From: an uncultured Desulfovibrio sp.
GTDB taxonomy: Bacteria > Desulfobacterota > Desulfovibrionia > Desulfovibrionales > Desulfovibrionaceae
Direction: 5' to 3'
Assembly: GCA_913060505.1 (NCBI GenBank)
Contig: CAJXRQ010000010.1
Coordinates: forward strand, 37,564 to 101,563
DNA: 64,000 nucleotides
Below the pieces are notes generated by a model. That model saw only the letters and a program-made list of their open reading frames with translations, was not told the DNA's origin and searched no databases. A program made the translations under genes and the position numbers. Every line of letters starts with the position of its first letter. Position 1 is the first letter of the stretch. This document shows positions 1-64,000 of the stretch, piece after piece.

Positions 1-110
1 TCGATCAGCCTGTCTATCATTATTCCCATTCCCCGGCTGTCGAATTTCCCGTTCTCATCCAAAATGGTCGGAACTGGAGGGAAGATACCTTTAAAAGAAC
101 AATTGGACAT
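1..110 (-). CDS. DapA-family aldolase/lyase, N-terminal part only (cut by window edge)
   Basis: This gene is missing from the ORF track because it runs off the left edge. The minus strand reads ATG TCC AAT TGT from position 110, preceded by GGAG about six bases upstream, and gives MSNCSFKGIFPPVPTILDEN and then GKFDSRGMGIMIDRLI. The pattern GIFPPVPT-LDE-G-D followed by a run toward helix 1 is the typical start of dihydrodipicolinate synthase / N-acetylneuraminate lyase family TIM barrels (class I Schiff-base aldolases of 2-oxo acids). The catalytic Lys and Tyr lie outside the window. It is downstream of, and on the same strand as, the GntP permease and the other DapA-family gene, so it probably belongs to the same 2-oxo-sugar-acid module. 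Exact substrate unknown. Confidence 0.75.
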   Translation of the reverse strand, partial: MSNCSFKGIFPPVPTILDENGKFDSRGMGIMIDRLI

Positions 111-435
111 TGATTACTCCTATTTTTTCCATGTGTGGTTCTTCTGTTTCCGGCAAGGACTTGTTATGAAAGCATCCGTTGCCGACAAAAGCTGAAAACG
201 CTGAAAATTTGTGTACTCCTCATACCTTGCATGATCAAAATTCGCCGTTTGTCTGTGGAAAACAGGAAAAGCGGCGACATCCGTCTTGATCTTCCCGTAA
301 AAGGTGTTTGCCCCTGCTGGAAAACTGTATTGCAATCTCGTTTTCTCCACACAATTTCAAATCATTTCGTGATTGTTCCGTGGCGGCCACACGAGGTGTC
401 CGCCACGGGGATTTTCGTTTGTTTATTCCGTTTTT
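111..435. other. intergenic region between truncated aldolase gene and gntP
   Basis: About 325 bases. The left part must hold the leader of the truncated aldolase gene (Shine-Dalgarno GGAG at its border). The right end holds the gntP terminator hairpin. The ORFs listed here in both directions have no ribosome site and no recognisable protein features, so I see no further gene. Confidence 0.5.
378..408 (-). terminator. hairpin 3' of gntP
   Basis: Perfect 9-bp stem CCGTGGCGG / CCGCCACGG with a 13-base loop, starting 28 bases after the gntP stop codon. The U-tract on the minus strand is weak, so termination may be Rho-assisted. Confidence 0.55.
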
Positions 436-1851
436 CTAGATCAGTCCCATAGACACGAAGATCGTCAAAGTGATGATACCGATCAGGCCGGAAACGGCGC
501 GCGGGACGGTCAGATATTTCAGGCCCTGCGTCGTGTTCAGGTTGAAGAACTGGGTCATGATCCAGAATCCGCTGTCGTTCAGGTGGCTGAGGATCATGGT
601 TCCGCAGCCGATGGACAGGGTTGCGGCCACCGGAGAGATGCCCAGCGAATCCATCATGGGCAGGATGATGGCAGCGGCGGTGAGGCCTGCGGTGGTCATG
701 GAACCCACGGCGGTCATCAGTATGGATGCCGTGAAGAAGGGAATCAGAATGGGAAGCAGGCTGGTTCCGGCAACAATGGCACCAAGATCCTTGACCACCG
801 GAGCGGTTTTGAGCATGCCGCCCATTGCGCCGCCCATGGCGGTGATGAGCAGGGGCAACAGTGCGACAACGAGTCCGCGTCCAACCCAGGTTCCGAAGAT
901 GATCTGCTTGAGGGGAGCATTTTTTTCGCCTGTGGTGCGGGCATGGTGGGCCCTGACTTTATCGGCCTTGATCCAGCCGAGAATTACGGTGAACACGACG
1001 CCCAGCAGCAGCGCGATGACCCTGTCACCTACGGAGGTGAAGAAGGTGAGGGTGCTGCCGCCATCCTTCATGTAAACCTTGGCAAACGAGGCGAAGGTGA
1101 TGAGCACGACCGGGATCAGCACGGGCAACATGGCCATGAGGGCGCTGGGCAGACCCTTTTCGTGGATGATGATGTCCTCGATCTTGTCGGATTTCGCAGG
1201 CTCGAAGCCTTCCACAAAGTCTTCACGCGGGGCGATCCATTCCTTTGCGGCCCAGGAGCGCAACAGCAGCCAGGTTCCGAAGAAGGCGATGGCCGCGATG
1301 ATCGAACCCCAGAAGATGGTCAGGCCGAGGTCTGCGCCGTACATGAGGGCAATGGCCAGAATGCCCGGAGTCGGAGGGACAAGGCCATGGGTCAGCCCCA
1401 GCCCCATGCCGATGAATGCGGACATGGAGGACATGGATATTTTTTTGCGTATGGACAGGATGGAGGCGATGGGCGCGGTCAGCACCATGGTGATGTCGCC
1501 GAACACAGGGATGGAAACGATGAATGCCGTGAGCGCGGGAGCCAGTTCCAGAGCCTTGCCCCGGAACAGACGGGTGAAGAAGTTGGATATTGCGGTGGCC
1601 GCGCCAGTGTCCTGAATGCCCATGGCCAGAATGGAGCCCAGAATGATGGTGACGCCGATGCCTTTGAGGGTTCCGCCGAAGCCCTTGTTGATCAGGTTGA
1701 CGGCGTCAATGAGGTTGTTGCCCAGTGCCAGTCCAAGCCCGAGGCTGGTCAGGAAAAGCGCGAGCACGGGGTGCATTTTGACCTTCATGATCATTACCAT
1801 CAGGAAGGTGATGGCGATCGCAAGAATTACCAAGAAAAGTACTGGAGTCAT
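436..1851 (-). CDS. GntP-family gluconate/organic-acid:H+ symporter
   Basis: A 471-residue, strongly hydrophobic protein of the usual GntP length (about 440-470), with some 12 predicted membrane helices. Family features visible include an N-terminal helix pair with MHPVLALFLTSLGLGLALG, the SIPVFGDITMVLTAPIA segment, the LVPPTPGILAIA loop and the C-terminal HLNDSGFWIMTQFF motif. GntP permeases import gluconate and related sugar acids or small hydroxy acids with protons across the inner membrane. The gene starts 74 bases after the upstream DapA-family aldolase on the same strand, so it probably shares its transcript and the IclR-type control. The substrate is probably a sugar acid handled by the aldolases; this is inference from context. 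Confidence 0.9.
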   Translation of the reverse strand: MTPVLFLVILAIAITFLMVMIMKVKMHPVLALFLTSLGLGLALGNNLIDAVNLINKGFGGTLKGIGVTIILGSILAMGIQDTGAATAISNFFTRLFRGKALELAPALTAFIVSIPVFGDITMVLTAPIASILSIRKKISMSSMSAFIGMGLGLTHGLVPPTPGILAIALMYGADLGLTIFWGSIIAAIAFFGTWLLLRSWAAKEWIAPREDFVEGFEPAKSDKIEDIIIHEKGLPSALMAMLPVLIPVVLITFASFAKVYMKDGGSTLTFFTSVGDRVIALLLGVVFTVILGWIKADKVRAHHARTTGEKNAPLKQIIFGTWVGRGLVVALLPLLITAMGGAMGGMLKTAPVVKDLGAIVAGTSLLPILIPFFTASILMTAVGSMTTAGLTAAAIILPMMDSLGISPVAATLSIGCGTMILSHLNDSGFWIMTQFFNLNTTQGLKYLTVPRAVSGLIGIITLTIFVSMGLI

Positions 1852-1925
1852 AATCTTCTCGTTTTTTTATGCCGGGAGCAGCCGTTTACAGCGGGAGATC
1901 GGGCCCGCCACATCCGTTTTGCCCG

Positions 1926-2810
1926 CTACGCCCCGGCTATTATTTCCTTTATTCGGCTCATTTCCTCGTAAGTCATCTCAACACGACTGAAACGCATGGT
2001 CGGATAGCTGGAAACCACCTTTTCATCGATGGCGAATTTTACTGCCGGGATAAAAGGGATTGTCACCCTGTATATATCCATGAGCCTTACGGCCCTTTCC
2101 TCGCATCGGCGGACGGTATCCATATCGCCGTTTGCCAGCGCATCGCGCATGCGGACGAACAATTCGGGTTCGAAGTTGCAGATTCCCCCTATGACGCCGT
2201 TTCCGCCTGCCCGGATGTTGGGAACGAAATCCCCGTCAAACCCCGAGAATACGCTGAAGTTCCCGACAGTATTTTTGACCTCGTTGATATACTTCCTGGT
2301 GTTGTCCATATTCGCACTCGCGTCCTTGATGCCGACGATGTTTGCGTGGTCGTCGATCAGGGAAAGGATCATGTCTGTTGAATAGGTCACACCCGTTCTG
2401 GCCGGGAAGTTATACAACATAATGTCGATATCCACGTTAGAAGCCACTGTTGAGAAAAAGTTCCTGATATGGGATTCCGGCAGGGCGAAGTAGTAGGGAC
2501 ACATCACCACTGCGGCATCGAATCCGCATTGCTGGGCATGTTGCGTCAGGGCGACGCTTTCACGAATATCCATGCCGCCGGTTCCGGCGAACATGACCAG
2601 CTCGTCCCTTGTCTGCTCGGCGGCAAAGGACAGATGCCGTTTTCTCTCTTCCAACGTGAGGTTAAAGAATTCCCCCGTGCTCCCCAGCACGAGAATTCCG
2701 TCAACGCCGTTTGCCGCCAGATTGGCAATCAGCTTGACGTTTGCCTGTTCGTCCACCTCACCACGTTCGTCAAAGAGCGTTGCAACGGCGGCGAAAACGC
2801 CAGTGTACAT
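1926..2810 (-). CDS. DapA/NanA-family aldolase (probably 2-oxo-3-deoxy sugar acid aldolase)
   Basis: 294 residues, full length for the DHDPS/NAL family of TIM-barrel Schiff-base enzymes. Visible are GSTGEFFNLTLEER near residue 43, Tyr133 in YNFPARTG (proton relay) and the Schiff-base Lys162 in IVGIKDAS. YNFPARTG differs from the YNVPGRT of true dihydrodipicolinate synthases, which favours a catabolic 2-oxo acid aldolase such as 2-keto-3-deoxygluconate aldolase. Start supported by GGAGGG six bases before ATG. It is encoded between an IclR regulator and a GntP permease, with a second family member at the window edge. The 597 bases upstream hold three copies of a composite operator. Exact substrate not determinable. 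Confidence 0.85.
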   Translation of the reverse strand: MYTGVFAAVATLFDERGEVDEQANVKLIANLAANGVDGILVLGSTGEFFNLTLEERKRHLSFAAEQTRDELVMFAGTGGMDIRESVALTQHAQQCGFDAAVVMCPYYFALPESHIRNFFSTVASNVDIDIMLYNFPARTGVTYSTDMILSLIDDHANIVGIKDASANMDNTRKYINEVKNTVGNFSVFSGFDGDFVPNIRAGGNGVIGGICNFEPELFVRMRDALANGDMDTVRRCEERAVRLMDIYRVTIPFIPAVKFAIDEKVVSSYPTMRFSRVEMTYEEMSRIKEIIAGA

Positions 2811-2919
2811 GAATACCCTCCATCCTTGAACAGTTACCCTCTCATGGAGCGTTACGGCAGTTGGAGAAGCCCTCGCCTGCTTCGACCTGACTGCCCGCCC
2901 GTTCCTTCAACATTCTTTT

Positions 2920-2957
2920 GTGCGATAATTTCGCACAGCGTTCACATCGTATGAGAA
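2920..2957. promoter_or_regulatory. composite operator copy 1 (aldolase-proximal)
   Basis: Perfect palindrome GTGCGA-TAATT-TCGCAC, then 4 bases, then TTCACA-TCGTA-TGAGAA. Copies 2 and 3 and the iclR promoter have the same architecture. The two palindrome centres are 21 bp apart, i.e. two helical turns. Probably bound by the adjacent IclR regulator (inference). Confidence 0.6.
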
Positions 2958-3139
2958 AAATCCATTCGAAATTCGTTAAAAAAAACAGTGAAATTGCATT
3001 GGCAGGGCCGCAACTGATACTCTTATTCCGGATGTGTCTGTTTTTTCAGCCTAGCCGCGGCCTTTCTGTCCACTTGCCTTTCGGCATCCATTCTTTCGAT
3101 TCCATATATGTGGACATCCTATGGCCTCATCGAAATCTT

Positions 3140-3177
3140 GTGCGACATTATCGCATATTGTTCATACTATATGTGAA
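3140..3177. promoter_or_regulatory. composite operator copy 2
   Basis: GTGCGA-CATTA-TCGCAT, 4-base spacer, TTCATA-CTATA-TGTGAA. It has one mismatch in each palindrome but the same spacing as copy 1. Confidence 0.6.
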
Positions 3178-3363
3178 AAAAATATGTACAGGCGTTTTCC
3201 GGTCGTCCTAATCGGAAATGCATTTTGCAATACAAACTTCAGCCTCTCTGCCCTTGTCCTCCAATCCGTCACATCTATTCGCCTGTGTTATTATGAAAAT
3301 TTATAGAATTTTCATGTCGTTCACATAACTGTTTTTTCTTTTTACCTTAAGAAAATGGCTGCT

Positions 3364-3401
3364 GTCCGTTATTGTCGCACGACGTTCACACGATATGTGA
3401 A
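3364..3401. promoter_or_regulatory. composite operator copy 3 (3' of iclR gene)
   Basis: GTCCGT-TATTG-TCGCAC (left half degenerate), 4-base spacer, then the perfect palindrome TTCACA-CGATA-TGTGAA. It ends 6 bases before the stop codon of the IclR gene. Confidence 0.55.
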
Positions 3402-3407
3402 AAAAAA

Positions 3408-4169
3408 TTATATTGCCGCGCTGATCTGCTGTGCAGCCCAGACAATCCGTTCTGAAATTTCAGCGAGCATTTTGGATGAAATTCCGGCCTTGGCCCCGGA
3501 GATGCTTACGGATGCGACCACTTCGCCATCCTGCGTATGAACTGGGGCTGCGATGCACATCAGTCCCGGAGCATGTTCTTCGTCGTCGATGCTGATTCCC
3601 CGCTGGCGTATGGATTCCAATTCTTCCCGCAGTTCATCAATGTTCGTTATGGTGTTGGGGCCCCGGCGCAGCAATTGCGGCTCCACCTGCTTGAGAAGGC
3701 GTTCCCGCTTGGCTTCGGGCATGAAGGCCAGCAGGCACTTGCCGACTGCGGTGCAGTACATCGGGTTTGCCGCGCCGATTTCCGATTGCATGAAAATGGC
3801 GCGCTCGCCCCGGATTTTATCGATATATACCACCATGCCGTTGCGTTCGACGGTGAGGTGGACGGTTTCGGAGAACTCCTGAACGAGTTGTTCCAGGAAG
3901 GGCTTGGCCCGGCGCACCAGAATGTTGTGCTTGTGGACATGGCCGCCGAGTCGCAGGAGCTTGAGGCCGAGTGAGTAGCGGGAGTCTCTGGGGTTCTGTT
4001 CCAGATATCCTTTCTGGGCCAGAGTATTGATCAGGCTGAATGCCGTGCTTTTGCTAAGGTCCAGCAGATTGGCAATCTCGGTCACGCTCAGCTCCTTGGT
4101 CGAACTGTCGTAGAGTTCGAGGATGCTCAGGGCGCGGGCCACTGATTGTATGAGTCTGCTCTCAGCCAT
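3408..4169 (-). CDS. IclR-family transcriptional regulator (sugar-acid module)
   Basis: 253 residues. The N-terminal winged helix-turn-helix (about residues 5-65, LSVTEIANLLDLSKSTAFSLINTL) is followed by the IclR effector domain (about 80-250) with TAVGKCLLAFMPE and the C-terminal GISIDDEEHAPGLMCIAAPV segment typical of the family. Start supported by AAGGAG six bases upstream. The gene precedes the aldolase and gntP on the same strand. A perfect GTGCGA-N5-TCGCAC palindrome sits directly upstream of its ribosome site, and three related composites lie after its stop codon, so it is probably autoregulated and controls the aldolase-permease genes. The ligand is probably a sugar-acid intermediate (inference). 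Confidence 0.9.
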   Translation of the reverse strand: MAESRLIQSVARALSILELYDSSTKELSVTEIANLLDLSKSTAFSLINTLAQKGYLEQNPRDSRYSLGLKLLRLGGHVHKHNILVRRAKPFLEQLVQEFSETVHLTVERNGMVVYIDKIRGERAIFMQSEIGAANPMYCTAVGKCLLAFMPEAKRERLLKQVEPQLLRRGPNTITNIDELREELESIRQRGISIDDEEHAPGLMCIAAPVHTQDGEVVASVSISGAKAGISSKMLAEISERIVWAAQQISAAI

Positions 4170-4183
4170 TGGGTTCTCCTTGT

Positions 4184-4221
4184 GTGCGATATCGTCGCAC
4201 GGCGTTTATCTTTCAGTAGCT
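4184..4221. promoter_or_regulatory. operator at the iclR / DUF2000 divergent promoter
   Basis: Perfect palindrome GTGCGA-TATCG-TCGCAC at 4184-4200, immediately 5' of the iclR Shine-Dalgarno. The second half of the composite (4205-4221) is degenerate here. It lies between divergent genes, so it may affect both. Confidence 0.55.
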
Positions 4222-4379
4222 AAATGTCACCAAATCGAAATCCTGTCAACATTGAAAGTGGGAATTTTGTCACGAATCCTGTTTCAACGCAGATGCAAAC
4301 GTACCGGGACAGCAATTTTTTACAAGAGAATCCAAATGCCTCGGCCTATCTTCGCCCTTTCAAAACAAGGAGGGCCGTC

Positions 4380-4790
4380 ATGGCTGACAAAAAATATGTT
4401 ATTGTTGTGGATAAGCATCTTCCCGCAGGATTGCGTGTAAATACGGCTGCTGTTCTGGCCACCAGCATAGGAAAGGCAACCGACGGCGTTTTGGGGCACG
4501 ACGTTGAGGACGCTTCCGGCCGGATCCATCGCGGGATCACGCAATTGCCCATCGCCATTCTGGCCTCGGACGCCAAAGGCATCGCCGCACTGCGTGACAA
4601 GGCCGAGGCCGAGGACGATCTGCTTGTGGTTGGCTTTACCTCCACGGCCCAGAAAGCCAAGCGGTATGACGAATATGAGCAACATCTTGCCATGTTGGAA
4701 ACCGACGAACTTGAATACGTGGGACTCAGCATTTTCGGGGAAGCTGATTCCGTGAAACGTCTTACCGGGAATTTGCCGCTCTTGCGCTAG
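4380..4790 (+). CDS. DUF2000 family protein
   Basis: 136 residues from the ATG at 4380, which is preceded by AAGGAGGG; the track's longer ORF start lacks such a site. The sequence MADKKYVIVVDKHLPAGLRVNTAAVLATSIG and the later QLPIAILASDAKGI and DDLLVVGFTSTAQ segments match the DUF2000 family (about 135 residues, a peptidyl-tRNA-hydrolase-II-like fold). Function in cells is not established. It is divergent from the IclR gene with an operator between them, so it could respond to the same regulator. No signal peptide, so cytoplasmic. A strong terminator follows. Confidence 0.8.
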   Translation: MADKKYVIVVDKHLPAGLRVNTAAVLATSIGKATDGVLGHDVEDASGRIHRGITQLPIAILASDAKGIAALRDKAEAEDDLLVVGFTSTAQKAKRYDEYEQHLAMLETDELEYVGLSIFGEADSVKRLTGNLPLLR

Positions 4791-4818
4791 GGGAAGAAAA
4801 TCCTTTCAGACAAACGAT

Positions 4819-4853
4819 AAAAGCCGATTCGATAAAAGAACGAATCGGCTTTT
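4819..4853. terminator. bidirectional intrinsic terminator
   Basis: AAAAGCCGATTCG / CGAATCGGCTTTT, a perfect stem with a 9-base loop and T-runs on both strands. It serves the DUF2000 gene (plus) and the alpha/beta hydrolase gene (minus), whose 3' ends face each other here. Confidence 0.85.
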
Positions 4854-4884
4854 GTGTGTAGAGAGGAAAAGGCAGTGAAATTGT

Positions 4885-5919
4885 CTACAAATTGGCACCG
4901 GCGTCGGCGGGTTTTGTATGTCCTTTCATGGGTGAACCAAGGTTTTTCCTGAACCAATCGACAACCGTATCCGTAACCGGTTTCTGGAACCAGATTTGCG
5001 TACCGTGTTGCGCACCTTCCAGCACGATATAATCCGCCTGATTGCCGCCATCTTCAAGAGCGCGGTAGAGTTGTTCGCTCTGTTTCGGGGACACTCGCGT
5101 ATCCGCGTTGCCGTGCATGATCAAGAAGGGCGGCTTCTTACCCTGAACATGCCCCATGGGGCTGGCCGCCAAAGCTTTTTGGGGGTCACTCAGGATGGAG
5201 GCCCCGGCAAAGGAACCAAAAGCCGTGCCATGCACGAGTAACGCCTCAGTCACTGCCGGAGAAGCGTGGACCTTCTGGCTTTTTTCCGAAAATCCTTCGC
5301 CGATGGTCATCAGGTTGGAGATGCCGAAGAGGGTGCCGACAGCCTGAACATCTGATGATTTATCAAGAAATTGCCCTTTGTCGAAGGTTTTGTCTCCATT
5401 GGTGGTGCCGAGCATTTGGGCCACGTATCCGCCTGCGGAGTTGCCGAGCGCGCCAATACGTTTCGTATCGATTCCCAAATCTGCCGCATGTTCCCGCAGG
5501 TAGCGCACGGCGGATTTGCCGTCCTGCACCAGTGCCGGGAATTTGTATGGCACTGTCCGGTACTCGGCGGATGCGACCACAAATCCCGCCTCAGCCAAAG
5601 CCATGCGCAGCTCGCAGTATTTGCCGTGGTCCGAGGCCGTGAACCCGCCACCCGGAAAAAACACAATGGCGGGCTTGAGATCCTGCGTCCTGGGGATCAG
5701 CAGTGACATCTGCAACTGGCAGATTCCTGTGGTTCGGAATATCTGGGAGTATATGATCCCATCCATTGCGTCGATCTGGGGCCGGGTTATTTGCGTTTTC
5801 ATGATTTTGGCACCTTCCGTGTATCCCGTCAGGTTGGATTTTCCGGCAACGGCCTGTTTCGAACTCGTGAACAGAAAAAGTATTCCAAGAACGGCCAGAG
5901 ACAATATTTTCATATTCAT
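4885..5919 (-). CDS. secreted alpha/beta hydrolase (esterase/BD-FAE-like)
   Basis: 344 residues when started at ATG 5919, which has AAGGAG seven bases upstream; the track start 36 bases earlier lacks one. An N-terminal signal peptide (KILSLAVLGILFLF...AVAG) implies export. The alpha/beta hydrolase core is visible: oxyanion-hole FFPGGGFTASD, nucleophile elbow GNSAGG, acid in HGNADTRVSP and His in EGAQHGTQ. This resembles the BD-FAE / acetyl-esterase branch that deacylates sugars and similar esters. The strongest alternative is another carboxylesterase or peptidase-like hydrolase. It stands alone between two terminators, so context gives no substrate. Confidence 0.8.
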   Translation of the reverse strand: MNMKILSLAVLGILFLFTSSKQAVAGKSNLTGYTEGAKIMKTQITRPQIDAMDGIIYSQIFRTTGICQLQMSLLIPRTQDLKPAIVFFPGGGFTASDHGKYCELRMALAEAGFVVASAEYRTVPYKFPALVQDGKSAVRYLREHAADLGIDTKRIGALGNSAGGYVAQMLGTTNGDKTFDKGQFLDKSSDVQAVGTLFGISNLMTIGEGFSEKSQKVHASPAVTEALLVHGTAFGSFAGASILSDPQKALAASPMGHVQGKKPPFLIMHGNADTRVSPKQSEQLYRALEDGGNQADYIVLEGAQHGTQIWFQKPVTDTVVDWFRKNLGSPMKGHTKPADAGANL

Positions 5920-6101
5920 TTTCTTGCTCCTTTTCGCAATGTCGAGTGGGTGCATTGAGTCTGCGCAATGGAGGCCAGTGCAGGCATCATCAAGCGGCTC
6001 GACAAAAAGTCGAAGAACATTCCCGGAGAGTCATATCCCAAAGGGAGATCTCAATCAAAACCGTTGGTGCGAGTGTGGCGCGTTGCGTTTTCGTTGAAAA
6101 G

Positions 6102-6133
6102 CACGACCTCCACCAGCAGTGATGGAGGTCGTG
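6102..6133 (-). terminator. intrinsic terminator of the cytochrome operon
   Basis: CACGACCTCCA / TGGAGGTCGTG, an 11-bp perfect stem with a 10-base loop. On the minus strand it is followed by CTTTTC. It lies 13 bases after the heptahaem cytochrome stop codon. Confidence 0.75.
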
Positions 6134-6145
6134 TTTACAGGTTTA

Positions 6146-7843
6146 CTATTCGTAGTGGCGTCCGGTGATCATTCCCTTGATCAGGGAGAACATCCGTTTG
6201 CCGGTTGTCGTCATATAGACGTGCAGCATCAGGAATGCCAGATAGCCCATGCCCAGAATGAAGTGGGCTGTGGCCAGACTGCGCGTTGAAATCCCGGGCG
6301 TGACGATGGCGGCCAGCTCGGGGATCAGCAGGAGCAGTCCCGATCCGAGCAGCACGAACATGCCGAGGCAATAGAAGACCAGGTAGGTCAACTGCTGAAC
6401 GGGGTTCAAACGTTTTGCCGCAGTGGCGTGATGCGGTTTTTCCGCTCCCGTGAATATACCGACAAGGTAGTAGCCCAACTGCTCTCCGAAACGAAGTCCC
6501 ATACCGCGTCCAAAGGAAATGTATTGGCGAATCTGTCCGGTGAGAAGGCTGTACAGCAGGAATATCACAAAGTGCGCCACCAACAGAACCGCGGCTGCAT
6601 CATGCACGTTCACACTGAATTCCATGGGCAAACTCAGCATGGCGTCCGGGTAGTGGATGCTCAGTCCCGTTGCCAGCAGCGTCAGGAAGAGCAGGGCGTT
6701 GGTCCAGTGCAACACCCGGATGGTCAGCGGGTATATTTTATCGCCGGGAACATCTTTTTCCGCCTTGCCGGAGCGACGTCCGAGCACTGCCCGCAACAGG
6801 CCGTGGACCAGCAGTATGACCAGCAGGCCGATCAGGATGGCGTTCACCTTTCCGTCCAGCCTGGCTGTTTGTCCCAAGCCGGGCACATAGTTGTCTCCGA
6901 AGGAACGGAGAACATCCGCCTCGGGCACGACACGCATGGTGATGGTGCCGGTTTCGTCGAGAGTGACGCCTGCCTTGCGCATTTTGGCGATCAATTCCGC
7001 ATCGTCAAAGAAGCCCTTGCCCACATAGGCACCACCGCCCTGCTGCATGTCTGTGTAGTGGGTGACCCGCTTCACGAAAAAGGAGTCCTTTTCCGTATGG
7101 CATGCGTTGCAGTCGCGCAGGGCCTTTTCCTTGGGCAGGACATGGTGCACCTGTCCCACCGCTCCTTCTGCCGGAGTGTGGCATTCCACGCAGCGGACGC
7201 TGGCAAAGTGCCGGTCCCGTTGCGGCAGGAAGTCGTGGGAAAGGTTCTGGGTGTATACGGCGCGTCCGGTCAGTTCCTTGTAGCGGACTGCGCTGGTGTG
7301 GCAGGCCACACAGGGCTTGTTGCTGGCTTCGACCGATTCCACGTAGGAATCCATGGCGCCTACATGCTGCTGCGTATGGGGATCATGGCAGTCCGTACAG
7401 GTGATCTTGGCACCCAGCTTTTCAAAGTGCCGGCTTTTGCCCATCTGCTTGCGGATATGGTCGAAGGTTTTGTCATGGCAGTTCATACAGGACGGCAGGG
7501 CCTCACGTTGCAACGTGTGCGGGATAACCTTGAAGTCCTCGGCCTTGGCCTTGGGCGCGTGGCAGACCACGCAATCCATCGAGCCGTGCACACTTCGTTC
7601 AAAGGCACGGCCGGAGATGTGGATTTTCAGGCTGGAGCCGCGTTCCGTAACCGGGCGCAGGTCAGCCTTGGCATGACACCCGAGACAGGTGTCTTTTCGC
7701 ACTCCTTCGGGGAACACCGGGCCTTCATGAACAGACGGCTTTTGGGCCGTTGTTCCGCCGGTGTCCGCCCAGGCCGCATGCAGCGGAGCCGCACACAACA
7801 GGAGCGCCATTACTATGAATAAACTATGGCGATATATTTTCAC
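6146..7843 (-). CDS. heptahaem cytochrome c fused to b-type membrane quinol oxidase domain
   Basis: 565 residues from a GTG start at 7843, chosen because GGAGG precedes it by five bases; the ATG of the track has no such site. After a signal anchor (LFIVMALLLCAAPLHAAWA), seven CxxCH haem motifs lie in the first half (CLGCH, CVVCH, CMNCH, CTDCH, CVACH, CVECH, CNACH). The second half has about five membrane helices, including VLHWTNALLFLTLLATG, resembling cytochrome b561 / formate dehydrogenase gamma-type quinol-oxidising domains with His haem ligands. Probably oxidises menaquinol and passes electrons through periplasmic haems to the tetrahaem cytochrome and flavoprotein encoded upstream. It is the last gene of that operon. 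Confidence 0.85.
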   Translation of the reverse strand: MKIYRHSLFIVMALLLCAAPLHAAWADTGGTTAQKPSVHEGPVFPEGVRKDTCLGCHAKADLRPVTERGSSLKIHISGRAFERSVHGSMDCVVCHAPKAKAEDFKVIPHTLQREALPSCMNCHDKTFDHIRKQMGKSRHFEKLGAKITCTDCHDPHTQQHVGAMDSYVESVEASNKPCVACHTSAVRYKELTGRAVYTQNLSHDFLPQRDRHFASVRCVECHTPAEGAVGQVHHVLPKEKALRDCNACHTEKDSFFVKRVTHYTDMQQGGGAYVGKGFFDDAELIAKMRKAGVTLDETGTITMRVVPEADVLRSFGDNYVPGLGQTARLDGKVNAILIGLLVILLVHGLLRAVLGRRSGKAEKDVPGDKIYPLTIRVLHWTNALLFLTLLATGLSIHYPDAMLSLPMEFSVNVHDAAAVLLVAHFVIFLLYSLLTGQIRQYISFGRGMGLRFGEQLGYYLVGIFTGAEKPHHATAAKRLNPVQQLTYLVFYCLGMFVLLGSGLLLLIPELAAIVTPGISTRSLATAHFILGMGYLAFLMLHVYMTTTGKRMFSLIKGMITGRHYE

Positions 7844-7879
7844 AATTGCCTCCAGTGCGGAAATCCTTTGTTCCACAAC

Positions 7880-8365
7880 CTACTTTTTGAAGTTTTCAAA
7901 AGTGAAGCTATGACAATCGGCGCACAATACTTTGGAGGGCTTGTGCTCTTTATGACAGGTCGTGCACGGCATATACGTGCCGTAATGCGGCGCGTTGTGA
8001 GGGTTCCGCTCCAACTTGGCCGTGACCTTGGCCATTTGCTCCGGGGTGCCGTGGCAGCGGATGCAGCTGGCGTCGTCCGGGGGAGTGGTCGGAGCCTGCC
8101 CGGAGTGGCACAACTGGCAGTTGGTTCCGTTCTGGTGGATTTTCTTGTGGTAGTCCTTGAGAGTGCGCTCCCCAAGCATCACGCGGGTAGCTTCGGCAAG
8201 CTGGGAAGCTGCGGAGGGATTGTATCCCACTTCATCCACCTTTTTCCCGTCAGGGCCGGTTTGGGCGGAAGATGCCATGGAGGCGCTTCCTCCGGAAAGG
8301 ACTCCCCAGGAAGCGGCAGCAAAAACAACGACCGCGGCAACGATGGCTAAATGTTTCATTTTCAT
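7880..8365 (-). CDS. periplasmic tetrahaem cytochrome c (flavocytochrome c electron-transfer subunit)
   Basis: 161 residues with a signal peptide (HLAIVAAVVVFAAASWG) and four CxxCH motifs (CQLCH, CIRCH, CTTCH, CADCH) in the spacing of the tetrahaem domain that forms the N-terminus of Shewanella-type flavocytochrome c fumarate reductases. Here it is a separate polypeptide, encoded 8 bases after the flavoprotein gene. Probably carries electrons from the heptahaem/membrane cytochrome to the flavoprotein reductase in the periplasm. GGGGAAA precedes the ATG; a second in-frame ATG two codons later is an alternative start. Confidence 0.85.
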   Translation of the reverse strand: MKMKHLAIVAAVVVFAAASWGVLSGGSASMASSAQTGPDGKKVDEVGYNPSAASQLAEATRVMLGERTLKDYHKKIHQNGTNCQLCHSGQAPTTPPDDASCIRCHGTPEQMAKVTAKLERNPHNAPHYGTYMPCTTCHKEHKPSKVLCADCHSFTFENFKK

Positions 8366-8373
8366 TTTCCCCT

Positions 8374-9945
8374 TTAGCTCCTGGCCCTGTTACGGGCCGC
8401 GTTCTTGCCTGCAATGGTGCCCATGACCAGCGTTTCCGCAATGGCGCAACTGCCCAGACGGCTTTCGCCGTGGATGCCGCCGGTGATTTCCCCGGCTGCG
8501 AACAGCTTGGGAATGGGCTTGCCGGTGCTCATGTGCGTGACTTCCGCATTGGTGTTGATGTTCACACCACCCTGGCAGAAATGGACCTTGGGCCAGGCAC
8601 GCATGGCATAGAACGGCGGTTTGTCCAGATACAGGGCACGGTCGAATTCGAAGATCGGCTTGCCGAACTCCTCATCCTTGCCGTTGGCCACGAATTTCTT
8701 GAAGCGGTCCACCTGTTCCTGAAGCGGTTTCAGCGGGATGCCGAAGTTGGTGGCCAGTTCTTCAAGGGAATTGAATTTCCAGGCAACGCCTTCCTTGAGC
8801 GCGTGTTTGACGGTCGGGGATTTCACGATTCCCGGCTCTGAGCAGAACGCCACGGGGTAGAATATCTTCCCGTCTTCATCCTTGCAGTGCTTGAGCTGGG
8901 CATCGGCGCGGGTTTTGCGGTCGGCGTTTTCGTTGACGAAACGCTTTCCGTCGCGGATGTCCACCATGATGCCGTACGGGAATGCTGCCTGCTGGTTGAA
9001 CTGCGGCGCATAGCCGAAACCGTTTTCGTCCGGGGAAGCCCACGGACCAAGCTGGAAGCAGGCCGTGTTGACCGGAGCGGCGTTGACTGCGAGCAGGGCA
9101 TGGAAGGACTCCGCGGTTGCACCGGAATGGTTGGTACAGCCCACGTTTTCGTCCAGACTCGGATTCTGCATCGTGCGGAAATCCATGTCGTTTCCATAAC
9201 CGCCCGTGCAGGCCACGAAACCGCGATTGATCTTGTAGCGGCGCAGGGAACCGGAGTTCTCGTCCGGGAAGTAGTAGTTCTCCCGAACCACGATGCCGGC
9301 AATTTCGCCGTTTCCATCGGTCAGGATTTCCTCAAGACGGCAACGGTTCTTGAAGATGGCTCCCAGCTTGATGCCGCCTTTCATCAACGGAACGGTAATG
9401 TCGCCGCCGGTGAAATTGACGGTCTGGCAGGTGCGCTGCACGGAATGTCCGCCGAACTGAAGCAGAACGTCCTTCCACTGGACACCGAATTCCTTGGTCA
9501 TCTCGAAGGCTTCCACCGTACCGGCACAGACCACGCGCAACAGATCCACGTGGTTGGTTCCGCGTCCGCCCTTGAGCATGTCGGCCGTCATCAGTTCCAC
9601 GCTGTCCTTGATGCCCTTCTCTTTTTGCAACTGCGAACCCGCAACGGCCATGGCTCCACCATTGATGGCCGAGTTACCACCAAACACCGGCATTTTTTCG
9701 ATGACCAGTGTGGAAGCGCCCTCCCTTCTGGCGGCAATGGCCGCAGCACATCCGGCAAATCCGCTTCCCGCGATGATTACGTCAAACTCGCGGTCCCAGT
9801 ATTCGTCGTTGAGCGTCGCCGCTTTGGCTTCGGTCACGGCAACCTTGGAAAACAGGACAGATCCCGCAGCTATTCCTGCGGCTTTGAGCATGTCACGCCG
9901 CTGGATTTTCTTTTGGTTGTCACTTTTGACAGTCTTTTTCCTCAT
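8374..9945 (-). CDS. Tat-exported flavocytochrome c-type reductase, FAD subunit (fumarate reductase-like)
   Basis: 523 residues. Twin-arginine signal (QRRDMLKAAG), then an FAD-binding Rossmann motif DVIIAGSGFAGCAAAIAA and the FAD_binding_2 / flavocytochrome c layout. Active-site regions comparable to FccA are present: GKRFVNENADRKTRAD (candidate proton-donor Arg), KVHFCQGGVNI (His; FccA has HTMGG) and GGIHGESRLGSCAIAETLV (the GAN-RLGG-like Arg motif is altered). These departures mean the acceptor may not be fumarate; urocanate, methacrylate or other enoates are options. FAD is covalent or non-covalent depending on subfamily, and this cannot be decided. GGAGGAGGG precedes ATG. First gene of a sigma-54-type operon facing its probable activator. 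Confidence 0.85.
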   Translation of the reverse strand: MRKKTVKSDNQKKIQRRDMLKAAGIAAGSVLFSKVAVTEAKAATLNDEYWDREFDVIIAGSGFAGCAAAIAARREGASTLVIEKMPVFGGNSAINGGAMAVAGSQLQKEKGIKDSVELMTADMLKGGRGTNHVDLLRVVCAGTVEAFEMTKEFGVQWKDVLLQFGGHSVQRTCQTVNFTGGDITVPLMKGGIKLGAIFKNRCRLEEILTDGNGEIAGIVVRENYYFPDENSGSLRRYKINRGFVACTGGYGNDMDFRTMQNPSLDENVGCTNHSGATAESFHALLAVNAAPVNTACFQLGPWASPDENGFGYAPQFNQQAAFPYGIMVDIRDGKRFVNENADRKTRADAQLKHCKDEDGKIFYPVAFCSEPGIVKSPTVKHALKEGVAWKFNSLEELATNFGIPLKPLQEQVDRFKKFVANGKDEEFGKPIFEFDRALYLDKPPFYAMRAWPKVHFCQGGVNINTNAEVTHMSTGKPIPKLFAAGEITGGIHGESRLGSCAIAETLVMGTIAGKNAARNRARS

Positions 9946-10011
9946 AACCCTCCTCCGGGTGTAGTACGATTAATCGCGCCCCCGAGCGCGAAAACGAAAA
10001 ACCGGAAGAAG

Positions 10012-10031
10012 ATAGCAAACCCTATTCCAAA
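10012..10031 (-). promoter_or_regulatory. sigma-54 promoter of the flavocytochrome operon
   Basis: The minus strand reads TTGGAATAGGGTTTGCTA: GG at -24 and GC at -12 separated by exactly 10 bases, against the consensus TTGGCACRNNNNTTGCW. It lies about 70 bases upstream of the flavoprotein start codon. Confidence 0.75.
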
Positions 10032-10081
10032 TACTAATATGTTGAAATAAAAGAATAAATATAAATAGACGCTGCGATGGG

Positions 10082-10136
10082 TTGCGAAATGTCGCAATTT
10101 GACTGTTGCGACTCGTAACGTGTCGCGATATTTCGC
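10082..10136. promoter_or_regulatory. upstream activator sites for the sigma-54 promoter
   Basis: A cluster of related inverted repeats: perfect TTGCGA-AATG-TCGCAA (10082-10097), then TTGCGAC...GTGTCGCGA (about 10106-10127) and CGCGATATTTCGCG (about 10123-10136). They lie 55-110 bp upstream of the -24 element, the usual distance for enhancer-binding-protein sites. Confidence 0.65.
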
Positions 10137-10210
10137 GTTCCAAAAGCATTGACTGGCCCGTTTCCTCCTGCTAGCGCTAGACGAATATCTGCTACGGACC
10201 GGGTAAGGAT

Positions 10211-11785
10211 ATGGACGGCAAGCTTTTTGAGGAAATTGTCGGCAAGGTGTGCTCAACATTGGATTTGCAGGCTGCTATCAGCGACTTGCAACGCCTTTTG
10301 AAGTCGCACATCGGCATTGAAGGCATTTTCGTAGGCCATCATGCGTGGGATGAAAAAACCGTGTATAGTCTGGTGTATGCCGACGATTCCCGTTGCAGTG
10401 ACCTCAACTACATGAGGCCTGCCGGGGACGAACTGCATAATTATCTGCTTTCCGATAAACGGCGCGAGCTGAACATGCTCAGCCGGCTCAACGATTTTCC
10501 GGCCATGGCGACCACGTTGGCCTCTCATATTCCGGCTTCCCATTCCCTGTATGAATTTCGTGTCCGGCTGGATGGCGAGCACATCGGCATGTTGGCTTTT
10601 CATACGGCCAGGCCGGACCTTTCGGAAGCCACTCTTGATTTGTTGATGAAAATACGGGCTCCCATTGCTCTCAATCTGGTGAACAGGCTGTCCCAGCTGG
10701 ATGTCTGGCCCCGTTCGGGAAGAGTGCGCGATGCAGGTGCGAAGTGGGCGAATGACATTGCCCATGTCATCTGTAAATCCGCAGCCATGCGCCGGGTTTA
10801 TCAGATGCTGGATGCGACGGCTCCCACCAGAAATACCATTCTTCTCACGGGTGAAACCGGAGTGGGCAAGGACGTTCTCGCTCGTCATATCCATTCGCTT
10901 TCACCGCGCCGGGAAAAGCCGTTCGTGCATGTCAATTGTGGCAGTATTCCGGAATCCCTGATCGAGTCGGAGTTTTTCGGCCATCGCCGGGGTTCGTTTA
11001 CGGGTGCCGATATTGATCATGTCGGTTTTTTCGAGCAGGCGCATCAGGGAACCATTTTTCTTGATGAGGTAGGCGAGCTTTCTCTGGGCATGCAGACAAG
11101 GCTGCTGCATGTGCTGCAAAACAAGACCATCCGCCGAATAGGGGGCACTCGTCAGATTCCGCTTGATTTTCGGGTTATTGCGGCGACGAACTGTGATCTT
11201 GACGCCATGTGCAGGAACGGCCGGTTCCGTCAGGACTTGTTTTTCCGTCTCAACTGTATTCGCGTGGAAGTCCCTCCATTGCGAGCCAGAAGGGACGATA
11301 TTCCCTTGTTGGCGGAAAGGTTGTTGCAAATTGCCGCTCAGGAACAGGAAGAGCAGGATGTCCCTTCCATTGCTGAGGCTGACATGACTCGTATGGTCCG
11401 GTATGATTGGCCCGGCAATATTCGGGAGTTGGAGAACTGTCTTCAACGTTCCATGGCGTTAAGCCACGGCGGTGCTTTCCACGTTGATGTGCCTTCCGGA
11501 TTTGCCGGTGAATTGCCGTCCCCGCTCTGTCCGCCGGATTCCGTAGGGTTGTCCGTACCTGATTCGATCGGCATGCGTCCGTTTTGTGCCGGGCAGGCAG
11601 GCGGCGCATCCTTGCAGGACCACATCCGGCAACATCTTGAAGAGGTGTTGCGTCTTTCCCATGGCCGTATTCACGGTAAAGGCGGAGCTGCCGAACTGTT
11701 GGACATCAACCCGAGCACACTTCGCAGCCGGTTGAAAAAAATGGGTATTCCTTTCGGACGGCAGACCTCGAAAGATTCCATTTAA
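10211..11785 (+). CDS. sigma-54-dependent transcriptional activator with GAF-type sensor domain
   Basis: 524 residues. The N-terminal about 160 residues look like a GAF sensor domain rather than a receiver. The central AAA+ domain has Walker A GETGVGKD, the sigma-54 contact loop as GSFTGA (canonical GAFTGA with A to S), Walker B GTIFLDEVGEL and R-fingers. The C-terminal Fis-type helix-turn-helix is KGGAAELLDINPSTLRSRLKKMG. It is divergent from the flavocytochrome operon, which has a good -24/-12 promoter and palindromic enhancer sites, so it is very probably that operon's activator. It probably senses the electron acceptor or a metabolite directly through the GAF domain. AAGGAT precedes ATG. 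Confidence 0.9.
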   Translation: MDGKLFEEIVGKVCSTLDLQAAISDLQRLLKSHIGIEGIFVGHHAWDEKTVYSLVYADDSRCSDLNYMRPAGDELHNYLLSDKRRELNMLSRLNDFPAMATTLASHIPASHSLYEFRVRLDGEHIGMLAFHTARPDLSEATLDLLMKIRAPIALNLVNRLSQLDVWPRSGRVRDAGAKWANDIAHVICKSAAMRRVYQMLDATAPTRNTILLTGETGVGKDVLARHIHSLSPRREKPFVHVNCGSIPESLIESEFFGHRRGSFTGADIDHVGFFEQAHQGTIFLDEVGELSLGMQTRLLHVLQNKTIRRIGGTRQIPLDFRVIAATNCDLDAMCRNGRFRQDLFFRLNCIRVEVPPLRARRDDIPLLAERLLQIAAQEQEEQDVPSIAEADMTRMVRYDWPGNIRELENCLQRSMALSHGGAFHVDVPSGFAGELPSPLCPPDSVGLSVPDSIGMRPFCAGQAGGASLQDHIRQHLEEVLRLSHGRIHGKGGAAELLDINPSTLRSRLKKMGIPFGRQTSKDSI

Positions 11786-11801
11786 ACGATTTGCCTCTCA
11801 T

Positions 11802-11838
11802 GCGGGATCATGCCATCCCAAGTCCCGCCTCTCTTTTT
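11802..11838 (+). terminator. intrinsic terminator of the activator gene
   Basis: GCGGGA / TCCCGC stem with a 15-base loop (an inner GGGAT..ATCCC pairing is also possible), followed by CTCTCTTTTTT on the plus strand. 16 bases after the stop codon. Confidence 0.65.
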
Positions 11839-11867
11839 TCGCCAAATATTCCCCTCGCTGAGTCCTG

Positions 11868-14510
11868 TCAGGTGCCACGCTTTTTTAGAACGCTTTCTGA
11901 TTTTTCAGGAGTCTTTTTTTTATGCGGAGGTTTTGCCGTGCCCAGAAATAGTTGGAAAAGCTTGGCGTCCACATCTCGGGGATTGAGGGAAAGGGCCTTT
12001 CGGTATTCCGTACGGGCTGCCTCAAGGCGGTTTTCAAGGAAACAGGCATATCCCTTGAAAAGGTGGGTTTCTGCAAGGGTGGCGCGCTGCAACTCTTTTC
12101 CAAACGGATCATGTGGGTTCTTGTCCGGTGGGATCAGGAAGGTTCTGCCCGTGTTCACATGTCGCAGGGTGGCAGGCATGTCTTCCCTGTAGTGAAGATA
12201 GTGGAGGCTCCGCGGAATGGAGTATTCGATGTAGGGTTTGTCGTCGGTGACGACCTGTGCCCCCGCAGCAAATGTGTTCCATTCCTTTCGGTTCATGAGA
12301 AAGTGCGAAAGCAATGCAAAAGGGCTGTCCAGCCCGGTGTCCAGTAAATCCTGCCGCAGGTTGCCGGAATTCATGACGGACTGGATTTTTCCCCAATCGG
12401 CTTTCAGCGGTTCCCTGGTGCCTATCAAGGCGAGGATATCCGGCGTTGCACACCAGAGAGAGGTATGCGGAAAGACGTTGCCAAAGGTCGCCATGATACC
12501 ACGGAGTTCTTTTTCCGGGAGGTCTTTCATGGATACCCATTGGCACATCATGCCGTTTGCTCGCAGCCTGCTCAGGCAGAGTGAGTAGTATTCCCGGGAA
12601 TACAGATTTCCCATTCCCGCCAGGGCAGCATTGTAGAGATCTCCCACAATGAGGTCGAAAGGTTGGCCATGCTCCAGCAGATAGTGTCGACCGTCCTCCC
12701 GGATCAGGGATATGTGATGATTATGCAGGATGTCCCTGTTTTCCGAGGCGAAGAAGCGGCTCGCATTCATGACGCCCTGTGATATTTCGCAACAGGTTAT
12801 GTCTGCCGGGTATGCCGTGGCGGTGCCCGGGGTGATGCCCGTTCCCATGCCCACGAAGAGAATCCTTTCTGGCGAATTGCAGAGCAGGATCGGTAAATGG
12901 GCCTGTAACTTCTGGATTCTTTTCATGACCGGCGAGGTATCGCCTATGTACTGGAAAAAAGTGGTCATAAGCCTGCGAACGTGGTTTTGCGTACTTTGCA
13001 GGATCATGACGTTGTTATCCAGCCCTTCATGGTAATAGAGGAGATTCCACGGTTTTTTCAGTCTGTGGGCCATGGCCCGGGTGGTGAGATCTCCGGGGAT
13101 CAGAAAAAACAGCAGAGCCAGAGCACTTGTCGTGATTACCAGCATTTGGCGTTTTTTCGGGATCGAAAGTCGTGACACGCCCACGGCATACAGTGCCAGA
13201 AAGCCGTTTGTTGCTCCCAGAAGATCAAGCGAGTTCTGTATGCCGAGATAAGGGAGCAACAAGAGCCCGGCAGCCAGTGAACCAATGACACAGCCCACGG
13301 TGTTGAAGGTGTAGAGAGTTCCAACGTTTTTGCCGACCCTGTTTCTTCCGCCGCCCCATATTCGGTTGGCAAGCGGAAACATGGCCCCGAGCAGGATGGA
13401 CGGCACCAAAACAAGGATGCTCGAAAAAAACAGCATTTCCAGTAGTTGGCTCCCCAGGGATATTCCCAGGAGCCGGTTCATTGCACTCTGCAACGCGGGG
13501 AAGGCGTTGTACGGAAGCAGCATTGATTCTGCCCAGACTGAAAGTCCTGCCTGCATCCCTCCAAACCAGAGCAGGGGGTGCGAAACCGTATCGGCTTTTT
13601 TCCGAAACAAGAGACTTCCCAAAGCCATGCCGCCCAGACAGGTTCCCAGCATGGCGGCAAATCCATAGCTTGTTCCGATGAACGTGTTGGACAACAGCCG
13701 AATCCAGAGCACTTCGTAGGCCAGTCCGGTGGCTCCGGAAACGGCATAGGCGAGCAGGAACCATCGCGGCGGCACATGGGACGGATGCTTGCTGCTGGAA
13801 GTGTCTGTGGTTTTCTTGCGAGCCATATTCCCGGCAGGTGAGGTGATTGCAACTTTTTCCGATAACAGGAAAAAACAGCAAAAAAAGATACCGATGTTGA
13901 TTGCGACTGCCATGTACGTGGTTTCGAGCAGGCCAAGAATTTCAATGGAGTAGAATCCGCTGAAAATGCAACCGGAAAACGCACCCAACGTATTCAGGCC
14001 ATACAAAATCCCAATTGGAGTGCCGAGTTTTTGCGGTTGCCTGACCACGGCTCGGGTCAGGACCGGCAGCGTACCGCCCATGAGCATGGCAGGAATCAGC
14101 AGGAAAATGGCGGCAATGGCGATTTTGAGAAACAGGTTTTCGGAAATCCCCGAAATGCGGGACAATGCAGGATACCACTGCTGAAGGTGAGGGAGCACTG
14201 TGCTCACCACCAATGCCGAGATGCCTATGCCTGCCTCCAGAAGCGCATACATTTTCAGAGGGAAGGAAACCTTGTCTGCCCGTGATCCGAAGAATCGTGC
14301 GCCAAGGGCAAGGCCGCCCATGAATACTCCCATGACGATGCTTGCTGCGACGATGGTGCTGCCGAGGCTTGTGGCGAGCATCCTGCCCCAGACGATTTCA
14401 TAAATCAGTCCGGTGGCACCGGAGAGAATGAAAGCCAATTTCAGTAGCCAGTGCATAGTTCTTCCGTCCAAATCGATTGTAGCGAAAGTGTGTTTCGTCT
14501 TCATTGCCAT
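11868..14510 (-). CDS. large membrane spermidine-synthase-like protein with C-terminal TPR
   Basis: About 880 residues. Two successive blocks of hydrophobic helices each begin with a similar motif (LSGATGLIYEIVWGRML and VSGATGLAYEVLWIRLLS), typical of fused transporter-like/spermidine synthase proteins. Residues about 590-800 form the aminopropyltransferase/SAM-type Rossmann domain: ILFVGMGTGITPGTATAYP, then CCEISQGV, DGRHYLLEH and FDLIVGDLYNAALAG (the catalytic Asp region). The C-terminus has a TPR-like repeat (GYACFLENRLEAARTEYRKALSLNP). The substrate is unknown; soluble SpeE activity should not be assumed. The start is uncertain: I prefer the in-frame ATG at 14510 because homology begins at MHWLLKLAF, but no clear ribosome site is visible at any candidate. 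Confidence 0.75.
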   Translation of the reverse strand: MAMKTKHTFATIDLDGRTMHWLLKLAFILSGATGLIYEIVWGRMLATSLGSTIVAASIVMGVFMGGLALGARFFGSRADKVSFPLKMYALLEAGIGISALVVSTVLPHLQQWYPALSRISGISENLFLKIAIAAIFLLIPAMLMGGTLPVLTRAVVRQPQKLGTPIGILYGLNTLGAFSGCIFSGFYSIEILGLLETTYMAVAINIGIFFCCFFLLSEKVAITSPAGNMARKKTTDTSSSKHPSHVPPRWFLLAYAVSGATGLAYEVLWIRLLSNTFIGTSYGFAAMLGTCLGGMALGSLLFRKKADTVSHPLLWFGGMQAGLSVWAESMLLPYNAFPALQSAMNRLLGISLGSQLLEMLFFSSILVLVPSILLGAMFPLANRIWGGGRNRVGKNVGTLYTFNTVGCVIGSLAAGLLLLPYLGIQNSLDLLGATNGFLALYAVGVSRLSIPKKRQMLVITTSALALLFFLIPGDLTTRAMAHRLKKPWNLLYYHEGLDNNVMILQSTQNHVRRLMTTFFQYIGDTSPVMKRIQKLQAHLPILLCNSPERILFVGMGTGITPGTATAYPADITCCEISQGVMNASRFFASENRDILHNHHISLIREDGRHYLLEHGQPFDLIVGDLYNAALAGMGNLYSREYYSLCLSRLRANGMMCQWVSMKDLPEKELRGIMATFGNVFPHTSLWCATPDILALIGTREPLKADWGKIQSVMNSGNLRQDLLDTGLDSPFALLSHFLMNRKEWNTFAAGAQVVTDDKPYIEYSIPRSLHYLHYREDMPATLRHVNTGRTFLIPPDKNPHDPFGKELQRATLAETHLFKGYACFLENRLEAARTEYRKALSLNPRDVDAKLFQLFLGTAKPPHKKKTPEKSESVLKKRGT

Positions 14511-14690
14511 GCCGCTCACACGCGAAGGAGGACAATTACCTGCTGTTCCGCCAGCTTTAGTACGCTTTTGAAGGATGGGGATCAACATCTGCCCACTTGG
14601 GCGGCGGGGCAGAAGTCGAGAGAGGGGTATAATGGATGATATTTGACATCGGGATGTTGCTTTTGCAACGGACTGGGTGCTTTGTTTTTT

Positions 14691-15345
14691 TCATAATCTG
14701 TAAATGAGTATAAGAGATCGAAGAAATTTCGACCGGCAGAGTTTGGGAGAGCTCTGGTCGAAGAGGTCGTTTACAATCCGCAATCGCGGCTCCCGGGAAT
14801 GGATATCCAATGAGTTCTGAGGCACGGAAACCCACATTGTCGAGGCGCGTCCTGATTTTCGACAGTTTTCGGTGACGGCATTGTCGTGGGTCAGAAGGTC
14901 GTCGGCCTTGTAATTGTCGATTTCCGTATTGATGCCCCAATAGCTGCCCCTGCATTTCTTTTCCCGAAAGTCGGAAATGAGTTTGCGTTTGCGCAAGGCG
15001 CGCGTCGGGTCGGTAATGATGTCCATGACGCGCACGGTCTGGCGCACGGGAAGCATCGGCGGTTTTTGTGATCATTTTAGGGGAGCGCCCGCACCACTGA
15101 CCAGCACGGTGTTGCAGCTATCCCATATTTTTTCCAATTCCATGTTGTCATACACACCGCCATCCGTGCGGTAGAGCTTTGAACGGTACTGTTTGTCGGG
15201 GAACAGATGCGCTGGTGATGATTGAGGTCTTCCTCAGGTAGCCAAGCTCGTTGAGACGCCACAGCGAACCGAGGTTGTAAAGGATTGCCCGAAACCCTCA
15301 CCCGGACAAGGCCAAACCGATGTCATAACCGTTTGCGCTTTCTCC
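14691..15345 (-). pseudogene. decayed patatin-like phospholipase (paralogue of the intact gene at 29971-31089)
   Basis: Read on the minus strand from ATG 15345 (GGAGG upstream), the sequence gives MGESANGYDIGLALSG, then a TGA where the intact copy has the second Gly of SGGGYR, then GFRAILYNLGSLWRLNELGYLRKTSIITSA. It then jumps to the region FPDKQYRSKLYRTDGGVYDNMELEKIWDSC, so roughly 150 residues present in the intact copy are deleted, including the nucleophile-Ser motif. Further on, RQTVRVMDIITDPTRALRKRKLISDF and SYWGINTEIDNYKADDL are well conserved, then a frameshift occurs near KLSKIRTRL. The fragment is non-functional as a lipase. It is almost line-by-line alignable with the intact patatin about 15 kb away. 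Confidence 0.85.
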
Positions 15346-15498
15346 CATGTCCTTACCTCCCTATTTTGGGAAACATGCTTCTTGAGTAATCGTTTGCATA
15401 GATTTTTTGGAAGGGGCGGCGGGATACCAGTACAGCGGATATCAATTGAACGGGAAAAGGTGTGAACCGTACATGGAGAAATCTACAAAAAAGAAAGT

Positions 15499-15517
15499 GG
15501 CCCGCCGAAGCGGGCTT
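15499..15517 (-). terminator. intrinsic terminator of the thiaminase gene
   Basis: GCCCGC-CGAA-GCGGGC tight hairpin, followed on the minus strand by CACTTTCTTTTTTG. About 17 bases after the stop codon. Confidence 0.75.
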
Positions 15518-15533
15518 TTTCCCAGGTATGTTT

Positions 15534-16877
15534 CTATTTGCACGGAGTGTTGCACCCGCAATAGGAGGTGCCACCCTGGCTGGTCCATTGCCCGTTCCAG
15601 CCGTTATGGGAGGCGCATGTTTTGGGGCACATCTCTTCCGCCTGTTTCTGGTTGAAAATGGGGCCGGCATTCTGGTCACAATAGCAGGCCGCGTCGTCGA
15701 GGTATTCGCTGGTGAACAGTTTTTTCATTGAGGAAACCCACCCGCGAGCATCATTTCCGAGGCTGAACATGATGGGAGAAACGGACTGCACCATGGCATA
15801 TATTTTCCTGTACATCTCATGGCTTGCCAACTCTTTGAACGCACTGGTCCTTGTCGGCATGAGGTATTGCGGCCCCTGGTCGCCATAAGGACCGAAGCAG
15901 TCCACAATGACTTTTGTGGAAGCCATCAGGTTGGCCAGCTGGATGGCCAAATCCGTTGTTTCGCGCTCTGCGGTTTTGGGGTGTATCCCGATGACGTCCG
16001 CATAGAACAGCGGTTTTTCTATTCCGGTCTTGTTATCGCCCCAGAGCATGGTTCTGCAGGAGATATTGGCATATTGATCAGAAGGGATGCGGGAAAGGGA
16101 TTCTGTAAATCCGATATAGGCATTTCCGTGGTTCTCCCCGAACCATGTGCCACGTTGGTAGGAATCCTCCGTCGAGGCCAGAACGTTTTTAAAGCTGGAC
16201 ATGGCTATGACCTGGCGAATATAGCCGACAACATCCTGATCTATTTCTTTCTTGCTGATGGGCAGCGGAACCGGGAATTTTGCCAGTTTGCACTCAAGAC
16301 CCTGCACGTAGTATCCAGCGTTGCTTGAACCGCTGGAAAAATCGGCCATCAGTCCCGTATTGGCGGGAGGTATTTGATCATAGAATGTGCATGTGCCGAG
16401 GGTCTTGACGACCTCGGAAAGAGTTTGCGCCTGTGCCAGAGCCGTGTTGTCCGAATGATAGAAGAGCACAGTGGTGCAGCCGAGCTGTGGAAGGCCGAGG
16501 ACGTTATCGCCGCTTGCGATCCCGGCAGCCGCCCACGGAAGAAAATCGCTGAAGTTGTCCACTTGCGCCTTAGGGATTTTGTGAAGATACCCTTGCGCAT
16601 TGAATTGATTCAGGAACATGGCGTCGAATACGAAGAGATCGTAATCGGGTGAGGGATCAATGCCGTACCCCCCGTCCCATTTTTTGTAGTCAGTCACCCA
16701 CTCAATGGGCTCGGTATGCGTTTCCGCCCATGCCTTCGTGATTACCTGCTTGAATTGTTCGACGCGCGGAACATAGGGATAGAGGGCAACTTTCAGGCTT
16801 TTGGCAAAGACACTGCTGGAAAGCAGCAAGGTAAGCAATACGCCGAAAATAAGTGCAAGATGCTGTCTTTTTTTCAT
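15534..16877 (-). CDS. secreted thiaminase I (thiamine pyridinylase) with C-terminal MVL-lectin-like domain
   Basis: 447 residues, start supported by AGGAG. Signal peptide (LIFGVLLTLLLSSSVFA). The body matches thiaminase I in order: VALYPYVPRVEQF, YDLFVFDAMFL, GLPQLGCTTVLFY (Cys134 at the nucleophile position), DQIPPANTGLM, RGTWFGENHGNAYIGFTES (Glu259 at the catalytic-base position), PLFYADVIGIHPKTA, QYLMPTR and FSLGNDARGW. The enzyme cleaves thiamine by replacing its thiazole with another base. Residues about 398-447 form an extra Cys-rich module, NAGPIFNQKQAEEMCP and GWNGQWTSQGGTSYCGC, resembling the repeat of Microcystis viridis mannan-binding lectin (AGPLW..AEAQ..GP..FTGQW). It has no thiamine genes beside it; a partial second copy lies upstream. 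Confidence 0.85.
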   Translation of the reverse strand: MKKRQHLALIFGVLLTLLLSSSVFAKSLKVALYPYVPRVEQFKQVITKAWAETHTEPIEWVTDYKKWDGGYGIDPSPDYDLFVFDAMFLNQFNAQGYLHKIPKAQVDNFSDFLPWAAAGIASGDNVLGLPQLGCTTVLFYHSDNTALAQAQTLSEVVKTLGTCTFYDQIPPANTGLMADFSSGSSNAGYYVQGLECKLAKFPVPLPISKKEIDQDVVGYIRQVIAMSSFKNVLASTEDSYQRGTWFGENHGNAYIGFTESLSRIPSDQYANISCRTMLWGDNKTGIEKPLFYADVIGIHPKTAERETTDLAIQLANLMASTKVIVDCFGPYGDQGPQYLMPTRTSAFKELASHEMYRKIYAMVQSVSPIMFSLGNDARGWVSSMKKLFTSEYLDDAACYCDQNAGPIFNQKQAEEMCPKTCASHNGWNGQWTSQGGTSYCGCNTPCK

Positions 16878-17056
16878 GATCTTCTCCTGTCATGAATTGT
16901 TTGACCCGCTCCCCTGCAAACACATGATTCTCCTGTCGTATCGATAACACTTTTTAACTATAAGTAAACTGTATTTTGAACGTTTGGTTGAAAAAAATAC
17001 CATGTGCCGTTCAATGTCGATATGAACTGTCTAGTATGGTAAAACTGCCGGAATAT

Positions 17057-17088
17057 GGGAAAGAGCCCGCCTTGGCGGACCCTTTCCC
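17057..17088 (-). terminator. hairpin 3' of the thiaminase fragment
   Basis: GGGAAAG-agc-CCGCC-tt-GGCGG-acc-CTTTCCC, a two-part stem. It is similar in placement to the terminator after the full thiaminase gene, which suggests that the whole 3' unit was duplicated. Confidence 0.5.
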
Positions 17089-17104
17089 TTGGTTTGTCAA
17101 TCTT

Positions 17105-17352
17105 TGATTGAATCATCGTTGCATGGTTTCCGGACGTATTTCAATGATATCCGTGTAGAACAAGGGTTGTTGTATGCCCGCCAAAACGTTGCCCCACGGC
17201 ATAACCTTGCAGGCTATGTTTGCATATTGGTCGGGTGGAATACGGGAAAGGAATTCCGTGAATCCGATGTTGGCCCTGCCATACCCTTTTCCGAACCATT
17301 CGCCGCGCTGGTAGGGGATTTCGGAACGGCACAAAATGTTTTCAAGACTTGA
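17105..17352 (-). pseudogene. fragment of a second thiaminase I gene
   Basis: Minus-strand translation SSLENILCRSEIPYQRGEWF and GYGRANIGFTEFLSRIPPDQ, then YANIACKVMPWG and PLFYTDIIEIRPETMQR, aligns with residues about 227-305 of the neighbouring thiaminase I (SSFKNVLASTEDSYQRGTWF...). It stops at TGA after PETMQR. The N-terminal half with the nucleophilic Cys and the C-terminal part are absent, so it cannot be a working enzyme. A GTGCGA-N4-TCGCAC palindrome lies directly at its upstream boundary (17354-17369). Confidence 0.8.
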
Positions 17353-17353
17353 T

Positions 17354-17369
17354 GTGCGATTCTTCGCAC
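17354..17369. repeat. palindrome GTGCGA-TTCT-TCGCAC
   Basis: Perfect 6-bp arms with a 4-base centre. The arms are identical to the first palindrome of the IclR operators at 2920 and 4184, but the spacer is one base shorter and the second palindrome is missing. It sits at the edge of the thiaminase fragment. Confidence 0.4.
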
Positions 17370-17472
17370 GTGTGGGCGAAAGTCTTTACGTATTGCTGTC
17401 TCCCTGGCGCAGATGGAGTATTCGCTTTTGGAATATTCTGTGGAATTTCAGAAAAAATAAGCGGGAAAATCG

Positions 17473-18519
17473 TTACATCATTTGCAACTTGCGGGAACAG
17501 ATGGGGCAATGCTGATCCGCAGACAGAGCTGCAGATTTGGCATTGCAGCGGCGGCAACGTCCGATAGTCCCACTGAACAATGTGACTGATGCTGTTGATG
17601 CGGCTGTTTCGAGCGTGGCTTCCGCGCGCTCCAGAAAACCGGTGCGGCATACCCGGAGGCAGGAACCGCAATCCATACAGAGCATGCTTTTGAACGTGAG
17701 CGAACAGGAGTTGCCATCCTCTTTAATGGACAATGCGTTGGTAGGACATATCCGTACACAGGCTGCACAGGCTGTGCACGTCCCATTGCCTTGGATATTT
17801 CCCGCTACAAAATCTTTGGGGAGCGGTCCGCTTGCTTTCAGTTCTTTCAACAACGTCGCAAGATGTGTTCTTTTGTTTTCGGATGCGGCGGGAGCAGATT
17901 TTGCTGTCTGGGGTTCGGTATGTGCAGCGGATTCCCTGCCCCTGAACATACCGAGAAAATCCCTGCGGGAAACTGTATGCCCGTGAGACTGTTTTTCTGG
18001 TGAGTCGATCCGCGAGGCTCTGCAGACAACAGTAAAAGGCGTTGTTTCAGAGGCGACGGCGGAATTGGCTATAATGGCGTTGGCCTGTTTGGCCGCTTGG
18101 TGGATCGCGGTGCCGCTATCTCCTTGTTTGCAGCTACCGCAATCCCCGCAGACCAGAGTGATGGCTTTCCTGTTCATGAGCCAAAGCTCAAGCAGAATAT
18201 CCACCCCCAGGCCTGCGAGGCATGCCCGAAAGGGCATTTCGGTATCCACTCCCTTGTGAGCGGAAGGGCAAAGGAGGATCTCAGGGCACTTACCTTTTTT
18301 CCTCAATTGCCTGAGCAGCGAGTCACAGGTCGGGAGGGCGAGCGCCCCGGATGGGCACACAGAGGCGCACGCCCCGCAATCCCGACAGACTTCGGCCCTG
18401 ATGGCGGGGCCGTCATGGAGGAGTATGGCTTCCGAAGGACAGACCGTTAAACACCTGCCGCAACTGCCCCCGAGCGTTTCGGGGCACAAGGAGTTGTTCA
18501 CGACAAGTGTTCGGTGCAT
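17473..18519 (-). CDS. polyferredoxin with two dicluster modules (NapF-like) in the DMSO-reductase-type operon
   Basis: 348 residues. The N-terminal module has two [4Fe-4S] motifs (GGSCGRCLTVCPSEAI; CRDCGACASVCPSGAL). A middle segment is rich in Cys (CGDCGSC). A second ferredoxin pair lies near residues 250-310 (CTACAACVRICPTNAL; CMDCGSCLRVCRTGF), and the tail has a CxxC...CxxC zinc-ribbon or rubredoxin-like pair (CRRCN, CPICSRK). An internal SRRDFLGMF sequence near residue 190 looks like a twin-arginine motif but is not N-terminal. It is the last gene of the dmsABC-like operon, 8 bases after the TorD-like chaperone. Probably a cytoplasmic accessory protein for maturation of, or electron supply to, the molybdoenzyme, as NapF is for NapA. 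Confidence 0.8.
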   Translation of the reverse strand: MHRTLVVNNSLCPETLGGSCGRCLTVCPSEAILLHDGPAIRAEVCRDCGACASVCPSGALALPTCDSLLRQLRKKGKCPEILLCPSAHKGVDTEMPFRACLAGLGVDILLELWLMNRKAITLVCGDCGSCKQGDSGTAIHQAAKQANAIIANSAVASETTPFTVVCRASRIDSPEKQSHGHTVSRRDFLGMFRGRESAAHTEPQTAKSAPAASENKRTHLATLLKELKASGPLPKDFVAGNIQGNGTCTACAACVRICPTNALSIKEDGNSCSLTFKSMLCMDCGSCLRVCRTGFLERAEATLETAASTASVTLFSGTIGRCRRCNAKSAALSADQHCPICSRKLQMM

Positions 18520-18527
18520 GGCCCGTC

Positions 18528-19175
18528 CTAGGCGCTTGTTTCCTGCAAAACGTTTTCGGCCCGTGCGATAGTTGCTTCGCTCAGACGGGCTATCGCGCCA
18601 TATGGGGAGGAGTCGGCGCGATCAGCCACAGTGTGCAGGAATCGGGAAGCCCAAAGGGAAAGATGAACTTTGAGAAAATCGGCGGCAGTTGCCGCGTGCT
18701 CTTGGGCAGCCTTGTCGTCGCCGTGGAAAAGGGCGTCTGTTGCACAGCCCATGACGCCTCCGAGAAACGACATTTCAAGACCGATGTGATCGTCGGGTTC
18801 GTGTTCAGGATTTGGCGAAGCCAAACCGTATTTTGCATACCGCTCGCGAACGTCGAACATGGGGCCGTCAAAGAGCAGATGTTCCTTGGTGGTCCAAACG
18901 GATTCCCACAGGGGAATGGCGTTGGCCGGTCCTATGAACAGCTCCGTGTACTCCGAGTTCAGTTCCTTCAGGCAGGATTCGTCGTAGTCACGGAAATATT
19001 TCGTCAGCAAATCCAGAGCCGCAGCGTCTTCCTTTCCCTGGGATGGAACAGGCCACTGCTCAAAGACCCGGGCGTTCTTGATCTGAAGCATGAGATCGTT
19101 GCTCGGGGCTTCAAGGAAAAGCCTTGCAAGGAAATTCAAGGTCATGGCGCAAGCGCCGAATTTTTGTGCGTTCAT
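18528..19175 (-). CDS. TorD/DmsD-family molybdoenzyme chaperone
   Basis: 215 residues using ATG 19175; the track's longer ORF overlaps the upstream DmsC gene and its extension has shadow-like composition. The all-helical TorD family is recognisable from YTELFIGPANAIPLWESVW and the EPDDHIGLEMSFLGGVM motif (family consensus EPDDHIGLEL). These proteins bind the Tat signal peptide of a DmsA/TorA-type subunit and help insert the Mo cofactor before export. It lies between dmsC-like and polyferredoxin genes in the same operon, so the client is the DmsA-like protein encoded upstream. Confidence 0.9.
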   Translation of the reverse strand: MNAQKFGACAMTLNFLARLFLEAPSNDLMLQIKNARVFEQWPVPSQGKEDAAALDLLTKYFRDYDESCLKELNSEYTELFIGPANAIPLWESVWTTKEHLLFDGPMFDVRERYAKYGLASPNPEHEPDDHIGLEMSFLGGVMGCATDALFHGDDKAAQEHAATAADFLKVHLSLWASRFLHTVADRADSSPYGAIARLSEATIARAENVLQETSA

Positions 19176-19222
19176 GTTGTTCTTGTGGCCCGGAGGCGAA
19201 CCCCCGGGCCTTTTGTATGAAG

Positions 19223-20089
19223 TTAGATGCCGATGCGCATGTAGGTTCCGTAGAACATGAGCCTGCCGATGATTTCTCCGGCCAGCACCAGCACAAGGGC
19301 GCAGAGCGCGGGATTGGCAATGAGCCTGATCTGCTTGGCGCCCATGGCCTTGACCGCAAACCAGCTGAAGAGCCCCACGCCGGCGCAAACCATGATGATC
19401 CATGCCACGAGGCCGTCGATGCCCTTGTCGGCCACCATGTGCAGGGCGTTCATGCCGTAATTGTCGGTGTTGTTCAGGGCGTTCATGCTCAGGACAATGC
19501 CGAGGAATTTCAGGGTCAGCCCTACCAGTGCGGCAATGCAGAACACGCCTGCCATGGAGGAACAGCCTTCTGCATCCTTGCAGAAACGGTTTTCCATGCT
19601 GCCGAGAACGCCGCAGGAAACCGCGCCGGAAAGGAGCATGGTCCCGAAGAATCCGACGGAGGTGGCCACAGAGTTCCAGACGGGAACCGTGGGAAGCAGG
19701 TAGACTCTGGTCATGACAAAGATTGCGCCGAGTCCTACGACAATGGCTGCCAGCGACAGTGGCGTTGCAGCACTTTCGGGAGCTTTGCGGCGTTGCAGCA
19801 CCAGCAGCAGGATCACTGCGAAGAAGCAGCCGGTCACGAGGATTTCACGGCTGAGCCAGGACGAACCAAGGTTCAGAATGGTGAAAACGCTGTGCATCGG
19901 CGTACCGAGGTGCGTCAGGGACAGAATCAGGCCCAGTGCGGTCAGCACGCATGCTGCCGGAGCCTGCCAGCTCAAATGTGCACCGCTTCCCTTGACCAGA
20001 ATGCGGGTGAGTTCGGATATGACGACAATCCCCACAGCAGCCTGCGTGAGGACGGTGAAGAGTACAAGACTCCATTCACTGGAAAACAT
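19223..20089 (-). CDS. DmsC-like membrane anchor subunit
   Basis: 288 residues with eight likely membrane helices, the DmsC layout. Starts MFSSEWSLVLFTVLTQAAVG, with LTHLGTPMHSVFTILNLGSSWLSREI matching the conserved first third of the family. It anchors the catalytic and iron-sulfur subunits to the inner membrane and oxidises menaquinol. Separated from the ferredoxin subunit gene by 2 bases, so translationally linked. Confidence 0.9.
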   Translation of the reverse strand: MFSSEWSLVLFTVLTQAAVGIVVISELTRILVKGSGAHLSWQAPAACVLTALGLILSLTHLGTPMHSVFTILNLGSSWLSREILVTGCFFAVILLLVLQRRKAPESAATPLSLAAIVVGLGAIFVMTRVYLLPTVPVWNSVATSVGFFGTMLLSGAVSCGVLGSMENRFCKDAEGCSSMAGVFCIAALVGLTLKFLGIVLSMNALNNTDNYGMNALHMVADKGIDGLVAWIIMVCAGVGLFSWFAVKAMGAKQIRLIANPALCALVLVLAGEIIGRLMFYGTYMRIGI

Positions 20090-20091
20090 GG

Positions 20092-20712
20092 TTACACCTC
20101 CTCGGGGTTGCTGATTTTTCCTGCCTTGGAACCAGCCGGTTTCGCGTTGCGGTTCGGCTTCACCAGCAGGTTGGGCTGGGTGATGGACGGGTCCGGCAGG
20201 GGGGCGAGGAGTTGGGCTTCGCCATACTTGGCGACAAGCTCGTCAAGCTCTCCGTAGTGAAGAGCCCTTGTCGGGCAGGCCGAGACGCACGCCGGGTCCA
20301 TGCCTTTTTCCAGGTAGTCCCTGCAGAAGTCGCACTTGGTCATCTTGCCCAGTTTTTCATTGAACTGGGGAGCGGAATAGGGGCATCCCCATTCGCAGTA
20401 ACGGCAGCCCACACATTTGTTGTGGTCTACGCTGACGATGCCGTCCGGTCCCTTGTGCATGGCCGTGGTGGGACAGGAACGGACGCAGATGGGGTTTTCG
20501 CAATGGTTGCAGGCGATGGACAGGTAGTATGTGAACACGTTTTGTTCATATGCTCCCGTAGCCGTTCTGACCCAATCCCCTCCGGTGTATTCGGAGACCC
20601 TTCTGAAGTGTACACCGCTCGGAAGGTCATGTTTGTCGATGCAAGCGATCATGCAGGTCTTGCAGCCGGTACAGGCCGTAGTATCTAAATAAAAAGCCGG
20701 TCTTTTGAGCAT
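20092..20712 (-). CDS. DmsB-like four-cluster ferredoxin subunit
   Basis: 206 residues, the typical length. Four Cys groups for [4Fe-4S] clusters: CTGCKTCMIACIDKHD, CNHCENPICVRSCPTTAM, CVGCRYCEWGCPYSAP and CDFCRDYLEKGMDPACVSACPTRAL. No signal peptide, as expected for a subunit exported with its Tat-bearing partner. It transfers electrons from the DmsC-like anchor to the molybdenum subunit. Encoded 15 bases after the DmsA-like gene. Confidence 0.93.
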   Translation of the reverse strand: MLKRPAFYLDTTACTGCKTCMIACIDKHDLPSGVHFRRVSEYTGGDWVRTATGAYEQNVFTYYLSIACNHCENPICVRSCPTTAMHKGPDGIVSVDHNKCVGCRYCEWGCPYSAPQFNEKLGKMTKCDFCRDYLEKGMDPACVSACPTRALHYGELDELVAKYGEAQLLAPLPDPSITQPNLLVKPNRNAKPAGSKAGKISNPEEV

Positions 20713-20727
20713 TGTTGCAAGACTCCT

Positions 20728-23148
20728 TTACAATTTGGCGACTTCGACCAGGTTGGTATGCTGCGGATTCCCTTTTGCCAGCGGCGAGGGATGATGCGTG
20801 GTCAGGGCGTTGATGCACCCGCCCTTGTCGATTCCCTTGGCATCGGGCTTGAACCATGCGCCCTGAGGCAGGGTCATGACTCCCGGCATGATGCGCGGGG
20901 TAACCTTGGCCTTGACCTGCGTTTGGCCCCTGTCGTTGAAGACCTTGACCATGTCGCCGTGCTTGATGCCGCGCTTTTCGGCGTCAATGGGGTTGATCCA
21001 GAGTTCCTGCGGCGCAACTTCCTGCAGCCAGTCCACGTTGCCGTAGCTGGAGTGGGTGCGTTGCTTGTAATGGTGCCCGATGAGTTGCAGCGGATACTTC
21101 TGCTTGCCTTGCTCGTCCTCGGCACCTTCCCAGCAGGAGTGGTATTGCGGAAGCGCAGTAATGAGGTCGCCCTTGGGCAATTTCCATGTCTTGCTGATAT
21201 CCCAAAGCCGTTTGGAGAAGATTTCGATTTTTCCGCTAGGCGTCTTGAGCGGATTCGCAACGGGGTCTTTGCGGAAATCTTCAAATGCCACATGCGGCTT
21301 TTCCGGACGCCCCAGCTTGATCAGGCCGATTTTTTGAGCGTCCTTGAAAGTGTTGGGCAGTTCCGGTTTGATTTTGCGACATTTCTGATACATGTGCTCC
21401 AGCCACTGCTCCCGGTTCATGCCGAGAGTGAATTCCTTTTCAACACCCATACGTTTGGAAAGGTCCGTGACGATGTCGAAGAAGGAGCGGCTTTCGAAGA
21501 ACGGCTTGATGGCCTGCGTCGAAGCGACCATGTATGCCATTTCAACGGCGTATCCCTGCCGGATGATATCCTCTTCTTCCAGAGCCGTGCAACAGGGCAG
21601 CAGGATGTCCGCGAATTTCGCGCTTGAGGTCATGAAGTTGTCGAGGATGACCACCATTTCACACTTGGACTCGTCCTGAAGGATTTTGGCGGTTCTGCCG
21701 CAGTCCGAGTGCTGGTTGATGATCGCGTTGCCTGCATAGCTCCAGAGGAACTTGATGGGCGTTTCAAGCCGTTTTTTGCCCCGCACGCCGTCGGTGATGT
21801 CGGTCATGCTGGTGGGATCGTCGATAGCTTTTGTCCATGTGAAAACAGGGATGGACGTTTTGATGGGATTTTTGCCCATGGGCAGGCGAGGGAACGGAAC
21901 GCCGTATGCGCCTTCCCTATCTCCGGTGTTACCGCCGCTGATGCCCACGTTTCCGGTCAGGATGGAAAGCATGCAGATGGAACGAGCCGTCTGCTCGCCG
22001 TCCGCCTGACGCTGGGGCCCCCATCCCTGGAAGATGGCACAAGGTTTGGCCATGCCGATTTCACGGGCGAGTTTTCTAATGGCGTCCGCCGGGATGCCGG
22101 TGATTTTTTCCGCCCATTCCGGAGTCTTGGGTGTCTTGTCCGGGCCAGAGCCAAGGATGTAATCCTTGTAAGAGTTACCTGCGGGGATACCTTCTGGCAT
22201 GGTGGATTCGTCATAACCCACACAGTATTTGGACAGGAAATCTTCGTCGGTCATGCCTTCGGTAATCAGCACGTGGGCCAGTCCGCCGACAAGGGCGGCG
22301 TCCGTGCCGGGACGGATGGGAATCCATTCATCGGCGAAGGTGGATGCGGTATCCGTGTAACGCGGATCGACAACGATGACCTTTACGCCGTTTTCCCTTC
22401 TGGCCTGGAGAAAATCGTATACGGTTCCGCCACCGCTCATGCGGGTCGCAGCCGGGTTGTTGCCGAAGAAAACGACCAGCTTGCTGTTGACGATGTCTGT
22501 AATGTGGTTGCCGTTTCTCTTTCCGTAGGTGTACGGGAGAGCCGTACTGATCTGGGCAGTGGAATAGCTGTTGTAGTAGTTGAGGTAGCCGCCGAGACAG
22601 TTCATCATGCGCCAGAAACCTTCCCTGCGGGAGAGGGTTCCGCCCAGAACTCCGGTCGCATAATGTCCGTAAACCGCCTCGTTGCCGTACTTGTCGAGGA
22701 TGTGCTTCAGTTTGGAAGCGACAGTATCAAGAGCCTCTTCCCACGAAATACGTTCAAATTTGCCTTCGCCACGTTTGCCCACACGTTTCATGGGGTATTT
22801 CAAACGTTCTGGCGAATATATCCAATGGCGGGTTGAACGGCCGCGCAGGCATGCGCGGATTTCATGTGTGCCGAAATTATTGTCGCCGGTGTGGTCAGTC
22901 TCGATGCGAACTACGTGCCCGTCCCGGACATGAACTTCGAGGGGGCAGCGGCTTCCACAGTTGACATTGCATGTTGCCCAAACGACCTTTTCGTTGGAAT
23001 TCGGTTGGCTGTTGGCTTTTTTAAGACCGTAAAAAAGCCCTCCGCCCGAAACGGAAGCAACGCCCCCAAGGGCTGCAGTCCACTTCAGGACAGTACGTCT
23101 GCTGACGCTGCCCAGCTTTTCAAGGGGATTTGTTTTTTTGTTACTCAT
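20728..23148 (-). CDS. DmsA-like Tat-exported molybdopterin oxidoreductase catalytic subunit
   Basis: 806 residues. Twin-arginine signal SRRTVLKWTAALGG (Arg17-Arg18). The FS0 [4Fe-4S] site is CNVNCGSRCPLEV (Cys60, 64, 68) with Cys100 in EIRACLRGR. YNSYSTAQ puts Ser196 at the molybdenum-ligand position of DMSO reductases (DmsA: YGDYST). The C-terminal molydop_binding domain is present (QLIGHHYKQRTHSSYGN...). These features place it in the Ser-ligated DMSO/biotin-S-oxide/TMAO group rather than the nitrate (Asp/Cys) or formate (SeCys/Cys) groups. The physiological acceptor is not identifiable; S-oxides or N-oxides are likely. Its promoter shares an operator with the adjacent regulatory operon. 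Confidence 0.9.
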   Translation of the reverse strand: MSNKKTNPLEKLGSVSRRTVLKWTAALGGVASVSGGGLFYGLKKANSQPNSNEKVVWATCNVNCGSRCPLEVHVRDGHVVRIETDHTGDNNFGTHEIRACLRGRSTRHWIYSPERLKYPMKRVGKRGEGKFERISWEEALDTVASKLKHILDKYGNEAVYGHYATGVLGGTLSRREGFWRMMNCLGGYLNYYNSYSTAQISTALPYTYGKRNGNHITDIVNSKLVVFFGNNPAATRMSGGGTVYDFLQARRENGVKVIVVDPRYTDTASTFADEWIPIRPGTDAALVGGLAHVLITEGMTDEDFLSKYCVGYDESTMPEGIPAGNSYKDYILGSGPDKTPKTPEWAEKITGIPADAIRKLAREIGMAKPCAIFQGWGPQRQADGEQTARSICMLSILTGNVGISGGNTGDREGAYGVPFPRLPMGKNPIKTSIPVFTWTKAIDDPTSMTDITDGVRGKKRLETPIKFLWSYAGNAIINQHSDCGRTAKILQDESKCEMVVILDNFMTSSAKFADILLPCCTALEEEDIIRQGYAVEMAYMVASTQAIKPFFESRSFFDIVTDLSKRMGVEKEFTLGMNREQWLEHMYQKCRKIKPELPNTFKDAQKIGLIKLGRPEKPHVAFEDFRKDPVANPLKTPSGKIEIFSKRLWDISKTWKLPKGDLITALPQYHSCWEGAEDEQGKQKYPLQLIGHHYKQRTHSSYGNVDWLQEVAPQELWINPIDAEKRGIKHGDMVKVFNDRGQTQVKAKVTPRIMPGVMTLPQGAWFKPDAKGIDKGGCINALTTHHPSPLAKGNPQHTNLVEVAKL

Positions 23149-23198
23149 ACACTCTCTCTACTCGTTGCATTAACAAAATATGGGAAACTGACCGATGT

Positions 23199-23220
23199 AT
23201 AACAACAATCATGCCAACAA
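23199..23220 (-). promoter_or_regulatory. candidate sigma-54 promoter of the DMSO-reductase-type operon
   Basis: The minus strand reads TTGTTGGCATGATTGTTGTT. TTGGCATG matches the -24 element and TTGT falls at the -12 element with the correct 10-base gap, but with GT instead of GC. It lies about 60 bases before the dmsA-like start codon. Confidence 0.6.
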
Positions 23221-23287
23221 ATTTATGTAGTAAATTTAACTGGTTGATTTGTTGCGGGGAAGGGCGGAGAGGCGGGATATCTGATTT

Positions 23288-23302
23288 GCTGTACAATACA
23301 GC
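23288..23302. promoter_or_regulatory. palindrome GCTGTA-CAA-TACAGC upstream of the dms-like operon
   Basis: Perfect 6-bp arms with a 3-base centre. A related but wider-spaced pair, GCTGT...TACAGC, occurs upstream of the fmdE-like gene (29123-29142). Confidence 0.5.
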
Positions 23303-23317
23303 ACAAAAAAAGTGGAA

Positions 23318-23336
23318 TTTCCAATAAAATTGGAAA
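23318..23336. promoter_or_regulatory. 19-bp palindromic enhancer site TTTCCAAT-AAA-ATTGGAAA
   Basis: Perfect 8-bp arms, about 100 bp upstream of the candidate -24 element. Nearly identical (18 of 19 on the reverse strand) to the palindrome at 29212-29230 upstream of the operon encoding the sensor kinase and response regulator. Probably bound by that regulator. Confidence 0.65.
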
Positions 23337-23339
23337 AGC

Positions 23340-24764
23340 TTATTCCTTCTCAAGGCGGTACTTTTTTACTTGGGAATACAGGCGGCTTTTGCCTAGCCCG
23401 GAGAGCTTGGCAGCACGTTTCATATCGCCGTCGCAAGCCGTGAACAGTCTCGAGAAATAGCGTTTTTCCGCCTTGGCGAGAACATCCTGCCGGAATGCCT
23501 TGTACGGCAGGATTGCCCCATCCGCCTCAATGCTTTCTTCAATATCATCCGGGGACAGCCCGCAGTCAGGAGAGCCGCTTTTTTCAATAGTGTGCTTGAG
23601 GACACGGATACGCAGTTGTTCCGGGAGGTGGTGCGCGAAGATTTCCTGCATGTCATAAGTGGATGCGAGTGCGCTTTCCAGAACATTGCCCAGTTCCCGG
23701 ACATTGCCGGGCCAATCATAGCCCATGAACGCATCCATGACGCTGTTGTTCAGCGTCTTTCTTGGTATGCCGTATCTGTCACAGGTTCTTGCAAGGATGT
23801 TTTTGGATAGTTCGGGAATGTCCTCGCGGCGATCTTGCAGGGCTGGCAGCTCGATGCACATGGCCCCAAGCCGATAGAGCAGGTCTTGCCGGAAGAGTCC
23901 GTGTTCGACCATGTCCGCCAGATTTCTGTGGGTGGCGGCCACCAGTCGGAAGTCACTTTCCTCTTCATGGTTGGCGCCTACCGGGCGGAAACGGTGTTCC
24001 TGAAGAACCCGGAGCAACCGTTTTTGCAGATCAAGGGACATCTCGCCGATTTCGTCCAGAAAGAGTGTTCCCTTGTGGGCTTTGAGCACCAGACCTTCAC
24101 TGGGACGCTCCGCTCCGGTAAATGCCCCTTTGACGTGCCCGAACAGTGTGCTTTCCAGCAAGGTCGGAGGGATTGCAGCACAATCCACCACGATGAAGGG
24201 ACCGGAAGCCCGGCGGCTGTTGTTGTGCAGCGCCTTGGCAAAGAGTTCCTTGCCTGTGCCGGTTTCTCCAGTGATGAGAACGCCCCCGTCACTCCGTGCA
24301 GCGGCAGCCAGCCGTTCAAGCGCGTTTGTCGTCGCCGGGCTGGTTCCGACGATGCCGCAGCGGTCAAAGCTTTTGGGCAACTTGGTATGTTTGCGCAAGG
24401 TATCCCTGTATTTGAGGACTCGTTGCAGGGGGAGCAGTATTTTCTTGGGGGACAGAGGCTTCTGGAGGTAGTCCCAGGCGCCGTTGCGGATAGCCAGTTC
24501 CGCGCCGTTGGGGTCGCCGAGGCCGGTCAGGATGATTACTTCCGGTGGTAACTGGCGTTGGCGCAGGGTCGGAACGATGCTCAGTCCGTTAGCATCCGGA
24601 AGCCGAACGTCCAGAAACACGACGTCGAATTCGTCGTTTTCCGCTTTGCGGACGCCTTCCGTGGCCGAAAGGGCGAAGTCGGCTTTATGACCGATGTTGC
24701 GCACCAGCTCCATGAGCGCGTCACAGGTGGGCCTGTCGTCGTCAATTATCAGCACGTTTGCCAT
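23340..24764 (-). CDS. NtrC-family response regulator (sigma-54 activator)
   Basis: 474 residues. Receiver domain (about 1-120) with acidic pocket IIDDD and phosphoacceptor Asp52 in VVFLDVRLPD. AAA+ domain (about 140-380) with Walker A GETGTGKE, an intact GAFTGA loop and Walker B GTLFLDEIGEM. C-terminal Fis-type helix-turn-helix DMKRAAKLSGLGKSRLYSQVKK. It is encoded 14 bases after the hybrid sensor kinase and immediately before the molybdoenzyme operon, whose upstream region has a palindrome and a sigma-54-like promoter. The same palindrome precedes its own operon. Probably activates both in response to the periplasmic signal. Confidence 0.93.
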   Translation of the reverse strand: MANVLIIDDDRPTCDALMELVRNIGHKADFALSATEGVRKAENDEFDVVFLDVRLPDANGLSIVPTLRQRQLPPEVIILTGLGDPNGAELAIRNGAWDYLQKPLSPKKILLPLQRVLKYRDTLRKHTKLPKSFDRCGIVGTSPATTNALERLAAAARSDGGVLITGETGTGKELFAKALHNNSRRASGPFIVVDCAAIPPTLLESTLFGHVKGAFTGAERPSEGLVLKAHKGTLFLDEIGEMSLDLQKRLLRVLQEHRFRPVGANHEEESDFRLVAATHRNLADMVEHGLFRQDLLYRLGAMCIELPALQDRREDIPELSKNILARTCDRYGIPRKTLNNSVMDAFMGYDWPGNVRELGNVLESALASTYDMQEIFAHHLPEQLRIRVLKHTIEKSGSPDCGLSPDDIEESIEADGAILPYKAFRQDVLAKAEKRYFSRLFTACDGDMKRAAKLSGLGKSRLYSQVKKYRLEKE

Positions 24765-24778
24765 TTTGATGTCCCGCC

Positions 24779-27346
24779 TTATGTCTCGTTACTGGAGAAA
24801 AAACCGTCACCGGGGCGCAGGAAGCGGTTGACGCACAAAGCCAGATTGCGCAACTCCACAGGTTTGTGCAGGAACGCTTCTATGCCCATTTCCTGGGCGT
24901 CGTTTTCACTGAAGCTCTGGCTGTAGCCCGTACACAGGATAATTGGGATGTCTGAACGGATGTTCAGGATTCGTTTGGCCAATTTGTCACCTCGAAGGCC
25001 CGACAAGCTGTAGTCCGTGATGACCAGATCAAATTCGTCGGGAGCACTTTGGAACAGTTCCAAAGCCTGTTTGCCGTCAGTAATGGTGTGTACCTTGTAT
25101 CCGAGGGTGGTCAGAAGCTCCCCGTAGGACTCGACCAACTCTTTTTCATCGTCCACAAAGAGGATTGTGCCGGTGCCGTCCGGGAGTTGGCGCAGAGGAA
25201 CCTCAATGGGAGGTTCGGACGCCTTTTCCCGCTGGGCCGGAATATAGATGCGGAACACGGAGCCTTTGCCTTCCATGCTTTCCACTTGAACAACGCCGTC
25301 CCACGCCTTGACAATTCCCTGCACCATGGAGAGTCCCAATCCGGTGCCCTGTCCCATGGTTTTTGTTGTGAAAAACGGATCGAAAATACGTTCAAGGAGT
25401 TCGTGGGGAATGCCTTTCCCGGTATCGCTGACTGTCAGGCATAAATAACTGTCTGCCTTTTTTTCTGCCGGTTCAAAGTTGAGCATTGCTTTGGCCTGAT
25501 GCAGGTCTATGGACAGTGTGCCGCCGTTTTGGCTCATGGCATGCGCGGCGTTGGTGCAGAGGTTCATCAGGACCTGGTGCACCTGGGTCGGGTCCGCCAG
25601 CACGGGAGGTTCCGGTTGGCCGATGGCATATTCTATTTCGATGGAGGCGGGCAGCGAAGCCTTGAGGAATTTGGCGGTTTCCTTGATGATCGGGCTGATG
25701 TTCATCAGCCGCGTTTCTTCCTTGCCGTTGTTGGTGAAGGTCAGAATCTGGCTGACCAGATCCCGGCCCCTGTAGGCTGCGGCCAGAATGGCGCGTGTCT
25801 TGGACTCAAGGCTTTGGTTGGCGTCAAGGTGAAACAGTTCAATCATTTCTCCGTTGGCCACGATGACGCCGAGCAGATTGTTGAAGTCGTGCGCTATGCC
25901 GCCTGCAAGGGTTCCGAGGGCTTCCATTCGCTGCACCCGTTGCAGTTGGCGTTCCTTTTCGTGCAGTGATATTTCCGTTCTCTTGCGTTGCAGCGCCTCT
26001 TCAAAAACAAAAAGTACTTCCGTGATCTGTGAAATTTCGCCGTCCGTGTATTCCTTGCGCGGACGCATGACGCAGATGATTTTCGGAAGGGCGTCCTCTT
26101 CCTGCTGGAGGGGGACAGCTATGAGCCTTCTGTCGCTGTTTTCCATGTGGGCGCAAACATGCCGACCCGACTTCAGCTCCTGTATCTGCTCCGCGTTCAA
26201 CCGCATGGGTGTTTCGCTGATGGACGCGGTGCGGGAGGAGTTGTTGTCGGTTACGGTGAGCAATACCAACAGGTCGCGGTTCTGCGAAACTTGCGCCAGA
26301 AATGCCTGCTCACTACCGGACATGGTTTTTGCTTCTGTCAGGCAACGCAACATGACCTCCTGTTCCGTGCGGCAATCAAGTGAACCCAGCAGAACCTTGT
26401 TGATGGATCGCAAAGCGCGGGTACGTTGATTGACTTGCCTCTTCAGGCTGCGGTTCCAGAACAGAATCAGGACGATGCTGCCGATAATGGCCCCGAAGAC
26501 CACGAATACGCCAATCCAGAAGGTTCGGCTGACCCAGAATGGCCGGTACTGCAGGGAGAGCCATTCTTCCTCGACGATCTGGCGTTCGTGCGGAAGCACC
26601 ATGCTCAAGCCCTTGCGCAGGATGTTGCCGAGCATGGTGTCGTCATTGCGCGAGGCAATGCGCAGGTCAATGGAATAGTTGGTGATTCCCGCAATGCGCA
26701 GGTTGCTGATGCGTGCGTTGGCAATATAGCGCGAAGCCAGAGCCATGTCGCAGATAAGGGCGTCCACGTCGCCCACCGCCAAACAGCGCAGTCCTCCGAT
26801 GTAGCCGCCTGCCATGGGTACGATGGTGAAGCCGCCGTCGGGATACCGCTCATGCAGGTATTTGAGGAAGTGGTCGGAAACCGTCACTCCGATGCGCATG
26901 CCGGACAGTTTTTCCAGCGTCAGGTCTTCGGTGAATTCCTTGCGGCAGATTATGGCAGCGGGAACGCTGACATAAGGCTGCGTAAAGTCCAATGTTTCCC
27001 GAAGTTCGGGTGTCATTTCCAATGCGGCCATCACGCTTACTTTGCCGCTCAGAAGTGCCTTCAGGGTTTCCTGCCGGTTGCGAAAGCGGACAGGCTCGAA
27101 CTCAAGCCCCGTTTTTTCGCTTATCAGCCGGATGAAATCGGCGCTGAGTCCCCGATAGTCTCCGCTCATGTTGAAGGTCTCGTAGGGAGGATAATGCAAC
27201 CCCACACCCACTTTTATCGGATCAGGATGTTCCTTGATCCAATGCCGCTCTTCGGCCGTGAGCAGATCCGTCCCTTCCATGACCGTGCAGGACGACAGGG
27301 AAGTCAGGATTAGCAAGACGAGAACGGCTGTGGGCAGGAGTCGCAT
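24779..27346 (-). CDS. hybrid sensor histidine kinase with periplasmic solute-binding domain
   Basis: 855 residues. N-terminal lipoprotein-like signal (LTSLSSC, Cys20), then a periplasmic SBP_bac_3 domain (about 35-265: [27 protein letters not shown]). One membrane helix about 276-298 ([22 protein letters not shown]), a GAF-like domain about 320-450, HisKA with His486 in [12 protein letters not shown], and HATPase with [20 protein letters not shown] and [10 protein letters not shown]-terminal receiver (about 735-855, [18 protein letters not shown]) completes it. It probably reads a small periplasmic ligand (amino-acid-like or the reducible substrate) and phosphorylates the neighbouring NtrC-type regulator, with the fused receiver as modulator. 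The lipobox upstream of a membrane helix is unusual and may simply be a cleavable signal. Confidence 0.9.
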
Positions 27347-27361
27347 GCGAATTTCAGACCT

Positions 27362-29038
27362 TTACTTGCCGAACGGGCATTTGGGGAAGGTGCAGTTGGC
27401 GCAGCCCATGCACATGCCGCCTTCACCCATTCGGGCGAGGTCGTCACGGGTTACATCCACGTTCGCCAGCAGACGCGGCAGCAACAGGTCGAGGGCTGTG
27501 GTTTCAAAGAATAACGCACAGGCCGGGACGCCCAGAAGACGGGCGTTTCCGATCTTGCCCACAAGAGTCATGGTGCCGGGCAGCAGGGGAACGCCGTAGA
27601 GCAGGTCGTGCGCGCCTGCGTCCACAAGCCCGTGGCGGGTGACGTCGTCCGGGTCCACGGAAAGGCCGGCCGTGGTGATGATGATATCGCAGCCCTTGTC
27701 GAGCAGGGTCTGGGCGCTGTCCGCTATGCGCTTTCTGTCGTCAGGAACCAGAATGGCCTTGTGCAGCGTGCTGCCGAGCGCCGTGACCTTTTTGCGGATA
27801 ACGGCTTCAAAACGGTCTTCGATTTTGCCCGTGTATACTTCGTTGCCGGTGATGAGCACTCCCACCCTGGCCTTACGGAGCGGCAGGACGGAGAAAAACG
27901 GAGTCGTTGCGGCTTTCAGCGTACTCAGTGCGCGGGAATACTGCTCTTTTTGCAGGTACAGGGGAATTGCCCGGGTTCCGGCAACTTCCGCCCCCTTCTT
28001 GACCAGCGTCCACCCCACACGGCTGGCTGCCATGACGCCGGGACAAAGGTTGAAGGCGTGAAGCGCGTCCGAGTTGACCTTGAGCAGACCGTCATGTTCG
28101 GCCTGAAGGGTGACCTTGCCTTCATGGGGTTTCCCGGAAGGCGTGACGCCCGGACCGGCCATTGCTGCGGAAAACGCGCGGGCGCAGTCGTCTTCATGCA
28201 CCCAGTCTGCGCCCACCTCGGCATCTTCAACATACAGGTTGTTGCGGCCCATGTGTTCCAGACGGCAGAGGTCACCCGCCTTGAATACCTGCCCCTTGCG
28301 GAATACGGCTCCTTTGCTGCAGCCGGGTTCAATACGGGTCATGTCGTGGGCAAAATGGTTGCCGACAGCGTCCTTGGCGGCAACGGTGGAAACGCTTTTG
28401 GGGATCGGGTAGATGACTGGGGAACCGTCTTTCATCGTTTCCGAAACATACGGTGATTCACCTTTGCAGGAACGGCAGACAGGGCCGTGGGCGATCGGGT
28501 AAGCCTCATGGCAGACCGGACATTCGCCGATAGCACCCTTGCTTCGCTTATAGAGCTGCTCGGCCCGAATGGTTATGGGACGTACCGAACAGGTGTCCGC
28601 GCCGGCTTCGCCGATTTCCCGGAGCAGCTTGTCCGAATCCTGCTCGTGCTTGGGCTTGAGCTTTAGGTACCATGTGAGCATTTCCGAATCTTTCGGGATT
28701 TTCTTCAGGTCCAGCCATACTCGCACCCCCTTGCCGGTGTGCTTGTCAAAAAGGCTGAGCGCATAGAGCCCGAAATTCATGACCCGGACCCAACCGTTGC
28801 CGATGGTGCAGGGGGTCAGCATCTGTATGGCGTCCGGCAGACACCATGACGTTTCGGAAATGGCTTCAAACAGTGTGCCTTCAGGGATGTGGCGCCTTGC
28901 TTCTTCGACCATGTAGCCACCGAGGATGAGGCCCGGAGCCGGGTAGTTGTGAAAAAGGGTGGCCATTTCGATGTATTCATCGAAAGTATGCTGGCCGATC
29001 TTTTTGAAATTGGCAGTTGGTGCGGAAATTGTGGTCAT
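27362..29038 (-). CDS. FmdE-like / molybdopterin-binding (MoeA/MogA-type) fusion protein
   Basis: 558 residues. The N-terminal about 160 residues resemble FmdE (HNYPAPGLILGGYMVEEARR, ETSWCLPDAIQMLTPCTIGNGWVRVMNFG), the small protein linked to molybdenum formylmethanofuran dehydrogenase operons. A zinc-finger pair follows (CPVCHEAYPIAHGPVCRSC). The C-terminal half is a MoCF_biosynth/MoeA-like molybdopterin-binding domain (VGVLITGNEVYTG, CDIIITTAGLSVDPDD). The tail carries a CMGCANCTFPKCPFG cluster, suggesting an Fe-S or zinc site. Encoded upstream of the sensor kinase in the same direction. It probably works on Mo cofactor for the neighbouring molybdoenzyme, or senses molybdate or cofactor status; both are inference. 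Confidence 0.85.
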   Translation of the reverse strand: MTTISAPTANFKKIGQHTFDEYIEMATLFHNYPAPGLILGGYMVEEARRHIPEGTLFEAISETSWCLPDAIQMLTPCTIGNGWVRVMNFGLYALSLFDKHTGKGVRVWLDLKKIPKDSEMLTWYLKLKPKHEQDSDKLLREIGEAGADTCSVRPITIRAEQLYKRSKGAIGECPVCHEAYPIAHGPVCRSCKGESPYVSETMKDGSPVIYPIPKSVSTVAAKDAVGNHFAHDMTRIEPGCSKGAVFRKGQVFKAGDLCRLEHMGRNNLYVEDAEVGADWVHEDDCARAFSAAMAGPGVTPSGKPHEGKVTLQAEHDGLLKVNSDALHAFNLCPGVMAASRVGWTLVKKGAEVAGTRAIPLYLQKEQYSRALSTLKAATTPFFSVLPLRKARVGVLITGNEVYTGKIEDRFEAVIRKKVTALGSTLHKAILVPDDRKRIADSAQTLLDKGCDIIITTAGLSVDPDDVTRHGLVDAGAHDLLYGVPLLPGTMTLVGKIGNARLLGVPACALFFETTALDLLLPRLLANVDVTRDDLARMGEGGMCMGCANCTFPKCPFGK

Positions 29039-29082
29039 GAATGTATTCCTTGTATGTCGGAGGAATGAAATGTGGGCGTAGC

Positions 29083-29099
29083 TTCAATATCCATACCAG
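29083..29099 (-). promoter_or_regulatory. candidate sigma-54 promoter of the fmdE-like/kinase/regulator operon
   Basis: The minus strand reads CTGGTATGGATATTGAA. GG and GA lie 10 bases apart, the -24/-12 geometry, though -12 has GA instead of GC. The match is weaker than at the two other sigma-54 candidates, but the shared palindrome upstream supports it. Confidence 0.4.
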
Positions 29100-29122
29100 T
29101 TCATTCTGTTGTAAAAAGGCTT

Positions 29123-29142
29123 GCTGTGGCGGCAAATACAGC
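29123..29142. promoter_or_regulatory. split inverted repeat GCTGT...TACAGC
   Basis: Same half-sites as the palindrome at 23288-23302 but with a wider centre. Located between the shared 19-bp palindrome and the candidate promoter. Confidence 0.35.
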
Positions 29143-29211
29143 GCAACGGACGACTTTGTAAACTCTTTTTCCATTTTTTCTGGAACACCCCGGCATGGCT
29201 TTACCGGTCAT

Positions 29212-29230
29212 ATTCCAATTTTATTGGAAA
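29212..29230. promoter_or_regulatory. second copy of the 19-bp enhancer palindrome
   Basis: ATTCCAAT-TTT-ATTGGAAA, matching the site at 23318-23336 (on the reverse strand) at 18 of 19 positions. It lies about 115 bp upstream of the candidate -24 element, similar to the spacing at the dms-like operon. Confidence 0.65.
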
Positions 29231-29296
29231 AAAGTGAACGGAGGGGAGAAAGGAGAGAAAAACAAGTGTGTGGCTTTGAGCAGATGTTCTTTTCAT

Positions 29297-29337
29297 TTCT
29301 GCCGTCCGCCCTTGTTGAACGAGGGCGGACGGCAGAA
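29297..29337 (-). terminator. strong hairpin 3' of the OsmC-like gene
   Basis: 15-bp perfect stem TTCTGCCGTCCGCCC / GGGCGGACGGCAGAA with an 11-base loop. It lies between the OsmC-like gene and the regulatory region of the fmdE-like operon, where it would prevent read-through. There is no long U-tract. Confidence 0.6.
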
Positions 29338-29379
29338 GATTAATCAAGGCTGGTGGTATCTGCCTTCCGGGGCGGATGA

Positions 29380-29760
29380 TTAGCTGTTTTTGAGTTCAAA
29401 AGAAATGGGCTTGGAGAGGATCCCGTGGACAGGGCAGCCTTTCAGGGCCGCAAGCAGGCGTTTCTTTTGCTCTTCGTCGATGCCCTCAGGGACTTTGGCT
29501 GAGTATTCGAAGACCGTGCCTTTGTCGTCCGACTTGAGCGTTGCGGTTGTTTCCACATCTCCCAGTTCCAGACCGTGGTTGTTGGCATAGGCCCGAAGAG
29601 TGATGTTCAGGCATGCTGACAGTGACGCCTCAAGCAGGGCCATGGGCGTGAAGGCTCCATCGGCTCCGCCTTTTGCAACGGGTGCGTCGCATTCTGCCGT
29701 GTATTTGCCGTCGGTGAATTCCGTGAGAAAATCCGCTTGCTTGTTCTTGCTGGTAATCAT
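29380..29760 (-). CDS. OsmC/Ohr-family protein
   Basis: 126 residues from ATG 29760, which has GAGG upstream; the track ORF extends further without a ribosome site. The OsmC-like fold is recognisable from GGADGAFTPMALLEASLSACLNITLRAYAN (first conserved Cys of the family) and LLAALKGCPVHGILSKPISF (second conserved Cys). Classical members are thiol-dependent peroxidases for organic hydroperoxides; short stand-alone members like this are often uncharacterised. Monocistronic between hairpins. No signal peptide, so cytoplasmic. Confidence 0.85.
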   Translation of the reverse strand: MITSKNKQADFLTEFTDGKYTAECDAPVAKGGADGAFTPMALLEASLSACLNITLRAYANNHGLELGDVETTATLKSDDKGTVFEYSAKVPEGIDEEQKKRLLAALKGCPVHGILSKPISFELKNS

Positions 29761-29907
29761 GATGAGACCTCGTTTTTGAAATCGGTTTGTAAGAGCCGAC
29801 GCAGAAAAACTGCGGCGCTGAAACCATAGCGCCCCTCCATCGCGAAGGCAATGCACGAGGACAGTCGTTACCTGCTGTTGTGGATTCGCTTTTCTACCGT
29901 GCTTTTC

Positions 29908-29937
29908 GGCCCGGGAACCTGTGTTGGTACCCGGGCC
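29908..29937 (-). terminator. GC-rich hairpin 3' of the patatin gene
   Basis: GGCCCGGG / CCCGGGCC, perfect 8-bp arms with a 14-base loop, followed on the minus strand by GAAAAGC. Placed 33 bases after the patatin stop codon. Confidence 0.5.
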
Positions 29938-29970
29938 GTCATGAATTTTTCTGTGCCGCGATGTTTTTGC

Positions 29971-31089
29971 CTACAGCAAAGGCCTGTTGGGGAAAGGCAG
30001 ACTCCCCGGCTTTGCGTCCCTATCGACCCAGGACCGCATGGCGGCGTCTGCCAATGCATAGCCCCAGTTGATGAGGCGCTCCTGCTCCTTGTCGCTGAAC
30101 TTGTTGAGGCGTGTCCTGATCTTTGAAAGCTTTTTGGTGATGGCACTGTCATGGACCAACAGGCCTTCGGCCTTGTAGTTGTCGATTTCCGTGTTGATTC
30201 CCCAGTATGTTCCCTTGCGTTCTCCCTTTTGAAAATCGGATATGAGCTTGCGCTTGCGCAGGGCCCTTGTTTGGTCCGTGATGATGTCCATGACGCGCAC
30301 GGTCTGCTGCAGCGGAAGGGTTGGCGGTTTGGGCGTGGTCTTCAAGGGCGCTCCCGCGTCGCTGAGCAACACGGTCCTGCAAGTGTCCCATATCTTTTCA
30401 AGACCCATGTTGTCGTACACGCCGCCGTCCGTGAGGTAGAGCTTGGAGCGGTATTTCTTGTTAGGGAACAGGTAAGCTCCGCCGGGATCGCTCCACAAGG
30501 ACGGATCAAGTTCCATGATTGCAGGTGACAACACCGGAGGAAATGCGCTTGATGCGGCGACAGCTTCCGCCAATGGGATGGTGGGATTGTTGATCTGGCC
30601 GACCTTGTAATCGGCGAGACGGGTTCTGCTCATGCGTACACTGGCGCCGCTTTGCAGGCTGGTCGCATAAAAGATGAAGCGTGGATTTCCCTCCTGCATG
30701 GAGTCGGGCAGGTCTTGCAATGTGGCTCCCTTGAAAAGGTGCTCATTATATTGTTTCGCTACGCGGTTTGAGATCGAATAGAAGGGAGAGATAAGTCCTC
30801 CCAGAACCGAGCCGACATCAATGGTCCGTTTGCAGAATTTTTGAATCCTGTCTGCGACGGCGCTTTTGAAGTTGATAGCGACATCGTTTTCGAATTTGAG
30901 TTCGCCCCATCGGCGTCCCAACACACCGGAAGTGATCGAACCGCCGGAGACGCTGGTTATGATGGATATCTTCCGCAAATAGCCGAGTTCATTCAGGCGC
31001 CACAGGGAGCCAAGGCTGTACAAGGTGGCGCGGTAGCCTCCGCCGGACAAGGCCAGGCCGATTTCATAGCCATCTGATTGCTGTCCCAT
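29971..31089 (-). CDS. patatin-like phospholipase (intact paralogue)
   Basis: 372 residues. N-terminal oxyanion motif LALSGGGYRATLYSLGSLWRLNELGYL, nucleophile region TSVSGGSITSGVLG (Ser48 candidate) and catalytic-Asp motif LTDGGVYDNMGLEKIWD. This is the patatin Ser-Asp dyad layout of bacterial lipid acyl hydrolases. No signal peptide is seen; enzymes of this group are cytoplasmic or secreted by other routes. Likely hydrolyses membrane phospholipids or acts as an anti-phage effector, as some patatins do, but no sensor or cyclase gene accompanies it, so a defence role is unsupported. A mutated partial copy lies at 14691-15345. Confidence 0.88.
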   Translation of the reverse strand: MGQQSDGYEIGLALSGGGYRATLYSLGSLWRLNELGYLRKISIITSVSGGSITSGVLGRRWGELKFENDVAINFKSAVADRIQKFCKRTIDVGSVLGGLISPFYSISNRVAKQYNEHLFKGATLQDLPDSMQEGNPRFIFYATSLQSGASVRMSRTRLADYKVGQINNPTIPLAEAVAASSAFPPVLSPAIMELDPSLWSDPGGAYLFPNKKYRSKLYLTDGGVYDNMGLEKIWDTCRTVLLSDAGAPLKTTPKPPTLPLQQTVRVMDIITDQTRALRKRKLISDFQKGERKGTYWGINTEIDNYKAEGLLVHDSAITKKLSKIRTRLNKFSDKEQERLINWGYALADAAMRSWVDRDAKPGSLPFPNRPLL

Positions 31090-31718
31090 GCCCTCTCTCC
31101 TGTTTTTGAAGGTTATTCCTCATTGAATAATCGTTTACCGACTTTTTGGGAAGTGTATCATTCTGGTTACGCCGAAGTTGGTCTTGGTCAATATGTTGTA
31201 CAAAAGTTTATTATGCTGAACATCAGACTCGGGAACGTTGGAGCTTTCGGCTATCGACACAAGCCGGGCGTGGGAAAAGCACGGCAGGATTTTGTCAATA
31301 GCCAGAAAAAAGATGGGGGAGTGAACAAGCCGGTAACTCGTCAGATTGGCAACAAAAAATGGTCACACAATGATTTCACCAAAGTGGACCGAGCTTTGCT
31401 GCCAAAAGACGGGAATGTGATCGGAGAGAGTGTTTTACTGCCAGATAGCTGGCAGTGAAAACCGGATTTTAGCGGGGCTGTATCCGGATATGCCAGGGAT
31501 GCCTGCTGGCATTGTATCTGAATGCTCGCCTGTTCAGGCAGTCAGGCCAGAAAGGTGAAAAATTTAGGCAAAGTGGGCATGTCCCCATGTTTTGTCTGGA
31601 GTGGATGGGTTAACCCGTAGCTTACGGTATGTGATATATTATCTATTACCAAATGCTGTGGTCCCCCTTTGGGGAAGGAAGATATTTCCTGTCCAAGAGT
31701 ACACTGAACTGAAGGGTT
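31090..31718. other. 629-base intergenic region without a supportable gene
   Basis: The plus-strand ORF at 31078-31458 has no ribosome site and an atypical amino-acid composition. An inverted repeat CTGCCA-N6-TGGCAG lies near 31438-31455 and CCGTA-gct-TACGG near 31616-31628. The region may be a remnant of something lost. I do not recognise any RNA gene. Confidence 0.4.
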
Positions 31719-32522
31719 CTATTTGGCATCACCGAACGGCAAAGAGGTGGGAGACGCCCCAAGCCGGAGAGAAATACGTGTTGCGGCACGCGTTATGTTC
31801 TGTTCAATGCTCTTGCAGGTCGTTTCGTTCAAACGCACGGTGGGAGCTGAAACGCTTATGGTGGCCACAAGCCTGCCCTGAAAATCCAAGAGCGGGACAG
31901 CCATGCAGCGTACTCCTTTAAAGACTTCCTCGTAGTCATAGGCACGTCCGGTTCGGCGGACTTCTTCCAGCTCCACCTGCAATTCCTTTATGATTCGATC
32001 CAGATCCTGCAGCTGGCTTTGCTCGCGAATGAGGTGCAGTACCTTTTCAGCTTCCTCCGGTTGGGCAAAAGCAAGAAATATTTTCCCTGATGCGGATTGA
32101 AACAAGGGAAACGAACTGCCGATAATGGAATCCTGCCGAAGCATCTGCGATGTCACTTCCTTGTGCACAACAAGCATTTCCGTGCCTGACGCCACGCACA
32201 AATTAACGGTTTCATCCACCGCTTCCTGCAGTTCCCGGCAGTATGGTTTTGCCACATCCACAAAGCTGGAATGCTGCAATACCCGGCTGCCAATGGAAAA
32301 CAGCTTGTAAGTGAGGCTGTACTCCCCACGCTCCGTTTCCTGAAAAACATATCCACTGTCTCCCAGAGTCAGAAGCATGCGATGTACGGTTGTCTTGGGC
32401 AAATTCATTGCCCGGCTCAGGTCGGCAAGTTCCCATGATTGCTTGGTCGACAGCTTTTCGATCAACCTGCATACTTTCGTAATAGCGCTTATTTCATAGT
32501 ATTTTTTTGTGGTTTTGGGCAT
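31719..32522 (-). CDS. IclR-family transcriptional regulator (amino-acid oxidation cluster)
   Basis: 267 residues from ATG 32522, preceded by AAAGGGAG; the track's start is 78 bases earlier. The winged helix-turn-helix (about 10-75: ELADLSRAMNLPKTTVHRMLLTL) is followed by the IclR ligand domain (ETVNLCVASGTEMLVVHKE, FPLFQSASGKIFLAFAQPEE, GRAYDYEEVFKGVRCMAVPL). It is divergent from the 2-oxoacid oxidoreductase operon and separated from it by about 600 bases that contain a promoter with a perfect 15-bp palindrome. Probably regulates that catabolic operon in response to its substrate. Confidence 0.9.
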   Translation of the reverse strand: MPKTTKKYYEISAITKVCRLIEKLSTKQSWELADLSRAMNLPKTTVHRMLLTLGDSGYVFQETERGEYSLTYKLFSIGSRVLQHSSFVDVAKPYCRELQEAVDETVNLCVASGTEMLVVHKEVTSQMLRQDSIIGSSFPLFQSASGKIFLAFAQPEEAEKVLHLIREQSQLQDLDRIIKELQVELEEVRRTGRAYDYEEVFKGVRCMAVPLLDFQGRLVATISVSAPTVRLNETTCKSIEQNITRAATRISLRLGASPTSLPFGDAK

Positions 32523-32847
32523 CGGGACTCCCTTTTTAGTTTTTTGAATATTCAATTTTCGATAAAAGACAATCTTAAGGGAAAAAAGCTGGAAGGGCAA
32601 TAGTTCGGAATGGCGTTCCGAAATTTGCGGGTGAGGGGGCCAAGTTGGTACATTCGGTTTAACTGCGAATCAGTGTTTGGTCTAACGGCAGTAATATGTT
32701 TTTGAAATTCTGAAACAGGTGACAAATATCAATAAAGAGTTTTTATAACAGTTTTCTACTTAATTTGGGTGGCGGCCCGAAAATTCCCTTTCTGTCCTGT
32801 CTGCATATACAAAATAAATCCGGACAACTGACCGCATCGTATCAATC

Positions 32848-32915
32848 CAAAACAAAACGCACTCCCCTTGGCAAGCAGGCCTGGCCGCTTGCCAAGGGGA
32901 GTGCGTTTTGTTTTG
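32848..32915. repeat. perfect 29-bp inverted repeat, terminator-like
   Basis: CAAAACAAAACGCACTCCCC (arm continues TTGGCAAGC) is followed by a 10-base loop AGGCCTGGCC and the exact reverse complement, ending GCGTTTTGTTTTG. It has T-rich tails on both strands. There is no annotated gene 5' of it on the plus strand; it lies about 200 bases before the start codon of the oxidoreductase operon and upstream of that operon's promoter. Confidence 0.8.
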
Positions 32916-33008
32916 AATTCAAAATGTTTGTTTATACAAAAATGTCATAAAAATAATCCAATATTACAGTATTTTGCGAGAATAATACACTTGTGTGCAT
33001 TTTTCATG

Positions 33009-33037
33009 TTGACAGGCTGAATTTCTATCGATTAGAT
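33009..33037 (+). promoter_or_regulatory. sigma-70-type promoter of the oxidoreductase operon
   Basis: TTGACA, a 17-base spacer, then TTAGAT, about 95 bases before the first start codon and downstream of the large inverted repeat. Confidence 0.6.
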
Positions 33038-33060
33038 TTATTGGCAATAACGGTACGCCA

Positions 33061-33075
33061 TACCGCAATGCGGTA
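33061..33075. promoter_or_regulatory. operator palindrome TACCGCA-A-TGCGGTA
   Basis: Perfect 7-bp arms around one base, starting 24 bases after the -10 element. A partial overlapping repeat GGTA-cgcca-TACC precedes it (33052-33064). A position inside the transcribed start region fits repression by the divergent IclR protein. Confidence 0.55.
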
Positions 33076-33129
33076 CGCACTGAAAAGCATTTCTGAACGC
33101 CGAGACTTTTAACTTTGTGAGGAGCCAGA

Positions 33130-34200
33130 ATGAAAGAAACACTGTTTTTGAAAAACACGGAAGCGTTTGCCGAAAGCATGATACGTTGCGGCATTCGCGG
33201 CCATTTCGCCTATCCCATTACCCCGGCTACGGACGTTATGAAGTACACGGCCCGTAAGCTTCCGGAGGTCGGTGGACGCATGGTGCAGATGGAAAGCGAG
33301 CTGGCCGTATCAAATGCCTTGGCCGGCTATGCATGTGCAGGCAAGCTGGGAGCCACCTCCACTTCCGGTCCCGGCATGACTCTGATGCAGGAAGCCATCG
33401 GCTTCATGGCTGCGGGAGAATTGCCCTGTATTATGCTCGACGCCATGCGCGTCGGCCCTGGGGATGGCGATATCATCGGTGCGCAGAGCACTTATTATCA
33501 GGCTACCCGCGGTGGCGCGCACGGCGATTACCGAGTCATTGTCCTTGCTCCCTCCTGTGGACAAGAAATCGTCGAATTGATGCCCGTCGGCATCAAATTG
33601 TCCTTGACCTATCGCAACCCGGTTCTCTTCGTGGTCGATGGAGTCACCTGCCAAATGACTGAAACCACCACCTTCGACGATCCTTACGACTATACGGCGG
33701 ATTTTGACACTTCCGACTGGAGTTACACCGGAGCTGATGACCACTCGAAGCGCTTCCTGCTGACTGGCAGCTATACCCATGAGCAGGGTTACGAAATGAA
33801 CGAGCGCATGCGTAGAAAGTATGAGGAAATCACGGAAAAAGAGCAGCGTTGGGAGCAGGTGGAAGTGGATGATGCAGAGGTCCTGGTTGTGGCCTTCGGT
33901 ATCCATGGCCGCATGTGCAAGGATCTTGTTGCCAACTTCCGCAATGAAGGCAAGCGCGTGGGCTTTATCCGGCCTATTTCGTTGTGGCCTTTCCCGAATA
34001 AGGCATTTGAGAACATCCCGTCCTCGGTCAAATCCATCCTTGTCGTGGAGATGAACCATGGTCAGATGGTCGACGATGTGCGTTTGGCCGTGAATGGCAG
34101 GGTTCCGGTGCACTTTTTGGGCAAGACGGGTGGCGACATTCCCATGTGCACATTGGCGGAGATGTCCTGCGAAGTAAGCAAATTGCTTGAGGGAGAATAG
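33130..34200 (+). CDS. 2-oxoacid:ferredoxin oxidoreductase, alpha subunit (KorA/VorB-like)
   Basis: 356 residues, the VorB/KorA size. N-terminal pyrimidine-type domain (ITPATDVMKYTARKL, QMESELAVSNALAGYACAGKLGATSTSGPGMTLMQEAIGFMAAGELP) and C-terminal domain (VLVVAFGIHGRMCKDLVANFRNEGKRVGFIRPISLWPFP). With beta, gamma and delta subunits encoded directly after it, the complex decarboxylates a 2-oxo acid with CoA and ferredoxin to an acyl-CoA. The subunit size matches the branched-chain or 2-oxoglutarate types better than fused pyruvate enzymes. The actual 2-oxo acid probably comes from the amino-acid dehydrogenase in the same cluster. GTGAGGAG precedes ATG. Confidence 0.92.
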   Translation: MKETLFLKNTEAFAESMIRCGIRGHFAYPITPATDVMKYTARKLPEVGGRMVQMESELAVSNALAGYACAGKLGATSTSGPGMTLMQEAIGFMAAGELPCIMLDAMRVGPGDGDIIGAQSTYYQATRGGAHGDYRVIVLAPSCGQEIVELMPVGIKLSLTYRNPVLFVVDGVTCQMTETTTFDDPYDYTADFDTSDWSYTGADDHSKRFLLTGSYTHEQGYEMNERMRRKYEEITEKEQRWEQVEVDDAEVLVVAFGIHGRMCKDLVANFRNEGKRVGFIRPISLWPFPNKAFENIPSSVKSILVVEMNHGQMVDDVRLAVNGRVPVHFLGKTGGDIPMCTLAEMSCEVSKLLEGE

Positions 34201-34201
34201 T

Positions 34202-34963
34202 ATGCAGACATTGGCAGATTACTACGGCGAGACGCTGAAATTCGACAAACTTTACAACTACTGTCCTGGTTGCGGGCACGGTATCGTCACCCGCCTTGTT
34301 GTGGAGACCATTGAGGCTCTGGGTATTCGGGAAAAAACCATGTCCGTGGTCGGCATCGGCTGCGGCGGATTTTCGCACCACTACATGAATGTGGATGCCA
34401 TTGAAGCCATTCATGGCCGCTCCCCGGCAACGGCCATTGGTTACAAGGTCGCACTGCCCGATCATGTGGTTTTCACCTATCAGGGTGATGGCGACACCAG
34501 TGCCATCGGTTTGCATGAGATCATGCATGCCGCCAACCGTGGCATGCCCATTACCTGCATTATGGTCAACAACTCCGTATTCGGCATGACCGGTGGTCAA
34601 ATGTCGCCGACGACCATTCCCGGACAGGTTACCACCACGACCGCCACAGGCCGCGATGTGGATATTCACGGCCATCCTCTGTTGGTGCCGGAGATGATGC
34701 GGGCCATGAACGGCGTGGCTTACCTCGCCAGAGAATCCGTGGTGGACGCCAAAAGCATCAACAAGGCCGCCAAGAGCATCCGGAAGGCGTTCGAGTGCCA
34801 GATCAAGGGACTGGGCTTCTCCTTTGTCGAAGTCATTTCACCTTGCCCCACCGGTCTCCATCTGAAGGTTCCCGACGCTTACGAATTCGCCGCAAAGGAA
34901 ACTCTCAGCTACTTCAAACCTCAGGTTTTCAAAAACGCATTGGAGAACAATGATGAAGTATAA
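34202..34963 (+). CDS. 2-oxoacid:ferredoxin oxidoreductase, beta (TPP-binding) subunit
   Basis: 253 residues from ATG 34202; GAGGGAG just upstream overlaps the end of the alpha gene, and the track start is 15 bases earlier. Cys motif YCPGCGHGI near the N-terminus and TPP-binding motif YQGDGDTSAIGLHEIMHAANRGMPITCIMVNNSVFGMTGGQ. This subunit carries thiamine diphosphate and, with the alpha subunit, performs the oxidative decarboxylation. It overlaps the gamma gene by 14 bases, so the subunits are translationally coupled. Confidence 0.93.
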   Translation: MQTLADYYGETLKFDKLYNYCPGCGHGIVTRLVVETIEALGIREKTMSVVGIGCGGFSHHYMNVDAIEAIHGRSPATAIGYKVALPDHVVFTYQGDGDTSAIGLHEIMHAANRGMPITCIMVNNSVFGMTGGQMSPTTIPGQVTTTTATGRDVDIHGHPLLVPEMMRAMNGVAYLARESVVDAKSINKAAKSIRKAFECQIKGLGFSFVEVISPCPTGLHLKVPDAYEFAAKETLSYFKPQVFKNALENNDEV

Positions 34964-35510
34964 GTGTGCATTCTCCGGTTCCGGAGGGCAGGGGGCAGCC
35001 CTGATGGCCAAACTGACTTGTCTCGCCTGCATTACGGAAAGCAAGCAGGTTGTCATGACGCAGACCTATGGCGTTGAGCAGCGTGGTGGTGATTCCACCG
35101 GATTTGTCGTCATCTCTGACGAAGCCATTGGCAATCCCATTGTCGAGAACGACGCCAACGTTGCCGTGGCCATGAGTGAAAGCATCTATCAAGCCACGCT
35201 GGACGGTGTTCGGAAAGGTGGAACTCTGTTTGTCAATAGTTCCATGGTCAAGAATGAAGTGGAGCGGCCCGGTGTGAAACAGGTGCATCTGCCTGTTTCG
35301 GAAATGGCGCAGGAATTGGGCAATGTCCGTGTTGCCAACATTATTATGCTGGGTGCCGTGGTTTCGGCTACGGGCATGCTCAAGGCGGACTCAATCGCTG
35401 GCGCGCTGACGGATATCCTGACTCAGAAGAAGAAAGATAAGTTGGTGGATATTAACATCCAGGCCCTGAACAAAGGTGTTGAGGCTGCGGAAAAGGAGGT
35501 CTGCAAATGA
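34950..35510 (+). CDS. 2-oxoacid:ferredoxin oxidoreductase, gamma subunit
   Basis: 186 residues. Typical gamma-subunit start FSGSGGQGAALMAKLTCLA, and QTYGVEQRGGDSTGFVVIS matches the conserved YGxExRGG segment. This subunit completes the CoA-binding/catalytic assembly. GGAG lies 4 and 7 bases before two adjacent ATG codons (34950, 34953), so either may be used. Overlaps the delta gene by the ATGA arrangement. Confidence 0.92.
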   Translation: MMKYKCAFSGSGGQGAALMAKLTCLACITESKQVVMTQTYGVEQRGGDSTGFVVISDEAIGNPIVENDANVAVAMSESIYQATLDGVRKGGTLFVNSSMVKNEVERPGVKQVHLPVSEMAQELGNVRVANIIMLGAVVSATGMLKADSIAGALTDILTQKKKDKLVDINIQALNKGVEAAEKEVCK

Positions 35511-35731
35511 GCAAGAAAGCGAAAAAGCACTTGGTTGCTGCCGAACGGTGCAAATCCTGTGGTCTGTGTATCGCGGCTTGTCCGAAGCAGACCCTCACCA
35601 TCGGCTCCGAACTTAATGGCCAGGGCTATGCCTATGTGATGCAGGACAAGCCGGACGACTGCATCAAATGCAACATCTGCCGCATTGTCTGTCCCGATGT
35701 CGCTATCGGCTGCATCGACATTGCTGGCTAA
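35507..35731 (+). CDS. 2-oxoacid:ferredoxin oxidoreductase, delta (ferredoxin) subunit
   Basis: 74 residues with two [4Fe-4S] motifs, CKSCGLCIAACPKQTL and CIKCNICRIVCPDVAI, the small dicluster delta subunit that passes electrons to external ferredoxin. Starts in an ATGA overlap with the gamma gene. Subunit order alpha-beta-gamma-delta differs from the delta-first order common in archaeal and many bacterial operons. Confidence 0.93.
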   Translation: MSKKAKKHLVAAERCKSCGLCIAACPKQTLTIGSELNGQGYAYVMQDKPDDCIKCNICRIVCPDVAIGCIDIAG

Positions 35732-35753
35732 ACGAGGAATGAGGTAACCATAC

Positions 35754-37919
35754 ATGTCCAATCTGACTCCCCTTTTCAGGCCCAAGAGCGTTGCGCTCAT
35801 CGGGGCTTCTTCCGATCCCAAGAAATACGGGTACTGGACCGCCAAGGGACTTATTGACAGCGATTTTACCGGAGATCTTTACCTGATTTCCAGAACTGCG
35901 GCCGACGACATTCTCGGCTACAAACCTTACGCCAGTATCTCGGATGTTCCAGGCCCGGTCGATCTGGCTATCGTCGGCATCTCTCCCAAGTACATTCTGC
36001 CGGTCATTCAAGAGTGCGCCGACAAGGGCGTCAAAGCTATCGTCGTCGTAGCCACCGGATTTGGTGAAACCGGCTCCGAAGGCAAGGCCCTCGAAAACGA
36101 GATGGTCGAAATCGCCCGGAAGGCCGGGATGCGCATTCAGGGGCCGAACTGCATGGGAATATTCAGTTCTCCGGTTCACCTAAATGCCAGCACCATCGAT
36201 CTGGAAGATGGTCCCATGGGGCTGGTTCTTCAAAGTGGCAACTTTGGCATTGATATCAACTTCAATGCCAAAACCCGCGGTATTGGCTACAGCGGCTGGG
36301 CCAGCATCGGTAACCAGGCCGACTTGCGTTTTGCCGACTTCGTGGAATACCTCGGCCAGGACGAAGATACCGCTGTGGTTATGATGTACATGGAAGGGCT
36401 ACGTGTCTCTTCCGTTGATGATGGACGCAATTTCCTGAAGAACGCCCGTCAGGCGTCGCTGAAAAAACCGCTGGCTGCCATCAAGATCGGACGTAGCCAG
36501 GCTGGAGCACGGGCGGCAGCTTCGCATACCGGATCTCTTGCCGGCAGTGAGAAGATATTTGATGCCGCATTGCATCAGGCCGGTGTCGTCCGCGTGGAAA
36601 CTCCTCAGGAACTGCTGGATGTGGGTGAGGCTTTCTCCCGTTGCGACAGGCCCAAGGGAAATCGCATTGCCATCCTGACCGATGGCGGAGGCCATGGCGT
36701 CATGGCAACAGATATGGCCGAGCGCCTGGGATTGGATGCTTTCGTCCTTTCCGAGGAGACCCAGAAAAAGTTGCGCGACATTCTTATGCCTCATTGCCCG
36801 ATCAAGAATCCCGTCGATCTGGCTGGCACCCCCGAGCATGACATGTGGGTATTTGACCGCTGCGCCGAAGTGTTGCTGGCCGATCCTGAAGTGGATGGCT
36901 TGGTCATCGCAGGGCTGTACGGTGGATATTGCGACTTTTCCGAGGAGTTCCGCCAGTTGGAAATGGATGTGGCCAAGAGCCTCGTCGAGCGGGCCAACAA
37001 CTCGGACAAGCCTGTACTTATGCATTCGATGTACTACGCTCAACAGCCCGAGAGCCTGACCTATATCCGTAAACACGGTTTCCCGGTCTACGGGTCCGTG
37101 GATGCTGCGATGCGCGCCATGGGTGCCCTGGTCGGCTACAACACTCACCGCGAGAACATCCGTAAGGAACTTGAGGCAGCTCCACCGTTGCTTCCCGAAG
37201 ACCGGTTGGCCAAGGTTGGGGCCATCTTTGAGAATGTTCGTTCCCAGAACCGTGTCAATCTGGTGGAAACCGAAGCCCGTGAGGTTCTTCGTGCCTATGG
37301 CTTCGACATCCCCGGACACCTGCTTGCCAAGAGTGCCGACGAAGCGGCCAAACGCTTTGTCGAATTGGGAGCGGATAAGGTGGTCATGAAGATCGTCTCT
37401 CCCGAAATACTGCACAAGACCGACGCAGGAGGTGTGATCCTGAACGTGGATTCCGAGGCCAAAGCCCGGGAAGCTTACGAACAGCTCATTGCCAATGGCC
37501 AGAATTATAAAGCAGATGCCAAAATTTTTGGCGTGATGCTGACCCCCATGCTGCCCGCCGGTGTGGAGTGCATTATCGGTTCCAGCTACGATACCACCTT
37601 TGGTCCGGCTGTCATGTTTGGTCTGGGTGGCATTTTTGTGGAAGTCCTCAAGGACGTATCCTTCCGTGTTGCCCCGGTGAATGCACCGGAGGCCGAACGC
37701 ATGCTTCGCGAGATCAAGGGTTTCCCCATTCTTGAAGGTGTACGTGGCCAGGAAGGCGTGGATTTGCCGGCCCTGGTGGACGCCATCAGTCGGCTTTCCC
37801 ATATGGTTGCCGAGCTGAAGGATGTGGCAGAAGTGGACTTGAACCCGATCTTTGCCATGGAGCGCGGGATTGCGGTTGTGGACGCACGCATTGTCCTACA
37901 GTCACAGGAAAATAAATAG
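35754..37919 (+). CDS. ADP-forming acyl-CoA synthetase (fused alpha-beta, acetate-CoA ligase family)
   Basis: 721 residues. N-terminal CoA-binding domain (RPKSVALIGASSDPKKYGYW), succinyl-CoA-ligase-like domain with the phospho-His motif AAASHTGSLAGSE, then an ATP-grasp domain (ARGVLRAYGFDIPGHLLAKSADEAAKRF-like segment; GGIFVEVLKDVSFRVAP). It converts an acyl-CoA, ADP and phosphate to the free acid, CoA and ATP (substrate-level phosphorylation). It directly follows the ferredoxin oxidoreductase genes, so its substrate is probably that enzyme's acyl-CoA product. A strong terminator follows. Confidence 0.92.
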   Translation: MSNLTPLFRPKSVALIGASSDPKKYGYWTAKGLIDSDFTGDLYLISRTAADDILGYKPYASISDVPGPVDLAIVGISPKYILPVIQECADKGVKAIVVVATGFGETGSEGKALENEMVEIARKAGMRIQGPNCMGIFSSPVHLNASTIDLEDGPMGLVLQSGNFGIDINFNAKTRGIGYSGWASIGNQADLRFADFVEYLGQDEDTAVVMMYMEGLRVSSVDDGRNFLKNARQASLKKPLAAIKIGRSQAGARAAASHTGSLAGSEKIFDAALHQAGVVRVETPQELLDVGEAFSRCDRPKGNRIAILTDGGGHGVMATDMAERLGLDAFVLSEETQKKLRDILMPHCPIKNPVDLAGTPEHDMWVFDRCAEVLLADPEVDGLVIAGLYGGYCDFSEEFRQLEMDVAKSLVERANNSDKPVLMHSMYYAQQPESLTYIRKHGFPVYGSVDAAMRAMGALVGYNTHRENIRKELEAAPPLLPEDRLAKVGAIFENVRSQNRVNLVETEAREVLRAYGFDIPGHLLAKSADEAAKRFVELGADKVVMKIVSPEILHKTDAGGVILNVDSEAKAREAYEQLIANGQNYKADAKIFGVMLTPMLPAGVECIIGSSYDTTFGPAVMFGLGGIFVEVLKDVSFRVAPVNAPEAERMLREIKGFPILEGVRGQEGVDLPALVDAISRLSHMVAELKDVAEVDLNPIFAMERGIAVVDARIVLQSQENK

Positions 37920-37925
37920 GATGAA

Positions 37926-37958
37926 CCCCCGACGGCCTTTGCCGTCGGGGGTTTTGTT
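37926..37958 (+). terminator. intrinsic terminator after the acyl-CoA synthetase gene
   Basis: CCCCCGACGGC-CTTT-GCCGTCGGGGG followed by TTTTGTT. Seven bases after the stop codon. Confidence 0.85.
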
Positions 37959-37991
37959 AACAACTCTAGTGTTCTGTAAATGGAGGTAATT

Positions 37992-38366
37992 ATGGAATAT
38001 ATTAATGACAAAAATGGGCCGGCGCCTTTGGGCCCGTATTCCGATGCCATTCGAAGCGGCAATATGCTTTACGTCTCTGGGCAGGGCCCCTTCGGCAAGA
38101 GCGGAGAGCTTGTGGGCTCGGACATCACCGAACAGACTGAGCAGTCAATGAAAAATCTGGAATCCCTGTTGGGTTCCATTGATCTGGGTGTGAAGAATGT
38201 GGTTCGCGCCACGGTTTACCTCGCCAACTGGGACGATTTCTCCGGTTATAACGAAGTCTACAAAAAGTACATGGGCGACCACAAACCAGCTCGAGCCACA
38301 GTTGAAGTGAGTCGTCTTGCGGCGGATGCCCTTATCGAAATGGAATTCACCGTGGAGATTTCTTAA
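37992..38366 (+). CDS. RidA-family enamine/imine deaminase
   Basis: 124 residues from ATG 37992 (GGAGG upstream); the track start is 12 bases earlier. RidA features: GPAPLGPYSDAIRSGNMLYVSGQGP and the C-terminal HKPARATVEVSRLAADALIEMEFTVEI, including the Arg that contacts the substrate carboxylate. These trimeric proteins hydrolyse 2-imino or enamine acids to 2-oxo acids and ammonia. The neighbouring FAD-dependent dehydrogenase would generate just such an imine, and the upstream ferredoxin oxidoreductase would use the 2-oxo acid, so this is probably the linking step. Confidence 0.92.
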   Translation: MEYINDKNGPAPLGPYSDAIRSGNMLYVSGQGPFGKSGELVGSDITEQTEQSMKNLESLLGSIDLGVKNVVRATVYLANWDDFSGYNEVYKKYMGDHKPARATVEVSRLAADALIEMEFTVEIS

Positions 38367-38464
38367 CCACCTCTGGTAGGCGGCTAGCGTTTGGCAGATC
38401 ACGTTATCCCACGAAGAAGCGCTTGGCCGCCCTCCCTTCCCATGAGGGAATTAATAGGAGAGTT

Positions 38465-38479
38465 ATGGCGACAAAATGA
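38465..38479 (+). other. four-codon mini-ORF with good ribosome site
   Basis: AGGAGAGTT-ATG-GCG-ACA-AAA-TGA in the 200-base gap between ridA and the MFS gene. It could be a leader peptide or the stump of a deleted gene. An inverted GGCGGC...GCCGCC pair lies just upstream (about 38378-38425). Confidence 0.25.
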
Positions 38480-38568
38480 CAAATATCATTTAAATATCAA
38501 AAGATTAACCGTTGCGGAGATTTTTGGCACCGTTGTGGAACAGCGCTAGGCTTTCAGAGGAGAGTGAT

Positions 38569-39963
38569 ATGAAAACCGGGTCATTGGCAGAACTATGTGA
38601 TAACGCCCCCCTAAACAGCTTTCATAAACATTTGGCCGTTTATTCGGCCGGTGGGCCGTTTTTGGACGGGTATGTGATGGGCATGATCGGCATCGCTCTG
38701 GTACAGATTACTCCCTTCATGCAATTATCTCTCTTCTGGGAGGGCTTGATTGGCGCAGCCACCTTGGCTGGCATGTTTCTGGGTGGTTTTGCCGGAGGCT
38801 GGGTAACCGATAAATATGGTCGCCAGTTGCTGTACACCATTGACCTTATTGCCTTGGGTGTTTTCTCGATAGCCCAGTTCTGGGCGGAAACTCCGCTGTT
38901 TTTGTTTATCTGTAGATTCCTGCTCGGCGTTGCTGTTGGGGCCGATTATCCCATTGCTACAGCCTTGTTGGCCGAGTTCACTCCCAAAAAATACCGTGGG
39001 CCTTTCATTGGCATGTTGCAGGCTATGTGGTTTGTCGGAGCTAGCTGTGCCTATATTGTTGGTGTTAGCCTGCTTTCCTGCGGCCCGGAAGGCTGGCGAT
39101 GGATGCTCGCCAGCGCAGTACTTCCATCGGTTCTCTTTCTTTTTATGAGGCGCAATACTCCGGAGTCGCCTCGCTGGTTGATACACAAAGGGCGCCTGGA
39201 CGAAGCCAGTGCAGTAATAAAGCAGGTTTATAATAAGGACATCCCCTCTGATCGCCTCAAATCCATGACCAGCAAAACCGAGCCCGTCAGCCTGCGGCGC
39301 CTATTTCAAGCAGGCTATGGCACTCGCATGTTTTTCATCACCATTTTCTGGACATGTGCGGTCGTACCGCTGTTTTCTGTCTACTCATTTGCTCCCAAAA
39401 TATTAGCGGCTCTTGGCATAGCCGGTGAATTCGGTTCCACCGGGTCAGCAGTCATTACCGTCATTTTTATGATCGGTTGCATAGCTCCCCTGCCGCTTAT
39501 AAACCGGATAGGTCGTCGTTCTTCACTCTTGCACAGCTTTTTTTGGTCTGCCGTGGCGTTGTTACTGCTCGGGCTTTTTACCCACAGTTCCCCATATGTG
39601 ATTTTGACTCTGTTTTCGATCTACGCACTGGCCACCGGCAGTTCTCAAAATCTCCAGTTCGTCTATCCCAATGAGTTATTTCCCACGGAAATTCGTGCCT
39701 CAGCCGTGGGGCTTGCCTCTTCCTTGAGCCGCATCGGCGCAGCCATAGGTACGTACCTTGTGCCCATGGCCCTGGCTCGGCTGAACATTGACGTGACCAT
39801 GATGATTGCTGCCGGGATTACGGCTGTCGGGTTTCTCGTTAGTTGGAAAATGGCCCCCGAAACACGGCATTGTAGCCTTGAGGACGCAGCTTTTTGTGAA
39901 GAGCAAAATTCCACTGGAGATTTCGTACAGAGCGCTACTTCCTCGTCGTCTGCCCGACGCTGA
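38569..39963 (+). CDS. MFS permease (metabolite:H+ symporter)
   Basis: 464 residues from ATG 38569 (GAGGAG upstream); the track start lies 57 bases earlier. Twelve predicted membrane helices with MFS signatures: GGWVTDKYGRQLLYTIDL between helices 2 and 3, RFLLGVAVGADYPIATALLAEFTPKKYRG for helices 4-5, and NRIGRRSSLLHS in the second half. This pattern belongs to the sugar/organic-acid branch that includes aromatic-acid and niacin/hydroxyproline-type permeases. Context (amino-acid dehydrogenase and RidA) suggests that it imports the amino acid or derivative degraded by the cluster. Confidence 0.88.
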   Translation: MKTGSLAELCDNAPLNSFHKHLAVYSAGGPFLDGYVMGMIGIALVQITPFMQLSLFWEGLIGAATLAGMFLGGFAGGWVTDKYGRQLLYTIDLIALGVFSIAQFWAETPLFLFICRFLLGVAVGADYPIATALLAEFTPKKYRGPFIGMLQAMWFVGASCAYIVGVSLLSCGPEGWRWMLASAVLPSVLFLFMRRNTPESPRWLIHKGRLDEASAVIKQVYNKDIPSDRLKSMTSKTEPVSLRRLFQAGYGTRMFFITIFWTCAVVPLFSVYSFAPKILAALGIAGEFGSTGSAVITVIFMIGCIAPLPLINRIGRRSSLLHSFFWSAVALLLLGLFTHSSPYVILTLFSIYALATGSSQNLQFVYPNELFPTEIRASAVGLASSLSRIGAAIGTYLVPMALARLNIDVTMMIAAGITAVGFLVSWKMAPETRHCSLEDAAFCEEQNSTGDFVQSATSSSSARR

Positions 39964-40088
39964 TGTTGTTGCCACCTTGTCTTTGGATACTCGGCAAGGC
40001 CGAAATATACTTTAACCAAGCTTCACTGAAATGCCTCAGGCAACAGGTTGCAGAATAGCCTGACCTGTAAGGCAAAAGGAGAATTGAT

Positions 40089-41294
40089 ATGAGCAGCAAA
40101 CGATCCGCTGAAGCCGTTGTCATCGGTGGCGGAGCCGTCGGAACAGCTGTTGCCTGCTACCTCGCCATGGACGGGGTCGATGTGACAGTCGTTGAACGTG
40201 GTGAATTTGCCTGGGGCACCAGTCGGCGTTGCGAGGGACATGTCGTCACCTACGATACTCCTCCCGGCGATTTCAGCCTGTTTTGCAAAACGGGGCAGGA
40301 TCTTTTTTATGAGGCCCAGGATTTTCTACCGGTTGACTTTGAGTTTACGCCCGAAGGCATCGGTCTGTTGGTCGACAATGAAGACCACCTTGAAATCGTC
40401 AAGCAGAATTTCGAAGGCAAGAAGGCGGAAGGATATGACGTCACACTATGGGATCGGGATGAACTGCGCCATCGCGAGCGCAATATCGGCGACAACGTCA
40501 TTGCCTGCCTGAACTTCAACAATGACTGTACCCTGAACCCCATGCGCCTGTGTTTTGGCCTTGCCAAGCACGCCGAGGAAAATGGCGCGACCATTCTGCC
40601 GCGTACGCAGGTCACGAAATTGCTTACGGAAAACGGCCGGGTGAGTGGGGTCGAAACGGATCAGGGAATTATCGCCACGAAAAACGTCATTCTCTCCTCC
40701 GGAGTCTGGACTCCCTCGTTGGGGGCCATGCTTGGCGTACAGATTCCCATTCGTCCACGCCAGGGGCACATTCTCGTCACCGAGCGCGTCAGCGGATTGT
40801 TGAGCAAGGCTTACGTCGAATATGGATATTTGCTGACCAAACATGGTGTTACACGCGAAAATGTTACGCCGGATATGGATAAATTCGGTGTGGCTTTTGT
40901 CATCGAACCCTCTTCGGCCGGTACTGTGCTCGTCGGCAGCAGCCGCCGTTTTGCAGGCATGGATATTCGGCCTCATCCCGCAGTCATGCGGGCAGTGGCC
41001 GAAAGGGGGACTCATTTCTTTCCTTCCCTGTCCGACATGCGACTTCTTCGTTGCTATGCGGGCGTGCGCCCCGCCTCTCCTGACGAGTTGCCCATTATCT
41101 CCTCCACGCACATTCCCGGATTGTTTGTGGGAGCCGGACACGAAGGACTCGGCATCAGCCTCTGTCTGATAACGGGCAAGATTATGTCTGAACTTGTACG
41201 GGGTGAAACTCCGTTTATTGATGCCAGCTACATGAGTATAGACCGTTTTGGCTTCAACCCCCCGGCGGTGCCCGCAGGGGAAACGACGTTGTAA
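40089..41294 (+). CDS. FAD-dependent amino-acid dehydrogenase, beta subunit (HcnC/OoxB/DAO-like)
   Basis: 401 residues. N-terminal dinucleotide fold VVIGGGAVGTAVACYLAMDGVDVTVVERG, then a DAO-family body ending RCYAGVRPASPDELPIISS and PGLFVGAGHEGLGISLCLITGKIMSEL. This is the catalytic subunit type of hydrogen-cyanide synthase (HcnC), opine oxidases and D-hydroxyproline/proline dehydrogenase complexes; it oxidises an amino group's C-N bond to an imine. The next two genes encode the [2Fe-2S] and alpha partners, so the complex has three subunits. Substrate not determinable from sequence; proline-type or D-amino acids fit the nearby racemase. AAAGGAG precedes ATG. Confidence 0.9.
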   Translation: MSSKRSAEAVVIGGGAVGTAVACYLAMDGVDVTVVERGEFAWGTSRRCEGHVVTYDTPPGDFSLFCKTGQDLFYEAQDFLPVDFEFTPEGIGLLVDNEDHLEIVKQNFEGKKAEGYDVTLWDRDELRHRERNIGDNVIACLNFNNDCTLNPMRLCFGLAKHAEENGATILPRTQVTKLLTENGRVSGVETDQGIIATKNVILSSGVWTPSLGAMLGVQIPIRPRQGHILVTERVSGLLSKAYVEYGYLLTKHGVTRENVTPDMDKFGVAFVIEPSSAGTVLVGSSRRFAGMDIRPHPAVMRAVAERGTHFFPSLSDMRLLRCYAGVRPASPDELPIISSTHIPGLFVGAGHEGLGISLCLITGKIMSELVRGETPFIDASYMSIDRFGFNPPAVPAGETTL

Positions 41295-41305
41295 GGAGAA
41301 GCGAA

Positions 41306-41617
41306 ATGTTCAAACAAGTTAGCGAGTCCACGGGAAAGACCGTTACCATCTATTTCGAAGGCAAACCGGTACAGGTCGAGGAAGGGACTACAGTTGCGGC
41401 AGCCGTTCTGGATCCGTCTCATGGTTGGACCCGCACATCCCATGGCGGGCAGCAACGTGGCCCCTACTGTCAGATGGGAGTCTGTCACGAATGTCTTATG
41501 AACATTGACGGCGTTCCCAACCAGCAGGCCTGCCTGACAGTCGTCGCCGAAGGCATGCAGGTGCGTCGCCAGAATGGCGTGCCTGATTTCCATCAGGAGG
41601 ATAAGAACCATGGATAA
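41306..41617 (+). CDS. [2Fe-2S] ferredoxin-like subunit (HcnA-like)
   Basis: 103 residues. Fer2_4 domain with VTIYFEGKPVQVEEGTTVAAAVL, a Cys set in GPYCQMGVCHECLMNIDGVPNQQAC and a fixed short length, as in HcnA and the N-terminal part of sarcosine oxidase alpha. It carries electrons between the FAD subunits. Located between the beta and alpha genes; AAGGAG precedes ATG, and its stop codon overlaps the alpha gene by 8 bases. Confidence 0.9.
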   Translation: MFKQVSESTGKTVTIYFEGKPVQVEEGTTVAAAVLDPSHGWTRTSHGGQQRGPYCQMGVCHECLMNIDGVPNQQACLTVVAEGMQVRRQNGVPDFHQEDKNHG

Positions 41618-42995
41618 GGTTTGGGATGTCATCATTGTTGGAGCCGGCCCCGCCGGTATGTGCACCGCCATCCAGACTGCGAAACACGGTTTGAGCACTC
41701 TGGTCGTGGACCGGCAGACAGAGCCGGGGGGACAGATTTTCCGCAGTGCCGGGTCATCTTCCATGATTGGGAAGCTCGGGAAGGATTACGCCGCGGGTTT
41801 GCCTCTGGTGAAACAGTTTCTCAATTGTGGCGCCCAGTTCGAGCCGGGGGCCAACGTATGGGATATAGCCCCGGACCGGGTGTATTATAGTCAGCAGGGG
41901 CACAGTCATTTTGTGCGGGCACGGCAGGTTGTATTGGCTACGGGAGCCATGGAGCGGCCTGTGCCGCTGCCGGGTTGGACCCTTCCCGGCGTTATGGGAT
42001 CCGGAGCGTCTGATGTGCTGCTCAAGTCGGCTGGCTTGTTGCCCGAAGGACCAGTGGTTCTGTGCGGCAATGGACCATTGGTTCTCCAGGCGGCTGTTCA
42101 TATGCATGAGTTCAATGTCCCGGTGTCGGCCGTGCTTCTGACAGGGCGTATGGGTAACATCATGCACGCCATGAAGCATGCCTCAGGCATCCTGGCACGC
42201 CCCGGGTATTTTTTGCACGGTGTCAACATGGCAGCCAAAACCATGCTTCATCAGAAGTGTGTGCTGGGCGCTCATGACGTGAGCATTTCCGAAAGTGAAA
42301 AGGGGCTGCAGGTTCACTATGCCACTCGCAGTGGCAAGCACCGCAAACTGGATGCCTCTACGGTGCTGTTGCATGAGGGCGTCATTCCTGAAACCCGTAT
42401 AACCAGACTGGCACGGCTGCGCCATGCCTGGGATCAAAAGCAACGCTATTGGCATGTAGATGCGGACAAATGGGGCCAGACCTCGGCACCCGGTCTGCGC
42501 ACCGCCGGGGACATTGCAACTGTTCGCGGTGCGGCGGCGGCCCAGGCCGAAGGCAGTCTGGTAGGGTTGGATATCTGCCGCGAACTGGGTCAACTTTCCC
42601 TGGCCGATCGGGATCGTGAAGCCCTTCCTTTCCTACGGATCATAAAACGTTGCCAGGCGCTTCAACCCTTCCTGGACGAGTACTTCGCTCCCACACCTGC
42701 CATGCTGCAACCGCATCCGGATGCCATTGTCTGCCGGTGTGAAGAACTGACGGCCGGCCATTTGGGTGAGGTTATCCGTGAGGGAAGTTATTCTCCAAAC
42801 GGTGTGAAGGCTCAAGCCCGACCAGGCATGGGCACCTGCCAGGGACGAATCTGCGGTCAGGCTGTAGCGGAAATGATCGCCGACGCCCATGGCTTGTCCA
42901 TGGAAAATCTGCCCCAGTACACGGCACAACCTCCTTTGTTTCCTTTGCGTCTGGGTGAGCTGGTGGAAATGCCCAGCCCCTCGGAGTTGATGTAG
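41610..42995 (+). CDS. FAD/NAD(P)-binding oxidoreductase, alpha subunit (HcnB-like)
   Basis: 461 residues from ATG 41610; the track ORF begins 36 bases earlier. FAD motif VIIVGAGPAGMCTAIQTAKHGL and ATGAMERPVPLPGWTLPGVMGSGA as in HcnB/OoxA. The second dinucleotide fold is altered (VVLCGNGPLVLQAAVHMHE). A C-terminal BFD-like [2Fe-2S] domain is visible (CRCEELTAGHLGEV, then GMGTCQGRICG). It pairs with the preceding two subunits and probably delivers electrons to quinone or NAD(P). Last gene of this operon; a terminator lies about 80 bases downstream. Confidence 0.9.
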   Translation: MDKVWDVIIVGAGPAGMCTAIQTAKHGLSTLVVDRQTEPGGQIFRSAGSSSMIGKLGKDYAAGLPLVKQFLNCGAQFEPGANVWDIAPDRVYYSQQGHSHFVRARQVVLATGAMERPVPLPGWTLPGVMGSGASDVLLKSAGLLPEGPVVLCGNGPLVLQAAVHMHEFNVPVSAVLLTGRMGNIMHAMKHASGILARPGYFLHGVNMAAKTMLHQKCVLGAHDVSISESEKGLQVHYATRSGKHRKLDASTVLLHEGVIPETRITRLARLRHAWDQKQRYWHVDADKWGQTSAPGLRTAGDIATVRGAAAAQAEGSLVGLDICRELGQLSLADRDREALPFLRIIKRCQALQPFLDEYFAPTPAMLQPHPDAIVCRCEELTAGHLGEVIREGSYSPNGVKAQARPGMGTCQGRICGQAVAEMIADAHGLSMENLPQYTAQPPLFPLRLGELVEMPSPSELM

Positions 42996-43306
42996 GGAGC
43001 TTTCCGGCTCGCAGATCAAACTGAAAATATAACGCAACATATGAGCATGCTTTGACTTACTCCGTGTTTTAGCATGAAGCCCTGGCGGAACTCGTCGGGA
43101 TTTCCGTCAGGGCTTTTCTCATTCATTTTGTGGCGTTGCATGGGGATGCCTCAATGCGTCCTACGGGAAGAGTGCGTCCATTTTTTGAAAAACGAACTGC
43201 TTTTGTGCGTGCGGGATAGGCATTTGATGCGAAGATTGCGGTTTTTGGCGGCAACAGGACAGGAATCACTATTTTAGCATGCCGTATGAACGGCGGAGGA
43301 TGTAAT
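42996..43306. other. intergenic region before the TauE-family gene
   Basis: 311 bases. Contains a terminator (43077-43120) and, after it, about 180 bases that must hold the promoter for the permease-racemase pair. No ORF with a ribosome site. Confidence 0.5.
43077..43120 (+). terminator. intrinsic terminator after the dehydrogenase operon
   Basis: AAGCCCTGGCGGAA / TTCCGTCAGGGCTT (one G-T pair) followed by TTTCTC. Stem of 14 pairs with an 11- to 12-base loop. Confidence 0.75.
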
Positions 43307-44215
43307 ATGGTTAGAATTATTACCGGACTGCTGATTCTTTTAGGTGTCTATTTTTTATACGTATTCATGAAGGATTACATTGCTCACCGGAGTGTGAAAA
43401 GCAGGGCAACTGTTGGTATGGTGGCGCCCATTGGTTTTTTGACAATGTTTGGCGACACTCTCGGGATCGGTAATTTTGCTCCTGCGACCGCTTTGCTCAG
43501 ATTTTTTAAACAGATTGATGACCGGAAGATACCCGGTACGCTGAATGTTTTCACTTCCATTCCAGAGGTTTTTTCCGGGTGCATTTTGATCACTTCCATC
43601 GAGGTGGATCCGGTTACGTTAATCAGTATGCTGATTTCCAGTTCTGTTGGAGCCTATTTCGGCGCTACCATTATTTCGCATTTTTCCGTCCAGAAGGTTC
43701 GGCTTACCATGAGTATCGCCCTGTTGGTCACAGCCGTGGTAATGGTTTTGGGAATGATGGGATGGATGCCAAGTGGCGGTGAAGCATCCGGACTGACCGG
43801 AGTCAGTCTGGTTATTGCCATTATCGGTAATTTCATTTTGGGTATTTTGATGACGGCGGGCATAGGTTTGTATGCTCCGTGCATGGCTCTTGTCTATTTC
43901 TTGGGAATGTCTCCCCGAGCTGCTTTTCCCATTATGATGGGATCCTGCGCGTTCCTCATGCCCATTGCATCCCTGAAGTTCATCAAGGAAGGCGCTCTCG
44001 ATCGCAAGGTTGCGTTGATCTATATGCTTGCAGGGATTCCCGGAGTGCTGGTGGCAGCGCTTGTGGTCAAGTCTTTGCCTCTCAATATACTGAAGTGGGT
44101 TGTCATTGCCGTGGTGCTTTATACTTCGGCCTCAATGCTTTTTGCCCTGTTTAGGGACAGAAGTCAGAAAATCGCGCTTGGTTCGGCGCAGGCAACTGAA
44201 AGCAATGCGCCGTAA
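43307..44215 (+). CDS. TauE/SafE-family (DUF81) membrane permease
   Basis: 302 residues from ATG 43307 (GGAGGATGTAAT upstream); the track start is 21 bases earlier. About eight membrane helices. The TauE/SafE pattern includes an N-terminal half with GFLTMFGDTLGIGNFAPATALLRFF and a C-terminal half with GLYAPCMALVYFLGMSPRAAFPIMMGSCAFLMPIASLKFI. The family exports or imports small anions such as sulfoacetate or sulfite, but members next to proline-racemase genes are common in proline or hydroxyproline catabolic clusters. Here it directly precedes such a gene, so an amino-acid-related substrate is likely (inference). Confidence 0.85.
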   Translation: MVRIITGLLILLGVYFLYVFMKDYIAHRSVKSRATVGMVAPIGFLTMFGDTLGIGNFAPATALLRFFKQIDDRKIPGTLNVFTSIPEVFSGCILITSIEVDPVTLISMLISSSVGAYFGATIISHFSVQKVRLTMSIALLVTAVVMVLGMMGWMPSGGEASGLTGVSLVIAIIGNFILGILMTAGIGLYAPCMALVYFLGMSPRAAFPIMMGSCAFLMPIASLKFIKEGALDRKVALIYMLAGIPGVLVAALVVKSLPLNILKWVVIAVVLYTSASMLFALFRDRSQKIALGSAQATESNAP

Positions 44216-44331
44216 GAAGTAATATCCGACTTTATGCCGCAACAGTTCACAAGCCGTATCCGGTACGTTTGACAAGGTACAGCAAGCCAGTGATTGGCTG
44301 GATTTTATAACCTATCACAGGAGAATATATT

Positions 44332-45336
44332 ATGAAATCAAATCACCACATATTCACGGTTGAATCTCACACCATGGGAGAGCCGCTGAGACTTATTGTT
44401 GGCGGTTTTCCAAAAATACTCGGAAAAACCATGCAGGAACGAAAAGCGTATTTTATAGATCATTACGACCATTTGCATCGCGCTCTCATTCAAGAACCGA
44501 GAGGGCACGGCAATATGTATGGCGCCCTGCTTACACCTCCATGCAACCCTGATTGTGATTTTGGCGTAATTTTCATGCACGGCGATGGATATCACAACAT
44601 GTGTGGCCATGGGACGATCGCCACAAATACGATTCTGGTGGAAACGGGCATGATTGAAGTCAAAGAGCCTGTGACTACCGTCCAGATGGAAACGCCGGCG
44701 GGATTGGTGGTCGCGAAGGTGACCGTAGAGGACAACACTGCAAAACAGGTCTCGTTTGAGAATGTTCCGGCATTTTTGTATAAAAGAGATGTCGAAGTAG
44801 ACGTTCCCGGATATGGAAAATTGGTGATGGACATTTCATTTGGCGGCAGTTTTTTTGCCATCATAGACAGTGCCCAGTTGGGCATTGACATTTGTACGGA
44901 CAATTCCCTGAAACTGACCGACGTTGGCATGACTATTCTTAAGGCTGCAAATGAACAGATTGAAATTGTTCATCCCGAGTTGCCCCACATCAAGACCATT
45001 GATTTATGCGAAATCTACGGCCCCGCGAAGTCTCCGAATGCCGATATGCAAAACATCACCGTTTTTGACGGACAGATTGACCGTTCTCCCTGTGGCACCG
45101 GAACCTGCGCTAAAGTCGCCACGCTGTGGACAAAAGGGGAGTTGGCTTTGGGCGAACCCTTTGTATATGAAAGTGTAATAAACACCCAGTTTACAGGGAA
45201 AGCCTTGCGGGAGACAACTGTCGGCCCGTACAGGGCCATCATTCCTCAGATTACGGGCAGTGCCTACATAACGGGCTATGGACAATATCTGATTGATGAG
45301 GAAGATCCTGTGAAATACGGTTTTTCCCTGCAATAA
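44332..45336 (+). CDS. proline racemase / 4-hydroxyproline 2-epimerase family protein
   Basis: 334 residues. Both catalytic Cys are present: NMCGHGTIATN (general acid/base 1) and DRSPCGTGTCAKVA (2). This indicates a two-base epimerase rather than the Cys/Thr dehydratase group (trans-3-hydroxyproline dehydratase). N-terminal FTVESHTMGEPLRLI and the middle GGSFFAIIDSAQLGI are family hallmarks. It interconverts L- and D-proline, or trans-4-hydroxy-L-proline and cis-4-hydroxy-D-proline. With the HcnABC-type dehydrogenase nearby it could produce the D-epimer for oxidation. Encoded 116 bases after the permease. AGGAG precedes ATG. Confidence 0.92.
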   Translation: MKSNHHIFTVESHTMGEPLRLIVGGFPKILGKTMQERKAYFIDHYDHLHRALIQEPRGHGNMYGALLTPPCNPDCDFGVIFMHGDGYHNMCGHGTIATNTILVETGMIEVKEPVTTVQMETPAGLVVAKVTVEDNTAKQVSFENVPAFLYKRDVEVDVPGYGKLVMDISFGGSFFAIIDSAQLGIDICTDNSLKLTDVGMTILKAANEQIEIVHPELPHIKTIDLCEIYGPAKSPNADMQNITVFDGQIDRSPCGTGTCAKVATLWTKGELALGEPFVYESVINTQFTGKALRETTVGPYRAIIPQITGSAYITGYGQYLIDEEDPVKYGFSLQ

Positions 45337-45558
45337 TGATACTTGGGTGCGGTCGTCCATAGTGTGACTTTGGGCCACGTCATCTGTCGTTTGCCTTGAA
45401 GAGCCGGCAGTAACGGTTGACCGACGTTTTCTGGAGCCTGCGGGCATTGTGTCCGCAGGCCTTTCCTGTCCATGATGCGTGTGAAGAGGCTGCATTGTTG
45501 CCCGACATTCAACCGAGCATAGACGAACGGCTTGAATATTTCACATAGCCATTGTTGC
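45337..45558. other. region between the racemase gene and the decayed operon
   Basis: 222 bases. Holds the racemase terminator; otherwise nothing recognisable. Small ORFs here lack ribosome sites. Confidence 0.5.
45436..45464 (+). terminator. intrinsic terminator after the racemase gene
   Basis: GCCTGCGG / CCGCAGGC with a 9-base loop, followed by CTTTCC. Confidence 0.6.
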
Positions 45559-46117
45559 GTCCGTTTTCTTTTTCATGTGATGCCTGCAGGGCTGGGAACA
45601 TCTTCCCTCTGCCACGGCAAGGGCGACGAAGTTGTCCCATCCCGGTATGCCGTGCTTGATGTCGTGGATCATTCTGGCCCGGTCATTTTCGCAGGCAAAC
45701 CGCTTCAGCAGTTTTTCGTTTCCTCCGGCGTGTGCCCGGGGCAGGCACCCATCATGGTGCTGCCCGCAATGTAGGGATATTGGTCAAAGGAAACAGTGAG
45801 TCCTTCTTCCTTTGCCAAGTCCAGAAGGTCAATAACCTGGTCGAATTTGTCCGCGTTGTTTCTGCCGCAGATTTTGAAATGGGATAAATGGGCGTATACG
45901 CCGGTGGAGTGGGAGATATCCAACACCTCGGTCATGGATTTGACAATGGTGTCGGCTTCGCTTCTCAGGTGGATGACCAGCGGGCGCCCGTATTCAGCGG
46001 CAACCGCGCACAGGACTTCCATTTCCTTTTTGGTGGCATCGGAACAGGGAGGATAAGCCCAGTGGAAAGACCGAATGCCCCAGCCTCAAACTCACGGCGC
46101 AGGATGGAGCACATGGT
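45559..46117 (-). pseudogene. remnant of N-acyl-D-amino-acid deacylase (D-aminoacylase)
   Basis: Minus-strand pieces in three frames: SILRREFEAGAFGLSTGLI, then (shifted) DATKKEMEVLCAVAAEYGRPLVIHLRSEADTIV and GVYAHLSHFKICGRNN, then TVSFDQYPYIAGSTMMGACPG, then (shifted) EKLLKRFACENDRARMIHDIKHGIPGWDNFVALAV. These match the order of D-aminoacylases (GAFGLSTGLIYPP, HLRSE, SHxK, YPYxAGST, GWDNFV). The N-terminal metal-binding third and the C-terminus are missing, and at least two frameshifts are present. Its 5' side is joined directly to an ABC ATPase fragment. Confidence 0.8.
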
Positions 46118-46511
46118 TTCCAGCGCACGATCCACTCTCCGTTTCACTTCATCGGAATCCTTGCCGCGAATGTTCTGGCCAAAAGCCACGTTATTCTCCA
46201 CCCGCAGGCGAAGAACCTGTGCGTAGTTCCGGAAGACCGTGTTGATGGGACGCTCATACGGCATGACTCCCATGAGCGGTTCCCCCTGAAGGGTGAGGCT
46301 GCCGCCGGATACGGACGGATTCGAAGCCGCCGATCATGCGCAGAATGGTCGTCTTGCCACAGCCGGAAGGGCCGAGAATGGTGACGAAACAGTTGTCCGG
46401 GATATCAAAGTCTACGCCGTGAACGGCACGGAAGGAACCGTAATCCTTGATGAGACTTCTGGCCTCCAGCAATGTGCCGGAGGCCGAGAACGTCTTGTGG
46501 TCGTTTGTCAT
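46118..46511 (-). pseudogene. remnant of PotA-type ABC transporter ATPase, joined to the D-aminoacylase remnant
   Basis: MTNDHKTFSASGTLLEARSL and DNCFVTILGPSGCGKTTILR (Walker A) are intact, then a frameshift at GGFES. The other frame continues SGGSLTLQGEPLMGVMPYER and PINTVFRNYAQVLRLRVENN (Q-loop region), then DEVKRRVDRALE. At that point the reading passes without a stop into the D-aminoacylase sequence (TMCSILRREFEAGAFGLSTG). Signature motif and Walker B are missing. A deletion therefore fused the 5' part of an ATPase gene to the 3' part of a deacylase gene. Confidence 0.82.
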
Positions 46512-46513
46512 TT

Positions 46514-47340
46514 TCAGCTTGCCTTGACTTCATTCCAGATGCGGGCCCATTTGCCGTAGTTTGCGGGATTTTCCTTCCAGACAATTGAGTCCATTACGCT
46601 GAGATCGTTGATGAAGATGTGTTCCTGTTCTTCCGCGGACAGCGAGTAGCGTGCGGTCGAGGTACTGATGGCGTATGGACCTTCCAACGCCAGCTTGTGG
46701 CCGTAGTCTGGTCCGAGCACATAGTTGATAAGCTCGTGAGCGGCTGCTGCGCTTTCCGGACTGACATTTTTGGGGATTGCGCATGTGTCGCACCAGCCCA
46801 TGACACCTTCCTTGGGTTTGGCCATGCCCATATCGATGTCTTTGGCCTATAGTAGGGAGACTCTCAGGAAAAGGCGCAGACGACTTCTCCGGCGGCGAAA
46901 AGGTTGGTCAGGTCGGCAATGGAGTTCCAGTATGTTCGCAGTAATTTCTTTTGGGAAATGCGGGCTTTTTTGCATTCGGCCAGTTCTTTGTCGTCCATTT
47001 TGAAAATTCGGTCACGGTCTATGCCCACGTACATGGCGGCAATGGCAATGCCTTCCAGAGCATAGTCGCGCATGACCAGACGGCCTTTATATTTCGTTCC
47101 TTCAAACAAAGTGGACCAATCCGGCTCTTCATCCATCAAATCTGCACGATATACGAGCGGATTGAGGCCCCAATAAAAGGGGATATGGTGATGTCTGAAT
47201 TTTATATAAAACAAGTTATATAATTATCGTAGGCAAGGTTTTCCCAAGTCAGCCAGTTTAATTCCTTGGCTGCTGAAGCCTCCGACCATGGTCCCCATGG
47301 CTCCCATAGCCGCCAGCCTCATGAAATCTCTTCCACGTAT
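46514..47340 (-). pseudogene. decayed PotD-type periplasmic binding protein gene
   Basis: Pieces on the minus strand: a Tat-like start RGRDFMRLAAMGAMGTMVGG, then (shifted) WLTWENLAYDNYIT, then HHHIPFYWGLNPLVYRADLMDEEPDWSTLF and KGRLVMRDYALEGIAIAAMY, then MGWCDTCAIPKNVSPESAAAAHELINYVLGPD to the C-terminus. The order and motifs match spermidine/putrescine-type binding proteins. The start codon appears to be lost: AAGGAG is followed at the right distance by ATA (47338-47340) in frame with RGRDFMRL. Frameshifts and an internal deletion (about 46832-46863 boundary) are also present. It ends 2 bases before the ATPase remnant, so the operon order was binding protein, ATPase, (lost genes), deacylase. 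Confidence 0.82.
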
Positions 47341-47688
47341 GTTTTCTCCTTGAGTCGCTCTAAGTTGGTTTGGGCGTCTCTTTTTAGGCAACATGCATGC
47401 TACAAGTAAGATTTAGTCCTGTTTTTATTAAAAAGGTAAAAAAAACGATAGAATAAATGATGTAGTTCTGTTTCTTTTTTTAAAATGAGAAAAAAGTGCG
47501 TGTTTGCCCCGCAAGGTTTTGAGGGAGATGCTTTTGTCAGCAACCTTGCGATGAAAATTTTTGGGGAGTGAGTTTCTTTTGGATTACAACCATCTTGCTC
47601 TTATTATTAAATGTGTGTAGAAAAAAAATCGGTTCAAAATATTTCTAAATACTTATTTGTGGTTGTAAGTTTTATATATAGGGACGTT
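47341..47688. other. AT-rich region before the phosphoethanolamine transferase gene
   Basis: About 350 bases, markedly AT-rich. Contains an inverted repeat CGCAAGGTT...AACCTTGCG (47510-47518 / 47542-47550, 23-base loop) of unknown role. It must hold the promoter of the transferase gene. No other gene seen. Confidence 0.45.
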
Positions 47689-49272
47689 ATGGATTCCAGA
47701 AAATACTTTGCGCTCAGTTTTGCATTTGGTATTATATTCGCTTTTCTTTATAATTTCCAGGTGGTCAATCATGCTCCGGGTGGTTGGTTTTTCCCAATGG
47801 TATATATTTGTACTTTATGCACATTGGTACTTTATGGCTTGGGGCTTTTTGCTTTTACCCGGGGCTTAATCCCTTTGTTCTTTATGCTCGCAGCCGTAGC
47901 ATCTTATTTTGTTTACATTTTTAATTACGTAATAAGTGGGGACAGCGCAGGAATTATTGCTGAAACCTCTTTTTTTGAAGCAAAAGAGTTTGTCGACTAC
48001 CGGCTTACTGTTTGGATCGTTTTAAGTTTTTGTATTTCAATACTTTTTCTACGCCTAACAAAAAAACGGATTCCACATAAGAATAATGCTTTGGTTTTAT
48101 TTTTGATTGCCTTTGTGGTTGTTACGGTGTGTCAGGTCTCAAGGCTGGATGCAGTAAAAGATAGATTCCAAAAAGAGTGCTCAAGTATAGAAGGCCGACA
48201 TATTACACCTTTCTCTTGCTTTGATGCTTTGGCTGAGTATATCAAGGCACAATATAGGATCAAACAGAGAGGACCGCTTAAAAATTCTGGGGATATTAAG
48301 GCCAGTTTGATGGAAGGTTCTCCAGAAGTCATTGTCCTCATCGTTGGCGAATCAGCCCGTGCCGATCACTTTTCTTGTGATGGGTATAAAAGAAAAACAT
48401 CACCACATATTGACGCTGAACCTGGACTGACTTTCTTTACCAATACCTCTTCGTTTGCAGCGACAACGCGTCAATCCGTTCCAATAATGATTACCGATGC
48501 AACCTCAGATAATAAAGTAGTATCGAGTTCTTCAATATTAGATGTTTTCAATGCCCAAGGGTATTCTACTCATTGGCTCTCGCTTAATGACAGATATAAT
48601 AAAAACAACAACCCTACGACTCGCATTATAGAAAATGTCAAGGATAAGCGCTTCAGATCTTTTTTTGGCGTAAAGTACAAGACTTCTAAAGACCATATGC
48701 TCTTACCTGCTATCAATGAAACAGTAAAAGATAGTAATACCCCTTGTTTCATTGCCGTACATACAAGGGGGAGCCATTGGAAATATCAATATAGATATAC
48801 GAAGGAATTCGAGCGTTGGAAGCCTGCCGTTGCAGATGTTACCGATGCTCAAAGGACCATTAATGCTTACGACAATAGTATACTCATGACCGATGATTTT
48901 ATTTATCGCGTCATAAACTTGATTCGCGAGAAAAATGCAATTCTCGTTTATTGTTCTGACCACGGAGAATCTTTAGGGGAAGATGGCGTATTCAACCATG
49001 GAAATGCAAAGCGTCCGGAACAACGCCATGTTCCTTTTTTGGTTTGGCTTTCCCCGAAGTATAGGAAATTGCATCCACAGACAGCGAAAATGCTCACTTT
49101 ACATTCAGATATGCCTATTTCCCAAGACTATATATTTTATTCCCTGATCAGCTTGGGGTGTGTGAAAAGGCAAGGTCATAGGTATGATCTTGATTTGACC
49201 TCTCCTAAGATGATTGCAGGTCATGGTAGTTTTGGTGTTTCTAAAGCGGTTGCTCAAACGATGAAGCAATAG
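47689..49272 (+). CDS. EptA-like phosphoethanolamine transferase (membrane, sulfatase fold)
   Basis: 527 residues from ATG 47689 (weak AGGGA site); the track's start at 47611 has no ribosome site, so the start is uncertain. About five N-terminal membrane helices, then a periplasmic alkaline-phosphatase/sulfatase domain: VIVLIVGESARADHFSCDGY, the Thr nucleophile region NTSSFAATTRQSVPIM, HTRGSHWKYQYRY, and metal ligands in VYCSDHGESLGEDGVFNHGN. Such enzymes transfer phosphoethanolamine from phosphatidylethanolamine to lipid A or the LPS core, altering charge and cationic-peptide resistance. The gene is visibly much richer in A and T than its neighbours and has no operon partner, which suggests horizontal acquisition. 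Confidence 0.85.
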   Translation: MDSRKYFALSFAFGIIFAFLYNFQVVNHAPGGWFFPMVYICTLCTLVLYGLGLFAFTRGLIPLFFMLAAVASYFVYIFNYVISGDSAGIIAETSFFEAKEFVDYRLTVWIVLSFCISILFLRLTKKRIPHKNNALVLFLIAFVVVTVCQVSRLDAVKDRFQKECSSIEGRHITPFSCFDALAEYIKAQYRIKQRGPLKNSGDIKASLMEGSPEVIVLIVGESARADHFSCDGYKRKTSPHIDAEPGLTFFTNTSSFAATTRQSVPIMITDATSDNKVVSSSSILDVFNAQGYSTHWLSLNDRYNKNNNPTTRIIENVKDKRFRSFFGVKYKTSKDHMLLPAINETVKDSNTPCFIAVHTRGSHWKYQYRYTKEFERWKPAVADVTDAQRTINAYDNSILMTDDFIYRVINLIREKNAILVYCSDHGESLGEDGVFNHGNAKRPEQRHVPFLVWLSPKYRKLHPQTAKMLTLHSDMPISQDYIFYSLISLGCVKRQGHRYDLDLTSPKMIAGHGSFGVSKAVAQTMKQ

Positions 49273-49355
49273 GCTTGGATCGTTTGCGGGGGATTTAATT
49301 GAATTCCCAATGGAAGGCATAACAGTTTTTTAGAATTGGTGCCTGAGTATGAAAG

Positions 49356-49384
49356 CGCTTGCGAAAGATCGCAGGCGTTTTTTT
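49356..49384 (+). terminator. intrinsic terminator between the transferase and MFS genes
   Basis: CGCTTGCG-aaagat-CGCAGGCG (one G-T pair) followed by seven T residues on the plus strand. Confidence 0.7.
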
Positions 49385-49448
49385 ATGCCTTGCCAGAGGG
49401 GGACGGCTCGCTCAGTTATCGCAAGATTGGCCCGTTTAGGGCATGGTT

Positions 49449-50696
49449 TTAAGTAGACTGGCGGTTCGCTGCCAATCCGCATAATATCATCAGAACTGCT
49501 GCGACTGTCAGCAGTGCCATGCTGCCCTGCCAGTTGTGCGCAAGCTCGTGGAGGTATCCAATGGCAAAGGGGCTGAAGGAAGCTACAATATAGCCGGCGG
49601 ATTGGACAACTGTGGACATGGCCCGATTTTCGTTCAGGTCTTTTGCGCGGTGCATGATCAAGCTGAAAATGACCGTGAATCCTCCTCCTGAGCCAATGCC
49701 GCCGCAGATGATCCATGGGAACCACAGGTTTGGCGCAAACCAGAAACCCATGACTGTTGCGGTCCATGAGATGGTTACCACCAGAAACAGGCCGTTGTTG
49801 GAAAGCCGCTGTGTTCCCGCAAGAAGAGGAATGCCGAAGCAGCCGAGAAGTCCCATGAGCTGAAAGAGCGAAGCCACCATTCCCGCTGTGGCATCAGACA
49901 TTTGAAGCGTTTGTTCGAGGTATACCGGCAGCCATGCTGTGATGCCGTAGAAAAGGAACGTGTGTGCCGCAAATGCTGCGGAAAGTATCCAGACCAGAGG
50001 CTGTTTCAGAACCGAAGGGGACGCACTGTTCCGTTGCTTCTTTTTCTCTGCTGCTTGCGGTGCTTCATTCTTTTGCTTTCGGAGTATGGCGGCTATCCAC
50101 AAGGCAATAGCAGCAAAAGCCAGCAAAGCCGGTGAAGCCAGTGCAATGCGCCATCCGAGTGTATGGGATATGGGAGCGGTTAGGGCCATGGTCCCCATGG
50201 AACCGCACGACATGCCGGACACATACAGTCCGGTCATTGCATTGATCCTGTTCGGGAATTCCCGGCCAATGACCAAAAGTCCAGCGATATTGCCAGCTGT
50301 CAGGGCTATGCCGATGATGACAGTTCCGAAAACAACGCCGCCTATGGTTCCCTCGGCCCGAAGTATTGAACCCAATGCAATGCCCAGCAGTGTCAGAAAG
50401 ATGGAAGTCTCCAGCCGCAGATGCTTCATGAGATAGCCGATGAGCGGCGTCAGCAGTCCGAAGCAGAGAACGGGAATGGAGGTCAGGAATCCGGCGAAAC
50501 CTCCACCGATATCGAACAGGTTTCGGATGTCCTGAATGATGGGGGGCAAGGAGGTCAGTGGTGCCCGAAGGTTCAGGGACAAGGCAAAAAAAGCCAGTAT
50601 GAGAAGTAGGTATCCCCGTTGGTTCTTTCGTGCTGTCTTGTCGTTTTGCTCCACTTTAGGCTTTTGTGAAGGTGCGTTGTCGGCGTTGTTTGTCAT
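49449..50696 (-). CDS. CynX/NimT-family MFS permease
   Basis: 415 residues, twelve predicted helices. The N-terminus LILAFFALSLNLRAPLTSLPPIIQDIR is the hallmark of the cyanate/2-nitroimidazole (CynX/NimT) group, followed by LLTPLIGYLMKHLRLE and, in the second half, SDATAGMVASLFQLMGLLGCFGIPLL. Substrates of this group are poorly known; cyanate, nitroimidazoles and small acids are reported for named members. Stands alone. The region upstream holds a large hairpin, not an obvious promoter. Ribosome site weak. Confidence 0.85.
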   Translation of the reverse strand: MTNNADNAPSQKPKVEQNDKTARKNQRGYLLLILAFFALSLNLRAPLTSLPPIIQDIRNLFDIGGGFAGFLTSIPVLCFGLLTPLIGYLMKHLRLETSIFLTLLGIALGSILRAEGTIGGVVFGTVIIGIALTAGNIAGLLVIGREFPNRINAMTGLYVSGMSCGSMGTMALTAPISHTLGWRIALASPALLAFAAIALWIAAILRKQKNEAPQAAEKKKQRNSASPSVLKQPLVWILSAAFAAHTFLFYGITAWLPVYLEQTLQMSDATAGMVASLFQLMGLLGCFGIPLLAGTQRLSNNGLFLVVTISWTATVMGFWFAPNLWFPWIICGGIGSGGGFTVIFSLIMHRAKDLNENRAMSTVVQSAGYIVASFSPFAIGYLHELAHNWQGSMALLTVAAVLMILCGLAANRQST

Positions 50697-51009
50697 TTGT
50701 CAGTTTTCCTATTCAAAAAAGCGCAACAGCCGGCAGGAGTACTCCTGGAATGAGCTTTTCGTGCCTTGTCGCTTGTGTTTTATGGTAAATCGGGCGGAAA
50801 ATTGCGAAAACATGAGCAGAGCCTTCCAAAGAACCTCTTTGGAAGGCTCTGCTCATGTTGCGTTTTTTTCTCATTGGCAGAATCCGGTTTCCGGCTTGAA
50901 GAAAACCGGAGAAAAGGGGATGGCCAAGGGCATAAAAGCGTTAAATCGCCTGTCTGTAAAGTGGTTGGAATGTTTCTTTAGGAAAAAGTTCGTGAGTGTA
51001 TGGAGAAGG
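50697..51009. other. intergenic region with a 24-bp inverted repeat
   Basis: 313 bases between the MFS gene start and the IclR gene end, both on the minus strand. Apart from the hairpin at 50809-50859 I see no gene; the ORFs in it have no ribosome site. The promoter of the MFS gene should be within the left 110 bases. Confidence 0.5.
50809..50859. terminator. perfect 24-bp inverted repeat, terminator-like
   Basis: AACATGAGCAGAGCCTTCCA plus AAGA, a 3-base loop ACC, and the exact reverse complement, then GCGTTTTTTTC on the plus strand. It lies about 150 bases 3' of the IclR gene (minus strand), whose terminator it may be, but the better T-tract is on the plus strand, where no gene precedes it. 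Confidence 0.65.
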
Positions 51010-51786
51010 TTATAGCTGTGCCCTGATCATGCCCGCTGTTTCAAGGACAATGGGGGCCAGTTCGGCCTCGGCGCGTTCGCGAGGCCATTCAGTGATTTTA
51101 GCAGAAATATATACCGCCGCTCTTGGTGCGTCGTGTGCATCGATAATCGGCGCGGAAACGGCAATTTCTCCGATGAGCTGCTCCTGTTCGGATATACAGA
51201 ATCCCTTTTCCCGGACTTTTGCCACTTCCTGCATGTTTTCTTCTATGCCGGTAATTGTATGCGGTGTGATGGAAGAGCGGTCGGAGTTTTCCAGTATGCG
51301 CCGCACTGCTGTGTCATCAAGGCAGGAAAGTAAAGCCCGGCCGCCGCAGAACGCCGGAACGCGCCTGCCCGGAAGCGTGCCTTCCAGGAGGAGTAGCCGC
51401 TGGGGGAGGCGGATCAGGTAAATAATTGATGTGTCGTAAAGAGTGCCAAGATAGACCGAATTGCCTGTCCTTTCCCGGGCATCCAGCAGGAACGGCGTTG
51501 CCACTTCTACCAGACGTTCGCCTCTGAGAAAATTGTAGCCGAGGCTCATCACTTTGGGTGTGAGGCGAAACCGTTTCGTGTCCGCGTCCTTGGCCAGATA
51601 TCCCAAAGATTCCCAAGTGTGCAGGAAGCGTTGCACAGCACTTTTGTTCAGTCCTGTCAATGACACAAGATCGTTCAGCCCAAGGCGGCGATGGCCTTCG
51701 TCAAAAGCTTCCAGGATGCGGATTCCCTTTTCAAGCGATGCCACGAACAGCGGGTTCTCTCGTTTTGTCATTTTATTATTCGCCAT
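51010..51786 (-). CDS. IclR-family transcriptional regulator (TRAP/dipeptidase operon)
   Basis: 258 residues. Winged helix-turn-helix about 15-75 (LGLNDLVSLTGLNKSAVQRFLHTW) and IclR effector domain (GNSVYLGTLYDTSIIYLIRL, RRVPAFCGGRALLSCL, GFCISEQEQLIGEIAVSAPI). Divergent from the TRAP transporter-dipeptidase operon with about 530 bases between, including a promoter-like TTGACA and the palindrome TTACA-A-TGTAA. Probably controls that operon. Ribosome site at the chosen ATG is weak. Confidence 0.9.
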   Translation of the reverse strand: MANNKMTKRENPLFVASLEKGIRILEAFDEGHRRLGLNDLVSLTGLNKSAVQRFLHTWESLGYLAKDADTKRFRLTPKVMSLGYNFLRGERLVEVATPFLLDARERTGNSVYLGTLYDTSIIYLIRLPQRLLLLEGTLPGRRVPAFCGGRALLSCLDDTAVRRILENSDRSSITPHTITGIEENMQEVAKVREKGFCISEQEQLIGEIAVSAPIIDAHDAPRAAVYISAKITEWPRERAEAELAPIVLETAGMIRAQL

Positions 51787-52316
51787 ACTCAGGGAATACC
51801 TTGTCTTTTCAATTCAGTCCAATTTCTTTTTTGCAATTGGTAAGGGTATTTTCTCTTTAAGAATATACATCTGTATTCACTTTTTTGTGAAAGTGTTTCT
51901 TGATTCTAGCTTTTTTGTGCTTCGATTTTACTGTTTTTTGTCAATTTCGGCCTTGACAGTGTGGGGTCTCGGGGGTAGCTTGTATTACAATGTAAGATAT
52001 TGCAATGCGATTTTTTTGATTAAAAAATAAATACCAGAAATTTTGGAAAACGAAAAGAGAAAGCGTAAAAGAATGAGATTCGGCATTGAATTATTGCTGC
52101 AGACTGAGTGGAACTTCGAGGAGTAATCGTCTTTCGGGAGAATGGATTTGTCTTGAGTCCGTGTGCCTTCCGGGGAAGATTTCAGCCGAGTAGAAAAAGG
52201 ATTGTTTGTCTTGTGGGCCGGGAAAGGAGCGTCCCATCCGCAAGTCTGGTCAAATAAGCATGCACATGGGTGCCTGCCTTTGCTGTAACAACCCTCAACT
52301 TCCCAAAGGGGACACC
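51787..52316. other. divergent regulatory region between iclR and the TRAP operon
   Basis: 530 bases, AT-rich on the left. Contains TTGACA (51953-51958) with TAGCTT 17 bases later, a plausible sigma-70 promoter for the TRAP operon, and small palindromes just after it. The leader of the TRAP transcript would be about 330 bases, long enough for extra control, but I recognise no riboswitch. Confidence 0.45.
51985..51995. promoter_or_regulatory. palindrome TTACA-A-TGTAA near the TRAP operon promoter
   Basis: Perfect 5-bp arms around one base, immediately downstream of the candidate -10 element; ATTGCAAT follows at about 51999. A candidate IclR operator (inference). Confidence 0.4.
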
Positions 52317-53339
52317 ATGAAGCGTTTTACTGTGTTTGTGTGTCTGGCGTTGATGTTGACGTTGGCTGTTCCTGCCAGCGTTCTGGCCTCCACTTCCATC
52401 AAAATGAGCTACAACGGACCGCCGAGCGACAAGGACAATGCCGTTCATTACTTTGCCGTCACCTTCAAGAAGCTCGTGGAAGAAGCCACAGGCAAGGATA
52501 TTGAAATCAATTTGTTCCCCAACAGCCAGCTCGGCAACGAGGAACAGCGCATGGAACAGGTTATGAGCGGCCCCATGATCAACGTCGCTTCGTATGGCGG
52601 TTTGCAGACCGTGTTCCCGGAAATGTTTGCCACGAACATCCCGTTCCTTTTTGACAGCTACAAAGCCGCCCATTCCTTTTTTGACCAAAGCAGCTTCATG
52701 GACAAAGCCCGCAAGACCCTGCGTGAACGCACCGGTATCGAACTGCTGGAAGTCGTTGAAGAGGGCGGTTTCCTGGCCTTTACCTGCAACAAACCCATCC
52801 ATGCTCCTGCAGACTTCAAGGGACTCAAATACCGGGCCATGGATGCAAGCCAGGTCGCCATGTATGAAGCATTCGGCGCCTCCGGTACTCCCATCCCGTG
52901 GACCGAAGTTTATCTTGCACTCAAGACCGGCGTTGCCGATGGTCAGATGAACCCGCCGACCTATATCATCATGGGTAGCCTCTATGAGGTGCAGAAGCAC
53001 ATTACCTTGGCCAACGTTCAGTATTCCGACCAGTTCCTGCTGATGAACGGTGATTTCCTTTCTTCTCTCAGTCCCAAGCTGCAGGCCGCCTTGAAGGCCG
53101 CAGCCCATGAAGCCAACGTGAAGACTCGCGGGTTTGTCGAATCCCAGGTGCAGGACCGCGTCAAATTCCTTGAAAGCAAGGGGATGACCAGCTACGTGCC
53201 CACCGCGGAAGAAGCTGCACAGTTCAAGAAGCTCGGCAGCCCTTCCTACGTCAACTGGCTCAAGGACCAAATCGATCCTTCCTGGATTGATCTCGCCATC
53301 ACGGATGCCAAAACGGCCAACGCCGCGGGAGCCAAGTAA
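52317..53339 (+). CDS. TRAP transporter solute-binding protein (DctP family)
   Basis: 340 residues from ATG 52317 (AAAGGGG upstream), which begins a good signal peptide MKRFTVFVCLALMLTLAVPASVLA; the track start is 111 bases earlier. DctP features: SYNGPPSDKDNAVHYFAVTFKKLVEEATGKDIEINLFPNSQLG, KYRAMDASQVAMYEAFGASGTPIPWTEVYLALKTGVADGQMNP with the carboxylate-binding Arg region. It captures a substrate in the periplasm for the DctQM membrane proteins encoded next. Carboxylated ligands are usual; the linked dipeptidase suggests a D-amino-acid dipeptide or product here. Confidence 0.92.
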   Translation: MKRFTVFVCLALMLTLAVPASVLASTSIKMSYNGPPSDKDNAVHYFAVTFKKLVEEATGKDIEINLFPNSQLGNEEQRMEQVMSGPMINVASYGGLQTVFPEMFATNIPFLFDSYKAAHSFFDQSSFMDKARKTLRERTGIELLEVVEEGGFLAFTCNKPIHAPADFKGLKYRAMDASQVAMYEAFGASGTPIPWTEVYLALKTGVADGQMNPPTYIIMGSLYEVQKHITLANVQYSDQFLLMNGDFLSSLSPKLQAALKAAAHEANVKTRGFVESQVQDRVKFLESKGMTSYVPTAEEAAQFKKLGSPSYVNWLKDQIDPSWIDLAITDAKTANAAGAK

Positions 53340-53341
53340 TC

Positions 53342-53848
53342 ATGCAATCCGTCACTCGCTTTTGTAAAAAAGCTTCTGACATTCTGGAGCGCCTTTGTTT
53401 AATAGGGGCAGGGGCGCTCCTTGTCATCAACCTGCTGGATGTCATGCTCGGCGTGTTCGCGCGGTTTTACCGTCCTCCCATGTGGACCACCGATCTTGCC
53501 CGAATCACGCTGGTCTGGATGGTCATGCTGGCCGGAGCCCCAGCGCTCAAGCGCGGCGAGCACATGGCCATTCGCATCATCGTGGACAGACTCCCCAGAG
53601 TTCCGCAGAAGATTGTCGCCGTACTCAGGCGCCTTGTCTTTGCGGGGATTCTCATTTTCATGGTCGTGTACGGCTACAACTATGCCTATAAACTGCGCCT
53701 GTTTACCATCATGACGCTGGGCATCAAAAAGAACATTCCCCTGATGTCCATTCCGGTGGGCATGGCACTCATGCTGATCCAGTATTCGCTGCAACAGTTC
53801 ATTCCGTTTGACGGGAAGGATGAATCCGCCGGGGAGGACGCATCATGA
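53342..53848 (+). CDS. TRAP transporter small membrane subunit (DctQ family)
   Basis: 168 residues with four predicted membrane helices (LIGAGALLVINLLDVMLGVFARFY; LARITLVWMVMLAGAPALKRGEHMAI; the latter contains the conserved RGEHMAI motif). It supports the large permease. Two bases after the binding protein gene and in ATGA overlap with dctM. Confidence 0.92.
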   Translation: MQSVTRFCKKASDILERLCLIGAGALLVINLLDVMLGVFARFYRPPMWTTDLARITLVWMVMLAGAPALKRGEHMAIRIIVDRLPRVPQKIVAVLRRLVFAGILIFMVVYGYNYAYKLRLFTIMTLGIKKNIPLMSIPVGMALMLIQYSLQQFIPFDGKDESAGEDAS

Positions 53849-55128
53849 GTTTTGTACTTCTTACAGTCTTTTTTATTTCGCTCATATGCGGACTGCCGCT
53901 TTTTGCCGCCATGTTGGCAACAGCCATCAGCGGATTCGCCTTCATTGGAGATTATTCGCAGTTTCGGCTGATGATTCAGCAATTCTACGGTGGCATGGAG
54001 CCGTTCTCGCTTTTGGCCATCCCCTATTTCATCCTTGTGGGTGAATTGATGGGCAGCGCAGGACTGACGACTCGCCTGCTCCGTTTTGCCGAGGCCTTGG
54101 TAGGACACCTCAAAGGCGGGTTGGGGTACGTCACGGTCGTGGCCAGCATTATTTTTGCCGGCGTCAACGGTTCCGCCGCTGCCGATGCCTCGGCTGTCGG
54201 TTCCATCATGATCCCGGCAATGAAGAAGGGAGGGTATCCCGCGTCCTATGCCGCAGGGCTTACTGCCGGGAGTTCACTCATCGGTCCGATCATCCCACCC
54301 AGCATTTTCATGATCCTGTTCGGCGCCATGACCAAAACCAATGTCGGAGCGCTGTTTATGGCCGGCGTGTTGCCAGGGCTGCTTCTTGGTATCGCCTTCA
54401 TGGTTATGCATCGGGTCAGTGCTAGCAAACTGAATTTGCCCATCGTCAATGCGGGATTTTCCTTCTCCGAACTGATCGGGGCCACGGGGGGAGCCATTGC
54501 CTCGCTGATCGCGCCCGGCATCATCATCGGCGGGATTCTCTTTGGCTTCATGACGCCGACGGAATCCGGGGCTGTCGCCAGTCTTTATGTTCTTGTTGTC
54601 GGTTTTTTGTGGACCCGGCAATTGACATGGAAGCGCATCGCCAGAGCCATTGCCAGCACTGTGCGGTTGACCAGTGTCATTTTCGTGGTCATCGGCGCGG
54701 CAACCATTGTCGGCTGGATTCTGTCTTCCGAACAGGTGCCCCAAAAGCTGGCTCCCATTGTTTTGGAGTACGCCAAAACGCCGTCCATGGTGCTGCTTTT
54801 CATGAGCCTGATCATTTTCGTGGTGGGCATGTTCATGGAAGAGATCGCCGCATTGGTCCTCCTGACGCCGGTGTTTGCACCGCTCGCCGTGGCCGCGGGG
54901 ATTGATCCGCTTCACTTCGGCATTGTCATGACGCTGAACATCACCATTGCGTTGATCACGCCACCCATGGGAGCCTGCGTTTATATCGTGTCCTCCATCG
55001 GTTCCGTGCCGCTGGAAAAGATGTTCAAGCATATATGGCCGTTTGTTCTGGTCGCCATTTTGTGCCAGCTCGTATTGATTTTCTGCCCTTCGGTTTCGCT
55101 CTTTTTGCCGCATTTGTTGGGATATTGA
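53845..55128 (+). CDS. TRAP transporter large permease subunit (DctM family)
   Basis: 427 residues, about twelve helices. Conserved DctM segments: ALLAIPYFILVGELMGSAGLTTRLLRFAEALVGHLKGGLGYVTVVASIIFAGVNGSAAADASAVGSIMIPAMKKGGYP, IGPIIPPSIFMILFG and TPTESGAVASLY. It is the Na+- or H+-coupled translocation channel. Its start codon overlaps the dctQ stop codon (ATGA). Confidence 0.93.
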   Translation: MSFVLLTVFFISLICGLPLFAAMLATAISGFAFIGDYSQFRLMIQQFYGGMEPFSLLAIPYFILVGELMGSAGLTTRLLRFAEALVGHLKGGLGYVTVVASIIFAGVNGSAAADASAVGSIMIPAMKKGGYPASYAAGLTAGSSLIGPIIPPSIFMILFGAMTKTNVGALFMAGVLPGLLLGIAFMVMHRVSASKLNLPIVNAGFSFSELIGATGGAIASLIAPGIIIGGILFGFMTPTESGAVASLYVLVVGFLWTRQLTWKRIARAIASTVRLTSVIFVVIGAATIVGWILSSEQVPQKLAPIVLEYAKTPSMVLLFMSLIIFVVGMFMEEIAALVLLTPVFAPLAVAAGIDPLHFGIVMTLNITIALITPPMGACVYIVSSIGSVPLEKMFKHIWPFVLVAILCQLVLIFCPSVSLFLPHLLGY

Positions 55129-55194
55129 TCCTGATCCGGCATGACTGCGAATGTGAAGAATGTAGAATCCATTGAGTTTATATTGGAGATACTG

Positions 55195-55995
55195 ATGAAA
55201 TTGCCGATTGACCTGCCACCCATTCCCGGGCTGGTGTCGCCTTCGTGGGAAACCGTGTTTGGCGTGGAAATCCGCGAGAACGACGAGAATCTTGTGCCCT
55301 TGTCGCTTGCTGAAAACACGATTCTGGTACGGCCTGCGTATTACAGCGCGGGCATAGAGCGCGCCCTGCCCGAATGTTACGCGCGAGACTCCATCCGGCA
55401 ACGATTGCTGGAGGCCAACGCGCTGCTCCCCAAAGGCTTGCGTCTGGTTATTCTGGATAGCTGGCGCAGCAAGGAAACCCAGGTTGCGCTATTCAAACTT
55501 TGCGCTGCCGCGCTGACAAAGGCCTATCCGGACAGGAGTGCACCGGAAATCAAGGAAATGACCGAGGAATTCGTGGCGCCTCCCTGCATGGAAAAGAGTC
55601 GTCCTTCTCCCCACGCAACGGGCGGGGCCGTGGATTTGACTATCGCCACCATTGACGGCGTTCCGCTCTTTTTTGGCGCTCCCTTCGACTATCCCGGGCC
55701 GATTTCCTACACCCGCTACTTTGAGGAACGGCTTGAGCAGGGCGACCTCCTCAGCGAAAAGGAAACGATTGCTCTTGGTAACCGACGGTTGCTTTATGAC
55801 GTCATGACGCGCGCCGGGTTCGTGAACTACCACGGGGAATGGTGGCATTATGAATATGGCACACAGCGTTGGGCCTATGTGGAGAACAAACCTTTCGGCG
55901 TCTTTGGCCCAAGGGAAGTTGTTCTTGATTCCTTCTCGGTATTCAATCCCTCAAGTGCTTCCGAACTGACGGCTCTGGTTACCGCCGGAGGTTGA
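55195..55995 (+). CDS. D-alanyl-D-alanine dipeptidase (VanX/DdpX family)
   Basis: 266 residues from ATG 55195 (GGAG upstream); the track ORF begins 54 bases earlier. Zinc-site motifs of VanX are present: SPHATGGAVDLTI (SxHxxGxAxD: His and Asp ligands) and HGEWWHYEYG (catalytic Glu and third His), plus LDSWRS with the Arg equivalent to VanX Arg71. No signal peptide, so cytoplasmic hydrolysis of D-Ala-D-Ala to D-alanine. As the last gene of a TRAP operon it is analogous to E. coli DdpX with the Ddp dipeptide importer, suggesting nutrient use rather than vancomycin resistance (no vanH/vanA nearby). Confidence 0.9.
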   Translation: MKLPIDLPPIPGLVSPSWETVFGVEIRENDENLVPLSLAENTILVRPAYYSAGIERALPECYARDSIRQRLLEANALLPKGLRLVILDSWRSKETQVALFKLCAAALTKAYPDRSAPEIKEMTEEFVAPPCMEKSRPSPHATGGAVDLTIATIDGVPLFFGAPFDYPGPISYTRYFEERLEQGDLLSEKETIALGNRRLLYDVMTRAGFVNYHGEWWHYEYGTQRWAYVENKPFGVFGPREVVLDSFSVFNPSSASELTALVTAGG

Positions 55996-56028
55996 CAACT
56001 GCTCGTTTACTCACCGAAAAAAAATATA

Positions 56029-56064
56029 GCCCCCGCACGGCCGAAATGGTGTGCGGGGGCTTTT
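56029..56064. terminator. bidirectional intrinsic terminator
   Basis: GCCCCCGCAC / GTGCGGGGGC, 10-bp perfect stem with a 12-base loop. TTTTG follows on the plus strand and TATATTTTTTTT on the minus strand. Serves the dipeptidase gene and the convergent fruA gene. Confidence 0.85.
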
Positions 56065-56075
56065 GATTAGTGCGG

Positions 56076-57803
56076 TTATGCCGCTTCTTCTTTTTGCAGG
56101 GGGCGCTTGACGACAAAGAGTGCTCCGGCGGTGACAAGCGTGCCGACAACGATGGATAAGGCGTACATGGGCAGGCCGGTGATGGCGTTGGGAATGGGCA
56201 GGACGAAGATGCCACCGTGGGGGACCATGGACGCGCAGCCCATGGCCATGGACATGGCGCCGGTAACTGCCGAGCCGATCATTATGCAGGGGATGACACG
56301 GAAAGGATCGCGTGCCGCAAAGGGAATCGCTCCTTCCGTGATGAATGAAATGCCCAGCACAAAGGCTGCCTTGCTGGCCTCATGTTCATCGTCGGTAAAC
56401 CGGTTTTTGAAGAGCGTCGCAGCCAGTGCCAGCCCCAAAGGAGGCGTCATGCCCGCCGCCATGACCGCGGCCATGGGGGTATATATCTGCGCGGATATAA
56501 GGCCGACCCCGAACGTGTAGGCCGCCTTGTTGACTGGTCCTCCCATGTCAAAGGCCATCATGGCTCCCAGGATAAGCCCCAGTACAAGAGCTGAGGAATC
56601 CTGCATGGTTTTGAGCCATTCGGACATGGATGTGAGCACGTATTTTACAGGCGGACCGACTACATAGATCATAAGCAGTCCCACAATGAGGGTGGACAGG
56701 AACGGCAGGATAAGTATCGGTTTCAAGCCCTGAAGGTTCTGTGGCAGTTTGATCGAGTCATTGAGGAATTTTGTCAGGTAGCCGGCAATGAAACCCGCCA
56801 CGATGCCTCCGAGAAATCCCGCTTCAACCTGGGTTGCCATGAGGCCCCCAACAAGGCCGGGGGTGATGCCCGGACGTTGTGCGATGGAAAAGGAAATGTA
56901 CCCGGCAAGTACCGGAACGAACAGGGAAAACGCACCGGCGCCGCCAATTTGCTTTAGTGCCCAGCCGAATGTGCCCGTTGCGTCCCCGGCATAGATGCCG
57001 CCAAAAGCAAAGGCCAGCGCGATGAGCAGACCGCCTGCCACGACCACGGGGAGCATGTAGGAAACCCCGGTCATAAGGTGGAGATATGGACCGGTCCTTC
57101 CGGCTGAGCGTTCCTTCTTTATATCCGAAACCTGATCGATCAGTTCCTTTTTGGAGAACGGCGCAGCCACAAGCGCGGACTTGATGGCCTGTTCTCCGTT
57201 GTGCAGGGCGGCTTTGGTGGTGGTTTCGTAGAGCGGCTTACCCATAAAACGGGTCGTGTCCACAAAGGCGTCCGCGGCAATCACGACGGCATCGGCCCGG
57301 GCTATATCTTCGTCGGTGAGCATGTTCTTTGCGCCCACGGAGCCTTGAGTCTCAATCTTCATTTCATGGCCCATTGCCTCGCCTGCTTTTCGCAAGGCTT
57401 CGGCGGCCATGAACGTATGCGCGATACCCGTCGGGCAGGAGGTCACGCCGATGATGTATTTTTGTCCTTCGCTGTCCATTGCGGCCTGCGTCATACCTTC
57501 TGCCTCGGCCAGAGCTGCGGTGATGACTTCCCTGGTGTTCCGAACGGCTTCGCTGGTGGATACGGCATACAGGGGTTTGCCCTGGAACCGGACCGGGTCC
57601 ACGTGAATGTCGGCGGCCATGATGATCACGTCGGCCGCGTTGATGGTTTCCTGGGAAAGAACGTCCCTGGCCCCCTCGGCTCCCTGGGTTTCCACTTCCA
57701 CTTCATGGCCCATGGATGCTCCTACCTTTTTCAGGGCCTCTGCGGCCATGATGGTGTGAGCCACTCCGGTGGGGCAAGCGGTAACTGCAACAATTTTCGA
57801 CAT
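56076..57803 (-). CDS. fruA: fructose PTS permease, EIIB'-EIIB-EIIC (FruA)
   Basis: 575 residues. Two N-terminal EIIB-fructose domains, each with the phospho-Cys motif: VTACPTGVAHT (Cys10) and VTSCPTGIAHT (Cys123), as in E. coli FruA. A membrane EIIC domain begins at about residue 240 (LMTGVSYMLPVVVAGGLLIALAFAFGG) with AQRPGITPGLVGG and GFLGGIVAGFIAGY typical of FruA. Takes up fructose as fructose 1-phosphate. 12 bases after fruK; third gene of fruBKA. Confidence 0.95.
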   Translation of the reverse strand: MSKIVAVTACPTGVAHTIMAAEALKKVGASMGHEVEVETQGAEGARDVLSQETINAADVIIMAADIHVDPVRFQGKPLYAVSTSEAVRNTREVITAALAEAEGMTQAAMDSEGQKYIIGVTSCPTGIAHTFMAAEALRKAGEAMGHEMKIETQGSVGAKNMLTDEDIARADAVVIAADAFVDTTRFMGKPLYETTTKAALHNGEQAIKSALVAAPFSKKELIDQVSDIKKERSAGRTGPYLHLMTGVSYMLPVVVAGGLLIALAFAFGGIYAGDATGTFGWALKQIGGAGAFSLFVPVLAGYISFSIAQRPGITPGLVGGLMATQVEAGFLGGIVAGFIAGYLTKFLNDSIKLPQNLQGLKPILILPFLSTLIVGLLMIYVVGPPVKYVLTSMSEWLKTMQDSSALVLGLILGAMMAFDMGGPVNKAAYTFGVGLISAQIYTPMAAVMAAGMTPPLGLALAATLFKNRFTDDEHEASKAAFVLGISFITEGAIPFAARDPFRVIPCIMIGSAVTGAMSMAMGCASMVPHGGIFVLPIPNAITGLPMYALSIVVGTLVTAGALFVVKRPLQKEEAA

Positions 57804-57815
57804 GTCAATACCCCC

Positions 57816-58763
57816 TTAGATGGTAATTTTATTGACTTCGACGTTTGGTTCCAGCAATCGGGCGGCTGCGGGGTCTTTGAGGCTCGGTGCGGCCTGTGCA
57901 ACCGTGGCGGCGGACAGTGCCGTGGCCATTCGCACCCGCTCCTGCAAGTTCATTCCAAGGGCCATGCCCGCAACGAGTCCGCCGATCATGGCGTCGCCCG
58001 CTCCCACTGTGGAAACGGGATCAATGCCGGGTGGTCGGACAAGAAGCGCCTCGTCATTTTCAATGAACACGGCTCCCTGCGCTCCAAGGGATACGGTGAC
58101 CGTATGGATGCCATTTGCGAGGAGATTTCTCGCCTCGGTGATGATTCTGTCTTGCCGATCCATGGGGACGCCGACCAGTTCGGCCAGTTCCTCGTCATTG
58201 GGTTTGACCAGCCATGGCCCGGCCTCCACTGCGGACTTGAGGGCAGGGCCGCTGGTATCCACCACGGCCTTTGAGCCCTGTTCTTTGACGATTTCGACCA
58301 GCTCGCGCATGATTTCGGGGGCCACCCCGGCGGGAAGGCTGCCGGCAAGCACCACAAAGGAGAAATCGCCGGACAACCGTTTTATCATATCCATGAGCTT
58401 ACTCATGTGTTCCGGATCTGGTTGCAGTCCGGGGAAATTGATGTCCGTGGTAGATTCGTTGTTTGGGTCGAGAACCTTGATCCCGATGCGGGTTTCGCCC
58501 GGAACGCGCACGAATCGGTCCGTGATTTCCTGATTGCGAAAGCGGCGTTCGAAAATGGCCGCGTTCTCTTCGCCGAGGAATCCGGTAACAGTCACGGGCA
58601 GGTCAAATCCCCTGAGCAATCCTGCGATGTTCACGCCTTTCCCTGCCGCGTCCAGCCGGTGTTCGGTTACCCGGTTGACCTTTCCAGCCGTAAAATCAGG
58701 GACGGAGCAGGCCAGATCAATGGCCGGGTTCAAGGTGACAGTGAGAATGTTCTGGTTTGTCAT
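57816..58763 (-). CDS. fruK: 1-phosphofructokinase (FruK)
   Basis: 315 residues, PfkB/ribokinase family. Start TVTLNPAIDLACSVPDFTAGKVNRV, sugar-binding DAAGKGVNIAGLL, and C-terminal VSTVGAGDAMIGGLVAGMALG with the catalytic Asp (GAGD). Phosphorylates fructose 1-phosphate to fructose 1,6-bisphosphate. Placement between fruB and fruA distinguishes it from 6-phosphofructokinase or tagatose kinases. Confidence 0.93.
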   Translation of the reverse strand: MTNQNILTVTLNPAIDLACSVPDFTAGKVNRVTEHRLDAAGKGVNIAGLLRGFDLPVTVTGFLGEENAAIFERRFRNQEITDRFVRVPGETRIGIKVLDPNNESTTDINFPGLQPDPEHMSKLMDMIKRLSGDFSFVVLAGSLPAGVAPEIMRELVEIVKEQGSKAVVDTSGPALKSAVEAGPWLVKPNDEELAELVGVPMDRQDRIITEARNLLANGIHTVTVSLGAQGAVFIENDEALLVRPPGIDPVSTVGAGDAMIGGLVAGMALGMNLQERVRMATALSAATVAQAAPSLKDPAAARLLEPNVEVNKITI

Positions 58764-58775
58764 GAGTTGCTCCGG

Positions 58776-61250
58776 CTATGGCAGGCTAAGCGCCCGGACC
58801 TGCCTGTTGTCCCGGCAGGCGAGCGCCTGTTGGGCCACTGCCCGGGCCTGCTCAAGCGACATGGTACGGATGCGTGCCTTGACCGCGGCAATGGACGGAA
58901 CAACCATGCTCAGCTCCTTGACGCCGAGGCCTACGAGAATCACGGCACCCAATGGTTCGCCAGCAAGGCCGCCGCATACGCCGGTCCAGATTCCAGCCTG
59001 TTCGGAAGCTTCGACAACCCGGGCGATCATGCGCAACACGGCAGGGTGCAGGGAGTCGGCCTGTGCAGCGAGGGTGGGGTGTACCCGGTCCATTGCCATG
59101 GCGTATTGGGTCAGGTCGTTGGTGCCTATGGAGAAGAAATCCACTTCCTTGGCAAACTCCGGGGCCATGGCCACCACGGAAGGAACTTCCACCATGATGC
59201 CGATCTCGCACGGTCCGGCTCCGACCTCGATGCGCGCCTTTTCCGCCAGACGTTTGGCGGCGGCCAACTCGTCCAGCGTGGCAATCATCGGGAACATGAT
59301 GCGGATGGGGCCGTATTTGGACGCCCGATAAATGGCCCGAAGCTGGGTCAGGAACAGTTCTGGACGGTTCAGGCAGAGCCGGATTCCACGTTCTCCGAGG
59401 AACGGGTTTTCTTCCGGCGGCAGATCGAGGTAGGAGACCGATTTATCCCCACCGATATCCAGCGTGCGGATGATGATGGGCAGGCCATTCAGTGCTTCCA
59501 CCATGGCCTTGTAATTCTGGTATTGTTCTTCTTCATCCGGTGGCGTGTCACGATCCAGAAAGAGGAATTCCGTACGCATGAGGCCGACGCCTTCACCTCC
59601 GGCATTGACGGCTTTTTCCGCTTCGTTGGCCTTGCCAATGTTGGCAACCACTTCGATGCGTGCGCCGTCAGTCATGAGTGCGGGTTCGAATCGGGATTGG
59701 TATTCCCGGTTTCGTAGCTCTTCCAACTGCTTCTTGACGGATGCCGCGGCTTCCATGTCCTTTGCACTCGGTTCCAGATAGAGGTTGCCCGAGTCGCCAT
59801 CAAGAATGGCCATGGTATTGTCCGCAATTTCAAGCACTGCGGGGCCGGCAGCTACAATTGCCGGGATATCCAGAGAACGGGCGATGATGGCCGAGTGGGA
59901 CGTGGGACCACCGCTTGCGGTGCAGAATCCGAGAATCAGCGCCGGGTCAAGCTGCGCGGTGTCGGATGGGGTCAGGTCTTCAGCTATGAGGATGACAGGT
60001 TGGTCCGGGGTGAAGGGTTCGTCATGGAGTACGCCTGCCAGATGCTTGAGCACTCTGCGGCCCACGTCGCGCAGGTCCATGGCACGGGCCGCCAGAACTT
60101 CATCGCGATGCTTTTTCATGGCCCGGACGCGTTCATCGATGACTTGTCGCCATGCGTATCCGGCAGACTTGCCTTCAAGAATCAGTTCCTCTGTTTCGGC
60201 AATGAGTTCGGGATCTTCCAGAAATGCCTCATGGGCACGGAATATGGCCGCACTCGGCTCGCCGGAACGGGCGCGAACTTCGTTGTACAACATGTGGAGG
60301 TTGCTCTTGGCTGCGGCAATGGCCTTGGCGAGTTCGGAGGATTCATGCCTGGGATCCCTGGCTATGGCCTCCACGATGATGCGGTCATGGGTGTACTGGC
60401 GGACAGGCCCGCAGGCGAGTCCAGGCGATGCGGTGCATCCGGGAACCGTGCGTCTTACTTCTTCAGGCGCCCAACCGTGGGCTACCTGAGGAACGGATTT
60501 TTCTTCCGCTGTTTCTCCAAGTCCCGCATCCACAGCTTCCTTGAGCGCCGCCAAAGCTGTTTTTGCGTCCGCTCCCTTGGCGTGGATGCGCATGGTCTTG
60601 CCGGATGTGACGCCGAGCTTCAACAATGACGCAAGGCTTTTCCCGTTGCCGGAGCGTCCATCAAATTCAACATAAATTTCAGCAGTAAAGGCTTTTGCGA
60701 TGTCAACGAAGAAGGTGGCAGGGCGGGCGTGCAAACCGTGTGAACCCACGATCGTCACGTCCACTGCCGCATCAAAGTCGCTGACGTCCAGTCGTGGGCC
60801 GGGGCGTTGTTGCGGCTTTGCGTCGTCTCCGCTCAATGACCGGGCAATTGCTCCGGCATCTTTGGTGGTGGCCAGCAATTCCGTAGTCTCGGCATCATCC
60901 AGAATGTGCGTCAGGTTCGTGAGGATTTCGATGTGTTCATCCGACCGGGCTGCTATCCCCACCACGAGGTGCACCGTCTCGCCGGTGTTCCAGGTGACGC
61001 CGTCCGGAACTTGCAGCACCGCGATGCCGGTTTTTTTGATCAGGTCACGATTTTCCGGGAGGCCGTGCGGTATGGATATGCCGTTACCGAGAAATGTATT
61101 GGCAACATCTTCCCGTTTTTTCATGCTTTCAATATAGCCGGGCTCAATGTAACCTTGCTCCACAAGAATATTCCCCACCATCTCTATGGCTTGGAGTTTT
61201 CCCGATGCTTCGGCACCGATGACGATATTACTTGTGTCCAGATTGATCAT
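58776..61250 (-). CDS. fruB: multiphosphoryl transfer protein: EIIA-Fru / HPr / Enzyme I fusion (FruB-type)
   Basis: 824 residues combining three PTS domains. EIIA-fructose (about 1-145) with His62 in GISIPHG; HPr-like (about 160-245) with His173 in GSHGLHARPAT; Enzyme I (about 265-820) with His451 in GGPTSHSAII and the C-terminal PEP-binding barrel (DFFSIGTNDLTQYAMAMDR, GVCGGLAGEP). It can run the entire phosphate relay from PEP to the FruA EIIB Cys without separate HPr or EI, so the operon is self-contained for fructose uptake. E. coli FruB lacks the EI part. A LacI-type operator lies in its upstream region. Confidence 0.95.
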   Translation of the reverse strand: MINLDTSNIVIGAEASGKLQAIEMVGNILVEQGYIEPGYIESMKKREDVANTFLGNGISIPHGLPENRDLIKKTGIAVLQVPDGVTWNTGETVHLVVGIAARSDEHIEILTNLTHILDDAETTELLATTKDAGAIARSLSGDDAKPQQRPGPRLDVSDFDAAVDVTIVGSHGLHARPATFFVDIAKAFTAEIYVEFDGRSGNGKSLASLLKLGVTSGKTMRIHAKGADAKTALAALKEAVDAGLGETAEEKSVPQVAHGWAPEEVRRTVPGCTASPGLACGPVRQYTHDRIIVEAIARDPRHESSELAKAIAAAKSNLHMLYNEVRARSGEPSAAIFRAHEAFLEDPELIAETEELILEGKSAGYAWRQVIDERVRAMKKHRDEVLAARAMDLRDVGRRVLKHLAGVLHDEPFTPDQPVILIAEDLTPSDTAQLDPALILGFCTASGGPTSHSAIIARSLDIPAIVAAGPAVLEIADNTMAILDGDSGNLYLEPSAKDMEAAASVKKQLEELRNREYQSRFEPALMTDGARIEVVANIGKANEAEKAVNAGGEGVGLMRTEFLFLDRDTPPDEEEQYQNYKAMVEALNGLPIIIRTLDIGGDKSVSYLDLPPEENPFLGERGIRLCLNRPELFLTQLRAIYRASKYGPIRIMFPMIATLDELAAAKRLAEKARIEVGAGPCEIGIMVEVPSVVAMAPEFAKEVDFFSIGTNDLTQYAMAMDRVHPTLAAQADSLHPAVLRMIARVVEASEQAGIWTGVCGGLAGEPLGAVILVGLGVKELSMVVPSIAAVKARIRTMSLEQARAVAQQALACRDNRQVRALSLP

Positions 61251-61288
61251 GGTTAACCTCCTGAATCCTCGGATTGTAGGATTAAAAT

Positions 61289-61302
61289 GTAATCGTTTTC
61301 AA
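61289..61302. promoter_or_regulatory. FruR-type operator upstream of fruB
   Basis: TGTAATCGTTTTCA, matching the LacI/FruR pattern TGNAANCGNTTNCA. 39 bases upstream of the fruB start codon. Confidence 0.65.
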
Positions 61303-61452
61303 AAAATGTGTCAACGAGGTTGGCTGATTGTGTGAGTAGTCTGTGATTTTGCATAGTAATCCCTGTAGTTTTTTGAAAGAATTATTATTTCATCTTGCAT
61401 TTTATCCAAGGGAAGACAGGTAATGTGGGGTATGGTTTGGTGTGTTTCGTAA

Positions 61453-61467
61453 ACGAGATTGTCTCGT
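61453..61467. promoter_or_regulatory. palindrome ACGAGA-TTG-TCTCGT in the fruB/fruR divergent region
   Basis: Perfect 6-bp arms with a 3-base centre, midway between the two FruR-type operators. Different from the LacI-type sites; role unknown. Confidence 0.35.
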
Positions 61468-61496
61468 AAATATAATTTCATTCTTGAGATAACTTA

Positions 61497-61510
61497 TGAA
61501 ATCGTTTACA
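61497..61510. promoter_or_regulatory. FruR-type operator at the regulator gene promoter
   Basis: TGAAATCGTTTACA; its reverse complement TGTAAACGATTTCA fits the same TGNAANCGNTTNCA consensus as the site at 61289. Just upstream of the regulator's ribosome site, so autoregulation is likely. Confidence 0.65.
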
Positions 61511-61542
61511 TTCTAAGGCGGAAAATAAAAGGTGAGATATGT

Positions 61543-62541
61543 ATGAATCTTAAGGATATCGCAAAAGCTGCCGGAGTTTCGACGGCCACAGTTTCCCGTG
61601 TGCTCAGCGGGAAGGACAACGTACGAGCAGACACCCGCAAGAGAATTTTGGAAGTCGTGGATAGGATGAACTACAGGCCCAACCGGGCTGCAAGGAGCCT
61701 TCGTTCTCGCCGTTCCAGTTTTATCGGTTTGATCGTGGCAGACATCCAGTCGCCTTTTTTCGCTTCGTTGAGCCGGGGGGTGGAAGATATCGCCCAAAAG
61801 AATGATTACAGCGTCATTCTTTGCAATACTGATGAAAATCCGAAAAAGGAACGGATGTATCTGGATATGATGCAGGGTGAAAATGCCGCAGGTGTCGTTG
61901 TTGCGCCCACCTTGCGGCTCTCCAAGACCATTACGCGGTCAGTGGCGGATTCCTGCGCAACCGTGGTTATTGACCGCCGTGTGCAAGGCGTGGACGTGGA
62001 CATGGTGCTCATTGACAATGTCACGGCGGCCCATGATTTGACAGCGCACATGCTCGGCCATGGTTACACTCGGCTGGCAGGACTTTTTGGGGAAAGCAGT
62101 TCCACTGGGCTTGAGCGCAGGGCGGGGTTTGAGCAGGCGTTGCAGGACGCCGGTATGCCTTCGGATGAACAGTTGGTTTTGCATTTGCCTGCTCGTGAAG
62201 ATGCCGCCCATGAGGCTGTTTCCCGTTTCCTTGAGTTGGACAATCCGCCGGAAGCCGTCATTACCAGCAATGGCATGCTGGCAGCGGGAGCGTTTCGCGC
62301 TCTTCGGGATAGGGAGATATCCGTCCCCGAAGAGGTCGCTTTTGCAACGTTTGATGAAACTCCGTGGACGGCCATGATTCGGCCTTCAGTCACCGTGGTC
62401 CGGCAACCAGCCTATGCCCTTGGGCAGACCGCCGCCGAGATGCTTTTCAAGCGCATTGCCGACCCGGAACGTCCAACGAGGCAGGTTGTTCTGTCGAGTG
62501 AATTGGTCATTCGGCAATCCTGTGGAAATCATAAAGAATAA
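61543..62541 (+). CDS. LacI-family transcriptional regulator of the fru operon (FruR-like)
   Basis: 332 residues from ATG 61543 (AGGTGAG upstream), the usual LacI start MNLKDIAKAAGVSTATVSRVLSGKDNVRADTRKRILEVVDRMNYRPNRAARSLRSRRS; the track start is 84 bases earlier. The helix-turn-helix and hinge occupy residues 1-60, with a periplasmic-binding-protein-like effector domain after that (IGLIVADIQSPFFASLSRGVEDIA). Divergent from fruBKA with matching operators at both promoters. Effector is probably fructose 1-phosphate or 1,6-bisphosphate (family knowledge). Confidence 0.9.
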   Translation: MNLKDIAKAAGVSTATVSRVLSGKDNVRADTRKRILEVVDRMNYRPNRAARSLRSRRSSFIGLIVADIQSPFFASLSRGVEDIAQKNDYSVILCNTDENPKKERMYLDMMQGENAAGVVVAPTLRLSKTITRSVADSCATVVIDRRVQGVDVDMVLIDNVTAAHDLTAHMLGHGYTRLAGLFGESSSTGLERRAGFEQALQDAGMPSDEQLVLHLPAREDAAHEAVSRFLELDNPPEAVITSNGMLAAGAFRALRDREISVPEEVAFATFDETPWTAMIRPSVTVVRQPAYALGQTAAEMLFKRIADPERPTRQVVLSSELVIRQSCGNHKE

Positions 62542-62928
62542 TCGGGTAGCGTAGTACAGGCTATGTCGTGATGGTGAAGTTGGAAGAGAAGAAAGGGAAG
62601 AGCGTTTTGCTGACAAACGTCGCCGGAATAGTGGAGAGCGTGGCGGATGACGTTCAAAACAGTTCCGACTGACGTTATGTGTTCTGGTAAGTGAAGTGCG
62701 GTGCCGGATGCCATTTTCCCGGCACCGTTTTTATGTTTTGGGCTGTTCTCAAGCTATCCGCGCAAGCTGGATCTGCAAAAAATCCGGTGAAAAAAATGAC
62801 CGGCGGTCGCAATAGTTGAAATCCTCTGCGTAATGCCATAGACAAGCTGATGTTTTCGTGACGGGAAAAGAGGGATTTCCGATACGGAGAGGGTAAATTG
62901 TCTTGGTCATTCCCCCCTTGGGAGGCAC
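62542..62928. other. region after the LacI-family gene
   Basis: About 390 bases. Contains the regulator's terminator at 62699-62727. Before it, a 33-codon frame (62571-62672, MVKLEEKKGKSVLLTNVAGI...) has no ribosome site and is unproven. Otherwise nothing recognisable; a promoter for the downstream membrane protein must be between the terminator and 62928. Confidence 0.4.
62699..62733 (+). terminator. intrinsic terminator after the LacI-family gene
   Basis: CGGTGCCGG / CCGGCACCG, 9-bp perfect stem with an 11-base loop, followed by TTTTTA. Confidence 0.8.
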
Positions 62929-63177
62929 ATGCCAATCACATCGTTATCAAAGGTGGACACTGTGCCTGGGTGTTCACTACAGGTGCGCCAACAGCCGGGG
63001 AATATTCCTTATGAATACGAGATCTGCCGATTCCGGACAGGCGTTGCTCAAAACGCGGCCACAGTCAGAGATTGTTTCAAGACCTCGCGGGAGAGAGGAA
63101 AAGCCGGACTATACATATTCGGGGGGATCTGCGGCAAGGCCACTTCCATCATTGTAACCACGAGAGAAATTTCATGA
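62929..63177 (+). CDS. possible small protein, translationally coupled to the YkvI-like gene
   Basis: 82 residues (MPITSLSKVDTVPGCSLQVR...). GGGAGG lies five bases before the ATG, and the stop codon overlaps the next gene's start as ATGA (63174-63177), an arrangement typical of genuine coupled genes. I do not recognise any family, no signal peptide or membrane helix is evident, and the composition is not distinctive. An alternative explanation is a leader ORF or chance overlap. Confidence 0.35.
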   Translation: MPITSLSKVDTVPGCSLQVRQQPGNIPYEYEICRFRTGVAQNAATVRDCFKTSRERGKAGLYIFGGICGKATSIIVTTREIS

Positions 63178-64000
63178 AAAGTTTACCGGCTTATCTGGGC
63201 ATTGCCTTTGTCTGGTTCAGCGGCCATTTCGGAGGCGGCTTTGCCTCCGGCCGACAGATCGTCGCATTTTTCCTTGGGCATCATTGGGCGTCCGTATTCA
63301 TGCCCGCAGTTGCCATGTTTGTGATGGGGCTGACCTTCTACTATTCCATGGTCATCGCGGCCCGGTTCAATGTTTTCGACTACAGTGTCTGGTCCAAAAA
63401 GCTCTATGGCGGCGCGGCTACGGTCATGGCCCCCATATACGAAATACTGATCAACCTGCTGCTGGTGCTGGTGACCGCTGTGGCGTTTGCCACTGGAGGG
63501 GCTACTCTGGCCAAGGCCGCCGGAACTTCATACATGCTGAACACCGTAGTCATCGCGGCCATTATCTTTGTATTGACCATTTACGGGGCGGCTCTGGTCC
63601 GCAAGTCCGCTTCGGTAATTTCCGTATTGCTCATCACCTGTATTTTTATCATTTACTTGCCGAACATCATACACTTTTTCCCGAAGATTCTGGCGAATAT
63701 GGCGGCGCTGCAAAAAGGCGAGATAGCGACCTCGGCCCAAAGCTCGTTTCCGGACGCCTTGTGGTGGGGCATCAAATACGGCGCGTTGCAATGTTGTGCC
63801 ATCGGCGCCTACATCGTGCACACACAGGCCTGCCCGGATAAATCCAGCCTCAAAAAGGCCGCCATTTCCGGTTTTATCATCAACACCGGTGTCATGTACC
63901 TGACGTATTTCGGTATTCTCGCCTTTGCCGACCAAGGCGTACTGAAGGAAGCGGTCCCCTCGCTGTTCGTGGTCATGCACGGTGTAGGCGGAACATGGAT
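63174..64000 (+). CDS. YkvI-like membrane protein (LeuT-fold transporter-like), cut by window edge
   Basis: Absent from the ORF track because it runs off the right edge. From ATG 63174 (GAGAG upstream) 275 codons are open: MKSLPAYLGIAFVWFSGHFG, then GGFASGRQIVAFFLGHHWAS and at least seven membrane helices. The N-terminal GFASGRQI motif and overall pattern match the YkvI family (uncharacterised relatives of amino-acid/Na+ symporters with the LeuT fold). Substrate unknown; amino acid or related compound is likely. The C-terminus is outside the window. Confidence 0.8.
   Translation, partial: MKSLPAYLGIAFVWFSGHFGGGFASGRQIVAFFLGHHWASVFMPAVAMFVMGLTFYYSMVIAARFNVFDYSVWSKKLYGGAATVMAPIYEILINLLLVLVTAVAFATGGATLAKAAGTSYMLNTVVIAAIIFVLTIYGAALVRKSASVISVLLITCIFIIYLPNIIHFFPKILANMAALQKGEIATSAQSSFPDALWWGIKYGALQCCAIGAYIVHTQACPDKSSLKKAAISGFIINTGVMYLTYFGILAFADQGVLKEAVPSLFVVMHGVGGTW

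Follow-up and report, generated by a model that had tools for sequence, protein, structure and literature searches.

A 29-bp perfect inverted repeat between divergent iclR and vorB-like genes of an uncultured Desulfovibrio sp. is a candidate bidirectional intrinsic terminator

The gap between an IclR-family regulator gene and a vorB-like gene in an uncultured Desulfovibrio sp. (GCA_913060505.1, contig CAJXRQ010000010.1, 37,564-101,563; the whole 64-kb stretch analysed is hereafter the window, and its positions are used throughout) harbors a perfect 29-bp inverted repeat. With somewhat better than even confidence, we read its sequence as that of an unusually long bidirectional intrinsic (Rho-independent) terminator, which would most likely block stray transcription, i.e. 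act as an insulator. RNA polymerase arriving from either side would form a core hairpin, GC-rich and about 18 bp long, then transcribe UUUUGUUUUG and stop, and the outer A/T tract pairs would let one element serve the opposite strand too. In an insulator role, the element would keep stray or antisense transcription from crossing the divergent regulatory region. The assembly holding the window comprises 3.16 Mb in 51 contigs and is 81% complete; an assembly artefact is thought unlikely as the source of the hairpin, because synteny runs on at both of its sides.

The hairpin and its counterparts in the same genome

The left arm (32848-32876) consists of the A-tract CAAAACAAAAC followed by a GC-rich core, and the right arm (32887-32915) leads from the GC-rich core into the T-tract TTTTGTTTTG. 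Between them lies the 10-nt loop AGGCCTGGCC (32877-32886), in which a GGC/GCC pair gives three extra base pairs above a bulged A. The 29-bp exact arms and 10-base loop of the original prediction were thus found as described, and the arms reach 33 nt (32844/32919) when one mismatch is allowed (97%). The T-rich flanks that it reported on both strands do exist as T-tracts on both strands, but TTTTGTTTTG belongs to the arms, forming their outer ends in pairing with the A-tracts, instead of lying outside the stem. Its judgement that the repeat is too strong for chance was borne out, as the hairpin RNA has a minimum free energy of -60.2 kcal/mol (z -12.4), where shuffled sequences average -22.5, and perfect stems longer than 12 bp were absent from a 460-kb Markov control, which places a 29-bp stem far beyond chance.

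With CAAAACAAAAC and GTTTTGTTTTG at the arm ends, either strand reads a GC-rich core and then TTTTGTTTTG, and the T-tract score (d'Aubenton-Carafa-type) is 4.41 for transcripts of either strand. Because the T-tracts are equally good on both strands, the element reads as a bidirectional terminator; an automatic terminator scan called it on the - strand only. Its T-tract score exceeds those of all but one of the other scored hairpins in the window (2.0-5.1, better strand). Both a stable GC-rich stem-loop and a T-tract right after the core stem, the latter on both strands, are thus present. Against the terminator reading, the stem is far longer than needed, and the T-tract carries one interrupting G and is itself base-paired inside the stem. 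Among intrinsic terminators, those located between divergent genes form an established class that has been mapped in Zymomonas mobilis, and bidirectional ones are expected to carry A-tracts (PMC7566282). The present hairpin resembles bidirectional intrinsic terminators in its GC-rich stem, 5' A-tract and 3' T-tract, equal on both strands, whereas its 29-bp perfect stem and the T-tract within that stem set it apart; moreover, it has no known transcript ending at it and, unlike usual bidirectional terminators, is bordered by divergent instead of convergent genes.

About 864 kb (27%) of the genome, drawn from five contigs, were surveyed for hairpins, and 43 perfect stems of at least 12 bp were found. 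The upper tail of their lengths was 29 (the hairpin studied), 26, 25, 24, 24, 21, 20, and 18 bp, so that the hairpin is the longest perfect stem within the 864 kb surveyed. Many long stems are built alike from an A-tract, a GC core and a T-tract, for example the 25-bp ccatgaaaacaaaaagagccgcagc and the 26-bp gcaatcttgaaaataaaaagggccgc, and many similar hairpins mark gene ends in this genome, a further likeness to terminators. Gene calls were made by a simple script, either with a hexamer-based (coding-potential) caller or as cruder longest-ORF calls. According to the hexamer-based caller, 20 of the other 42 stems occupy convergent gaps, 21 occupy in-line gaps, both usual sites of terminators, and one lies inside a called gene. 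None of the other long stems in the 864 kb falls in a divergent gap, although divergent gaps make up 91 of the 406. The longest-ORF caller placed five other stems in divergent gaps, and the rarity of stems at such sites consequently depends on gene calling. The hairpin itself was scored as inside a called gene owing to a 61-codon TTG-start ORF (32765-32950, +) that spans it; this ORF, whose hexamer score of 10.5 is marginally positive and for which inspection by eye showed no ribosome site, was judged spurious. The hairpin is accordingly the extreme of an ordinary class and not a new kind of object, and only its placement is odd.

A second possible orphan terminator was noticed at 50809-50859, where 24 bp pair perfectly around a 3-nt loop and T7 follows on the + strand (T-tract score 5.1). 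It sits between - strand genes, for which its T-tract is wrong-facing.

Promoters and putative operators around the hairpin

The IclR-family regulator gene (31719-32525, - strand, start about 32523; PF01614, PF09339) and the gene for a VorB-like 2-oxoacid:acceptor oxidoreductase alpha subunit (33130-34200, + strand; NF005507, PF01855, PF17147) both face away from the hairpin across a gap of 604 bp, in agreement with the original prediction that no gene ends there. Placement downstream of a transcribed unit, as for a terminator, is not seen, as no recognisable gene ends toward the hairpin. The VorB-like protein reaches 390.5 bits against NF005507, slightly below the cut-off of 399, and its gene is the first of an operon that continues with the beta and gamma subunits and then an acyl-CoA-ligase-like gene.

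For promoter scoring, an E. coli-type matrix was used, with shuffled sequence as background. The vor operon promoter TTGACA-N18-TAGATT (33009-33038, +) scored 12.9 against a shuffled 95th percentile of 12.9, being the sole promoter-like site to reach the upper range of the background, and its TTGACA is conserved in the related genomes G021, G033, and G011. The probable iclR promoter TTGCCC-N17-TAAGAT (32572-32600, -) is the top - strand site, yet by score alone it does not rise above shuffled background; it is supported by alignment with G033 (TTGCCC-N17-TACGAT). A probable IclR operator, CGGAATGGCGTTCCG (32606-32620), adjoins the iclR -35 box, and G033 has CGGTACGCCATTCCG at the aligned position. 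Directly past the vor promoter, a second probable operator, CGGTACGCCATACCG running into CCGCAATGCGGTAC (33051-33076), is kept in G021 and G033 and less so in G011. The 15-bp palindromic motif CGGWACGNYATWCCG has exactly two mismatch-free sites in the 64-kb window, 32606-32620 and 33051-33065; it was built from these two sites, so that both match by construction and the informative part is that there is no third. We consider this pair to be probably IclR operators. Written as CGGWACGCCATWCCG, the palindromic motif is present in two copies flanking the divergent gap, and G033 carries a further copy, CGGTACGCTATACCG, mid-gap and close to where the hairpin would align.

From these positions, the hairpin lies outside both transcripts and between two promoter-operator blocks, the promoters of which point outward. 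A leader attenuator was dismissed, as both probable promoters lie beyond the hairpin and face away from it.

Distribution among related genomes

The original prediction had called for a search for other copies in the genome, and the own-genome search returned the hairpin as a single copy. Its core arm was not over-represented among 36 genus genomes, where it matched no more often than a control, and the best genus match was 19 nt in G002, a lone arm lacking its partner. No match to the core arm was found in viral contigs, nor any match to the surrounding 300 bp of the hairpin in phages and plasmids. The hairpin is an intergenic palindrome like dispersed REP/MITE-type elements, but differs from them in being a single copy with neither genome nor genus relatives and no adjoining target-site duplication. 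A dispersed repeat (REP/MITE) or an IS end was rejected on the single own-genome copy and the negative genus, phage, plasmid, and viral scans. An insertion with target-site duplication was also rejected, as the sole flanking repeat is the 9-nt TATACAAAA at 32806 and 32933, which is set back from the arms and consistent with chance, and the sequence of relatives is no shorter at this place.

The sister species G021 and G033 (IclR 73-79% and VorB 90-92% identical) retain the divergent iclR-vor arrangement, and the vor promoter and vor operator are conserved in both. At 776 and 765 bp, the corresponding intergenic regions are about 160-170 bp longer and contain no comparable hairpin, and sequence conservation of 32627-32900 is absent in relatives. 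Absence from related strains, one of the two observations that the original prediction had set against its own reading, is hence the finding at sister-species level. Because the hairpin is missing from genomes that keep the arrangement, the promoter and the operator, the comparison of sequences indicates that it is a lineage-specific addition, neither conserved regulation nor a dispersed repeat. By the same token, insulation is not a conserved need at this locus. Perfect stems of 20-23 bp were found in three sister species.

In G011 (C10, 120001-140000, L123), the iclR orthologue (4872-5672) forms the 3' end of the conserved operon and is co-oriented with it, instead of standing divergently upstream of vorB (16492-17559). 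As it occupies the far end of the operon there, iclR has moved during the evolution of the genus. No such hairpin occurs close upstream of vorB in G011, and an ordinary terminator with a 10-bp stem and a T6 tract is located about 800 bp upstream of it. A contig scan of genomes returned a single MAG (Desulfobulbaceae) with an IclR 69% identical and another gene arrangement, and its iclR locus contains no inverted repeat. There, iclR (L068 1876-2649) is preceded by an MFS transporter gene of the same orientation.

Alternative explanations and significance

We also considered that the hairpin terminates an unannotated short transcript, either on the + strand (about 32750-32915) or on the - strand from the right of 32915, or is a relic of such a gene. 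The other long stems of the genome are mostly at transcript ends, so an orphan stem suggests a transcript, and a weak + promoter-like site, GTGACA-N19-TATAAC, is present at 32719-32749. That site, however, scores 8.2, below the shuffled mean best of 10.1; neither 32625-32847 (z +0.5) nor 32916-33130 shows excess structure; the unconserved 32627-32900 also speaks against this reading, and no credible ORF was found. All matches to Rfam families stayed below the gathering score and were mostly to microRNA precursors, as expected for any long perfect hairpin. An upstream promoter and a conserved or structured body, as for a small RNA gene, were thus not found, and we regard a transcript of this kind as unlikely. 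The small RNA that the original prediction had placed at about 32620-32915 fails on the same promoter, Rfam, structure, and conservation results. A scar of a deleted gene, likewise offered there, has no positive support, as no gene was seen in the gaps of G021 and G033 although they are longer. The insulation of the two promoters that it also offered, taken here as terminator or insulator, fits best, given the equal T-tracts, the gene-end build and the outward promoters.

That the hairpin is instead a functionless leftover, produced by a template-switching inverted duplication or by a small mobile element whose ends became joined, we hold to be improbable. It is species-specific and single-copy, and its perfect arms suggest a recent origin, yet no second copy or second arm exists in the genome, genus hits to the core arm did not exceed control, the phage, plasmid, and viral-contig scans gave no match, and no target-site duplication adjoins the arms. 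Only marginally less probable would be an action as DNA, in which a cruciform extruded under negative supercoiling in the stretch between the divergent promoters would relieve this supercoiling or modulate the promoters or IclR binding. The perfect 29-bp arm, the 10-nt loop and the position roughly midway between the probable IclR operators (32613 and about 33060) are consistent with it, and an enrichment of inverted repeats with cruciform potential has been reported for some promoter regions of E. coli, with unclear function (PMC6060812). The present repeat shares with those a perfect inverted repeat, a short spacer and a location in a divergent promoter region, whereas it differs in its T/A-tract terminator design, which terminators need and cruciforms do not, and in lying over neither promoter; extrusion here is hypothetical. 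In addition, the hairpin is missing in relatives that share the divergent arrangement. Returning to the bidirectional terminator, we may speculate, with very little confidence, that a lineage-specific terminator set between divergent promoters serves an IclR-controlled 2-oxoacid oxidoreductase operon as a dedicated transcriptional insulator or a switch sensitive to supercoiling, with the two putative IclR operators of the operon on either side of the terminator.

For understanding the regulation of the vor operon, the conserved operator pair is probably more useful than the hairpin. If it does not terminate transcription, the hairpin would be an ordinary genome feature. If it does, it would represent a clean, natural and very strong two-way terminator upstream of divergent promoters, a setting in which this genome rarely has long perfect stems, and may provide a compact insulator part.
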